Source: an uncultured Bacteroidales bacterium (lineage in GTDB: Bacteria; Bacteroidota; Bacteroidia; Bacteroidales; Muribaculaceae). From it: a DNA stretch of 42,176 nucleotides. Under the pieces are notes generated by a model. The model did not search any database, had not been told where the DNA came from, and worked only from the letters and a program-made list of their open reading frames with translations. Position numbers and translations under genes: made by a program. Positions 1-42,176 of the stretch are shown one piece after another; the first letter of the stretch is position 1, and each line of letters starts with the position of its first letter. The stretch spans positions 1-42,176 of the forward strand of contig CACZNH010000017.1 in NCBI GenBank assembly GCA_902782465.1. Reading direction: 5' to 3'.

Positions 1-1
1 C

Positions 2-541
2 GGTATGCTGGTTGTCTATAACTGTATCGTCGGTGGTGCCATCGATGCACGCTTCATCCCCGCCATCGTTAAGGGTATCATGGACCGCATGGAGCAGGGT
101 CCCTTGACCGGTAGCTACGCTCGCGACGTGCGCGTCTGCATCTACGATGGTAAGATGCACCCGGTTGACAGTAACGAAATCTCCTTCCGTCTGGCAGCAC
201 GTAACGCCTTCTCGGCAGCATTCCGCGATGCTAACCCCAAGGTGCTCGAGCCCGTCTATGACGTCGAGATCCTGTTGCCCGGCGACTGCATGGGTGGTGT
301 ACAGAGCGACCTGCAGGGCCGCCGCGGCATCATGATGGACATGTCGAGCGCTAACGGCATGGAGCGCGTTAAGGCACGCATCCCCCTGAAGGAGATGTCG
401 AGCTATAGCACCGCCCTGAGCTCTATCTCGGGTGGCCGCGCTTCCTTCAACATGAAGTTCTCGAGCTACGAGCTCGTGCCCGCCGACGTGCAGGCTCAGC
501 TGCTCAAGGAGTACGAGGAGAGCAAGCAGGACGAGGATTAA
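2..541 (+). CDS. Elongation factor G-type GTPase, C-terminal part (domains IV-V)
   Basis: This gene is cut by the left window edge; only the last 179 codons are present, read from base 2. The residues VVYNCIVGGAIDARFIPAIVKGIMD match the domain IV region of EF-G that reaches the decoding centre. The later stretch from VYDVEILLPGDCMGGVQSDL through RGIMMDM is the domain V core. The end KQDED is a normal acidic EF-G-like tail. EF-G drives ribosomal translocation; many Bacteroidales carry more than one EF-G paralogue. The GTPase domain is outside the window, so I cannot tell whether this is the canonical fusA or a second copy. A hairpin follows the stop directly. Confidence 0.85.
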   Translation, partial: GMLVVYNCIVGGAIDARFIPAIVKGIMDRMEQGPLTGSYARDVRVCIYDGKMHPVDSNEISFRLAARNAFSAAFRDANPKVLEPVYDVEILLPGDCMGGVQSDLQGRRGIMMDMSSANGMERVKARIPLKEMSSYSTALSSISGGRASFNMKFSSYELVPADVQAQLLKEYEESKQDED

Positions 542-566
542 TATCCCGCCGTTCTACACATTATAT

Positions 567-600
567 AATTATGGGCGACCCATCCGGGCCGCCCATAATT
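567..600 (+). terminator. Hairpin terminator after the EF-G-type gene
   Basis: An 11-bp stem (AATTATGGGCG with CGCCCATAATT) starts 26 nt after the stop codon and has further CCC/GGG pairing in the loop. The T-rich tail is weak (TTACAT), so termination may be partial. Its position between two convergent genes fits a shared terminator. Confidence 0.6.
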
Positions 601-691
601 TACATGATGAGCCCAAAAACAAATCAATGCTCTAGAGCCTGTCATGGCAACTAAAGCATTGAATCGTAATCAGGTTTATCTATTGAACCGA

Positions 692-1435
692 TCAGTCGGT
701 GATAAAGTCGTTCTTGACGGTTGCCTCCAGGTCGCGGCTCATCTTCTTCCACTCCTTGGAGTTGATGTAGTCCATAATGATGTGGGCGTGCTTGACGTTG
801 TGCATGTCGGTGCCCAGGTAATCGACCAGGCCGTTCTTGACAAGCCACAGGGCACTCTCACGAGCCTCCTCGCCAAAGTATCCCGTAAACGACAGTATGT
901 TGATCTGGAAACGGGCACCGGCATTGTGCAGCTGCTCGTAGCGCTTGTGACGGCGTGAGTAGTAGGGATAGCGTTCGGGATGTGCCAATATCGTCCTGTA
1001 GCCCTTGACCTGCATGTCAAACAGCAGCTCGTCAAGGTTCATCAGTTCCTGCTGGAAAGAGTTCTCTAGCAGGATATGGTTGCCAGGCATGGGAATGAGG
1101 TGGTCGGCAGCATATTCCTTGTCAAAGTATTCGTCCATACGATACTCTGCGCTCAGGAAAAGCTCCATATCCATACCTTCGTCGGTGACAGCGTCCTTGA
1201 GCTTCAGGAAGGCGTCAGTTAAGGTCTCGCGCGTGTTCTCGAAGGTGATAGCAGTGACATGTGACGTGAGAATCACACGCTTGATGCCCATCTCGGCCTC
1301 GGCTCGCAGCATGTCGAGCGATTGCTCGATAGACTGTGAACCGTGGTCCACGCCAGGCAGAATATGGCAATGCACATCTGTATTGTAAAACAGTTTTACC
1401 TGTTCCTTATTTCGTCTAAACAGTTTGCCAAACAT
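692..1435 (-). CDS. CpsB/YwqE-type PHP-domain tyrosine-protein phosphatase
   Basis: This is a 247-residue protein of the CpsB/CapC/YwqE family. These are manganese-dependent PHP-fold phosphatases that remove phosphate from tyrosine kinases controlling capsule or exopolysaccharide export. The N-terminal metal motif is clear: D20-x-H22-x-H24-ILPGVD30-HG. Other expected ligands follow (ILAHPERY near residue 151 and LGTDMHN near 213). The length is normal for the family and no signal peptide is seen, so it should be cytoplasmic. No capsule genes lie beside it here. A promoter with both boxes lies about 45 nt upstream of the start. The substrate in this organism is inferred from the family only. 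Confidence 0.85.
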   Translation of the reverse strand: MFGKLFRRNKEQVKLFYNTDVHCHILPGVDHGSQSIEQSLDMLRAEAEMGIKRVILTSHVTAITFENTRETLTDAFLKLKDAVTDEGMDMELFLSAEYRMDEYFDKEYAADHLIPMPGNHILLENSFQQELMNLDELLFDMQVKGYRTILAHPERYPYYSRRHKRYEQLHNAGARFQINILSFTGYFGEEARESALWLVKNGLVDYLGTDMHNVKHAHIIMDYINSKEWKKMSRDLEATVKNDFITD

Positions 1436-1480
1436 TGTTGATTTTCAGTAAGTATTTCTCAATACAAAAATTTTAACCCG

Positions 1481-1512
1481 CAAAGTTACTCATTTTTTAT
1501 ATTAATGTTCAA
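1481..1512 (-). promoter_or_regulatory. Promoter for the CpsB-type gene
   Basis: On the minus strand there is TTG (1510-1512), a 21-nt spacer and TAACTTTG (1481-1488). This is the Bacteroidetes primary sigma pattern. The leader would be about 40 nt. Confidence 0.6.
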
Positions 1513-1592
1513 AGAAAACCGATTTTTTTATCTTCAACACCATAATGTTTCAAAAAAAAGTGGAAAAGTTTCTCCAATTCAAAAAAACGTTG

Positions 1593-1600
1593 TACCTTTG
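1593..1600 (+). promoter_or_regulatory. -7 box (TACCTTTG) for rpmE2
   Basis: TACCTTTG matches the Bacteroidetes -7 element exactly. No convincing TTG lies 19-21 nt upstream, as often seen for ribosomal genes. Transcription from here would give a leader of about 140 nt before L31. Confidence 0.55.
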
Positions 1601-1631
1601 CGCGCCATTACAAAATTTGAGCAAGTCGAAT

Positions 1632-1704
1632 ACTATATGAGTTTACTCAGTATAGTTGAGGCACAGCCAAATTTATAGAAAAAAATGAGGCGTTTACCAC
1701 CGCC
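1632..1704 (+). promoter_or_regulatory. Structured leader of the L31 mRNA
   Basis: Within the 140-nt leader there is a 10-bp hairpin (1632-1641 with 1646-1656, four-base TTTA loop, one bulged G). A second small stem follows (GGCG 1689-1692 with CGCC 1701-1704). Ribosomal-protein leaders are often autoregulatory; that role is only an inference here, since the fold has not been matched to a known L31 leader family. Confidence 0.4.
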
Positions 1705-1744
1705 ACAAAATTGTAAGTTTAACATTTAAAGATATATCAAGAAA

Positions 1745-1999
1745 ATGAAGAAGGATATCCATCCCAGCAACTATCGCGAGGTTGCTTTCAAGGACATGTC
1801 TAACGAGGAGGTTTTCATCACTCGCAGCACTGTGAACACCAAGGAGACCATCGAAATCGACGGTACCACCTATCCCCTGGTTAAGCTCGAGATCACCAAC
1901 ACTTCTCACCCGTTCTTCACCGGCAAGCAGAAGCTCGTCGACACCGCAGGTCGCGTGGACAAGTTCATGCAGCGCTACGGCAACCGCAAGAAGAAATAA
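1745..1999 (+). CDS. rpmE2: 50S ribosomal protein L31, type B
   Basis: This is an 84-residue protein starting [19 protein letters not shown] and ending in a basic NRKKK tail. The order [14 protein letters not shown] and [11 protein letters not shown] is diagnostic for bacterial L31. The CxxC zinc ligands of type A L31 are missing, so this is the zinc-independent (type B) form. L31 sits on the 50S subunit and forms a bridge to the 30S head. The gene is monocistronic, with its own -7 box, a structured leader and two palindromes after the stop. Confidence 0.96.
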
Positions 2000-2016
2000 G
2001 AAGACATCCCGTCAAC

Positions 2017-2090
2017 GCCGTGAGCGCTCACGGCCAGGACAATACAAGACACAGCGACGCGCCCTTCAACAACGAGGGCGCGCCGCTTGT
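2017..2090 (+). terminator. Palindrome plus terminator after rpmE2
   Basis: A perfect 18-nt palindrome (GCCGTGAGCGCTCACGGC, 2017-2034) comes first. It is followed by a GC-rich hairpin: AGCG-CGCGCCCT (2053-2065) with AGGGCGCG-CGCT (2075-2087), then TGTTATTATT. The second structure is a good factor-independent terminator in the + direction. Confidence 0.7.
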
Positions 2091-2110
2091 TATTATTCCA
2101 TGCGATATGA

Positions 2111-3214
2111 TTAGCCGTTGATAAATATCTCAGTTAAGCTCTTGAAATAACGCATGATAGTGGACATGAACTTAAAATCAAGGTTTGCATCAATCAAGAT
2201 AAAAACCATGACTAATGCCGCAAACATAAGAATCACATATTTAAGTCTCTTCTTGCCCCCTTGCCACGACCTGCGATTGATAGCATCAACAGCAACAAAA
2301 AAGATTATGCCCAAGACTGACATCCCGATGATTTTGGCTGATAAAGGTCCCACATTGATGCTCCCATCACTCATTACCTTGCCGGCAATGACCAGGGGCA
2401 AAGCGACGAAAAAGATGAGGATGTACATCATAACAAACATGGCAATTATGCGCCACAATGTGCCCCACCAGCCATAACCGAACAGTTGATGGTAGTCTAT
2501 CAGTATCACTAAAAACATGGTTGAGAATATGAGTGCCGTCATGATTGCATCAACATCCGAAACGTCCAACAACTTGATAACCAGCGAGCCGATAAAGATC
2601 CACACTAAAAACTGGACGGTCATAAATACCTGGATGAAAAAGCCTTGAGGCAGCGAGTGACCCGGATAGCGAGGTGCATACCGGAAGACCAACCATGTGG
2701 GAACAATCAATAATGAAAATAATGCCAAGAATGCCCACTCCATGTGATCAGAGAGCCAGTTTCCCAACGTTTCCAGATAATAAAGCACGCCGGTCGCGGT
2801 ACTCACCTCAGACTCAGGCTCATCCACCAGCCCCCAGAATTCCGGGAAAAACCATTGCCCAACGAAAAAGAGGACTACAGCTACAATCACCAGCATCTTG
2901 ACCGGTGGAAAACTCACTTGACGCTTGCCGCTGATGTAATCGCGAATCAGATAACCCGGGCGCCACAACAGTTGCCACAACGTGTAGGGCAACGAGCGGG
3001 TGCCCACGCCCCACACGTCCAGGACGCCCTGCCAAACACTGCGCCAATTCATGGGGCCATGGATGGCCTTCTGCCCGCAACGGGGGCAATAATTGTTATC
3101 GCTCTCGGCACCACAGTTGTGACACACATGATGCTCATGGGTGTCGTGATAGTCTAACGGCTGTTGCTGCCACTGACGAAAACGCTGATATTTTTCATTT
3201 AAAATACCCATCAT
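2111..3214 (-). CDS. DUF3667 membrane protein with zinc ribbon
   Basis: This 367-residue protein has a four-cysteine zinc ribbon near its N-terminus (CHNCG...CPRCG, about residues 31-47). A conserved region (HGPMNWRSVWQGVLDVWG, then RPGYLIRDYISGKR) follows. After it come a first membrane segment (about 105-125) and four or five more helices. This layout is the DUF3667 family, common in Bacteroidetes and without a known function. Its start overlaps the stop of the upstream gene by 4 nt (ATGA), so the two are translationally coupled. ATG codons at 3212-3214 and 3209-3211 are both possible starts. Confidence 0.8.
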   Translation of the reverse strand: MMGILNEKYQRFRQWQQQPLDYHDTHEHHVCHNCGAESDNNYCPRCGQKAIHGPMNWRSVWQGVLDVWGVGTRSLPYTLWQLLWRPGYLIRDYISGKRQVSFPPVKMLVIVAVVLFFVGQWFFPEFWGLVDEPESEVSTATGVLYYLETLGNWLSDHMEWAFLALFSLLIVPTWLVFRYAPRYPGHSLPQGFFIQVFMTVQFLVWIFIGSLVIKLLDVSDVDAIMTALIFSTMFLVILIDYHQLFGYGWWGTLWRIIAMFVMMYILIFFVALPLVIAGKVMSDGSINVGPLSAKIIGMSVLGIIFFVAVDAINRRSWQGGKKRLKYVILMFAALVMVFILIDANLDFKFMSTIMRYFKSLTEIFING

Positions 3215-3819
3215 TCAACATTGATGGTGTCGTCCTCGGCAACGGGCTGTGGAACAACAGATTGAGACGGCTGGGTGATGGCGCGGCGCACGCGGCGTTC
3301 GGCCAGATATTCCTGCAGGCTGGTGAAGTTGAAAAGCAGCAGGCAGATACCCGTGATGAGCACTACGGTTGATACATTCTCGCGCAGGGGTGCTACCGTG
3401 AGCGACAACACACCGCACAAGGCCACCACGACCGGGCACAGGTAATACCAACCCTTGATGCTGAGAGCCCCCCTTGACAAGGACAGATAAACAATGTGAA
3501 ACAATCCCAGCACGATGAGCAACATGCCCATAAGCATCTGCAGGATTTCGTCAAACAGGTGTGCCTTGATCATCATCACCAAGCCGAAGCACAGGCCGCC
3601 CACGGCAGGCAGCACACCCATGTAGTCGGCGCTGGTGCGGGCATCGGCATGTCGCACGGCGACCATGATGAGATAGACCACAGCGGGCAACATGAACATC
3701 GCGCCCATCACACGGCAGCCCCACAACAAAACGTCGGGCACATGGTGGAACATGATGAGAATAATGCCTGCCAGCAGTAAAACCACATTTGTCAGGAGGT
3801 TAATACTTACTTTTTTCAT
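3211..3819 (-). CDS. Predicted inner-membrane protein (HdeD/DUF308-like)
   Basis: This is a 202-residue protein with about six membrane helices in three hairpins, then a short soluble tail ending DDTINVE. I start it at MKKVSINLLTNVVLLLAG, which gives a normal first helix. A longer reading from 3876 adds 19 residues (MKYFCGKIINN...) that look like leader sequence. The paired-helix pattern resembles HdeD/DUF308 proteins, but the match is by topology only. It is the first gene of an operon with the DUF3667 protein. No function can be assigned. Confidence 0.7.
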   Translation of the reverse strand: MKKVSINLLTNVVLLLAGIILIMFHHVPDVLLWGCRVMGAMFMLPAVVYLIMVAVRHADARTSADYMGVLPAVGGLCFGLVMMIKAHLFDEILQMLMGMLLIVLGLFHIVYLSLSRGALSIKGWYYLCPVVVALCGVLSLTVAPLRENVSTVVLITGICLLLFNFTSLQEYLAERRVRRAITQPSQSVVPQPVAEDDTINVE

Positions 3820-3913
3820 TAGTATATCAGCTTTAAGCGGGAGGTTGTTAATAATTTTTCCACAAAAATATTTCAAAATCGTCGAATCATCAAAAAAATC
3901 ACAAAAAAAGTAT

Positions 3914-3921
3914 TATCTTTG
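3914..3921 (+). promoter_or_regulatory. -7 box (TATCTTTG) only 6 nt before the lipid kinase ATG
   Basis: TATCTTTG matches the Bacteroidetes -7 element. The next bases are CAGGGA and then ATG (3928). A start of transcription 4-7 nt after the box falls on or next to the start codon. No clear TTG is present at the expected upstream distance. Confidence 0.5.
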
Positions 3922-3927
3922 CAGGGA

Positions 3928-4833
3928 ATGGAAGAGAAACGAAAACACATACTCGCCATCATCAACCCTGTGTCGGGAACCGGCAGCAAGGACAAGATAC
4001 CTCGCCTTATCGACACGGTCATCGACCAGGAGAAAAACGATGTGAGCATCATCATGACCGAGTATGCCGGCCATGCAACTGAAATCGCAGCGCAAGCTGT
4101 GCAAGACGGCATCGACGTGGTGGTCGCCATCGGTGGTGACGGCACGGTCAATGAGGTGGGTACCGCCCTGGTGGGCACCGACACCGCGCTGGCCATTGTG
4201 CCTTGCGGGTCGGGGAACGGCCTGGCGCGCCATCTGCGCATCTCGATGAATGCCAGTCGAGCGCTACAGGTACTCAACAACGGCGTGACGGGACGTTTTG
4301 ACTACTGTACGGTCAACGGCAAGCCCTTCTTCTGCACCTGTGGCATGGGCTTTGACGCAGCTGTCAGTTACAAGTTCTCGAACGAGGGCACTCGTGGCTT
4401 TATCACCTATATCAAGACAACACTGGCTGAGTACTTCAAATACAAGGCCCAAGACTACATCATCGACATCGACGGGAACCGCCTCGAGGAGCGAGCCTTT
4501 GTCATTGCGTGCTGCAATGCGGCACAATATGGCAACAATGCCTACATCGCCCCGCGTGCGACCATGCAGGACGGCCTCATTGATGTGACGGTGATGCACG
4601 GTTTCAACCTTGCCCAGAGTCCATTGATTGGAGCCAGGCTCTTCCTGCGTTCATTGGACAAGGACCGTCATGTGAGCATCTACCGTGGCAAGCGCGTGGT
4701 CATCGAGCGCAGGGACGAAGACGTCATGCACATCGACGGAGACCCGATGATAATGCCTGCCAAGGTGGTCATTGAGAACGTGAACAAGGGCATCAGCATC
4801 CTGGTGCCGCCCACACTGCCTGATGATGTATAA
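3928..4833 (+). CDS. YegS/DgkB-type diacylglycerol (lipid) kinase
   Basis: This 301-residue cytoplasmic lipid kinase has the family's ATP-binding signatures in order. They are NPVSGTGSKDK (residues 13-23), GGDGTVNE (69-76), PCGSGNGLARHL (92-103) and CGMGFDAAVSYKF. These enzymes phosphorylate diacylglycerol or a related lipid with ATP, returning lipid to phospholipid synthesis. I choose ATG 3928: a TTG at 3919 is in frame, but it lies inside the promoter box and cannot be transcribed from it. The next Met is past the catalytic motif. The glycogen operon begins 38 nt downstream with no obvious promoter, so read-through is possible. Confidence 0.88.
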   Translation: MEEKRKHILAIINPVSGTGSKDKIPRLIDTVIDQEKNDVSIIMTEYAGHATEIAAQAVQDGIDVVVAIGGDGTVNEVGTALVGTDTALAIVPCGSGNGLARHLRISMNASRALQVLNNGVTGRFDYCTVNGKPFFCTCGMGFDAAVSYKFSNEGTRGFITYIKTTLAEYFKYKAQDYIIDIDGNRLEERAFVIACCNAAQYGNNAYIAPRATMQDGLIDVTVMHGFNLAQSPLIGARLFLRSLDKDRHVSIYRGKRVVIERRDEDVMHIDGDPMIMPAKVVIENVNKGISILVPPTLPDDV

Positions 4834-4871
4834 CTAAAAGTTATGAACTAGATATTTAAACCATAATAAAG

Positions 4872-6830
4872 ATGAGTTATCTGAAATTTGACAAAAACCT
4901 GATGATCAACCTAGAGCAATCGCTGCCCAAGGAGATGTTGCGCACTAACCAGTCGGGTGCCTATCACTGCACTACCATTGTTGGCTGCAACACCCGCAAG
5001 CAGCACGGCCTGTTGGTCATTCCCGTGCCTGAGCTTGATGACAACAACCACGTATTGTTGTCCACGCTTGACGAGACCGTCATCCAGCACGGAGCACCAT
5101 TCAATCTGGGTCTGCACCGCTATAAGGGCGACACTTACAGTCCAAACGGCCACAAATACATCCGCGAATATGACTGCGAGCGCGTGCCCACCACGACCTA
5201 TCGCGTGGGCGGCGTAATCCTCAAGAAGGAGAAAATCTTCATCACCCACGAGAACCGCATCCTCATCCGCTACACGCTGGTGGATGCCCACTCGGCAACG
5301 ACGCTGCAGTTCAGGCCGTTCCTGGCCTTCCGCAACGCCAATGACCTGTGTGTTGAGAACGCCGTTGCCAGCCGCGACTACCAGGAGGTATCCAACGGTA
5401 TCGCCACCTGCATGTATAACGGCTATCCCACCCTGTACATGCAGATGAACCACAAGCCCCGCTTTGTGTTTGACCCGCACTGGTACAAGAACATCGAGTA
5501 CATCAAGGACCAGGAGCGCGGCATCCCGTACAGCGAGGACCTGTATGTGCCCGGCTATTTCGAGGTAGAAATCAAGAAGGGTGAGCCGCTCATCTTCTCG
5601 GCAGGCATCGAGGAGGTCAACACCAGAACGCTGACCAAGATGTATGAGGACGAAATCAAGCCGCGCACACCGCGCACGAGTTTCTACAACTGCATGAAGA
5701 ACAGCGCCAAGCAGTTCTACATCACCAATAAGGAAGGCCACTACCTGCTGGCCGGCTATCCCTGGTTCAAAATCCGAGCCCGCGATGAGTTTATCGCCTT
5801 GCCGGGTTGCACGTTGTCGGTACACCACCGCCAGGACTTCGAACTCATCATGGACACCGCCCAACGCGCCCTCAACGACTGGATGCGCGACGGCACCCTG
5901 GATAAGCACCTTGACGGCCTGGAACTGCCTGATATCCCCCTGTGGGCCATCTGGGCTGTCCAGCGTTATGCCCATGACCTGAATGCCGATGCTGCCCGCG
6001 AGCGCTACGGCAAGCTGGTCAAGGACCTCATCAACTTCGTCACCGACGGACATCATCCCAACCTGAAGCTGGAGCACAACGGCCTGCTGACGACCGACGG
6101 CACCCAGCGCCCCGTCTCGTGGATGAACAGCACCCACCCCGATGGCACTCCGTTGATTCCCCGCACGGGTTATCTTGTGGAATTCAACGCATTGTGGTAC
6201 AATGCCCTCAGGTTTGCCGTGGAGGAACTCTTCGGTGAGATTGAAGAGGAGAAAGCATTCGTCGAGCGCTGCAACGAGATAGCCGAAAAGTGCAAGCCCG
6301 CCTTCCTCGAGACATTCATGACCGACTACGGATACCTGTATGACTATGTGAACGGCAGCTACACCGACCTGAGCGTGCGTCCCAACATGGTGATTGCCGC
6401 CGCTGCTGACTACAGTCCGCTGGACCGTCGCCAGCGCAAGCGCGTGCTCGACATCGCCACCCGCGAGCTGTTGACGCCTAAGGGATTGCGCACCTTGAGT
6501 CCTAACAGCTATGGCTATATACCCTGGTATCTGGGCACTCCCGAAGAGCGCCAGACGGCCTACTATGCCGGCAGTGCACGTCCCTGGCTGATGGACTTCT
6601 ACAGCAAGGCCTACATCCGCGTCTTCGGTCTCAACAGCATTTCCTTTATTGAAAGGATGATGATTGGCTTTGAGGACGAGATGAAGGAAGGCTGCATCGG
6701 CTCGCTGAGTGAACTCTACGACGGTAATCCGCCGTTCATCGGCCGCGGTGCCGTGAGCTTCGCTCCCAACGTGGGCGGCATCCTGCGTGTGCTGCGCACC
6801 TTCAAGAACCTGCACATCATTGACGAATAA
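4872..6830 (+). CDS. Glycogen debranching enzyme (amylo-alpha-1,6-glucosidase, GH133-type)
   Basis: This 652-residue protein has two parts. The N-terminal half (about 1-270) is the GDE_N-type beta-rich domain with NQSGAYHCTTIVGCNTRKQHG. The C-terminal half is an (alpha/alpha)6 amylo-1,6-glucosidase domain with AGYPWFKIRARDEFIALPG (about 295-313) and a late SARPWLMDFYSKAYIRVFG. It removes alpha-1,6 branch stubs from glycogen. It is the first of three consecutive + genes for alpha-glucan metabolism. Single-domain bacterial enzymes of this size lack the 4-alpha-glucanotransferase part of eukaryotic debranchers. The protein has no signal peptide, as expected for cytoplasmic glycogen turnover. Confidence 0.9.
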   Translation: MSYLKFDKNLMINLEQSLPKEMLRTNQSGAYHCTTIVGCNTRKQHGLLVIPVPELDDNNHVLLSTLDETVIQHGAPFNLGLHRYKGDTYSPNGHKYIREYDCERVPTTTYRVGGVILKKEKIFITHENRILIRYTLVDAHSATTLQFRPFLAFRNANDLCVENAVASRDYQEVSNGIATCMYNGYPTLYMQMNHKPRFVFDPHWYKNIEYIKDQERGIPYSEDLYVPGYFEVEIKKGEPLIFSAGIEEVNTRTLTKMYEDEIKPRTPRTSFYNCMKNSAKQFYITNKEGHYLLAGYPWFKIRARDEFIALPGCTLSVHHRQDFELIMDTAQRALNDWMRDGTLDKHLDGLELPDIPLWAIWAVQRYAHDLNADAARERYGKLVKDLINFVTDGHHPNLKLEHNGLLTTDGTQRPVSWMNSTHPDGTPLIPRTGYLVEFNALWYNALRFAVEELFGEIEEEKAFVERCNEIAEKCKPAFLETFMTDYGYLYDYVNGSYTDLSVRPNMVIAAAADYSPLDRRQRKRVLDIATRELLTPKGLRTLSPNSYGYIPWYLGTPEERQTAYYAGSARPWLMDFYSKAYIRVFGLNSISFIERMMIGFEDEMKEGCIGSLSELYDGNPPFIGRGAVSFAPNVGGILRVLRTFKNLHIIDE

Positions 6831-6854
6831 ACCAAACAGAGGAGGAAACAAGAT

Positions 6855-8117
6855 ATGAAAGCATTAATGTTCGGCTGGGAATTTCCGCCTCACATCCTGG
6901 GAGGACTGGGAACAGCAAGTTACGGACTCACCAAGGGCATGTGGGAGAATGGTGACATGGACATCACCTTTGTCATCCCCAAGCCCTGGGGCGACGAGCC
7001 CAAAGATTTCGCCAACATCATCGGCGCCAACAGCACACCTGTGGCATGGCGCGACGTGAACATGGACTATGTTCAGGCCCGCATCGGTGATGTGATGGAT
7101 CCACAGTTGTACTACAGACTGCGTGACCACATCTACGGCGATTTCAACTACATGAGCACCAACGACCTGGGCTGTATTGAGTTCTCAGGCCGTTATCCCG
7201 AGAACCTGCTCGAGGAAATCAACAACTACAGCATCGTGGCGGGTGTCATTGCCCGCACGGTTGACTGCGACGTCATCCACAGCCATGACTGGCTCACCTA
7301 TCCTGCCGGCATACATGCCAAGCAGGTGACGGGCAAGCCGCTGGTCATCCACGTGCATGCCACCGACTTTGACCGCTCCCGCGGCAACGTCAACCCCACG
7401 GTCTTCAGCATCGAGAAGGACGGCATGAACCATGCCGACCACATCATCACGGTGAGCAACCTGACACGTCGCACCGTCATTGAGAAATACGGCATCAGCC
7501 CTGACAAGGTGACCACCGTCCACAACGCCGTGGAGCCCCTTAGCGAGGAATTGCTCAACCTGGAAGCTCCTCCGGGCAAGACCAGCAAGGTCATTACCTT
7601 CCTGGGCCGCATCACCATGCAGAAAGGCCCTGAGTACTTCGTCGAGGCCGCTGCCCAGGTGCTGCACAAGGTAAACAATGCCCAGTTCGTCATGGCCGGC
7701 AGCGGCGACATGATGGACAAGATGATACGCCTTGCCGCCAAGCGCGACATCGCCGACCGTTTCCACTTCACAGGCTTCCTGAAAGGCAAGCAGGTGTATG
7801 AGATGTTGGCAGCCAGCGACGTGTATATCATGCCGTCGGTGAGCGAGCCGTTCGGCATCTCGCCGCTGGAGGCGATGCAGATGGGCGTGCCGTCAATCAT
7901 CAGCAAGCAGAGCGGCTGTGCCGAAATCCTGGACAATGTCATCAAGATTGACTACTGGGACATCAACGCCATGGCCGATGCCATCTACAGCATCATCGAG
8001 TATCCGGCGATGTACAACGAGCTGCGCGAGCAGGGTCTTGCCGAGGTGAACCAAATCACCTGGGACAAGGCCGGTGCCAAGGTAATTGACATCTACCGTC
8101 GCCTCATCAACCGCTAA
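6855..8117 (+). CDS. GT4-family glycosyltransferase, probable glycogen synthase-like
   Basis: This 420-residue GT-B fold protein starts MKALMFGWEFPPHILGGLGT, with the family's glycine loop at G16-G17-L-G19. It carries the retaining-transferase motif E331-PFGISPL-E339 in the nucleotide-sugar half. HSHDWLTYPAGIHAKQ and the HVHATDFDRSRGN region fit alpha-glucan transferases. Its place between a debranching enzyme and a GH57 amylase supports transfer of glucose to glycogen. The donor (ADP-glucose or UDP-glucose) cannot be read from the sequence. An unusually good Shine-Dalgarno (GGAGGA, 6841-6846) lies 8 nt before the ATG. Confidence 0.87.
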   Translation: MKALMFGWEFPPHILGGLGTASYGLTKGMWENGDMDITFVIPKPWGDEPKDFANIIGANSTPVAWRDVNMDYVQARIGDVMDPQLYYRLRDHIYGDFNYMSTNDLGCIEFSGRYPENLLEEINNYSIVAGVIARTVDCDVIHSHDWLTYPAGIHAKQVTGKPLVIHVHATDFDRSRGNVNPTVFSIEKDGMNHADHIITVSNLTRRTVIEKYGISPDKVTTVHNAVEPLSEELLNLEAPPGKTSKVITFLGRITMQKGPEYFVEAAAQVLHKVNNAQFVMAGSGDMMDKMIRLAAKRDIADRFHFTGFLKGKQVYEMLAASDVYIMPSVSEPFGISPLEAMQMGVPSIISKQSGCAEILDNVIKIDYWDINAMADAIYSIIEYPAMYNELREQGLAEVNQITWDKAGAKVIDIYRRLINR

Positions 8118-8128
8118 ACCAACTTTTA

Positions 8129-8184
8129 AACTACGAATTACACGAATTTAGCAAATTTGAGAATGGGCGTCATTCGTAGTTAAA
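8129..8184. repeat. Palindromic intergenic element, family A, copy 1
   Basis: AACTACGAAT (8129-8138) and ATTCGTAGTT (8172-8181) are inverted arms; the pairing extends outward into TTTAA/TTAAA. The same ends occur at 15195-15272. It fills most of the spacer between the GT4 and GH57 genes. Confidence 0.75.
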
Positions 8185-8221
8185 ACTTAAGAACGAGAAA
8201 AATAATTAAAACTCAATAGAT

Positions 8222-9721
8222 ATGAAAGCGATTTGTTTTTATTTCCAAATTCATCAGCCGTTCCGCCTGAAGCATTACCGCTTCTTTGACATCGGTAACG
8301 ACCACTACTATTATGATGACTTTGCCGACGACGACATCATCACACGCATCGCCCAGCGGTCCTATCTGCCCGCCAACGAGATGCTGCTCGACATGATTCG
8401 CGAGAACGGCAAGAAGTTCAAGGTGGCTTTCTCCATCAGCGGCACCGCGCTAGAGCAACTGGAGCAGTATGTGCCCGAGTTCATCGACTCGATGAAGGAA
8501 CTGGCCGCCACGGGCTGCGTAGAGTTCCTGAGCGAGACCTATGCCCACAGTCTGTCGTCACTTTATGACCCTGAGGAGTTTGCCGCTCAAGTCAAGGCGC
8601 ATGACGAGAAGATTTTCCAACTGTTCGGGCAGAAGCCCAAGGTGTTCCGCAACACCGAGCTCATCTATGACGACGACATCGCATCGATGGCCTATGCCAT
8701 GGGCTTCAAGGCCGCCATCACCGCCGATGCCAAGCATGTGCTGGGCTGGCGCTCGCCCAATTTCCTGTACAGTTCAGCCTCGGCTCCCAAGCTCAAGCTG
8801 ATGTTGAAGAACGGCAAGCTGAGCGACGACATTTCGTTCCGCTTCAGCAATCCCGAGTGGGCATCTTACCCCCTCACGGCCGACAAGTACATCAAGTGGA
8901 TTAACGAGTTGCCCGAGGAGGAGCAGTTGGTGAACCTGTTCATGAACTATGACGCCTTCGGCGAGTTGCAACCCCGCGAGAGCGGCATCTTTGAGTTCAT
9001 GAAGGCACTGCCCCGCTTTGCCGCCGAAAACGACATCCAGTTCTGGACCCCGAGTGAGGTGGTTTCCAAGTTCAAACCCGTTGCCGAACTAGCTGTTCCC
9101 TACCCCATGTCCTGGACCGACGAGGCCCGCGACACCAGCGCCTGGTTGGGCAACACGCTGCAGCAGGAGGCCGTCAAGAAGCTGTACAGCATCGGTGAGC
9201 GCGTGCGCCTGTGCACCGACCGCCGCATCAAGCAGGACTGGAACTATCTGCAGGCCAGCGACCACTTCTTCTACATGTCCACCAAGCACAACGACGACGG
9301 CTCGGTACACAGCCACTACAGCCCCTATGACTCGCCCTACACAGCATTCACCAACTACATGAACGTGCTGAGCGACTTCATGATTCGCGTCGAGGAGCAG
9401 TACCCTGCCAGCATCGACAACGAGGAGCTGAACTCATTGCTGTTGACCATCCGCAACCAGGAGCAGGAAATCCAGAAACTGCACCGCGAGGTGGAGATGA
9501 TGCGCAACAACATCGTCAAGGACACCACCGGTGATTTCCCCGTTGACGAAACGCCCGAAGCCCCGGTTGTGAAAGAGGAGGAGAAACCCGCCGAGAAGAA
9601 AGCCGCACCCAAGAAGGCAGCAGCCCCCAAAAAGCCCGCTGCCAAGAAGGCTCCTGCCGCAAAGAAGCCCGCGGCAAAGAAGCCCGCGGCAAAAAAACCT
9701 GCTGCAAAGAAGGAAAAATAA
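8222..9721 (+). CDS. GH57 alpha-amylase-like enzyme with histone-H1-like C-terminal tail
   Basis: The first 400 residues are a GH57 alpha-glucanase. HQP at 11-13 is motif 1, RNTEL holds the likely nucleophile E146, and MNYDAFGE holds the likely acid/base D244. GH57 members act as amylases, branching enzymes or 4-alpha-glucanotransferases on internal glycogen. A coiled coil (about 400-437) comes next. It is followed by an acidic linker and a tail of about 45 residues made of lysine, alanine and proline (AAKKPAAKKP repeats) to the end at 499. The tail is encoded by 15-nt tandem repeats near 9656-9715. The protein has no signal peptide. The gene closes the glycogen operon. Confidence 0.88.
   Translation: MKAICFYFQIHQPFRLKHYRFFDIGNDHYYYDDFADDDIITRIAQRSYLPANEMLLDMIRENGKKFKVAFSISGTALEQLEQYVPEFIDSMKELAATGCVEFLSETYAHSLSSLYDPEEFAAQVKAHDEKIFQLFGQKPKVFRNTELIYDDDIASMAYAMGFKAAITADAKHVLGWRSPNFLYSSASAPKLKLMLKNGKLSDDISFRFSNPEWASYPLTADKYIKWINELPEEEQLVNLFMNYDAFGELQPRESGIFEFMKALPRFAAENDIQFWTPSEVVSKFKPVAELAVPYPMSWTDEARDTSAWLGNTLQQEAVKKLYSIGERVRLCTDRRIKQDWNYLQASDHFFYMSTKHNDDGSVHSHYSPYDSPYTAFTNYMNVLSDFMIRVEEQYPASIDNEELNSLLLTIRNQEQEIQKLHREVEMMRNNIVKDTTGDFPVDETPEAPVVKEEEKPAEKKAAPKKAAAPKKPAAKKAPAAKKPAAKKPAAKKPAAKKEK
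9656..9715 (+). repeat. 15-nt tandem repeats encoding AAKKP units
   Basis: Three near-identical 15-mers (9656-9670, 9671-9685, 9686-9700) and a partial fourth, all in frame, encode the lysine-rich tail of the GH57 protein. Such arrays can change copy number by slippage in steps of five residues. Confidence 0.8.
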
Positions 9722-9735
9722 CCTTCCCGGCCATC

Positions 9736-9769
9736 ATGCCTGCTGTTCTGTGAATCAGAGAGCAGGCAT
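9736..9769 (+). terminator. Hairpin after the glycogen operon
   Basis: A 9-bp stem (ATGCCTGCT with AGCAGGCAT) with inner TCTG/CAGA pairing lies 15 nt after the stop codon. It has no direct T-run, so it may protect the 3' end or act with the next hairpin. Confidence 0.5.
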
Positions 9770-9800
9770 TCGGCTCAAGGCAGCATCTTTTTAAAAGAAT

Positions 9801-9851
9801 GACTTTAGCAGTCTCACGGCATCGGCCGTCAGGACTGCTAAAGTCGTTTTT
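9801..9851 (+). terminator. Strong factor-independent terminator
   Basis: A 12-bp stem (GACTTTAGCAGT 9801-9812 with ACTGCTAAAGTC 9834-9845) contains an inner ACGGC/GCCGT helix and is followed by GTTTTTAT. It should end the glycogen operon transcript. Confidence 0.8.
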
Positions 9852-9917
9852 ATCGTGTGCCCATCTGTCAAGGACACATCGATGTTTGGCATCGGGCCAC
9901 AAAAATGTGGTTACAAA

Positions 9918-9947
9918 TTGTTATTCCGAATTTTTATACTACTTTTG
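9918..9947 (+). promoter_or_regulatory. Promoter for the LRR/dockerin gene
   Basis: TTG (9918-9920), a 19-nt spacer and TACTTTTG (9940-9947) form a canonical Bacteroidetes promoter. The leader would be about 145 nt to the ATG at 10098. I see no stable fold or repeat in it. Confidence 0.7.
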
Positions 9948-10097
9948 CACCGTGATTTACCCAGGGCAGTCTGGATGTATTCAAGCTAATCAATATGAAG
10001 GAGCGTTTTGCCAGCCGATGGCAAGCAAAGTCCCTATGCTTTCATTTACAGAATATTAAATGCCAAATTCGGGGGACTCAGGAGGCAATTGAAACTC

Positions 10098-11684
10098 ATG
10101 AAGAAACTGATTTCTTTACTCACACTCGCTGTGCTGACATCACTGGCAATACATGCCGATGTCGCCATCAATTCAACCAATTTCCCGGATGACAACTTCC
10201 GCGAATACTTGATTTCGCGTTATCCCGACGGCAGACTCACCGACAGTGACATTGCCCGCTGCAAGACGCTCGACGTCAGAGGCTTGAACATCGCCAGCCT
10301 CACGGGAGTGAAATACTTTACTGCAATCACCAAACTTGACTGCTACAGCAATCCCGACCTCACCACTATCGACGGCATTCAGTACTGCACGGCCCTTGAG
10401 GAAATCATGGCCGACAACTGCGGACTCACCAGCCTCGACGTCACCGGCTTGAACAACCTCGCCGTCCTGAGGCTGCGCAACAATAAGCTCACCACCTTCT
10501 CGGTGAGCGGCCTGAGCCAGCTCTACTACCTGCGCCTCTCGGGCAACTCGCTGCTCACCGAGGTCTATTGCCCTGACAACAACCTCACCACGCTCGACGT
10601 GACCGAGTGCCTCGGGCTGCAAAAACTCATCTGCGACAACAATCCCCGCCTGACCTCGATTACCGGACTGATTGGCGACAATAAAATCACTCATCTGGAA
10701 TGCAGCAACTGCGCCCTGATTGATGTTGATGCGACGTTGAAACAACTCAAGAAACTCGAGTACCTGAGCATCGGCAACAACAGCTTCGCCAAGCTCGAGA
10801 TTGCCTATATGTCCAATCTGCACTACTTGAGCGTTGCCGGTAGCACACAGCTCACCGAACTCTACGCCAACGAGAACGGCATCACCAGCCTCGACGTGAG
10901 CAATTGCACAGTCTTGAATACTCTGGAGTGCTCCGGCAATCCTCTGGGCAGCCTCGATGTGTCGACGTGCCCCGCTTTGGTCAAGCTGTTTTGCACCTAC
11001 GACCAGCTGACCTCAATCGACGTGTCGCACAATCCTGCGCTGGAGAATCTGATTTGCAACAACAATCAGCTCACCAGCCTTGATGTGAAAAACAACCTTC
11101 ATCTGCAATCATTGGTTTGCCAGAACAACCTGCTGACATCGCTTGATGTTGAAGGTCTGCCCGAGTTGGCCACCATCTATTGCGAGAACAACCTGTTGAC
11201 ATCGATGAACGTGCAATATTGCCCGGAGTTGTTTTCAATTAGATGCTTTGGCAACCAGCTGACAACCATTGACCTCAGCAAGACCCCCGGAATCCTTGAC
11301 CTGCGCCTTCACAGGAACAACATCAACGGTGCCGGCATGTATGACCTGGTCAACAGCCTGCCCACAAGGCCCGCCGACGATACGGGCACCATCTTTGTGC
11401 GTGACAAGGAAGACAATAATGTCATGAGCCCTGCACAACTCGCCATCGCCAAGGCCAAGAACTGGAAAGTCCTCTATTTCCGTTATCCGGGCTGGTATTA
11501 CATGCCTGACTTCTTTGTGGGTGACGTGGACGAGGACGGTCTCGTGAACATCGCCGATGTCACCGCCCTGATTGACCTGCTGCTTGGGGATGTCACCACC
11601 GGACATCCTGCCGCCGACGTTGACGAGGACAGCACCATCAGCATCGCCGATGTGTCAACGCTCATCGACAGCCTCATTAACTGA
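10098..11684 (+). CDS. Secreted leucine-rich-repeat protein with dockerin-like C-terminus
   Basis: This 528-residue protein starts with a signal peptide (MKKLISLLTLAVLTSLAIHA). It continues with many repeats of about 21 residues of the form LxxLxCxxNxLTSLDVSxxP from roughly residue 70 to 420. This is the Bacteroidetes type of leucine-rich repeat. The last 54 residues hold two EF-hand-like segments (DVDEDGLVNIADVTALIDLL and DVDEDSTISIADVSTLIDSL), the layout of a type I dockerin. It is probably exported and calcium-binding, and may act in adhesion. I use ATG 10098 because it begins the signal peptide; an upstream TTG at 10008 would add 30 unrelated residues. Confidence 0.87.
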   Translation: MKKLISLLTLAVLTSLAIHADVAINSTNFPDDNFREYLISRYPDGRLTDSDIARCKTLDVRGLNIASLTGVKYFTAITKLDCYSNPDLTTIDGIQYCTALEEIMADNCGLTSLDVTGLNNLAVLRLRNNKLTTFSVSGLSQLYYLRLSGNSLLTEVYCPDNNLTTLDVTECLGLQKLICDNNPRLTSITGLIGDNKITHLECSNCALIDVDATLKQLKKLEYLSIGNNSFAKLEIAYMSNLHYLSVAGSTQLTELYANENGITSLDVSNCTVLNTLECSGNPLGSLDVSTCPALVKLFCTYDQLTSIDVSHNPALENLICNNNQLTSLDVKNNLHLQSLVCQNNLLTSLDVEGLPELATIYCENNLLTSMNVQYCPELFSIRCFGNQLTTIDLSKTPGILDLRLHRNNINGAGMYDLVNSLPTRPADDTGTIFVRDKEDNNVMSPAQLAIAKAKNWKVLYFRYPGWYYMPDFFVGDVDEDGLVNIADVTALIDLLLGDVTTGHPAADVDEDSTISIADVSTLIDSLIN

Positions 11685-11759
11685 GCACTGACGAGGTAAC
11701 GATACCAGATAACGTGAGCTTAATGAAAATAAAGCGCTGAGATTCAAGTCATTCGTCAT

Positions 11760-11786
11760 GTAGAGACGCAAAATTTTGCGTCTCAT
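11760..11786. repeat. Palindromic element, family B, copy 1
   Basis: GAGACGCAAAATTTTGCGTCTC (11763-11784) is a perfect 22-nt palindrome, flanked by GTA on the left. Confidence 0.85.
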
Positions 11787-11814
11787 GGGCAGCATTTGGC
11801 AACGCTTAACGATT

Positions 11815-11840
11815 GGAGACGCAAGATTTTGCGTCTCTAC
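11815..11840. repeat. Palindromic element, family B, copy 2
   Basis: GGAGACGCAAGATTTTGCGTCTCTAC differs from copy 1 at only a few positions. It lies 55 nt downstream of copy 1, after the LRR gene. Confidence 0.85.
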
Positions 11841-11910
11841 AAGCCATCCGATGGCTAACTCACTGAGAACTAGAATAGAATTTCGTCGAACTTACGTTAG
11901 ATAAAACAGC

Positions 11911-11954
11911 AGGTGTGGCACTCCGCTCGACAGCAGGGTGCCACACCTCTTTTT
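11911..11954. terminator. Bidirectional terminator between convergent genes
   Basis: An 11-bp stem (AGGTGTGGCAC 11911-11921 with GTGCCACACCT 11938-11948) is followed by CTTTTTC in the + direction and by GCTGTTTTAT in the - direction. An outer ACGTTAGA/TCTAACGT pair encloses it. It can serve the LRR gene and the MFS gene. Confidence 0.75.
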
Positions 11955-11977
11955 CTTCTAACGTCAGCCTCTCGGAG

Positions 11978-13366
11978 TTATGAGATATTGGGTTTCTCGA
12001 GGCCGTAGTGGCGGCGACGGTCCATCCACAGCAGCAGAGCGGCAGTGACGATGGCGCACACACCGATAAAGGCAAAGATGATGAGGCTGCGGGTGTAGTC
12101 CACCTGTTCGCCCAGGGTATCACGCTCCAGCACCTTGCCGATGAGCACGGGGATGAGCATGAGGCCGATGTTCTGGATGTAATAGATGATGGAATAGGAA
12201 GTGCCCAATTGCTTCATGGGGACAATCTTGGGCACGGCGGGCCACAGGGCGGCGGGCAACAGCGAGAAGGCAATGCCCAGCACACACATCAGCGTTACCG
12301 CCAGCCAGCTCGAACTGCCCGGCATGGCAAACACCATGAGCACGATTGTGAGCATCACACTGCCCACGACCATCATCGTCGCGCCACGGCCCTTGTTGTC
12401 GCACCACGCGCCGAACAGCGGGGTGAGCACAATCGAGGTAAAGGGCAAGATGGCGGGGATTAGACCTGCCAACTCGGCATCGACACCATACTTGGAAATC
12501 ATCAGCTTGGTGGCAAAGTCGAGGAAGGGATAGAGTGCCGAGTAATAGAACAGGCACAGCAGGGTAATGAGCCAGAAGCCCGGATTCTTGATGGTGAGCT
12601 TCATGTCCGAGAAATGGAACTTCTCGTCATCCTGAGAAGCAAGTTTCTCCTGCTCGTCGTCTTGAGAGGCAAGATTTTGCGTCTCTACATCGAGGCGGCG
12701 GTCCATCGTGCAGTAATACAGGTAGGCAATGAGACCCACACCCACGCAGAAGACGCCGATGAGGATGGGACGCGGCAGGCCCCACTTGAGGGCGATGATG
12801 GGGCTGAAGCCCAATGCCAGCGCGGTGCCCAGGCGTGCCATGGCCACCTGCAGACCCATGGCGAGTGCCATTTCCTTGCCCGAGAACCATCGCACAACAA
12901 CCTTGGAAACCGTGATGCCGCACATCTCATAGCCGATACCGAAGAAGGCAAATCCCAAGGCGGCCAATGCCACCTGGCGCTTGATGGTACCCAGCAAGGG
13001 CACGCTCCACATCGGGTCGGGCGAGGTGAACGTGATGGCGCCATAGACGGCTGCCGAGCCTGCCAGCATCAGCACACACGAGAGGATGCCTGTGAAGCGC
13101 ACACCCATCTTGTCGAGGATGATACCGCCCACAAACAGCATCAGCAGGAACACGTTAAAGAAGCCGCGTGAGCCGGCAAAGATGCCGAACTCACCACTGG
13201 TCCACCCCATGCCGCCGTCCTGGGCGGCCTTCTCGAGCATAAACTGCAGCGGGGACATCTCCTTGGCGACGACATAGCCCGCCATCATCGTGAACGACAC
13301 AATGGCCAGGACGGTCCACCGTGCCCACGCCCGCGTCGCAATCGTTTCTCTCACCTGTTCTCTCAT
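11978..13366 (-). CDS. MFS transporter, 12-helix type
   Basis: This 462-residue major facilitator protein shows the typical two bundles of six helices. GGIILDKMGVRFTGILS is the loop 2-3 signature. The substrate cannot be read from the sequence. A paralogue of similar design lies immediately upstream on the same strand, so the pair comes from a tandem duplication. The central cytoplasmic loop is odd. Residues V227 to about S234 (VETQNLAS) are encoded by a family B palindrome. The following segment repeats LASQDDE twice (near residues 232-247). A stem-loop terminator lies downstream. Confidence 0.85.
   Translation of the reverse strand: MREQVRETIATRAWARWTVLAIVSFTMMAGYVVAKEMSPLQFMLEKAAQDGGMGWTSGEFGIFAGSRGFFNVFLLMLFVGGIILDKMGVRFTGILSCVLMLAGSAAVYGAITFTSPDPMWSVPLLGTIKRQVALAALGFAFFGIGYEMCGITVSKVVVRWFSGKEMALAMGLQVAMARLGTALALGFSPIIALKWGLPRPILIGVFCVGVGLIAYLYYCTMDRRLDVETQNLASQDDEQEKLASQDDEKFHFSDMKLTIKNPGFWLITLLCLFYYSALYPFLDFATKLMISKYGVDAELAGLIPAILPFTSIVLTPLFGAWCDNKGRGATMMVVGSVMLTIVLMVFAMPGSSSWLAVTLMCVLGIAFSLLPAALWPAVPKIVPMKQLGTSYSIIYYIQNIGLMLIPVLIGKVLERDTLGEQVDYTRSLIIFAFIGVCAIVTAALLLWMDRRRHYGLEKPNIS
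12664..12688. repeat. Family B palindromic element inside the MFS gene
   Basis: GAGAGGCAAGATTTTGCGTCTCTAC is the same repeat as at 11815-11840, with a shared 20-nt core. Here it is in frame within the coding sequence and encodes VETQNLAS (minus strand). A short partial duplication (near 12631-12665) lies next to it and gives the repeated LASQDDE residues. Confidence 0.8.
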
Positions 13367-13424
13367 GTGGTTTCTCAGTTTTTTGGTTGAAAGTTTTTAG
13401 TTTTAAGTTGGATTACTTATAGCT

Positions 13425-13466
13425 AAAAAAGTGGGGCACTTGCGGCGCATGGCAACAAGTGCCCCA
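13425..13466 (-). terminator. Terminator of the upstream MFS gene
   Basis: The 11-bp stem TGGGGCACTTG (13432-13442) with CAAGTGCCCCA (13456-13466) is followed on the minus strand by CTTTTTTAGC. It separates the two MFS genes into different transcripts. Confidence 0.75.
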
Positions 13467-13516
13467 ATGGTTGTATAAAGCTAATCGCTAATTGCTAAAA
13501 GCTAAAAGCAAACAGC

Positions 13517-15139
13517 TTACTCAGGCTTGATGTTGGGCTCCTCGAGGCCGAGGTGCTTCTTGCGGTCAACGACCTTGAGGTAGAGACCGAAGAGCAGAGC
13601 TGCGATACCCAGGCAAGCCAGCATCACGAGGGGCCAGGTGTAGTTGTACTGGGTGGGATCGGTGATACCGGGGTTGGTCCTGTCAAGCACCTTACCGATA
13701 GCCATCGGGAAGAGCCACAGACCGATGTTCTGAATCCAGAAAATCAGTGCATAGGCGCTACCGATAATCTTGGCATCCACCAGCTTGGGAACACTGGGCC
13801 ACAGAGCGGCGGGGACGAGCGAGAAGGACGAACCCAGCACGAGGATGGTCAGATAAGCCACGATGAAACCGGCCGAGGTGCTACCCTTGAACATGGGCAG
13901 GATGAAGGCGAAAGTCAGGTGGCAGGCAATCAGCAGCAACGAGCCCAGCACGAGCATCGAGGCAGCTTTACCCTTGTGGTCAACGTAGTTACCCAGGATG
14001 GGAGTGATACCTACAGCCAGCAGGGGGAATACGGCGAAGACGCTCTCGGCGCTCTGACGCATGTAACCCATGTAGCAGTAGCAGATGAGGGCGGCAATCG
14101 AAACGATGAGCAAGCCGTACTTAGCGCCCTTGTTCTTCATGAAGTTGCTCATGAAGGCGGTAGCAGCTACCACGAGCATGATGATATACTGGTAGATGGT
14201 CAGGCTCTCACTGGCCCAGAACGAGTTGGGGTCAACCTCGGAGAAAGTGAGGTTGCACTGCAGCATGTTCACGGCATACTTCTGGAAGGGGAAGATGGCG
14301 CTGTAGTACAGCACACACAGCATGGAAACAATCCAGAAACCCTTGTTGGTCAAAATCTTGCCGATATCGCTCACCTTGAACGGGTCGTCCTTCTCCTCGG
14401 CCTCGCCCGTCTGCTTGTCGAGCTTGCTGTCCATGAAGAAGTAAACGATGAACATAATCAAGGCGATGCACATCAGTACTACACCGAAGGCAACGGCACG
14501 GCTCACGCTGATTTGGCCGCCCAACTTGGCAAAGTAGGGCGAGAAAATCATACAGGTGGCAACACCCAAGCGGGCAAGTGCCATCTCGCTACCCATTGCC
14601 AATGCCATCTCGCGGCCCTTGAACCACTTCACAATACCACGGCTAACGGTGATACCAGCCATCTCGACACCACAACCGAAGATCATGAAACCGAGGGCTG
14701 CCACCTTGGCGCTGGCAGGCATGCTGGAGGTGAAGGGAGCGATATCCAGCTCCTCAAAGCCGGGGATGTAGTTCAGGTGGTTGGTGAACCAGGTCTCAAG
14801 ACCTGTGCCGATAAAGGCATCGGTCACGGCATACCACTTGATGCAGGCACCTATCAGCATCACAATACCCGAGAGGACTGCGGTGAAACGCACGCCCATC
14901 TTGTCGAGGATGATGCCGGCGAAAATCAGGAAGAACACAAACACGTTGAGGAACACCTCAGCGCCTTCCTCGGTACCGAATGCCGATGAACTCCAGCCGC
15001 GTGTTGACTCCATCAAGTCCTTGATGGGCGACAGGATGTCCATGAAAATGTAGCTGCAGAACATGCCCAAAGCGAGCAACAGAAGCGCTGTCCAGCGCAT
15101 TCCTGCAGAGTCTCTTAAAGTCTGAATCTTTTCTGACAT
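13517..15139 (-). CDS. MFS transporter, larger paralogue
   Basis: This 540-residue major facilitator protein is a paralogue of the downstream 462-residue one. Shared landmarks are the N-terminal RWTxLxxxxxxM helix, AGIILDKMGVRFTAVLS, a MALAMGxxMALARLG segment and a C-terminal AALWPSVPKLV. It is longer mainly through inserted segments after helix 3 and in the middle (the region around NLTFSEVDPNSFWASESL). About 12 helices are predicted, with a charged central loop (KLDKQTGEAEEKDDPFK). The substrate is unknown; the nearness of phosphoglucomutase suggests sugars but does not prove it. Confidence 0.85.
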   Translation of the reverse strand: MSEKIQTLRDSAGMRWTALLLLALGMFCSYIFMDILSPIKDLMESTRGWSSSAFGTEEGAEVFLNVFVFFLIFAGIILDKMGVRFTAVLSGIVMLIGACIKWYAVTDAFIGTGLETWFTNHLNYIPGFEELDIAPFTSSMPASAKVAALGFMIFGCGVEMAGITVSRGIVKWFKGREMALAMGSEMALARLGVATCMIFSPYFAKLGGQISVSRAVAFGVVLMCIALIMFIVYFFMDSKLDKQTGEAEEKDDPFKVSDIGKILTNKGFWIVSMLCVLYYSAIFPFQKYAVNMLQCNLTFSEVDPNSFWASESLTIYQYIIMLVVAATAFMSNFMKNKGAKYGLLIVSIAALICYCYMGYMRQSAESVFAVFPLLAVGITPILGNYVDHKGKAASMLVLGSLLLIACHLTFAFILPMFKGSTSAGFIVAYLTILVLGSSFSLVPAALWPSVPKLVDAKIIGSAYALIFWIQNIGLWLFPMAIGKVLDRTNPGITDPTQYNYTWPLVMLACLGIAALLFGLYLKVVDRKKHLGLEEPNIKPE

Positions 15140-15194
15140 AAATTGATGTTTTTAAAATTGATATTTGGTTTTAATTAATGGTTTTCATTTTATT

Positions 15195-15272
15195 AAACTA
15201 CGAATTACGCTAATTAAACGAATTAGCTCTACAATGCCCATAATTTAGTGTAATTAGCGAAATTCGTAGTTT
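15195..15272. repeat. Palindromic intergenic element, family A, copy 2
   Basis: The arms 15195-15216 and 15251-15272 are inverted repeats of 22 nt with one mismatch, around an AT-rich core. The outer AAACTACGAATT is the same as in the copy at 8129. It lies between the phosphoglucomutase stop and the MFS start. Confidence 0.85.
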
Positions 15273-15300
15273 TTAATCACTTCTAACGCCTAAGTCTTGA

Positions 15301-17058
15301 TCAGGCAATACCCAGCGACTGGCAGATGCGGTCCATCTTGGCATCGGCCCAGTCGTTCTTGTCGTTGTAGTTCTCGGGCTTGTCGAGCTTGTCATGCACC
15401 TCCATGTAGAACTTGATCTTGGGCTCGGTACCCGAGGGACGGATAGATACCTTGGTGCCATCCTCGGTGAAGTACTGCAGCACGTTGCTGGTCGTGGGCA
15501 TCTCAAGCTTGGTGACCTCGCCAGTGAGCATGTTGCGCTGCTCGAGCTTCAGGAAGTCCTTCACGATGGTTACGGGCGAGCCGTCGATTTCCTTCTGCGG
15601 GTTCTCGCGGAAGTTGACCATCATCTGGGCAATCTCGTCGGCACCCGATTTGCCGGGACGTACGACACTGATGCCGCGCTCCTTGCTGTAGCCGTAGTTG
15701 ACATAGCAGTTGATGAACAGGTCGTTGAGTGTCATGCCCTTGTCCTTGGCCCAAGCTGCAATCTCGCACATCAGGGGGATGGACGATACCGCATCCTTGT
15801 CGCGGGCGAAGGTCTCGGGCAGGAAGCCATAGCTCTCCTCGCCACCGCCCAGGTAGCGTCCCTTGCCTGCAGCCTCCATCTCGCGCATGACGGTGGCAAT
15901 CCACTTGAAGCCGGTGTAGCAGTCAAACATCTTGATGTTCTGCTTCTTGGCGATGCGTGCGATGGTCTCGCTGGTCACGATGGTCTTGACGATGTACTCG
16001 TCGCCCTTGAGCAGACCCAGTTCGCGGCTGCGCTCAATCAGATAGTAGTGGAACAGAATCTGGATTTGGTTACCGTTCACCAGTTCATATTTGCCCTTGG
16101 TGTTCTTGATGACCAGGCTGATGCGGTCGGCGTCGGGGTCGCTGGCGAGGGCCAGGTCGGCCTGAACCTCCTCGGCCTTGGCTATTGCCATCTGCATGGC
16201 GCTGGGCATCTCGGGGTTGGGCGAATCAACGGTGGGGAATTCACCGCTCATCACGTCCTGCTCGGGGATGTGGATGATGTTGTCAAATCCCCAACGCTCG
16301 ATGGAACGCGGAATGATGTAACGGCCGACGCCGTGGATGGGCGTATAGACAATCTTGAGGTCATGATGGCGCTTGTCCACGTCGGGGCTGAGCGACAGGG
16401 TGTGGATATCCTCGATGTACGGTCCGTCGATGTCTTCACCGATAATCTGAATCAGGTCGGGGTTGCCCTCAAACTTGATGTCGCGCACGTCCTCGATGGC
16501 GTTGACGTTGTTGATGATGTTCACGTCGTGGGGAGCCACTACCTGCGCACCGTCATCCCAGTAGGCCTTGTAGCCGTTGTAAATCTTGGGGTTGTGCGAG
16601 GCTGTGATGTTCACACCGCTCTGGCAGCCCAGTCGGCGGATGGCATAGCTCACCTCGGGAGTGGGACGCGGGCCCTCAAACAGATAGACCTTAATGCCAT
16701 TGGCGCTGAAAATGTTGGCTACCGTCTCGGCAAACAGACGGCTGTTGTTGCGAACGTCGTGGCCCACAACCACCGAGATTTGAGGCAGGTCCTTGAAAGC
16801 CTCTTTCAGATAGTTGGCAAAGCCCTGGGTTGCACTGCCCACCGTGTAGATGTTCATGCGGTTGCAGCCGGCACCCATGATGCCACGCAGGCCACCGGTA
16901 CCAAACTCCAGAATCTTGTAGAACGATTCCACGAGCTCGGTCTTGTCCTCGTTGTCGAGCATCGCCTGAACTTCGGCACGGGTCTGCTCGTCATAACCAT
17001 CACTGAGCCATGTCTTGGCCCTGGCTGTCACTTCCTGTAATAATTTCTCGTCGTACAT
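15301..17058 (-). CDS. Phosphoglucomutase/phosphomannomutase family enzyme
   Basis: This 585-residue alpha-D-phosphohexomutase has all four family sites. TASHNP (phosphoserine S154) is the active site, DPDADR (307-312) is the magnesium loop, GGGEESYG is the sugar loop and RPSGTEPK near the C-terminus is the phosphate loop. The length matches the long PgcA-type enzymes. It interconverts glucose 1-phosphate and glucose 6-phosphate, or acts on mannose or pentose phosphates. The nearby glycogen operon makes glucose the likely substrate. A promoter with both boxes lies 55 nt upstream and the gene seems to be transcribed alone. Confidence 0.92.
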   Translation of the reverse strand: MYDEKLLQEVTARAKTWLSDGYDEQTRAEVQAMLDNEDKTELVESFYKILEFGTGGLRGIMGAGCNRMNIYTVGSATQGFANYLKEAFKDLPQISVVVGHDVRNNSRLFAETVANIFSANGIKVYLFEGPRPTPEVSYAIRRLGCQSGVNITASHNPKIYNGYKAYWDDGAQVVAPHDVNIINNVNAIEDVRDIKFEGNPDLIQIIGEDIDGPYIEDIHTLSLSPDVDKRHHDLKIVYTPIHGVGRYIIPRSIERWGFDNIIHIPEQDVMSGEFPTVDSPNPEMPSAMQMAIAKAEEVQADLALASDPDADRISLVIKNTKGKYELVNGNQIQILFHYYLIERSRELGLLKGDEYIVKTIVTSETIARIAKKQNIKMFDCYTGFKWIATVMREMEAAGKGRYLGGGEESYGFLPETFARDKDAVSSIPLMCEIAAWAKDKGMTLNDLFINCYVNYGYSKERGISVVRPGKSGADEIAQMMVNFRENPQKEIDGSPVTIVKDFLKLEQRNMLTGEVTKLEMPTTSNVLQYFTEDGTKVSIRPSGTEPKIKFYMEVHDKLDKPENYNDKNDWADAKMDRICQSLGIA

Positions 17059-17112
17059 ACTTGGTTCGGTTTATTAGGTTATTATTATTGATTTTTTAGT
17101 CTTTCAAACTGC

Positions 17113-17143
17113 CAAAGTTACTGCAAATTCCCATAATGCCCAA
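17113..17143 (-). promoter_or_regulatory. Promoter for the phosphoglucomutase gene
   Basis: On the minus strand: TTG (17141-17143), a 20-nt spacer and TAACTTTG (17113-17120). The leader is about 50 nt. Confidence 0.65.
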
Positions 17144-17158
17144 ATTTTGCGCAAGCAG

Positions 17159-17190
17159 AGTGCAAAAAAGTTTACTTTTTTGACGCACTA
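17159..17190 (-). terminator. AT-rich hairpin after the LytTR gene
   Basis: CAAAAAAGT (17163-17171) and ACTTTTTTG (17174-17182) form a hairpin, enclosed by AGTGC/GCACT. It lies between the LytTR stop and the phosphoglucomutase promoter. It may act as a weak terminator. Confidence 0.35.
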
Positions 17191-17263
17191 ACGGCAAAAA
17201 CTTGTGCCAGGCCATGTTTTTTTGCAGGCTTGGTTTGGAAAAAACAATGGAATCCAGGGGTGG

Positions 17264-18193
17264 TCAGACGCCCTTGATGGCCTCCTTGACCTGAGTCATG
17301 TTGCTGCGAGAAACGGGAAGCGACTCGTCGCAATGCTTGATGACCAACTGCATGGAGCCCGCCTTGGAGACAATCTGCTCCACCTGCTGCAGGTTGACCA
17401 GGAAGGCACGGTGACAACGCACAATCATGGGATAGGCACACAGGTCCTCTTCCATCTGCTTGGAGGTGGCGCGGAGCATGTCGGAGCGCACCTGGCCGTC
17501 ACACAACTGATAGATTTTCACATAATTGCCGACGGCTTCGATGTACAAGAGGTCTTGAATCCTCAGGTTAACGGTTTCGCTGGTTGTACCCGCCAGGGTG
17601 AGGGTGTCGGGTGGCGTGGCCGGGACGGCCGACGGCTGTTCTTCGTGGGTCGGTGCGATGATGCGGGCGGCCTCGGCGGCCTTGGCACGCCGCTCCGCTT
17701 CCTGCTGCATGCGTTGCAGCTGCTCGTTCAGCTGGCGCGTCTCCTCGAGCTCGGCACTGAGGTACTTGCTGCGGAACTTGAAGCGCCAATACAGGCCGAT
17801 AGCGAACGAACAGAAGGCGATAATCAGCAGTGTCTCAAAGAAATTGCTCCATGACAACACGTTGCCGGGCACAAGGTCACTCATCACAAAATGCCGGTAC
17901 AGGCAGATGAACAGCGCCACCAGCGGAGTGTTGATGAGCTGGAACCACAGGTTGCGGCGGATGATGTAATCCACCCCGCGCTCATAGGAGCGAGGCTTCT
18001 TGACGATATATTTCAAGACGGCTTCGGTCACTGTGCATGCCGCGATGCCCAAGCATCCTATCAGCAGCAGGTGAACATAAGCCATCCATTGCCACGCATC
18101 CAGCCCGAAAGGCTTGAAGATGGCAAGTGCCAGCACCGTGAAAAAGGTGCTGATGACGCGGGTGGTAATGGTATCTTTCTGTTCTTGGCTCAT
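17264..18193 (-). CDS. Membrane-embedded LytTR-family transcriptional regulator
   Basis: This 309-residue protein has four predicted membrane helices (about 12-28, 36-56, 84-104 and 115-136). They are followed by a charged coiled coil (145-178), a proline-rich linker and a LytTR DNA-binding domain (195-305). The domain shows YIEAVGNYVKIY, RCHRAFLVNL and LPVSRSN. LytTR proteins bind pairs of direct repeats. With the sensor part in the membrane and no receiver domain, it should work as a one-component regulator. It is transcribed away from a lipoprotein/LiaF-like/receptor operon. Two candidate binding repeats lie between the two promoters. The start at 18193 is only 7 nt past its -7 box. Confidence 0.88.
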   Translation of the reverse strand: MSQEQKDTITTRVISTFFTVLALAIFKPFGLDAWQWMAYVHLLLIGCLGIAACTVTEAVLKYIVKKPRSYERGVDYIIRRNLWFQLINTPLVALFICLYRHFVMSDLVPGNVLSWSNFFETLLIIAFCSFAIGLYWRFKFRSKYLSAELEETRQLNEQLQRMQQEAERRAKAAEAARIIAPTHEEQPSAVPATPPDTLTLAGTTSETVNLRIQDLLYIEAVGNYVKIYQLCDGQVRSDMLRATSKQMEEDLCAYPMIVRCHRAFLVNLQQVEQIVSKAGSMQLVIKHCDESLPVSRSNMTQVKEAIKGV

Positions 18194-18200
18194 CGGCTAG

Positions 18201-18231
18201 CAAAATTACTGCAAGTACACGAAACCGCCAA
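18201..18231 (-). promoter_or_regulatory. Promoter for the LytTR gene
   Basis: On the minus strand: TTG (18229-18231), a 20-nt spacer and TAATTTTG (18201-18208). The ATG begins 7 nt after the box, so the mRNA would have almost no leader. Confidence 0.6.
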
Positions 18232-18232
18232 A

Positions 18233-18284
18233 CCATTCATCACAAATATGCATTTTATCCCTCAATCCCCGCCATTCGTCACAA
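18233..18284. promoter_or_regulatory. Two direct repeats resembling LytTR/AlgR boxes
   Basis: CCATTCATCACAA (18233-18245) and CCATTCGTCACAA (18272-18284) differ at one of 13 positions and start 39 nt apart, nearly four helical turns. The CCATTCGTC core is one base from the AlgR consensus CCGTTCGTC; AlgR is a LytTR-type regulator. The first repeat abuts the -33 box of the LytTR gene. The second ends 24 nt before the upstream box of the divergent promoter. Confidence 0.55.
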
Positions 18285-18308
18285 TAACATGCAGAATATC
18301 CCAAAAAC

Positions 18309-18339
18309 TTGCCGGAACGGCCATTTGGCGGGAACTTTG
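18309..18339 (+). promoter_or_regulatory. Probable promoter of the lipoprotein/LiaF-like/receptor operon
   Basis: TTG (18309-18311), a 20-nt spacer and GAACTTTG (18332-18339), one base off TAnnTTTG. The imperfect -7 box would fit a promoter that needs activation. Confidence 0.45.
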
Positions 18340-18388
18340 CAACCGAAATACATGACAACGCATGTATCATTTTTTAAATTTCACGATT

Positions 18389-18712
18389 ATGAAAACGAAA
18401 CATTTATTCAGTCTGATTGTCACCCTAATGGTGATGATGACCGGTATGAGCGTGAGCAGCTGCATTGCCACGCGCGACACGACCAAAATCAACAAGGTGG
18501 AAATTGGGATGAACAAGGACGACATCAAGCACCTGCTAGGAAAGCCCCTGTTCAGGAACGCCAACGAGGATGTTGAGGAATGGGGCTACCGCAAGACGGT
18601 GGGCGAAATCATCGATGCCGAGGAGATGCTGTTCATCGTATCGTTTGACAGTGACGGCAAGGTCATCGGCTACCAGTCGGTCAAGGAACACCCCGCTTTT
18701 CACCACCATTAA
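18389..18712 (+). CDS. Small lipoprotein with BamE/SmpA-like fold
   Basis: This 107-residue protein has a lipoprotein signal peptide ending VSSC with Cys25 as the lipidation site. The mature part contains KVEIGMNKDDIKHLLGKPLF, which is the entry motif of BamE/SmpA-like domains (IxxGMTxxxVxxLLGxP). The pattern continues with a WGY and a VSFDSDGKVIGYQS strand. It ends EHPAFHHH. BamE belongs to the outer-membrane beta-barrel assembly machine in proteobacteria; in Bacteroidetes such small proteins have no settled role. I start at ATG 18389 to give a proper signal peptide. The LiaF-like gene follows after 12 nt. Confidence 0.75.
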   Translation: MKTKHLFSLIVTLMVMMTGMSVSSCIATRDTTKINKVEIGMNKDDIKHLLGKPLFRNANEDVEEWGYRKTVGEIIDAEEMLFIVSFDSDGKVIGYQSVKEHPAFHHH

Positions 18713-18724
18713 TTGCCAGGAACC

Positions 18725-19270
18725 ATGAGCAGAAGAACAATCATAGGAATCATCTTCATCGCGGCTGCGCTGACCAAGCTGGCCGACATGTGGGGCATCG
18801 TTCACCTGAACTGGAACCATTCATGGACGGAATACTTCGGGCCGATTCTCCTTCTTTACATCGGCGCTGAGCTCGTCATCTACGGTTTCGGCCACAATCC
18901 GTCGCAATGGCTCAAACGTCCCGTGCCGCAAGGCGAGGACGGCAAGCGCATCTGCTGCGCCGTGCGACTGGGCGCTGACGAGTATGTCTATCGTGGTGAG
19001 CCCTTCCACGGTGCCCGACTGGATGCCTTCTGCGGCGGTCTGCGACTGGACCTGCGCGAGGCAGTCATCAGCGAGGATGAGGAAATCGATGTGCGCACCT
19101 ACCTGGGTGGCGTGGAAATCTATGTCCCCAACAATGTGAATGTCGTGGTGAAGAGCCACAGTTTTATCGGTGGAGTTGACAACCTGGTCTCCAGGAACGA
19201 GATACCCAATGCTCCCTGCCTGCACATCGTTGCCAGCAACTTCCTGGGCGGAGTGACAGTTAGGAGTTAG
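18725..19270 (+). CDS. LiaF-like membrane protein
   Basis: This 181-residue protein has two or three N-terminal membrane helices (MSRRTIIGIIFIAAALTKLA and a segment around FGPILLLYIGAELVIYGFG). A beta-rich C-terminal domain follows, with DAFCGGLRLDLREAVISEDE, RTYLGGVEIYVPNNVNVVVK and SNFLGGVTV. These turn-like repeats are typical of the LiaF/cell-wall-active-antibiotic-response domain. In Firmicutes LiaF restrains an envelope-stress two-component system. Here it lies beside a LytTR regulator, which suggests a similar modulating role; that is inference. An AGGA Shine-Dalgarno-like stretch precedes the chosen ATG. Confidence 0.75.
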   Translation: MSRRTIIGIIFIAAALTKLADMWGIVHLNWNHSWTEYFGPILLLYIGAELVIYGFGHNPSQWLKRPVPQGEDGKRICCAVRLGADEYVYRGEPFHGARLDAFCGGLRLDLREAVISEDEEIDVRTYLGGVEIYVPNNVNVVVKSHSFIGGVDNLVSRNEIPNAPCLHIVASNFLGGVTVRS

Positions 19271-19326
19271 GAAACAAGTAAAAACAATAAAGAGCAAACA
19301 ATAAACTAAAGCTGGAGGATTATATT

Positions 19327-21693
19327 ATGAAAACCGTGAATTTCAAATTATTAGCATTCGTTGCTATGATATTAACCGCAATGGTATCGATGGCAAAGGC
19401 TCCAGATGTGGGAGGTAAGGTCATTGATCAAAATGGGGACCCGATGCCCTATGTCAACGTGGTGTTGCTGTCGCTGCCTGACTCGACATTTGTGCAGGGC
19501 GCGATGACCGACGAACAGGGTTATTTCCAAATTTCGACGCTGAAGAATGATGGCCTGCTCAAGGTGTCGTGCATCGGCTATCAGACGCAATACCTGAATG
19601 CTGTGCAGGGACTGACCATCCAGATGAAAGAGGATGCCATGCTGCTCAGCGAGGTCGTCGTGAAAAGCCAGTTGCCCAAGACCCGCGTCAAGGGCGAGGC
19701 GATGCGCACGACCGTCGAGGGCACCATCCTGGAAAAAGCCGGCACTGTAGCCGACGCACTCTCGCGAGTGCCGTCGCTGGAGGCCGAGCGTGACGGCGCA
19801 GTAAAAGTGCTGGGCCGTGGTGACGCCGAGGTTTATATCAATGGCCGCAAGGTGCAGGACATGAGCGAGTTGTCGCGTCTGCGTTCCGACCAGATACAGC
19901 ACGTTGACGTTATCCAGAACCCTGGTGCCCGCTATGCGGCATCGACCAAGGCCGTCGTGCGCATCACGCTGAAGAAGGCGCAGGGTGACGGCTTTAGTTT
20001 CCAGGACAACCTGACGGGCATGTACCAATATGGCCACACCATCACCAATAACCTGGATGTGAACTACCGCACGGGCGGATTTGATATTACTGCCTCGTTC
20101 TGGGCAGGCCGCTACGGTCACTCCAAAATGCTGCAGGAAAACCACATGTTCTATTACGTGGGTCCAGACCACGTCGAGGGCATTGTCACGCAGGAGGGTA
20201 AGAACATCTGGAAAGGCCTGTCGCCCCAACTTCAGGTGAATTATGTGGTCAACGATAACCACAGCTTTGGCGCCTTTTACAAATATGACCGCCACCCCAG
20301 CGCCGATTTTCGTGACCAGTTCATCACCGATAGCTATGTGAATGGTCTCTTTACCGAGCGCTCGGTGAGCGACGTCGAGCAGCACGACCGTTTCAGCAAG
20401 CACATCTTCAATGCCTATTATAACGGCAAAGTGGGTCAGCTGGGCATCGACCTGAATGTCGATGGTCTGTTTGACCGCACCGAGGTCCCCGGCTGCACGA
20501 CCGAGGAGACGAGCATCGTGAGCGAAGGCACTTCGCTGACACGCAAAATCGAGAGCAACACCAACAGCGCCAACAACTTCTGGGCATCGAAACTCATCCT
20601 GAGTTATCCCGTGTGGAAAGGCAACCTGTCGATGGGCGGCGAGTATTCCTACAACCACCGCACCGATGCCTACAGCTTCTCGGCCACCAACTCGGTCCCT
20701 GTCAAGGCTACCGACACCGAAATCAACGAGTCGAGTATTGCAGCTTTCCTTGAATATGGACGTCGTTTCGGTTTGGTATTCACACAGATAGGCTTGCGCT
20801 ATGAGCATTTGAAAAATGACTATTACAATTTCAATGAACGCGAGGACGAGGTGTGCCGCAACTATGGCGACTGGTTCCCGACGGCGATGATTTCAGCCCC
20901 CGTGGGCAAGGTGCAGCTCTCGCTGTCCTACCGCCGTGACATCCAGCGTCCCAACTACAGCAGTCTGACCAGTTCTACCGTCTATATCAACCGTTACAGC
21001 TATCAGAGCGGCAATCCCTACCTGAAACCCACCTACACCCACAGCCTGGTCTTCAATGCCGCCTACCAGTGGATGAACCTGTCGCTGAACTACGCACGCA
21101 TCAAGGACTCCGAGACGATGTCCACCGAGCCTTATCCCGGGTCCGATGATCCGCTCATCAGCCTCGTGCATCCCATCAACAGCAAGGAGAGCTATAACCG
21201 ACTGACCGTCATCCCGTCGTTGAGGCCCGTCTTTGGTTGCTGGCATCCCACTTGGACGGCGATTGCCATCTTCCAGAACTACAAGACGCCGACTGCCGAC
21301 GGTTCCATCCTCACGCTCAACCACCCGTATCTGGGCTTGACGTGGAACAACGACATCGAACTGCCGCACGCCTGGCGCCTGAATGCCATGGTGCAATGGA
21401 CATCGCGTGGTGACTACGACAACTTCCGCATCTCCAAGGGCAGGTTCTATAGCGGCATCGGAGTGCAGAAGGATATCAGCCTGCAGCACCTGGGCTCACT
21501 GACTGTTGACGCGCGCTGCATGGACCTTTTCAACACCAGCAAGGCCAGTGCTACCATCTTCGGTCCGCGCGAGTTGACTACCAGCAATCCTGCCCGTCGC
21601 ACGTTCCTCCTTGACCTCACTTGGAAGTTCAACAGTGCCGGCAGCAAGTACCGCGGCACCGGTGCCGGCGAGAAGCAGAAGGCACGTATGTAG
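19327..21693 (+). CDS. Outer-membrane beta-barrel receptor of the TonB-dependent type
   Basis: This 788-residue protein starts with a signal peptide (about 1-24). A CarboxypepD_reg-like beta domain (about 27-100, GKVIDQNGDPMPYVNVVLLS) is next. A TonB plug-like domain (about 110-220, with VEVYING-type and IQNPGARYAASTKAVVRI strands) precedes a large beta-barrel of the OMP_b-brl_3 type. The end SKYRGTGAGEKQKARM is shared with the second receptor in this window. Such proteins sit in the outer membrane; the cargo is not known and no SusD partner is present. GGAGG (19314-19318) lies 8 nt before the ATG. It is the last gene of the LytTR-linked operon. Confidence 0.85.
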   Translation: MKTVNFKLLAFVAMILTAMVSMAKAPDVGGKVIDQNGDPMPYVNVVLLSLPDSTFVQGAMTDEQGYFQISTLKNDGLLKVSCIGYQTQYLNAVQGLTIQMKEDAMLLSEVVVKSQLPKTRVKGEAMRTTVEGTILEKAGTVADALSRVPSLEAERDGAVKVLGRGDAEVYINGRKVQDMSELSRLRSDQIQHVDVIQNPGARYAASTKAVVRITLKKAQGDGFSFQDNLTGMYQYGHTITNNLDVNYRTGGFDITASFWAGRYGHSKMLQENHMFYYVGPDHVEGIVTQEGKNIWKGLSPQLQVNYVVNDNHSFGAFYKYDRHPSADFRDQFITDSYVNGLFTERSVSDVEQHDRFSKHIFNAYYNGKVGQLGIDLNVDGLFDRTEVPGCTTEETSIVSEGTSLTRKIESNTNSANNFWASKLILSYPVWKGNLSMGGEYSYNHRTDAYSFSATNSVPVKATDTEINESSIAAFLEYGRRFGLVFTQIGLRYEHLKNDYYNFNEREDEVCRNYGDWFPTAMISAPVGKVQLSLSYRRDIQRPNYSSLTSSTVYINRYSYQSGNPYLKPTYTHSLVFNAAYQWMNLSLNYARIKDSETMSTEPYPGSDDPLISLVHPINSKESYNRLTVIPSLRPVFGCWHPTWTAIAIFQNYKTPTADGSILTLNHPYLGLTWNNDIELPHAWRLNAMVQWTSRGDYDNFRISKGRFYSGIGVQKDISLQHLGSLTVDARCMDLFNTSKASATIFGPRELTTSNPARRTFLLDLTWKFNSAGSKYRGTGAGEKQKARM

Positions 21694-21714
21694 TGCCTGG
21701 CAACTAGCCATGAC

Positions 21715-21877
21715 GCTGTGTCATCATTCAATTGCAAGAATTATAACCGCCCTGCGGGCGGGAAATTAAGCAAATTAATTATAAAATTGTTATTATTATA
21801 GATATAATTTTAATTTAAAAATTTGTTTAATTTCCCGTGCTTTAGCACGGTTATATTAAGAACAATGATGACACAGC
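21715..21877. mobile_element. MITE-like inverted-repeat element, about 163 bp
   Basis: GCTGTGTCATCATT (21715-21728) is perfectly inverted as AATGATGACACAGC (21864-21877). Inside, a second inverted pair reads TATAACCG-hairpin-CGGGAAATTAA on one side and its complement on the other. The hairpins are CCGCCCTGCGGGCGG and CCGTGCTTTAGCACGG, around an AT-only core. It has no coding capacity and no clear target-site duplication. GCTGTGTCA ends resemble ends of some transposases' target elements; the family is not identified. Confidence 0.7.
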
Positions 21878-21908
21878 CTCATTAAATCAATAAAAAGAAC
21901 AACTACTC

Positions 21909-22634
21909 ATGGAACAGAAATTTTGTCAGAGCTGCGGAATGCCGCTCACCCAGGATCTGCTCGGCACCAATGCCGACGGCAGTAAGAATGAGGACTATTG
22001 CATCTATTGCTACAAGGACGGCAAGTTCTTGCAGGACTGCACGATGGACGAGATGATTGAGCATTGCGCCCAGTTTGTCGACGAGGTCAACAAGGGCCTG
22101 CCGCAGCCCATCACCAGGGAGGAATACATCGGCCAGATGAAGATGTATTTCCCGCACTTGAAACGGTGGCGCAAGGAGTTGACCATCAATGAAGCGACTC
22201 CCGATAATCCCGCCTTGATGGGCGTTAAAGAACTGATTGCCAAGATGGCCGACACGTTGCCCGTCACTTTTATCTCGTCGGTCGATGAGGAGGGTTACCC
22301 CTGCACTAAGGCCATGCTATCGCCTCGTGTGCGCGAGGGCATCAAGGTGTTCTATTTCACGACCAATACCTTCTCGTTGCGTGTAGCCCATTACAAGACC
22401 AATCCCAAGGCATCCATTTATTTCTGCGATGCTGACGGCTTTAAAGGCATGATGCTGCGTGGCACGATGGAGGTGCTGACCGATGCTGCCATCAAGCAGA
22501 TGATTTGGCGGGAAGGAGACACCGAATACTACCCTGGCGGTGTCACCGATCCCAACTATTGCGTATTGAAGTTCACGGCAACCGATGGCCGCTTCTACAG
22601 CGACTACTATCCCCGCAGCTTTATTATTGAATGA
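21909..22634 (+). CDS. Zinc-ribbon / pyridoxamine 5'-phosphate oxidase-like fusion protein
   Basis: This 241-residue protein has two domains. Residues 1-88 form a zinc-ribbon domain with CQSCG (C6, C9) and CIYC, the other cysteine pair. Residues 90-241 form a split-barrel flavin-binding domain of the PNPOx-like type (LPVTFISSVDEEGYPCTKAML, then KTNPKASIYF and LRGTMEVLTD). PNPOx-like proteins bind FMN or F420 and reduce small molecules. The zinc part shares about 94% of its bases with the stand-alone gene at 23322. Its stop overlaps the next start by 4 nt (ATGA). The role is unknown. Confidence 0.85.
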   Translation: MEQKFCQSCGMPLTQDLLGTNADGSKNEDYCIYCYKDGKFLQDCTMDEMIEHCAQFVDEVNKGLPQPITREEYIGQMKMYFPHLKRWRKELTINEATPDNPALMGVKELIAKMADTLPVTFISSVDEEGYPCTKAMLSPRVREGIKVFYFTTNTFSLRVAHYKTNPKASIYFCDADGFKGMMLRGTMEVLTDAAIKQMIWREGDTEYYPGGVTDPNYCVLKFTATDGRFYSDYYPRSFIIE

Positions 22635-23248
22635 AACAGGTCGTCAACCCCAAGGACACCAGCCGGGCCAAGGCGTTTGAACTGTGGATGTCATCACCCA
22701 TGCCGATGGTGACGCTCACCAAGACCTTTGACGTCACACGTGTCTATAGGATTGCCAAGCGAAAAGGGCTGAGTTTCAACATGCTCCTGTGCTGGTGCAT
22801 TGGGAAGGCAGCCAGTCAGATTAACGAATTCTATACTTTGCCCGAGCAAGGTCAACTGTTCAACTATGACCGTCTCGCTATCAATGTGATTGTTAACAAT
22901 ATTGATGGCGGTATCAACTCATGCGACATTCCATTTACCGATGATTTGGATGAGTTCAGCACCGATTACATCAACTTGACCCAGTCAGCGACAAAGACCT
23001 GTGCAAGCAGTTTTCAGGAGGACATGATGGTAATAGGGACATCAGCGATGACGGCAACCGACCTGGATTGCATCGTCAACCAATACACCGACCAGTTCTG
23101 CAATCCGATGGTGATGTGGGGCCGATATCGCAAGAAGTGGCTAAAAGTCACCCTTCCCATCTCTTTCCAGTTTCATCATGCACAGATGGACGGTGGCCAT
23201 GCCGCCCGCTTCTTGGAAGAATTGCAAAAGGTTATAAAAACCATATAG
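22631..23248 (+). CDS. Chloramphenicol acetyltransferase-like acyltransferase
   Basis: This 205-residue protein of the CatA-like family has the catalytic signature FHHAQMDGGHAARFLEEL. It contains H182-H183 and D187-G188 (HHxxxDG); H183 should be the base. Upstream it has the trimer-fold landmarks (FDVTRVYRIAKRKGLSFNML). True chloramphenicol acetyltransferases are about 213-219 residues; related proteins acetylate other alcohols or are uncharacterised. Resistance should not be assumed. It is translationally coupled to the upstream fusion gene. No signal peptide is seen. Confidence 0.8.
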   Translation: MKQVVNPKDTSRAKAFELWMSSPMPMVTLTKTFDVTRVYRIAKRKGLSFNMLLCWCIGKAASQINEFYTLPEQGQLFNYDRLAINVIVNNIDGGINSCDIPFTDDLDEFSTDYINLTQSATKTCASSFQEDMMVIGTSAMTATDLDCIVNQYTDQFCNPMVMWGRYRKKWLKVTLPISFQFHHAQMDGGHAARFLEELQKVIKTI

Positions 23249-23321
23249 CAATTGCTCCAGTTGTTTGGAGAAGTTATCAACTGTCTGTAACTTTGTGGCA
23301 AGAAATAGAATATCATAGAAT

Positions 23322-23588
23322 ATGGAACAGAAATTTTGTCAGAGCTGCGGAATGCCGCTTACCGAGGATCTGCTCGGCACCAATGCCGACGGCAGTAAGA
23401 ATGAGGACTATTGCATCTATTGCTTCAAGGACGGCAAATTCCTGCAAGACTGCACGATGGACGAGATGATTGAGCACTGCGCACAGTTTATTGACGAGGT
23501 CAATAAGCAGATGCCTAAGCCTATGACTAGGGAAGAATACGTCCAGAAGATGCGAGGCTTCTTTCCCATGCTGAAACGTTGGAGATAA
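23322..23588 (+). CDS. Stand-alone zinc-ribbon protein, duplicate of the upstream domain
   Basis: This 88-residue protein is almost identical to residues 1-88 of the zinc-ribbon/PNPOx fusion 1.4 kb upstream. It keeps both CxxC pairs and ends with LKRWR at the point where the fusion continues into its second domain. The DNA is about 94% identical over the first 190 nt, so the duplication is recent or held by gene conversion. The stop overlaps the receptor start (TAATG). Whether it is a functional zinc-ribbon adaptor or a remnant of a second fusion gene is open. Confidence 0.85.
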   Translation: MEQKFCQSCGMPLTEDLLGTNADGSKNEDYCIYCFKDGKFLQDCTMDEMIEHCAQFIDEVNKQMPKPMTREEYVQKMRGFFPMLKRWR

Positions 23589-25726
23589 TGAAACGTTGTT
23601 TGTTCATAGGCATTTTGTTATGTGTGGCATGCTTGCCGGCTTGGGCACAGGAGCAGGACACAATCCCGGCTGCTGACATGATGGTCGAGTTGAGGGAACT
23701 GGTCGTCAAAGGCGGTCTTCCCAATACCCGGCTGAAGGGCAATGCGATGATTACACGCGTTGAGGGGACTCCACTTGCGTCGTCAGGCACGCTGGGCGAA
23801 TTGCTTGTCAAAGTGCCTGGAATGACGGGGTCTGAAGACAGCCCCGAGGTGCTGGGCAAGGGCATTCCGCTCATCTATCTTAACGGACGCCTGGTGCGCG
23901 ATGAAAGTGAATTGAAACGTCTGCGCAGCGAGGATATCCGCGATGTGGAGGTCATCAACAACCCAGGAGCGCAATATGATGCCACTGTAAGGGCTGTGGT
24001 GCGCATCCGCACCAAACGTCAGCAGGGCGAGGGCCTTAGTCTTGACCTGACGGTAACTGATGAGCAGGACCTGCGATACGATTTCAACAAACCCAATGCG
24101 AAGTTGGGCTTGAACTACCGTATGAAGGATGTGGATATCTTTGGCAGTGTGTGGTATTATCATCAAGACTATCGCCAATACAGCTGGCTGGAAGAGACGA
24201 CCAGCACGACAAAGCTGTTCTATCAAGTAGGACCTTACACGATGACGTGGAGAAACAATCAACTGACCTATACTGCGGGCGTCAACTGGCAAATCAGCGA
24301 CAACCACTCGGTGGGTGTACGCGCCGATCTGACACATTACCTGGGTGGCACGAATAAGGTCATCTATGACGAGGATGTACTTGAGACTGATGTGAGGATT
24401 GACCATCTCTACTCCGAGCAGACGAGCAAGGAGACAAAGCCTCTTGGTATTCTCACTAACGCCTATTACAACGGCTCGGCCGGAAAATTGGGAATCGACT
24501 TCAACTTTGATTTCCTGTCCACTGAAATCAATACCAACCGTGAGAATGTGGAGAATAGTCTGGTGAATGATGATTTCGTCCTCAGTGGTTCGGGTACAGA
24601 AAGCCGCCTGTATGCCACCAAACTGGTGTTTTCATATCCTGTGTGGAAAGGTGTGTTGGAGGCTGGCACCGAGATGACCTTTGCACGGCGCCACAATACC
24701 TATTGGATCGACAAGCCCTCGATTGCCGACACCGATGCCGACATAACTGAGGACAATATAGCCACTTTTGTTGAGTATGGTGCCGATTTCAAGCAATGGG
24801 GTAAGGCAAGTGTGGGCCTGCGTTATGAGCACACGCTGTATGACTATGCCGATGACAAAAACAGTGACTATCTGCATCGCAGCATGGATGAGTTTTTCCC
24901 CACGGCATCCTATTCCGTACGTCTAGGCAACGTGCAGACGGCACTGTCCTATAGCCTCAAGACCAACCGCCCCAGTTTCTTTGCGATGAACGATGCCGTT
25001 ACTTACATCAGCCGTTATTCGATGCAGGCAGGCAATTCGCAGTTGCTCAACGAGCGTCTGCATGACCTCACGCTCAATGTGTCATGGCGTTGGCTCATGC
25101 TGTCGGCCTCTTACGGCCGCTGTAAACATGTTATCACCCAGTGGTCGTTTGTCAGTGACGATGATGCCGCGCTCATCAAGCACATCAATCTCGACCGTCC
25201 TGTAAACACCGTTGGAGCCTATATCTCAGTAACTCCTCGTGCAGGAATCTGGTCGCTGAACGCCACAGCAGGTGTGGAGAAGCAGGATCTCTATCTCGAC
25301 CTGGAAGATCCTCATGCGACAGGAGGTATGCGCAGGGCATACTTCGACAAACCGGTCTATACGATGAATGCCTTCAACACGTTCAGCTTGAAGCACGATT
25401 GGCGTTTTGACATCAACTTTATGTTCCGTTCGCATGGTCATCAATTGAACTTCTACGATGACTACGACAATATGCGTCTGAATCTTGTGGTGCAGAAGAC
25501 TTTCTTGAAGGACAAGGCACTCACTCTGCGTGCAGCTGTGCTTGACGTCTTGCAGCGCAACCACATGAACGAGTATGGCGACATGGGCTACTACAAGATT
25601 CAGCAGAACAACCGTTACTCGACCCACAAGTTGCAGTTCACCGTCATCTACCGCCTGAATGCCACCCGCAGCAAGTATAAAGGCACAGGAGCAGGCAAGG
25701 AAGCGCAGCAGCGAATGAAGAATTAG
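23588..25726 (+). CDS. Outer-membrane beta-barrel receptor, second copy
   Basis: This 712-residue protein has a signal peptide (MKRCLFIGILLCVACLPAWA) and then begins with the plug-like domain. The upstream CarboxypepD_reg domain of the first receptor is missing. Shared landmarks are LPNTRLKGNAM, NPGAQYDATVRAVVRI and a barrel with the SKYKGTGAGKEAQQRM ending. It is a paralogue of the 788-residue protein at 19327. Its ATG overlaps the zinc-ribbon stop by one nt, so translation is coupled. Cargo is unknown. A MerR-type regulator follows. Confidence 0.85.
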   Translation: MKRCLFIGILLCVACLPAWAQEQDTIPAADMMVELRELVVKGGLPNTRLKGNAMITRVEGTPLASSGTLGELLVKVPGMTGSEDSPEVLGKGIPLIYLNGRLVRDESELKRLRSEDIRDVEVINNPGAQYDATVRAVVRIRTKRQQGEGLSLDLTVTDEQDLRYDFNKPNAKLGLNYRMKDVDIFGSVWYYHQDYRQYSWLEETTSTTKLFYQVGPYTMTWRNNQLTYTAGVNWQISDNHSVGVRADLTHYLGGTNKVIYDEDVLETDVRIDHLYSEQTSKETKPLGILTNAYYNGSAGKLGIDFNFDFLSTEINTNRENVENSLVNDDFVLSGSGTESRLYATKLVFSYPVWKGVLEAGTEMTFARRHNTYWIDKPSIADTDADITEDNIATFVEYGADFKQWGKASVGLRYEHTLYDYADDKNSDYLHRSMDEFFPTASYSVRLGNVQTALSYSLKTNRPSFFAMNDAVTYISRYSMQAGNSQLLNERLHDLTLNVSWRWLMLSASYGRCKHVITQWSFVSDDDAALIKHINLDRPVNTVGAYISVTPRAGIWSLNATAGVEKQDLYLDLEDPHATGGMRRAYFDKPVYTMNAFNTFSLKHDWRFDINFMFRSHGHQLNFYDDYDNMRLNLVVQKTFLKDKALTLRAAVLDVLQRNHMNEYGDMGYYKIQQNNRYSTHKLQFTVIYRLNATRSKYKGTGAGKEAQQRMKN

Positions 25727-25763
25727 ACAACTGTTAAACTTGTGTTAAATCCATTGTTGATAC

Positions 25764-25796
25764 TTGACTCGTCCCTTAGGGCATACCATAATTTTG
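25764..25796 (+). promoter_or_regulatory. MerR-type promoter with dyad in a long spacer
   Basis: TTG (25764-25766), a 22-nt spacer and TAATTTTG (25789-25796). The dyad CCCTTAGGG (25773-25781) lies in the spacer. A dyad in an over-long spacer is the classic MerR family arrangement, so autoregulation is likely. Confidence 0.55.
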
Positions 25797-25824
25797 TGGT
25801 CGCTTAGCAAAATATCGTACGATA

Positions 25825-26649
25825 ATGAGTAAGAAAACAAAATTAAAAATTGGAGAGTTCTCAAGGCTGATGCAGGTTACTGTAAAGACTTTGCGTCACT
25901 ATGAGCAGAAGGGATTACTCCTGCCTGACGAGGTGGACGAGTGGACGGGATATCGTTACTACAGCATCGACCAGATGCAGAAACTGCAAGCCATCCGCGA
26001 TCTGCAACGGCTCGGATTCACGCTGGACGAGATTAAGGAACTGTACCAAGATGATTCACATACTCCCAGCATCTGCCAACTGGACACGAAGATCAAGGAC
26101 ACGGAAGCGCAGTTGCAGCAACTGATAGCCCGTCGTGAACGACTGCTCGACAGGAGGAACTCTCGCAAAGAAATGAAGACAATGGAAAAATTCAGCATTC
26201 AGTCATTGCCAGAAATCATTGTGGCAAGTCATCGTGAAGAAATCCCTGATTACGCTGCCTTGGGACCTTTGTGTGTCAATAAGATAGCTCCCGAGATGCA
26301 ACGCCTGGGCTGCAAGTGCCCGCCTCCGGGTTACTGTTTCACCATCGAGCACAATAAGGAATTCAAACCGACAGACATTGACATCGAGTATTGCGAACAG
26401 GTCGAGGAAGTGGGCATCAGCAGCGACATCATCCAGTTTAAACGCCTGCCAGCCATACCCAAGGCGCTCTGCATGAAGCATATCGGTCCCTATGAGCGTT
26501 TCTATGAGTCCTACACCGAAGCCTTCTGTTATTTGGAGGAGCAGGGCTACAAAATCGCCGGTCATCCTCGCACATGCTACGTTGATGGTGCATGGAATCA
26601 GGAAGACCCCGAAAAATGGCTCTCAATTATCCAGATCCCGATAGAATAA
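25825..26649 (+). CDS. MerR-family regulator with GyrI-like effector domain
   Basis: This 274-residue regulator has an N-terminal MerR winged-helix domain (IGEFSRLMQVTVKTLRHYEQKGLL, residues 10-33, then GYRYYS). A long coiled dimerisation helix (about 90-125) follows, then a GyrI-like/AraC_E_bind domain (about 128-274, ending WLSIIQIPIE). This domain type binds drug-like amphipathic molecules in BmrR and related sensors. With a CAT-like and a GNAT enzyme nearby, it may sense a toxic compound; that is inference. Its promoter carries a dyad in a 22-nt spacer, which fits autoregulation. Confidence 0.87.
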   Translation: MSKKTKLKIGEFSRLMQVTVKTLRHYEQKGLLLPDEVDEWTGYRYYSIDQMQKLQAIRDLQRLGFTLDEIKELYQDDSHTPSICQLDTKIKDTEAQLQQLIARRERLLDRRNSRKEMKTMEKFSIQSLPEIIVASHREEIPDYAALGPLCVNKIAPEMQRLGCKCPPPGYCFTIEHNKEFKPTDIDIEYCEQVEEVGISSDIIQFKRLPAIPKALCMKHIGPYERFYESYTEAFCYLEEQGYKIAGHPRTCYVDGAWNQEDPEKWLSIIQIPIE

Positions 26650-26659
26650 TGATCAGTTG

Positions 26660-26690
26660 TTGTCTGCCCCTCAGCATTTGGGGCAGACAA
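26660..26690 (+). terminator. Hairpin between MerR and GNAT genes
   Basis: TTGTCTGCCCC (26660-26670) pairs with GGGGCAGACAA (26680-26690). The stem is strong but no T-run follows, so it may reduce rather than stop transcription into the GNAT gene. Confidence 0.5.
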
Positions 26691-26716
26691 TAGAAAACCC
26701 AAACAGTAAACGACAG

Positions 26717-27169
26717 ATGTGTGACTACAAGTATATAACATTGCGAGAGAAGCCCGAACTTATGATAGAAGCAGCAACTTGGTTCCACTTCAAGTGGCAC
26801 GTGCCCCGTGAGGCCTATCTTGAATGTATGGTGGCTTACCTCAACAACGATACTGAATATGGGTGGTATTTATGCCTTGACGAGGACCGAATCGTCGGTG
26901 GTTTAGGGGTGATTGAAAATGACTTCCACGACAGGAAGGACTTGACTCCCAATGTGTGCGCGGTCTATACCGATGAGGATTACCGTTGTCAAGGGATTGC
27001 GGGAAGGCTGCTTGATATGGCTGTCGAGGATTTGAGGAGCAAAGGAATTTCTCCGGTTTACCTGTTGACAAACCATACCGGCTTTTATGAGCGATACGGT
27101 TGGGAATTCCTCTGCATGGCTCAAGGCAATGGTGAACCCTACCTGTCGAGAATGTACATACATCAATGA
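26717..27169 (+). CDS. GNAT family N-acetyltransferase
   Basis: This 150-residue GNAT protein starts MCDYKYITLREKPELMIEAA. It has the acetyl-CoA binding motif (NVCAVYTDEDYRCQGIAGRLL, with the RxxGxA-type R-CQGIA loop), then LLTNHTGFYERYGWEF near the C-terminus. It should transfer acetyl to an amine; the substrate is unknown. I choose ATG 26717; a TTG at 26657 would add 20 residues that look like leader sequence. The gene may be read through from the MerR gene. Confidence 0.8.
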   Translation: MCDYKYITLREKPELMIEAATWFHFKWHVPREAYLECMVAYLNNDTEYGWYLCLDEDRIVGGLGVIENDFHDRKDLTPNVCAVYTDEDYRCQGIAGRLLDMAVEDLRSKGISPVYLLTNHTGFYERYGWEFLCMAQGNGEPYLSRMYIHQ

Positions 27170-27181
27170 ATTGTGACAATG

Positions 27182-27314
27182 ATGGAAAATGAGAGAATAG
27201 TATTGCGTCCGTGATGGAGAGCCCATTACAGGGGATTGGATTGCCAAACCGTACTGGAATCAGGGTATCTGTACCAAAGCCTTGTCGCTCATGCTTGACC
27301 ACATCTGCATATAA
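27182..27314 (+). pseudogene. Remnant of a second GNAT acetyltransferase
   Basis: ATG at 27182 begins MENERIVLRP and meets a stop at once. In another frame, from 27213, the sequence reads DGEPITGDWIAKPYWNQGICTKALSLMLDHICI and stops at 27314. The first part is the start of a RimJ/RimL-type GNAT protein and the second is its acetyl-CoA binding segment. Most of the middle and the C-terminus are missing and there is a frame change. It is a decayed gene. Confidence 0.75.
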
Positions 27315-27369
27315 AAAAAGCGCCTCGTCTCACGACGAAGCAGCCTTGCTAGGAAAAAAGTATCATATT
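27313..27369 (-). ncRNA. Candidate small RNA with its own promoter and terminator
   Basis: On the minus strand a complete promoter (27374-27404) is followed about 50 nt later by a 9-bp stem (GCTTCGTC region, loop GTGA, GACGAGGC region) and seven T residues. The predicted transcript is about 55-60 nt and holds only a five-codon ORF (ATG to TAG). It could be a small RNA or an orphan attenuator left behind by a lost gene. No known family is recognised. Confidence 0.45.
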
Positions 27370-27373
27370 GCTG

Positions 27374-27404
27374 CAAAGATAGGGGGATTGACCCAAATAT
27401 GCAA
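27374..27404 (-). promoter_or_regulatory. Orphan promoter
   Basis: On the minus strand: TTG (27402-27404), a 20-nt spacer and TATCTTTG (27374-27381). No coding gene lies downstream on this strand before the terminator at 27313-27342. Confidence 0.55.
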
Positions 27405-27588
27405 ATTTTTTGTATGTTTTTTGAGTAATGGTGCGTCAAAATAGGAAAGATTTACCAAAATCAGCGCAATTTGGCACAGTTGATTCCTCCACCCCACCCT
27501 CACGCCAATACCCTCACACCGTCAATAAAAAATATTGCCCGCAAGAGGCCCACAAATCTTTTAATTAAAAACTTAGCGCCTTGGCGGC

Positions 27589-27617
27589 TTGGCGTGAGAT
27601 AAAAATTACTACCTTTG
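27589..27617 (+). promoter_or_regulatory. Promoter for the small secreted protein
   Basis: TTG (27589-27591), an 18-nt spacer and TACCTTTG (27610-27617). The leader is about 30 nt. From 27404 to 27588 I see no gene; the stretch is AT-rich, then has C-rich runs (27487-27515) and a phrase with GCC/GGC repeats (27571-27600). Confidence 0.6.
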
Positions 27618-27653
27618 CCGGGCAAAACAACAACTGAACAACTGAACAAGACA

Positions 27654-28103
27654 ATGAAAAGATTCTTTAGGACTCTGGTGGCGCTTGTTGCGCTCCTGGT
27701 TGCCGCCCCGACGACCCTGGCGGCAGACTGGTTTGACATCATTTCGGTGGGTGGCGAGACCATCGCTGTAAACCCCGACATTCAAACATCTGACAAAGGC
27801 AAAACCTTCCTGGTGTGGGTACGCAACTCGTTTGACGTGCCCGAAGCGCGTGCCGAGTATTCCCGTGACCGCGGTTACAGCAAGCCCGTGGCCTACAAGC
27901 TGACACTCTACAAGTTCACCGACGACTGGAAGAAGTTCAACATCGTGCAGGTGTCAGTCTATGGCGAGGACGGTGTGCCCATCGACCAGTATACCAACGA
28001 CGCGGCATCGACCGAGATCTATGACATCACCTCTGGCACGCCCACCGAGATGATTGCCGAGAACGCCAAAGTCATCTACGAAATCACGACAAACCCGGAG
28101 TGA
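27654..28103 (+). CDS. Small secreted protein of unknown function
   Basis: This 149-residue protein has a clear signal peptide (MKRFFRTLVALVALLVAAPTTLA, cut near residue 24). The mature part starts ADWFDIISVGGETIAVNPDI and includes FLVWVRNSF and a repeated pattern of strands, ending IYEITTNPE. The W-x-x-I start and the mixed beta pattern recall small surface proteins, but I do not recognise a family. It has its own promoter and a terminator, so it is monocistronic. Confidence 0.7.
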   Translation: MKRFFRTLVALVALLVAAPTTLAADWFDIISVGGETIAVNPDIQTSDKGKTFLVWVRNSFDVPEARAEYSRDRGYSKPVAYKLTLYKFTDDWKKFNIVQVSVYGEDGVPIDQYTNDAASTEIYDITSGTPTEMIAENAKVIYEITTNPE

Positions 28104-28106
28104 GGG

Positions 28107-28180
28107 ATTAGGGATTAGAGATTAGAGATTAGAGATTAGAGATTAGAGGTTAGTGGTTAGAGGTTAGGGATTAGAGAATA
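28107..28180. repeat. GATTAGA-type short tandem array
   Basis: Directly after the stop codon, units of seven to eight nt (GGATTAG, AGATTAG, AGGTTAG) repeat about nine times. They continue into AATAGATATTAGATAATAGAT, which is inverted at 28242-28276 on the far side of the terminator. It has no coding content. Confidence 0.75.
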
Positions 28181-28198
28181 GATATTAGATAATAGATA

Positions 28199-28231
28199 AG
28201 TAGCCTGAAGGGGAAGCCTTCGGCTACTTTT
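28199..28231 (+). terminator. Terminator between convergent genes
   Basis: AGTAGCC-t-GAAGG pairs with CCTTC-GGCTACT, giving a 12-bp stem with one bulge. It is followed by TTTTC. It ends the small secreted gene; it is also near the end of the serpin gene on the other strand. Confidence 0.75.
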
Positions 28232-28284
28232 CTATTTAACTGATATCTAATATCTGATATCTAATATCTATTATCTGTTCACTG

Positions 28285-29589
28285 TTAGTTTCCGCAATAG
28301 GTTCCCATGAAGAAGATGGAGCGGGTGCTGACCTCGACGATGTAATAGACAAAGGGACGCGTGGCGTGGAAGTCCACCTGCTGGTATTGAGAAGGAGGAG
28401 GAGCGGTAACTTCACCCATCTCGGCGATGGTCACAGCCGATGCCTTGGTGCCCTGCTCGTCGACCTCGATTTTGGCCATCTGCTTCATCATCGACACATA
28501 GAGGTTGCAGTTCTGCGCCGTATTGGGGTCGGCGGCAGAGTGTTGGCGCTGGGCCATATAGGGGAATTCGGCATAATCGGCATTGAAGGCCCGAGTCATA
28601 CCCATCGCCGGGAGCACCTTGTCGAGCATGGTCTCGCTGCTGGTGGTGAAGCGTGGCATCAGGATATCCACCTCATGGGGCTCCATATCGAGCAGTTGCT
28701 GCTGGACGCCGTCGGCCGAGAGGCTCTGGATGACGTCGTCCACGGTCTTGCCCTCGACAGGCAGCAGGACATACATGCCGTAGCCATCGCTGCCGTAGGG
28801 CAGGTAGAGCATCTCGCACAGGTCATTCTTGTCGTAGTCTGCCAACGCCTTGCGGTGCATCATCTTGTGCTGGCGGGTCGAGCCGTCGGGCATGGTGAAG
28901 TCCATGTCGCGGGTGTCATTGGGGTCAAATTTCTCGGTCCACGTGGCCTTGAAGTAGATGGCGTTCAACAGATACATCGCGGCCATGGGATTGAGCTCGT
29001 CAAGGATGGTGGGAATCATGCCGTCGGTTTTCTTGCTGCACCAGTTGTTGATTTTGTCCAGGCTGCTGCTCTTGTTGAAGTCCAGCGCCTCGACCTGGGC
29101 ATTGTAGTAGTTCTGCATGTCGGTCTTGAACTGCGGCACGATGGTGTATCCCAGAGCCAAGTTCACGTTGATGCTGTTGGCAATCTGGACGGTCACGCTG
29201 GGGTCAACCCGCGGCGCCTCGTTGGTCATCTTCTTGCAGTACTCGTTGATTTCCTGGACGGTGCCGCCCAGCCCCAGGACGTCGGTGATTTGCTGGCGCG
29301 TCTGGCCGTCGGCGCCCGTGTTGAGCATGCCCAGGATGTAGGTCACGCTGATGGGCGAGACGATTACGCTGTTGTCGCTGCCCTTCTGCTCGTTGATGGT
29401 GCGGAACAGCCGGCAGGCAAACTCGTTGTTGTTATCGCGCATCTTGCACTGTTCGTCAGTGAGGGTGATACGCTTTAACTTGGGGAGCATGTCGACCACT
29501 ACTTCCCCATTGTCGCTGCACGCGGTGAGCATGCCCAGCAGCATGCAGGCCATCAGGATAGGTTTACAGAAAAAATACTTCATAGTCAT
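28285..29589 (-). CDS. Serpin family protease inhibitor, lipoprotein
   Basis: This 434-residue serpin has a lipoprotein signal peptide with LTAC as the lipobox, so it is membrane-anchored. The serpin fold is complete: NEFACRLFRTI near the start, then NAIYFKATW and a C-terminal VDFHATRPFVYYI. The reactive loop hinge reads EQGTKASAVT with G380 and T381 and small residues next. That is the pattern of an inhibitory serpin. The cleavage site is probably near V394-T395 by count, which would suit elastase-like proteases, but this is a guess. Two start codons (29589 and 29583) are possible. Confidence 0.9.
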   Translation of the reverse strand: MTMKYFFCKPILMACMLLGMLTACSDNGEVVVDMLPKLKRITLTDEQCKMRDNNNEFACRLFRTINEQKGSDNSVIVSPISVTYILGMLNTGADGQTRQQITDVLGLGGTVQEINEYCKKMTNEAPRVDPSVTVQIANSINVNLALGYTIVPQFKTDMQNYYNAQVEALDFNKSSSLDKINNWCSKKTDGMIPTILDELNPMAAMYLLNAIYFKATWTEKFDPNDTRDMDFTMPDGSTRQHKMMHRKALADYDKNDLCEMLYLPYGSDGYGMYVLLPVEGKTVDDVIQSLSADGVQQQLLDMEPHEVDILMPRFTTSSETMLDKVLPAMGMTRAFNADYAEFPYMAQRQHSAADPNTAQNCNLYVSMMKQMAKIEVDEQGTKASAVTIAEMGEVTAPPPSQYQQVDFHATRPFVYYIVEVSTRSIFFMGTYCGN

Positions 29590-29686
29590 GTCTGTTTTTT
29601 GATGGGTTGTTGTGATTGGTGTTTCTGTCCTTTAAACAACCATTACACGAAATCTTGCATGGCTCGGCCGAAAAAAACTGGTGCCG

Positions 29687-30211
29687 TCACTCGGGCAGCC
29701 GCCACAGGCCGAGCGTCTTGCCGCGGAAGATGCGGTACTCGACACCGGTGAGCGTCAGCGTCATCGTGGGCAGATCCACCCGCGAGATGATGTCCTGCAG
29801 CTTGCGGACGTTCATTCGCGGGTCTTGCACTCGGCCTAGGGTGACGTGCAGTTTGAAATCGGATTCAATCTTACAGCCCTTGGCCAGGAAGAACTCCCTG
29901 ACATCCTCGACCAGTTCCAGGAAATCCTGTGGGGCACGGGTCGTTGTGAGGTGGATGACCTGCCTGTTATAGCCCGAGGCAAAGGCGTCCAGCTTGTCAA
30001 AGGTGATGGTCGGCGCCGACTCGCCGTCAAGGAGCATGTTGAGACCGGGCACCAGGTTCACGTTGTCGGGGGCATAGTCCAAAAACGCCATCGTGATGTG
30101 ATAAAACCCACGTTGCCAGCGGATGTTCACGCCGTCCAGCAGGTCGCGCAGTTCCTTGAACCAGGAATCGCCATAGCTGATGGGGACTTTTATTTCAAGA
30201 TAACTCTTCAT
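29687..30211 (-). CDS. 2H phosphoesterase (LigT/ThpR-like RNA 2',3'-cyclic phosphodiesterase)
   Basis: This 174-residue protein has both catalytic HxT motifs of the 2H superfamily: H38-IT in YHITMAFLD and H122-VT in LHVTLGRV. They are about 84 residues apart, which is normal for LigT/ThpR proteins. These enzymes open 2',3'-cyclic phosphates at RNA ends; some join tRNA halves in vitro. The protein is cytoplasmic. The gap to the sialidase-like gene is filled by an inverted-repeat element. No RNA-processing genes are near, so the substrate is not clear. Confidence 0.82.
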   Translation of the reverse strand: MKSYLEIKVPISYGDSWFKELRDLLDGVNIRWQRGFYHITMAFLDYAPDNVNLVPGLNMLLDGESAPTITFDKLDAFASGYNRQVIHLTTTRAPQDFLELVEDVREFFLAKGCKIESDFKLHVTLGRVQDPRMNVRKLQDIISRVDLPTMTLTLTGVEYRIFRGKTLGLWRLPE

Positions 30212-30216
30212 CGGTG

Positions 30217-30317
30217 ATAAAACGGCTTGCGCCGTGCATAATGTTTAATGGATAAATAAGGATTGCGGATACTTCATTAATCATTATCCTTTATCCACGG
30301 CGTTAGCCGTTATTTTA
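30217..30317. repeat. Inverted-repeat element with paired hairpins
   Basis: AACGGCTTGCGCCGTGCATAA (from about 30220) and its mirror TTATCCACGGCGTTAGCCGTTATT (ending near 30314) are inverted copies. Each contains its own small hairpin (ACGGC/GCCGT), around an AT-rich core with ATAATG/CATTAT. It fills the whole spacer, and its end overlaps the stop codon of the sialidase-like gene. Confidence 0.65.
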
Positions 30318-31421
30318 CTTGAGGGTGATATCATCGCAGTCGATGGTTTTGCGCTGATTGGTAACCGTGACATAGAGGTGGCCGTTGGAGCCCTGGATGA
30401 TGGCAGGATAGGATATCTCTCCCTCAGGGTCGAGCTTTCCTTCAGAGAAGACCTTCCAGTGCTCACCGTCATCGCTGATGGCCATGGCAAGCCGTGTGCG
30501 CGGACCCATCTCCTTGCCAGCCTTAACGGTCTGGTTGTTATAGACCAGGACGTGGCGTCCGTCCCGCAGGGTCACGGCATCGATGCCGCTGTTGTTGTTG
30601 GGCAGGTCGGTGAGCGTGACCTCGCTCCAGGTCTCGCCGCCATCACGGCTGGTGGTCGTGGCAATGCGGCCATTCTTGGTACGGCACAGGGCCTTGAGCG
30701 AGCCGTCGGCCATCTGCAACAGTGTCGGCTGGATGCACATGATTTCCTTGCGCTTTGCGTTGCGCTTTCCCTTATCCATAGTGGTAAGGGCTTTGGCGGC
30801 CTTAACGGGAGCCGTCTTGTGCCACTGATTGGTGTTCAGGTCCAGAATTTCGAAGTGGATGCGCCACCAGTCTTTCTCGGTGCTTGAGGGGCAAATGAGC
30901 CTGTCGCCTAGCAGCAGCGGCTTGTTCTTGCTAGGGCCGAGGAAGCCCTCGGGAAGCGGTTCGCGCTGGCTCCACGTCTTGCCGCCGTCACGTGACTTGG
31001 TGAGCCATCCCGTCCAGTCGGCGACACAGGAACCGATCTTGAAAAACAGCCATAACTCGCCGTTGGGCATCTGCTGCAGCACGGGATTGTAACAGGCCTT
31101 GCGCAAGGTGTCGCTGAGCACCCCGTCGGCAGCGATGGCGGGTTCGGTCCATTCAAAGGCGCCTTTGGGCAATCGGGTTACCCAGATGCACACATCCTCA
31201 CAGCCCTCATAGCTGCCGCCATAGCAAGCCACCACCAGGTCGCCGTCAGCGGTTTCGGCAATCGTCGAGGCATGGCAAGACTCGAACGGAGCCGCCTTGA
31301 ACAGGTACCACGGCTCAACCCAGTCTATGACCTGCCGCTTGTCCCAATCGCCGGCCTGTTGCCCTAATAAACTGTGCGCAGCCAGTAGCGCCAGCAAGCA
31401 TGTCAGGAGCTTTAGCTTCAT
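30315..31421 (-). CDS. Secreted BNR-repeat (sialidase-like) protein
   Basis: This 368-residue protein has a signal peptide (about 1-20) and three Asp-box motifs: SRDGGKTWS (143-151), SRDGGETWS (258-266) and SDDGEHWK (316-323). This is a six-bladed beta-propeller of the sialidase-like type (BNR family, PF13088 type). The FRIP motif expected in genuine GH33 sialidases is not seen, so sialic acid cleavage is doubtful; another glycan-active or binding role is as likely. It is followed by the FMN-binding-type gene upstream on the same strand, 12 nt away. Confidence 0.78.
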   Translation of the reverse strand: MKLKLLTCLLALLAAHSLLGQQAGDWDKRQVIDWVEPWYLFKAAPFESCHASTIAETADGDLVVACYGGSYEGCEDVCIWVTRLPKGAFEWTEPAIAADGVLSDTLRKACYNPVLQQMPNGELWLFFKIGSCVADWTGWLTKSRDGGKTWSQREPLPEGFLGPSKNKPLLLGDRLICPSSTEKDWWRIHFEILDLNTNQWHKTAPVKAAKALTTMDKGKRNAKRKEIMCIQPTLLQMADGSLKALCRTKNGRIATTTSRDGGETWSEVTLTDLPNNNSGIDAVTLRDGRHVLVYNNQTVKAGKEMGPRTRLAMAISDDGEHWKVFSEGKLDPEGEISYPAIIQGSNGHLYVTVTNQRKTIDCDDITLK

Positions 31422-31433
31422 CTAAATCGGTGA

Positions 31434-31940
31434 TCAGCGGCGTTTCTTGGCGGCTTTCTTGGCAGTTTTCTGCTTGGTCTTTGCTGTGTTCTTTTTGCCT
31501 TTGACAGCCTTTTTGTTGGCAGCTGCCGATTTCTTAGACAAGGCTGCTGATTTGGAATTGTCGAGACCCATCTGGATGTTCTTGATGAGGGCCTCGCTGG
31601 TGTAAGTCGCTCCGGTGGCGATGTCGGCGTTCAGCTTCTTGGCCTCGGCGACGGTCTTGCCGATGTACTGGGGCAACACCTTGTCCTGAGCACGCTTGAG
31701 GTAAGCGGGCGACTCCTGGTTAGGGAGCACCTCGATGTTCTCGATTACACCGTTCTTGACGGTGATATTGAGCGGCGTGGTGCCGTTGTAGCCAATCACC
31801 TTGCTAGCGATGTCGCCGGTGTAGATGACCTTAGTGGTATTGGCCTTTTTGGTCTTGGCCGATTTCTTGGTGCGGGCATCCATCGATGCGGTGCCTGCCA
31901 CGAGCAGCATGATGGCTGCGATGATGATGGTCTTTTTCAT
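31434..31940 (-). CDS. Secreted FMN-binding-domain protein with lysine-rich tail
   Basis: This 168-residue protein has a signal peptide, a lysine-rich linker (KKSAKTKKA) and an FMN_bind-type domain (about 38-125) with DIATGATYTSEALIKNIQ. The TGAT motif (109-112) is the site where flavin is attached through a threonine phosphoester in NqrC-like domains. The last 40 residues are lysine and alanine (AALSKKSAAANKKAVKG ... KKAAKKRR). A similar tail is on the GH57 protein. It likely acts in envelope electron transfer, or only binds flavin; the tail role is unknown. It starts directly after an ACTGAAA repeat. Confidence 0.78.
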   Translation of the reverse strand: MKKTIIIAAIMLLVAGTASMDARTKKSAKTKKANTTKVIYTGDIASKVIGYNGTTPLNITVKNGVIENIEVLPNQESPAYLKRAQDKVLPQYIGKTVAEAKKLNADIATGATYTSEALIKNIQMGLDNSKSAALSKKSAAANKKAVKGKKNTAKTKQKTAKKAAKKRR

Positions 31941-31986
31941 ATTTCAGTTGTCAGTTTTCAATTTTCAGTTGTCAGTTTTCAGTTTC
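31941..31986 (-). repeat. ACTGAAA/ACTGACA short repeats before a start codon
   Basis: Read on the minus strand, AACTGAAAACTGACAACTGAA-type units repeat at a period of seven to eight nt directly before the ATG. The same kind of repeat occurs before prfC (35929-35963). An A-rich unstructured leader of this type suits initiation without Shine-Dalgarno. Confidence 0.7.
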
Positions 31987-32073
31987 TAGTTGGCATCCGC
32001 CAACTTCTCACTTCTCACTCCCAGAGCCTAACGCCTAGAGCCTTAATTTAGATAGATGATGGAGGCCGATGGT

Positions 32074-32823
32074 TTAATCTTCACCCAGCATTTTTTTGGC
32101 TTGGGCGAGGGTGTCGGGCTTGCCGATGTCGAGCCACTGGTAGTCGGTATCGGGGTGATAGCCTTGGATGAGGTAGTGCTTGCACTCGTTGATATAGAAC
32201 GGCACGATGGAGAATTTCTCGCCCTCCTGGCGGCGGTAACGCTCCAGGTGAGGGAAGATGCGCGGCGAGATGACGTGCATGCCGCCGAAGGCCATCTCGC
32301 GCAACTGGCGGTCACGCAGCTTCTCGGGGTCGGGACGGAACTCGCCCGTCGCCTTGTTGGTCCAGCCGCACAGGCGGTCGTTCTCGTCGAGCAGAAAATA
32401 ACGCTGCGTTTTGCGCTCCTTGACCAGAAGCGTAGCCAGCGCATCGTGCTCGACGTGGTAGTCGTAGAACGCCTTCAGGTCCAGCGTGCTGATGATGTCG
32501 GTGTTGTGGACCAGGAAGGGCTCGTCGCCATCCAGCCACTGGCGTGCCTTGAGGATGCCGCCGCCCGTGTCGAGCAGCAGACCGCGCTCGTCGCTGATGT
32601 GCAGGTTCACGCCAAAGTTGTCGTGCTGCTCCAGGAAGTCGATAATCATCTGCCCGTAATGGTGGATGTTGATGGTGATGTCGTCAAAACCGGCTGCCGC
32701 CACACGCTCGATAACGTGTTGCAGCATGGGTTTTCCGGCAATCTCGACCATCGCCTTGGGACGGTCGTCGGTGAGCGGACGCAGGCGTGTGCCCAGCCCA
32801 GCGGCAAAAATCAGTGCTTTCAT
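32074..32823 (-). CDS. MurU-like nucleotidyltransferase (sugar-1-phosphate uridylyl/guanylyltransferase)
   Basis: This 249-residue nucleotidyltransferase begins MKALIFAAGLGTRLRPLTDD with the signature GLGTRLRPLT and KAMVEIAGKPML. It keeps the GGGILKA and VHNTDI segments of the active site. The length fits MurU, which makes UDP-MurNAc from MurNAc 1-phosphate, or a short mannose-1-phosphate guanylyltransferase. The upstream gene encodes an AmgK-like kinase and overlaps it by 4 nt (ATGA). In Pseudomonas AmgK and MurU form a cell-wall sugar salvage route, so MurU is the best reading. The substrate is inferred from the neighbour. Confidence 0.8.
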   Translation of the reverse strand: MKALIFAAGLGTRLRPLTDDRPKAMVEIAGKPMLQHVIERVAAAGFDDITINIHHYGQMIIDFLEQHDNFGVNLHISDERGLLLDTGGGILKARQWLDGDEPFLVHNTDIISTLDLKAFYDYHVEHDALATLLVKERKTQRYFLLDENDRLCGWTNKATGEFRPDPEKLRDRQLREMAFGGMHVISPRIFPHLERYRRQEGEKFSIVPFYINECKHYLIQGYHPDTDYQWLDIGKPDTLAQAKKMLGED

Positions 32824-34286
32824 GGTTTGTCAACAGGATTAAGGGTGCGTTCGTGGTCGGGCTGCTCACGGTGCGAGAGCTCGACGCGCACGTTGAATTT
32901 CTCGTGGATATGCTCGGCAAGGTGCTCGGCGGCATAGACCGAGCGGTGCTGGCCGCCCGTGCAGCCAAAGCACACCATCAGGTCGGTGAAACTGCGCTTC
33001 TTGTAACGCTCCACCGACTCATCGACCAGGGCATAGACGTGCTCCAGCCATTGGTCGATGGTACTCTCCTTCTTCAGGAAGTCGATGACGTTCTGGTCCA
33101 GGCCTGTGAATGCCTTGTACTTGTCATACTTGCCGGGGTTGTTCAGTGCGCGGCAGTCGAACACAAAGCCGCCTCCGTTGCCCGATGAATCGTGGGGGAT
33201 GCCCTTTTTGTAGGCAAAGCTCATCACCCTGACAGTGAGGCCCTTATCCTCGCTGACGAAGTCCTTGAGGTTGACCAGCTCGTCGATGACGAGGCTCAAG
33301 TAGGGATATTGGGTGAACGGCTTGTCAACCACCAGTTTGCGCAGGTTGGCCACGGCGGGAACGATGCTGTTCTTCATGAAGTCGGGCTTTTTCTCGAAGT
33401 AGCCGCGGAAACCATAGGCGCCCAACACCTGCAGCGTGCGGAAGAGCACAAACAGGCGCAGGTTGTGGTAGAATTCCTGCTCATCGAGGTCAGGCAAGTA
33501 TTCCTTGAGTTTCTTCAGATAGGCCTCGACGAGGTCCTTCTTCAACTCGTCGGGATACTTGGCGCGGGACTGCCACACAAAGGATGCCACGTCATAGTAG
33601 TACGGGCCACGACGGCCGCCCTGGAAGTCGATGAACGCCAGCTTGCAGTCGGCGGGATGGTCGGCATCGCCCACGAGCATCACGTTGCGGGACTGGAAGT
33701 CACGGTACATGAAGGTCTCGCTGGGCACCGTGAGCAGGTCACGCGTGAGTTTCTCGAAGTCGTTCTCCAGCTTGTCCTCGTTGAAGTTGATGCCGGTGGC
33801 CTTGAGGAAGCAGTACTTGAAGTAGTTCAGGTCCCACTTGATGGAACGCTCGTCAAAGCACTTGGCGGGGTAACAGTGACTGTAGTCAAATTCCTCGGCG
33901 CCTCGGAACTGGATGTCCACCAGGTCACGCATGGCGCGACGCAGCAGTTCCTTTTCATCGCTGGCAAAGGCATGGGTCATCGCACTGCGGCGAATCTTGT
34001 TCCACAGGATGTTCTCGGGCTTCTTGCCCAGGTCCTCCTGGATATAGGCCATGTGGTCGTCGCTCACGCCATAGACCTCGGGAACCGACAGTCCCTTCTC
34101 GCGGAAGTGGCGTGCCATATAGATGAACGCGTCGTTCTCCTCGCGCGACTCGCCGATGACGCCCACAATCGAGCGCTCACCGTGCATGCGGTAATACTGG
34201 CGATTGGAGCCCGCCTTGTCCATCAGCACAATCTCGGTGGGCTCGCTGCCCACAAATTGCTTGTATAATATACTCAGTCTTTCCAT
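32820..34286 (-). CDS. AmgK-like sugar kinase fused to a RapZ C-terminal domain
   Basis: This 488-residue protein has two domains. Residues 1-345 are an aminoglycoside-phosphotransferase-like kinase of the AmgK type: FMYRDFQSRN (catalytic D196) and FIDFQGGRRGPYYYDVASFV (D220 for magnesium). AmgK phosphorylates MurNAc and GlcNAc at C1. Residues 350-475 match the C-terminal domain of RapZ: SFAYKKGIPHD, FVFDCRALNNP, TGLDQNVIDFL and GCTGGQHRSV (441-450). In E. coli this domain binds glucosamine 6-phosphate. The end is short, without the basic tail used for RNA binding. The RapZ nucleotide-binding half is absent. The stop overlaps the MurU-like start. Confidence 0.88.
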   Translation of the reverse strand: MERLSILYKQFVGSEPTEIVLMDKAGSNRQYYRMHGERSIVGVIGESREENDAFIYMARHFREKGLSVPEVYGVSDDHMAYIQEDLGKKPENILWNKIRRSAMTHAFASDEKELLRRAMRDLVDIQFRGAEEFDYSHCYPAKCFDERSIKWDLNYFKYCFLKATGINFNEDKLENDFEKLTRDLLTVPSETFMYRDFQSRNVMLVGDADHPADCKLAFIDFQGGRRGPYYYDVASFVWQSRAKYPDELKKDLVEAYLKKLKEYLPDLDEQEFYHNLRLFVLFRTLQVLGAYGFRGYFEKKPDFMKNSIVPAVANLRKLVVDKPFTQYPYLSLVIDELVNLKDFVSEDKGLTVRVMSFAYKKGIPHDSSGNGGGFVFDCRALNNPGKYDKYKAFTGLDQNVIDFLKKESTIDQWLEHVYALVDESVERYKKRSFTDLMVCFGCTGGQHRSVYAAEHLAEHIHEKFNVRVELSHREQPDHERTLNPVDKP

Positions 34287-34350
34287 TGCTATCGTTTTTA
34301 GTTTCTAGTCCCTAGTTTTTAGTTTCAAGTTTGATTTTCGTTAATATGTA

Positions 34351-35928
34351 TTAGAATTCACTGGTGAAGTGGAAGGTAATCTTGGGGAAGTCCTGTTGCG
34401 CCATCTGCAGGACGTAGTTGCTGTCGGCGAGGAAGACGTCACGGCCCTCGCGGTCAAGCGCCATGAACTGGTGTTTGCGCTTCTTGAAGGCATCCAGGGC
34501 ATCCTCGTCGTCGCTCTCAATCCAACAGGCCTTGTACAGGTGGATGGGCTCCCAGCGGCACTGCGCGCCATACTCGTGCAGCAGGCGGTACTGGATGACC
34601 TCGAACTGCAGCTGGCCGACGGTGCCAATAATCTTGCGGTTGTTGAACTGGTTGACGAACATCTGCGCCACACCCTCGTCCATCAACTGTTCGATGCCCT
34701 TGTTGAGCTGCTTGGTCTTCATCGGGTCGGTGTTCTCGATGTACTTGAACATCTCGGGCGAGAAGCTGGGCAAGCCGCGGAAGTGGAGCGATTCGCCCTC
34801 GGTCAGGGTGTCGCCAATCTTGAAAATGCCGTTGTCGGGCAGGCCGACGATGTCACCGGGATAAACCTCATCGATGATTTCCTTCTTCTGCGCCATAAAG
34901 GCCGTGGGGGCGCTGAAGCGGTAACTCTTGCCGCTGCGCACATGCAGGTAGTTGCCGTTGCGCTGGAAAACGCCCGAGCACACCTTGACAAAGGCGATGC
35001 AGCTGCGGTGGTTGGGGTCCATATTGGCGTGAATCTTGAACACAAAGCCCGTGAACTTGTCCTCACCGGGCTCCACCGTGCGCTCGATGGCGGTTACGGG
35101 ACGGGGCGACGGGGCGATGCGCACAAAGCAGTCAAGCAACTCCTTGACGCCGAAGGTGTTCAGCGCCGAGCCAAAGAAAACGGGAGCCACCTTGGCATCC
35201 AGGTAGTCGAGCGTGTTGAAGTCGGGATAGACGCCATCGATGAGCTCGATGTCGGCACGCAGCTTCTCGGCATCGGCCTTGCCCACGGCAGCGTCGATGG
35301 CGGGGTCGTTGATGTCGTTGATGTCCACGCGGTCGGTGACATGCTGCTTGTCGGGCTTGAACAGGCTGATGTTGTGCTCGTAGATGTTGTACACGCCCTT
35401 GAAGTGGGCTCCGATGTTGATGGGCCAGCTCAGGGGGCGCACGTCAATCTGCAGTTCCTGCTCCAGTTCGTCGAGGATGTCAAACGGGTCGCGGCCCTCG
35501 CGGTCGAGCTTGTTGACAAAGATGATGACGGGGGTGTTGCGCATGCGGCACACCTCCATCAGCTTGCGCGTCTGGGTCTCGACACCCTTGGCGACGTCGA
35601 CCACGATGATAACACTGTCAACGGCAGTGAGGGTGCGGTAGGTGTCCTCGGCAAAGTCCTGGTGGCCAGGAGTGTCAAGGATGTTGATTTTGTAATCGCC
35701 GTAGTTGAATCCCATGACCGAGGTGGCGACCGAGATACCACGTTGTTTCTCGATTTCCATCCAGTCGCTGGTGGCGGTCTTCTTTATCTTGTTGGATTTC
35801 ACAGCACCTGCCACATGGATAGCGCCACCAAAGAGCAGCAGCTTCTCGGTTAGCGTTGTTTTACCTGCATCGGGGTGAGAGATGATGGCAAAGGTGCGGC
35901 GGCGGGTGATTTCAGTTGTCAGAGACAT
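34351..35928 (-). CDS. prfC: Peptide chain release factor 3
   Basis: This 525-residue translational GTPase has the P-loop [10 protein letters not shown], the G3 motif DTPGHQDF and the G4 motif NKLDREGRD. An insert typical of RF3 follows G4 ([20 protein letters not shown]), then domains II and III with the IVGLPDNG and [11 protein letters not shown] segments. The length is that of RF3, and the start [20 protein letters not shown] is standard. RF3 removes RF1 and RF2 from the ribosome after peptide release. It lies in a - strand run with rfbD, DUF4924 and a Crp-type gene. Its start is preceded by an ACTGAAA repeat. Confidence 0.96.
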
Positions 35929-35963
35929 ATTCAGTTGTCAGTTTTCAGTTGTCAGTTTTCAGT
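35929..35963 (-). repeat. ACTGAAA/ACTGACA repeats at the rfbD-prfC junction
   Basis: Four to five units of CAGTTGT/CAGTTTT lie between the prfC ATG and the end of rfbD. On the minus strand the units encode the last residues of RfbD (QLKTDN-stop) and then form the prfC leader. Confidence 0.75.
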
Positions 35964-36835
35964 TGATTGATGGTGTTTTCCAGGCTGTCGAGCCAGTAGG
36001 GGACGGTCACGCCAAAGGTGGTTTTGAACTTGGTCTTGTCCAGCACGCTATAGGCGGGACGGTGAGCCTTGGCGGGAAATTCGTCGCTGTGGCAAGGCTG
36101 CACGTCGCAGGTGTTGATGCCTGCCAGGCGATGAATCGCCAAGGTAAAGTCATACCACGAGATGACGCCCTCGTTGCTGAAGTGGTAGATGCCGGGATGC
36201 CACTCGTCGGCACTCATCACAGTAACAATAGCTCGGGCCAGGTCGCGGGCACAAGTGGGAGAACCCACCTGGTCAAACACGACCTTAAGCGAGGGCCTTT
36301 CCTTGCCCAAAACGAGCATCGTCTTGACGAAGTTCTTGCCGTAGGGCGAATAGAGCCATGCCGTGCGCAGGATGACGGCATCATCGCCCAGCACATCGAG
36401 CAACAGGTGCTCACCGTCAAGCTTGGTGCGGCCATAGGCCGACTGCGGGCTGGTGGGCATCTCCTCGGTGTAAGGGATGCAGCCGCATCCGTCAAACACA
36501 TAGTCGGTCGAGATATGGACCATGCGCGACCCGTGACGCTTGGCAACGCGGGCCAGTGTCTCCACAGCGGCAGCGTTGAGGCGAGAGGCCAGCGGTTCGT
36601 TGTCCTCGGCAGCATCGACGGCGGTATAGGCCGCACAGTTGACGATGACGTTGATGCCGTTGTGGTCAACAAACTTCTCGACAACGGCCTCGTCGGTAAT
36701 GTCGAGCATCACGACGTTGTCGCCTGCCACATCGGTGTAAAAGGCGTTGAAGCGTTGGTCGTCGGCCAGCACGTTGCGCATCTCATGGCCCAATTGGCCA
36801 TTAGCGCCGGTGATGAGTATGTTGGTGATAGCCAT
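35945..36835 (-). CDS. rfbD: dTDP-4-dehydrorhamnose reductase
   Basis: This 296-residue short-chain reductase begins MAITNILITGANGQLGHEM with the NAD(P)-binding GxxGxxG. It has the catalytic YGRTKLDGE (Y-xxx-K) and STDYVFDG, and a C-terminal part specific for RfbD/RmlD (RPAYSVLDKTKF). It makes dTDP-L-rhamnose in the last step of the pathway, used in surface polysaccharides. The other rml genes are not in the window. The last residues QLKTDN come from an intergenic repeat. The DUF4924 gene ends 3 nt before its start. Confidence 0.93.
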   Translation of the reverse strand: MAITNILITGANGQLGHEMRNVLADDQRFNAFYTDVAGDNVVMLDITDEAVVEKFVDHNGINVIVNCAAYTAVDAAEDNEPLASRLNAAAVETLARVAKRHGSRMVHISTDYVFDGCGCIPYTEEMPTSPQSAYGRTKLDGEHLLLDVLGDDAVILRTAWLYSPYGKNFVKTMLVLGKERPSLKVVFDQVGSPTCARDLARAIVTVMSADEWHPGIYHFSNEGVISWYDFTLAIHRLAGINTCDVQPCHSDEFPAKAHRPAYSVLDKTKFKTTFGVTVPYWLDSLENTINQLKTDN

Positions 36836-36838
36836 TTG

Positions 36839-37405
36839 TCAATTGTCGTTTAAATCGTCGCCAAAGAGCGGTTTCTCCTCGTCGCGCTTGTAGTAGGCGG
36901 CAAGCATGCCGATGAAGTGCGAAATCTGGGAAATCGCCGCGGCGGTGTCCTGTGAAATCTCCTTGCCCTGCATGTGGAGCAGCATCACGCCATAGAGCGC
37001 GTTGAAACAGGTCTCCAGTTCACTGGGACGTTCCTCCTCGGGCAACGTGGCGCGCAGCTGCACGATGTGCGGCAGTGTGCGGTAGTAGTCGGCATGGTAG
37101 TCGGGGAAACGGCCTTGGTCAGCCAGCAGTTGCTGGTGGAGGTCGTTCAGGCGGATGAGTACGTTGTGGCACACGCGGATGTGCCCCTTGTCCCGCACGT
37201 TTTCCAGCTCCATCATCTTGATGAGCGACTCGTACCACTCGCGGATTTCGTGGCGTTTCTCCTCGTCAACGTCATAACGTGAAATGACCGCCTTATCCAC
37301 CGTGTCAATGTCGAGATGGCAGGCACGCAGCAAGTCTTCGACCTGCCACAGGTACAGGAGGTACTCGGCAATATTTTCCTTGCGTTTCTGTTGAGCGATT
37401 ATCAT
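36839..37405 (-). CDS. DUF4924 family protein
   Basis: This 188-residue all-helical soluble protein begins MIIAQQKRKENIAEYLLYLWQVEDLLRA, which is the DUF4924 signature. That family is conserved in Bacteroidetes and has no known function. It includes WYESLIKMMELENVRDKGHI and a C-terminal helix pair. The neighbours on the same strand are a Crp-type gene (16 nt upstream) and rfbD (3 nt downstream), so the three and prfC probably form one operon. Confidence 0.85.
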   Translation of the reverse strand: MIIAQQKRKENIAEYLLYLWQVEDLLRACHLDIDTVDKAVISRYDVDEEKRHEIREWYESLIKMMELENVRDKGHIRVCHNVLIRLNDLHQQLLADQGRFPDYHADYYRTLPHIVQLRATLPEEERPSELETCFNALYGVMLLHMQGKEISQDTAAAISQISHFIGMLAAYYKRDEEKPLFGDDLNDN

Positions 37406-37420
37406 AGCGTCGTGCAGGCG

Positions 37421-38122
37421 TTATCCGAAGCGGCTGATGTTGCGCAATGTGGGCTCGTCAACGATGCGGATGCGACGACCGTCAACGGTGATGATACGTT
37501 CCTGGGCAAAGGAGGAGAGGGTGCGGATGGCATTGGCAGTGGTCATGTTCGACAGGTTGGCCAGGTCCTCACGGGCCATGTAAATCTTGAGCGTCCTGCC
37601 GTCGTCCTCGTAGCCGTAGTTGTCCACCAGCATACACAGCGCCTCGGCCAGGCGGCCGCGGATGTGTTTCTGCGTCAGCGTCACCACCTTGGAGTCGCTA
37701 CCGCCCAGGTGCTTGGAGAGTTCGTGGATGAAAAACCATGCCAGGTTCATGTTGCCGTCGATGAGTTCCTTGACCACCGTCATGGGCAGGCAGCCCACCT
37801 GCGACGGCTCAATGGCCATCGTGCTGGCCACATAGGGCTCGTGAGCAAACCAAGCGCGGTAGCCGAAGTACTGGATGGGACGGTACAGGCGCAGAATCTG
37901 CTGCTTGCCTCCCACGCCGTTCTTGAAGCGTTTCACCTTGCCCTTAATCAGACACCACAGGAATTCCGGCTCGTCTTTTTCGGCATAGATGATTTGTCCC
38001 TTACGGTAGTTGTGGATAACGAAATTCTTAGCGATGAGATGCTTCTCCTCGCTGTTCAGGACTGACCAAATGTCGGCCAAGTCCTCCTTGATAATATCCT
38101 CAATCGTGCTTTTCTTTACCAT
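37421..38122 (-). CDS. Crp/Fnr-family transcriptional regulator
   Basis: This 233-residue regulator has a cyclic-nucleotide-binding-type beta-roll (about 20-125, RKGQIIYAEKDEPEFLWCLIKGKVKRF) and a winged-helix DNA-binding domain. The helix-turn-helix is in MAREDLANLSNMTTANAIRTLSSF. The ligand is unknown; there are no cysteines placed as in FNR. I start at ATG 38122 (MVKKSTIEDIIK). An in-frame ATG at 38218 would add 32 residues and lies 8 nt after the -7 box. A perfect palindrome (TTTGCGCAAA) sits in the leader and may be an operator. Confidence 0.82.
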   Translation of the reverse strand: MVKKSTIEDIIKEDLADIWSVLNSEEKHLIAKNFVIHNYRKGQIIYAEKDEPEFLWCLIKGKVKRFKNGVGGKQQILRLYRPIQYFGYRAWFAHEPYVASTMAIEPSQVGCLPMTVVKELIDGNMNLAWFFIHELSKHLGGSDSKVVTLTQKHIRGRLAEALCMLVDNYGYEDDGRTLKIYMAREDLANLSNMTTANAIRTLSSFAQERIITVDGRRIRIVDEPTLRNISRFG

Positions 38123-38159
38123 TCTGCTTGATGGAAAACCATAACATACAGGTTCAAAT

Positions 38160-38169
38160 TTTGCGCAAA
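38160..38169. promoter_or_regulatory. Palindrome TTTGCGCAAA in the Crp-type leader
   Basis: A perfect 10-nt palindrome lies 38 nt upstream of the Crp-type ATG. Its position fits autoregulation by a dimeric regulator, but there is no second copy in the window to compare. Confidence 0.3.
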
Positions 38170-38226
38170 CCGAATGCCATAAAGTATATTTCAATGGCTG
38201 AGGTGCCGCCAAAATCATTTAATCTG

Positions 38227-38257
38227 CAAAATTACTTACAATTTCGCACTCATCCAA
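38227..38257 (-). promoter_or_regulatory. Promoter for the Crp-DUF4924-rfbD-prfC run
   Basis: On the minus strand: TTG (38255-38257), a 20-nt spacer and TAATTTTG (38227-38234). The leader to ATG 38122 is about 100 nt. Confidence 0.6.
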
Positions 38258-38280
38258 ATAGATAGCTCTAAAAATCCCTA

Positions 38281-38301
38281 AAAACCTTAACAAGTTTGTT
38301 A
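38281..38301 (-). terminator. Weak hairpin after the outer-membrane protein gene
   Basis: TAACAA (38288-38293) and TTGTTA (38296-38301) form a small hairpin, followed on the minus strand by GGTTTTTAGG. It lies 10 nt past the stop at 38311. Confidence 0.35.
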
Positions 38302-38310
38302 GAGCACAGT

Positions 38311-39267
38311 TTAATGGCGGAGGGGGTCGGGGATGTTGACGGGGCTGTTGGGGTTGAAACCAGGCTGATTTCGAATGGCATCGGGGAGGCCGACGGGGCG
38401 GTAACGCGGGTCACCCCAGTCGCGGTCTTTCTTGCCTTTGCCAAACATGTAATCCAGCACTTGGTAAATCAGTGGGCCGGCGTCAAAGGAAATGGGGGCG
38501 CCGAAGAGGTTGATCGTGGGCTGCACGACGGGCAGGGTGCGCCATGTGCCCGTGTAGGGGTCATAGATGCGGCGGGCGCCCACGTCAAGCGAGAACTTGT
38601 CGGTAGCCCGCCAGGCCAATGTGCCGCCATAGGATGAGCCACCCAGGAACGGCATCGATGCCACCGAGTGAAACCGCTGGTTGACATAGTGCTGACCAAA
38701 GGCATTGAGCGACAGCCGATTGTTTAGGCGGAACGAGGCGTTGGCAAAGACACCGTAATCGTTCCACGCCGCATTGTCAAAGTGGTACTTGCTGCCCGTC
38801 ACGCCTGTCGTGACCTGGAAACGGTCGCCCATGGGCATGGTGAAAGCCACACTGGCGCTCGCCACATTACCCATGCCGGGATAGGTCGTATGCGAGCCTG
38901 CACCAGTCAAGTAGCCCCCGCCCACACTGGTAATCACGCCACTTGACGAGAAGTCGCGACTGTAGGGGCTGGTGTCGTAACGGAAACGGGGCAATGAGGG
39001 GCGAGTCGTGCGCCATTGCTGCTGGTAGACAGCCAACGAGTCGGCGAACTTGTTCTGATAGTCAAGATGGAGGTCGGCAGCCGTAGGCAGATTGGCGTTG
39101 AAGGTGGGTTTGAGGTTGGTAGCGGGCATGACAACGGCAGGCATCTCAGGCATGGTGAACTGCGGACTGATTTTGGACTGGTCAAACTGCAGCTTGATAG
39201 CCTGGTATTCCTGAGCCGCCCCAAGGAGGGCGACAAGTGCCATGAATATGAGAACTGACCGCTTCAT
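38311..39267 (-). CDS. Predicted outer-membrane beta-barrel protein
   Basis: This 318-residue protein has a signal peptide (MKRSVLIFMALVALLGAAQ). A region rich in P, M and T (QFTMPEMPAVVMPATNLKP) follows, then repeated amphipathic strands such as VASASVAFTMPMGDRFQVTTG and SYGGTLAWRATDKFSLDVGARRIY. The end is proline- and asparagine-rich (GFNPNSPVNIPDPLRH). It looks like a small beta-barrel, perhaps of 8 to 12 strands. I do not recognise a family. The ATG at 39267 is 5 nt after its -7 box; an upstream in-frame start would lie inside the promoter. Confidence 0.7.
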   Translation of the reverse strand: MKRSVLIFMALVALLGAAQEYQAIKLQFDQSKISPQFTMPEMPAVVMPATNLKPTFNANLPTAADLHLDYQNKFADSLAVYQQQWRTTRPSLPRFRYDTSPYSRDFSSSGVITSVGGGYLTGAGSHTTYPGMGNVASASVAFTMPMGDRFQVTTGVTGSKYHFDNAAWNDYGVFANASFRLNNRLSLNAFGQHYVNQRFHSVASMPFLGGSSYGGTLAWRATDKFSLDVGARRIYDPYTGTWRTLPVVQPTINLFGAPISFDAGPLIYQVLDYMFGKGKKDRDWGDPRYRPVGLPDAIRNQPGFNPNSPVNIPDPLRH

Positions 39268-39272
39268 GGACG

Positions 39273-39303
39273 CAAAATTACTGGATTGTCCCAAAACGAG
39301 CAA
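39273..39303 (-). promoter_or_regulatory. Promoter for the outer-membrane protein gene
   Basis: On the minus strand: TTG (39301-39303), a 20-nt spacer and TAATTTTG (39273-39280). The ATG follows 5 nt after the box. Confidence 0.6.
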
Positions 39304-39324
39304 ACGGGAAAGGTTAAAAATGTC

Positions 39325-39867
39325 TTATTGTTCGCCAGGCATGTTGGTCCATACGGCACGCAGGGCCGCGACGATGTCGTCATAATCCTGCTGGGTGAAG
39401 GGTTCGTCGCTATTGGTCAAGATGGTGAATGTGAGACCGTCCCAGGTGCGGCTCGTCGGGGTTTCCTTCATGCCGTTGCGCAGGTAGAAGGCATAGCGGC
39501 GTCGCCGCTGTTCAGGGTTGGGCGCATCAGGCTGATAAGGCGACTCGATGTCCAAAATGAAGGGGCGCTCATCGCGGTATTTATCAAGTACTGAAGTCAA
39601 AATGCTCTGGCCGTAGCCCTTACCGCGCAACTCTTCACTCACGGCAAAATACCACCACCAGTTGTAGCGCGGCAGTCGCAGCACCATCGTCAAGCCCACC
39701 AGCATCTCGCCGTCGTAATAGGCAGTATAGTCGATGTCCATGGCATCGAGCAGAACGATAAGGTCCTCGTAGGGTATCTGCTCCTCGGCAGGGAAGGCTG
39801 TCTCATAGAGGTGCCTCAAGGCCTCGTCGCAGGCATTCTCGCTATTGATTGCTATTGACTTCAACAT
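39325..39867 (-). CDS. GNAT family N-acetyltransferase
   Basis: This 180-residue GNAT protein has the acetyl-CoA motif FAVSEELRGKGYGQSILTSVL (about 75-95), preceded by an YDGEMLVGLTMVLRL strand. The C-terminal part has YAFYLRNGMKETP, the usual beta-6/beta-7 region. It likely acetylates an amine; the substrate is unknown. The gene ends 58 nt before the outer-membrane protein start on the same strand. The ABC-F gene lies upstream. Confidence 0.82.
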   Translation of the reverse strand: MLKSIAINSENACDEALRHLYETAFPAEEQIPYEDLIVLLDAMDIDYTAYYDGEMLVGLTMVLRLPRYNWWWYFAVSEELRGKGYGQSILTSVLDKYRDERPFILDIESPYQPDAPNPEQRRRRYAFYLRNGMKETPTSRTWDGLTFTILTNSDEPFTQQDYDDIVAALRAVWTNMPGEQ

Positions 39868-39925
39868 GAGAACAGATTTTAATAGATGCTATAGAAACTT
39901 TAGATGCTATAGATATTATTCGGGG

Positions 39926-41869
39926 CTATTGATGGTTGGCTTTTTCCAGTTCTTCGCTGGCGGCTTCCCAGTTGGCCATCACTTCCTCGAGCTCGCGGGA
40001 GATTTTGGAGTGGGTGTAGTAGATGTCCAGGTCCTCGGTGGAGGCAGTGGAGAGCTTTTCCTCGATTTCGGCAAGTTGCTGCTCCAACTCGGCAATTTTA
40101 GCCTCGAATGTCTTTACCTTTTTCTCGGCCTGACGGATGCGGCGCTCACGCTCCTTCTGGCGCTGGTAATCCATCTTTCCCTGGTTAAAATTCTCTTCGG
40201 GGATTTCTTCTGCCGCGGTTGGAGCGGTGGGGACAGTCTTGATTTCCAGTTGCTGCAGGGAGTCAAGACGCTTCTTCTGCAGGAAGTCGTAGATGCCGCC
40301 CAGGTGCTCACGCACACGATGCTCACCGAACTCATACACCTTGTTGACGATGCCGTTCAGGAAGTCACGGTCGTGTGAAACGACAATAACCGTGCCCTCG
40401 AAGGCCTGCAGGGCCTCCTTGAGGACGTCCTTGCTAGGCATATCCAAGTGGTTGGTGGGCTCATCGAGGATGAGCAGATTGACGGGCTGCAAAAGCAGAC
40501 GTATCATCGCCAGACGGCTCTTCTCACCACCACTCAGCACCTTGACCTTCTTGTCGGCATTCTTGCCACCGAACATGAAGGCGCCCAGGATATCGTTGAT
40601 GCGGGTGCGGATGTCGCCCACAGCAACATAGTCGATGGTGTCGTGCACCGTCAGGCTTTCATCGAGCAGTTGTGCCTGATTTTGAGCGAAGTAGCCAATT
40701 TTGACGTTATGGCCGATTTGCAGCTTGCCGTCAAAGGGAATCTCGCCCATGATGCACTTCACGAGGGTTGATTTGCCCGCACCGTTCTTGCCCACAAAGG
40801 CGACCTTCTCGCCGCGCTTGATGGTGAAGGTCACGTCATGGAACACGTTGAGGGAGCCGTAGTCCTTGCGCAGGTCCTCGGCAATGACGGGATAGTCGCC
40901 ACTGCGGGGCGCAGGCGGGAACTTGAGCCTCATGCGTGAGCGGTCCACCTCATCGACCTCGATGCGCTCCAGCTTGTCGAGCATCTTGATGCGGCTCTGC
41001 ACCTGCACCGCCTTGGTGGCCTTGTAGCGGAAGCGCTCGATGAAATCTTCGGTATCGTGGATGAGTTTCTGCTGGTTCTCATAGGCCCGCATCTGCTGCT
41101 CGACTCGTTCCTTGCGCAGTTCCACAAACTGGCTGTAGCTCACCTTGTAGTCATAGATTTTGCCCAGCGAAATCTCGATGGTGCGGTTGGTGACGTTGTC
41201 GATGAAGGCGCGGTCGTGGGACACGAGCAGTAGGGCCGCGTTGCGGTTCTTCAGGAAGGTCTCCAGCCACTGGATGGACTCGATATCCAGGTGGTTGGTC
41301 GGCTCGTCGAGCAAGAGCACGTCGGGGCGGCGCAACAACAATTTTGCCAACTCGATGCGCATGCGCCAGCCACCGCTGAACTCACTCGTGGGGCGGTCAA
41401 AGTCGCTGCGCTCAAAACCCAAGCCCATCAAGGTCTTCTCGATTTCGGCCTCGATGTTCTCGCTCTGCATCAGGGCACGCAACTCGGTCTTCTCGGCCAC
41501 GCGCTCGATGAGTTCCTGATAATCCTCGCTGTCATAGTCGGTGCGCTCGGCCAGCTCACTGTTCATGTGGTCGATGGCGGCATCCAGTTGCTGCACATGC
41601 TCAAAGGCGCGTTCAGCCTCCTGCTTGACCGTCAATTCGTCCTTTAGCACCATCTGCTGCGGCAGGTAACCGATGGTGATATCGGACTGGCGCGCAACAG
41701 TGCCACTGGTGGGCTGCTGCTCACCAGTGATGATTCTGAGCATGGTGGTTTTGCCGGCTCCATTCTTGCCAACAAGCGCGATTTTGTCGCGCTTGTTGAC
41801 AACGTAGCTGATGTTCTCGAACAGCACCTGGCTGCCGAACTCCACCTTGAGTCCTTGAATAGAAATCAT
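39926..41869 (-). CDS. ABC-F family ATPase (Uup/YdiF-like)
   Basis: This 647-residue soluble protein has two ABC domains in one chain, without membrane parts. The Walker A motifs are GKNGAGKTT (34-42) and GKNGAGKST (about 355). The signatures are FSGGWRMRIEL and LSGGEKSRLAM, and both Walker B segments read LLLDEPTNHLD or similar. A linker of about 80 residues lies between the domains. A C-terminal coiled coil (EKKVKTFEAKIAELEQQLAEI) closes it. ABC-F proteins act on the ribosome in translation or antibiotic protection. I start at ATG 41869 (MISIQGLKVEFG) because the longer reading adds 31 unrelated residues. Confidence 0.9.
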   Translation of the reverse strand: MISIQGLKVEFGSQVLFENISYVVNKRDKIALVGKNGAGKTTMLRIITGEQQPTSGTVARQSDITIGYLPQQMVLKDELTVKQEAERAFEHVQQLDAAIDHMNSELAERTDYDSEDYQELIERVAEKTELRALMQSENIEAEIEKTLMGLGFERSDFDRPTSEFSGGWRMRIELAKLLLRRPDVLLLDEPTNHLDIESIQWLETFLKNRNAALLLVSHDRAFIDNVTNRTIEISLGKIYDYKVSYSQFVELRKERVEQQMRAYENQQKLIHDTEDFIERFRYKATKAVQVQSRIKMLDKLERIEVDEVDRSRMRLKFPPAPRSGDYPVIAEDLRKDYGSLNVFHDVTFTIKRGEKVAFVGKNGAGKSTLVKCIMGEIPFDGKLQIGHNVKIGYFAQNQAQLLDESLTVHDTIDYVAVGDIRTRINDILGAFMFGGKNADKKVKVLSGGEKSRLAMIRLLLQPVNLLILDEPTNHLDMPSKDVLKEALQAFEGTVIVVSHDRDFLNGIVNKVYEFGEHRVREHLGGIYDFLQKKRLDSLQQLEIKTVPTAPTAAEEIPEENFNQGKMDYQRQKERERRIRQAEKKVKTFEAKIAELEQQLAEIEEKLSTASTEDLDIYYTHSKISRELEEVMANWEAASEELEKANHQ

Positions 41870-41959
41870 GCCTGAATTGTCAATTTTAAATAAATTAGGA
41901 TGCGCCTCAACAAACATCAATAAATTGTTTCTGTTTTCGGCTTTCACTAATTTTGGCGG

Positions 41960-41967
41960 CAAAATTA
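41960..41967 (-). promoter_or_regulatory. -7 box (TAATTTTG) for the ABC-F gene
   Basis: TAATTTTG on the minus strand matches the Bacteroidetes -7 element. The -33 TTG is not clear. The leader to ATG 41869 is about 85 nt. Confidence 0.45.
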
Positions 41968-41990
41968 CAAAAAAAACGCGACTTACACAG

Positions 41991-42022
41991 AAAAAGCCCT
42001 GGACTCTAGAGAATCCAAGGCT
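41991..42022 (-). terminator. Terminator of the truncated gene at the right edge
   Basis: AGCC-TGGA (41995-42003) pairs with TCCA-GGCT (about 42014-42022), with the inner palindrome CTCTAGAG. On the minus strand the stem is followed by TTTTTC. It lies 22 nt past the stop at 42044. Confidence 0.65.
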
Positions 42023-42043
42023 GTTTCAGCTATGTTCACGCTC

Positions 42044-42176
42044 TTATTTTTCTACTGCGGTGATTTTCTTGCCGGCACTGTGGGCACTCAGTTGCGGGGC
42101 ATACTGGCACTGGATGGTGGCGATGCCCGAAGTGAACTCACCGGGATTGGTCACCCACACGTCGTAACCGATGATG
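42044..42176 (-). CDS. C-terminal end of a secreted protein, possibly alpha-2-macroglobulin
   Basis: The last 43 codons of a gene cut by the right edge read IIGYDVWVTNPGEFTSGIAT, then IQCQYAPQLSAHSAGKK and ITAVEK-stop. The pattern (a GEF turn, then a strand and a YAP-x-L-x-AHS segment) resembles the C-terminal end of bacterial alpha-2-macroglobulins. These are large periplasmic proteins that trap proteases. Too little is visible to be sure. A terminator follows. Confidence 0.45.
   Translation of the reverse strand, partial: IIGYDVWVTNPGEFTSGIATIQCQYAPQLSAHSAGKKITAVEK

Follow-up and report, generated by a model that had tools for sequence, protein, structure and literature searches.

A candidate cell-wall salvage kinase fused to a RapZ-type C-terminal domain in Bacteroidales

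What does a RapZ-type domain do when it forms a single chain with a putative kinase of cell-wall sugars? The job of the RapZ domain outside enterobacteria is unsettled, and the question is raised by a locus from an uncultured gut bacterium of the Bacteroidales, in a stretch of DNA of 42,176 nucleotides that was analysed as a whole (the window). An earlier note on this DNA, made from its letters alone, proposed that an AmgK-like kinase is joined here to the C-terminal domain (CTD) of RapZ beside a MurU-like gene, and that one protein could both make MurNAc 1-phosphate and sense the amino-sugar pool through glucosamine 6-phosphate (GlcN6P). The features needed for the argument are listed below, with residues numbered along the fusion protein.

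32820-34286, minus strand: open reading frame of the AmgK-like kinase and RapZ-C fusion, 488 amino acids, ATG start
33252..34286, minus strand: AmgK-like (APH-fold) kinase domain, residues 1-345; Pfam PF01636 at 27-257, Foldseek and profile matches to 3csv
33684..33707, minus strand: kinase catalytic loop YRDFQSRN, residues 194-201, conserved in fusion alignments
32865..33239, minus strand: RapZ-type C-terminal domain, residues 350-474, Pfam PF22740
33168..33182, minus strand: residues 369-373, GNGGG, a glycine-rich insert that none of the aligned canonical RapZ sequences has
33132..33140, minus strand: NPG, residues 383-385, with Gly at the position of pocket residue H190 of E. coli RapZ
32940..32963, minus strand: C-T-G-G-Q-H-R-S, residues 442-449, oxyanion loop with the C-x5-R-S pattern
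32074-32823, minus strand: MurU-like sugar-1-phosphate uridylyltransferase (NCBIfam MurU, PDB 4y7t)
34351..35928, minus strand: prfC (release factor 3), directly upstream of the fusion

Pfam places the APH and RapZ C-terminal domains within the same 488-residue frame, which bears out the proposed fusion. Relatives were collected with the fusion alignment and the motifs FGCTGGQH and [YF]RDFQ[SA]RN[IV], one genome per species, and at least 594 were confirmed. The best 80 of these are all fused; as best matches to a fused query and its motifs, these 80 named loci lean towards fused, motif-bearing copies. Their record titles include Bacteroides, Phocaeicola, Parabacteroides, Tannerella, Prevotella and Paludibacter, along with many uncultured bins, and the fusion is common in Bacteroidales. 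RefSeq-derived annotation names the copies of Bacteroides finegoldii and Parabacteroides distasonis 'RNase adapter RapZ' and the gene that follows each of them 'nucleotidyltransferase family protein'.

How often the two domains are fused can be judged from a survey of 395 genomes of the phylum, in which PF22740 was found in 49. The domains are fused in 37 of these but encoded by neighbouring genes in 8 and apart in 4 (one of the latter, G180, has a stop within the kinase match); frames carrying PF22740 measure 476-524 amino acids in 37 genomes and 134-169 in 12. Chance or mis-assembly is ruled out as the source of the fusion by these 37 profile-found cases and by the 80 best relatives, and an additional canonical RapZ in the same genomes by the finding of exactly one PF22740 match in each of the 49. 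When the kinase alignment was compared with the same 395 genomes, it gave 50 strong matches (E below 1e-60), namely all 49 and G009; 84 further genomes, all of one family (f19) and without RapZ-C, gave weak matches only. Kinase and RapZ-C therefore co-occur near-perfectly, also where they are separate genes. A kinase gene followed by MurU, with RapZ-C not found, was seen at five f19 loci and in G009. In a kinase tree rooted on f19, built by a quick method and with many weak branches, separated copies branch at three points within the fused ones, and G009 appears as a kinase without RapZ-C. One separated copy, G031, has a fused genus mate (G124); its two parts are split by an in-frame stop, after which translation would start anew. 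At locus L068 (6882-8306), with a fused genus mate at L067, such a split of kinase and RapZ-C is a recent fission or a sequencing error. In two loci of one genus (L037, 6627-8441; L041, 6673-8393) a stand-alone RapZ-C lies beside an MFS transporter gene, with the kinase elsewhere. Our literature search, conducted mostly without subscription journals, found no work on AmgK together with RapZ and, for RapZ in Bacteroides, only an E. coli phage-resistance screen.

The kinase assignment in the earlier note is supported. Residues 27-257 match the APH family (2.7e-11), 3csv is the top Foldseek match of the full predicted model (E=5.5e-10), and the same structure is matched by a profile built from alignment A2 (1.6e-19). 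R195, D196, F197, R200 and N201 are unchanged in 16 fusions and likewise in 49, and neither alignment A1 nor A2 shows any variation at D196, N201 and D220; following the established roles of such residues in APH kinases, the domain has the fold together with the catalytic Asp, the Asn and the metal-binding Asp looked for in AmgK. The loop YRDFQSRN, to which the note had drawn attention because it departs from the usual HRD, is present but is no peculiarity of this protein: the residue before RDFQ is Y, F or I across alignments A1 and A2, so that the missing His is a family trait. The loop is rejected as a sign of a dead or odd kinase, since the variant is family-wide.

The MurU-like gene overlaps the fusion frame by 4 bases on its downstream side. 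MurU scores highest for it among NCBIfam models, and the top PDB sequence is 4y7t (E=3.3e-24), an entry titled 'Nucleotidyl transferase' which we take to be P. putida MurU; an AmgK-type kinase thus adjoins a MurU-like gene in the window, as the note had stated. We write AmgK-like and MurU-like because neither protein comes near the curated equivalog cut-offs (for the AmgK models 41.6 and 38.9 bits, where 550 and 500 are required, and for MurU 138.9 where 250 is required), and for the same reason the substrate of the kinase is not fixed. The pairing with MurU is frequent but not universal. A MurU-like gene lies directly downstream of RapZ-C at 39 of the 49 survey loci, at 70 of the 80 named loci (the best 80 of at least 594) and in 30/30 loci examined from the genus of the window. 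None was found at 10 of the 49 survey loci, or within 300 bases downstream at 10 of the 80 named ones, where 4 have one farther off and 2 are near a contig limit. On the other side, prfC is also upstream in near relatives (L079-L083, L086, L088) and is probably a neighbour that takes no part in the function of the fusion.

Other genes of the window were recorded in passing. Downstream of the MurU-like gene, 30315-31940 (minus strand) holds a BNR-repeat (sialidase-like) gene and an FMN-binding-domain gene; 28285-29589 (minus strand) encodes a serpin protease inhibitor (Pfam 2.6e-94), here in a bacterial genome; and 22631-23248 (plus strand) matches PF00302, the chloramphenicol acetyltransferase family, at 63 bits and comes right behind a zinc-ribbon/pyridoxamine-oxidase-like gene.

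A profile search confirms the RapZ-type domain: PF22740 covers residues 350-474 with 2.3e-35 and 121.8 bits against a cut-off of 27, and both the domain and its fold are recognized. The NCBIfam model of full-length RapZ is matched only over positions 132-277 of 278, at 112.7 bits against a cut-off of 244 that is not reached, and the N-terminal P-loop domain of RapZ is absent from the fusion. Alignment with E. coli RapZ also agrees with the note that the basic, RNA-binding C-terminal tail is missing from the window protein. The pocket motif GCTGGQHRSV is present, and GCTGG[QR]HRS occurs in all 129 Bacteroidota domains compared; the 80 named loci had been searched for with a pattern that included this loop, and all 49 survey loci, which were found by profile, carry it too. 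In the predicted model this loop runs from the end of a strand at C442 to the start of a helix at R448, which places a C-x5-R-[ST] loop between strand and helix. In the VIA-align list other C-x5-R phosphatases appear and low-molecular-weight phosphatases do not, an absence that is uninformative.

The opposite side of the pocket is different. The published RapZ pocket consists of H190, T248, G249, H252 and R253, with C247 nearby (PMC5737377, PMC9841335). T248, G249, H252 and R253, four of the five published positions, are kept in the fusion, but the H190 position is Gly in 129/129 Bacteroidota domains, with an inserted [NH]GGG shortly before it. In 125 of the 129 the longer pattern [GNSE][NH]GGG immediately precedes the FD-x-R strand, and the other 4 have [NH]GGG. 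His at H190 and no insert characterize the aligned RapZ of Xanthomonas, Nonomuraea, Acinetobacter, Azospirillum, Sphingomonas, Paracoccus and E. coli. Three plasmid genes of the actinobacteria Streptomyces and Planobispora, annotated RapZ and all without the insert, carry Tyr (L186), His (L194) and Phe (L195) at this position; with 483 bases in L186 and 543 in L194, two of these genes could not encode a full-length RapZ, and no kinase is listed nearby. Canonical rapZ is found in a cluster of HPr kinase, rapZ, PTS IIA and HPr in L188, L191 and L192 (Xanthomonas, Azospirillum, Sphingomonas). Because the loop is conserved while H190 has become Gly next to an insert, the phosphate-holding half of the pocket appears to be kept and the other wall rebuilt. 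The pocket is thus preserved in the loop and not at H190, and GlcN6P sensing is not supported as it had been stated: the exchange H190A kills the activity of E. coli RapZ (PMC9841335). As H190 is lost, the ligand probably differs from that of the E. coli protein, and judging from the sequences the CTD may bind another sugar phosphate or be catalytic.

Does the cell need what this locus would make? In order to place the fusion in its metabolic setting, 61 relatives were examined, 37 of the genus of the window and 24 from outside it, counting MurA through TIGR01072 only above 370 bits and MurB through MurB_C (PF02873). Neither was found in the draft genome of the window, in which MurF-Alr is present; MurA and MurB of a genus mate also gave no match in about 1.4 of its 3.1 Mb. 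Within the genus MurA occurs in 10/37 genomes and MurB_C in the same 10, as against 23/24 and 22/24 outside the genus. Eight of the 27 genus genomes without MurA match its model at 17-28 bits, and we infer that these are the related EPSP synthase; the genome of the window has no such match. The stated completeness predicts about 4.6 missing MurA where 27 are observed, and two of the seven genus genomes at 95% completeness or more have murA/murB. Since the two genes are adjacent in the genus, their joint absence counts as one observation. Along the fusion tree the genomes with murBA lie scattered: 10 changes are needed, and shuffles need no more, a pattern that fits both frequent real turnover and a systematic gap in metagenome bins. 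An adjacent murB-murA pair is seen in G475, G479, G481, G485, G488, G489, G492, G494 and G496 (loci L226-L234). Among these nine neighbourhoods, L230 and L232 share flanks, as do L229 and L233, L231 shares genes 7-8 kb away, and four have no immediate flank in common with others, as though in some members of the genus the pair had changed place or been acquired again. The fusion itself is present in 36 of the 37 genus members (in two pieces in G467), and G497, 93% complete, has neither murA, murB nor the fusion. It is matched in 22 of the 24 relatives outside the genus, three of them over kinase residues only and three with one internal stop. MurQ was found in 4 of 8 fusion genomes, 3 of them over the cut-off.

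A comparable setting is described for Tannerella forsythia, which is reported to lack murA, murB, glmS and glmU and to depend on external MurNAc (PMC5790795); AmgK and MurU are named as its route, and the pair is functional in E. coli. Among genomes from the genus of a Tannerella bin, 11/31 of any completeness and 5/6 at 95% or more carry the fusion, and in its family 41 of 43 genomes at 97% completeness or more match the fusion. T. forsythia, whose own AmgK may be such a fusion, comes from this family. Within the genus of the bin G425 has the fusion and no MurA match, and in G465, one of those high-completeness family genomes, the fusion frame is broken by stops.

We consider it probable, at roughly 60%, that the fusion is a two-domain salvage enzyme, in which an AmgK-type kinase feeds MurU and the RapZ-type CTD is its dedicated partner. 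The N-terminal kinase would place a phosphate on C1 of MurNAc and perhaps also of GlcNAc, and UDP-MurNAc would then be formed from the product by the MurU-like enzyme that the overlapping gene encodes. The C-x5-R oxyanion loop of the CTD would bind a phosphorylated amino sugar, and the CTD would thereby adjust the kinase or work jointly with it, at the protein level and not via the GlmZ RNA. Domain identities, gene order, their conservation and the co-occurrence of the domains, fused or separate, are observed, as is the failure to find MurA or MurB in the draft genome; the substrate, the C1 site, the CTD ligand and the existence and direction of any regulation are what we infer from them. As far as sequences can tell, the salvage role appears well supported, and the near-perfect co-occurrence of kinase and RapZ-C strengthens it, as does the fact that MurA and MurB are missing from the draft genome and from most genus mates. 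Against it count the scores far under the curated cut-offs, the loci at which MurU is missing, the scatter of murBA, which is a single locus, and G497, which has none of the three genes; a different APH-fold kinase of Bacteroides, reported to be a GalNAc 1-kinase (PMC11992087), also counts against MurNAc as the substrate.

What the CTD contributes can be read in several ways. It is unlikely that it senses GlcN6P exactly as in E. coli and so tunes the kinase to the GlcN6P pool: the E. coli CTD does bind this sugar (PMC7073468), and four pocket residues are kept, but the loss of H190 in all 129 domains, near the Gly-rich insert, speaks against it, as does T. forsythia, which is reported to lack glmS (PMC5790795) and whose family carries the fusion in nearly all high-completeness genomes. 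Nor do we expect, although the pattern C-x2-G-x2-R-S is found in 129/129 domains and sits between strand and helix in the model, that the CTD is a cysteine-dependent sugar-phosphate phosphatase or phosphotransferase acting through C442 and R448, for example one that would turn MurNAc 6-phosphate into MurNAc (the MupP step) before the fused kinase phosphorylates C1; this reading is doubtful. In its favour, one study reports that C247A and even C247S abolish the activity of E. coli RapZ, proposes a catalytic -SH, finds the GlcN6P ligand probably transformed in the crystal, and calls the role of the invariant cysteine an open question (PMC9841335). AnmK, a source of MurNAc 6-phosphate, occurs in 31/49 genomes with RapZ-C (one match weak) against 240/346 without it, which is no enrichment. 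In favour of the enzyme reading, when only genomes with an AmgK-type kinase match are compared, none of the AnmK matches listed comes from f19, with its 84 genomes that have a weak kinase match and no RapZ-C, or from G009.

Feedback from the end product, a UDP-sugar, in place of GlcN6P seems quite improbable. MurU of the same operon would make such a sugar, and YvcJ, the B. subtilis homologue, is reported to bind UDP-GlcNAc, but K22A abolishes this binding (PMC7525490), and K22 would lie in the N-terminal P-loop domain that is absent here. Very unlikely, in our judgement, is a module retained from a RapZ ancestor merely for RNA binding or dimerization. The E. coli CTD forms a dimer and binds RNA (PMC5737377), and the window protein retains basic residues where E. 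coli RapZ has K170, R184, K194 and R196; yet it has neither the basic tail nor H190, a residue that E. coli requires for GlmZ processing, and the coupling to the kinase even as separate genes points to a metabolic role. We also offer, as a speculative and rather doubtful idea, that RapZ-C is at root a cysteine-dependent sugar-phosphate enzyme, whose original job in Bacteroidota would concern a substrate of the MurNAc 6-phosphate type and whose RNA regulation in E. coli would be a later use. If true, the CTD would handle an amino-sugar phosphate within a protein that makes MurNAc 1-phosphate, also in lineages without MurA and MurB.

The putative salvage enzyme resembles several known systems in part. 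With the AmgK-MurU pathway of Pseudomonas, Caulobacter and Tannerella it shares an APH-fold kinase with conserved D, N and DF and a MurU-like next gene, but it adds the RapZ-type CTD and falls far below the curated cut-offs. Compared with the RNase adapter RapZ/YvcJ, an APH-fold kinase replaces the N-terminal P-loop domain, and the CTD differs in the change of H190 to Gly, the Gly-rich insert and the lack of the basic RNA-binding tail. The C-x5-R loop is a signature of cysteine phosphatases (LMW-PTP, DUSP), and the fusion CTD shares with them a C-x2-G-x2-R-S loop between strand and helix. HexNAc/GalNAc 1-kinases of the BT4240 type are likewise APH-fold anomeric amino-sugar kinases in Bacteroides, but belong to a mucin-induced catabolic locus, and the accessible part of the source does not mention a RapZ domain (PMC11992087).

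The fusion offers a handle on the chemistry of the RapZ domain: since the CTD comes with one kinase whose product can be measured, its ligand, any catalysis and any regulation are open to assay in a single reaction. The name 'RNase adapter' on the two annotated copies mentioned above hides what is probably a cell-wall salvage kinase. Should the genus of the window truly lack MurA and MurB, this operon would be the only known route to UDP-MurNAc there.
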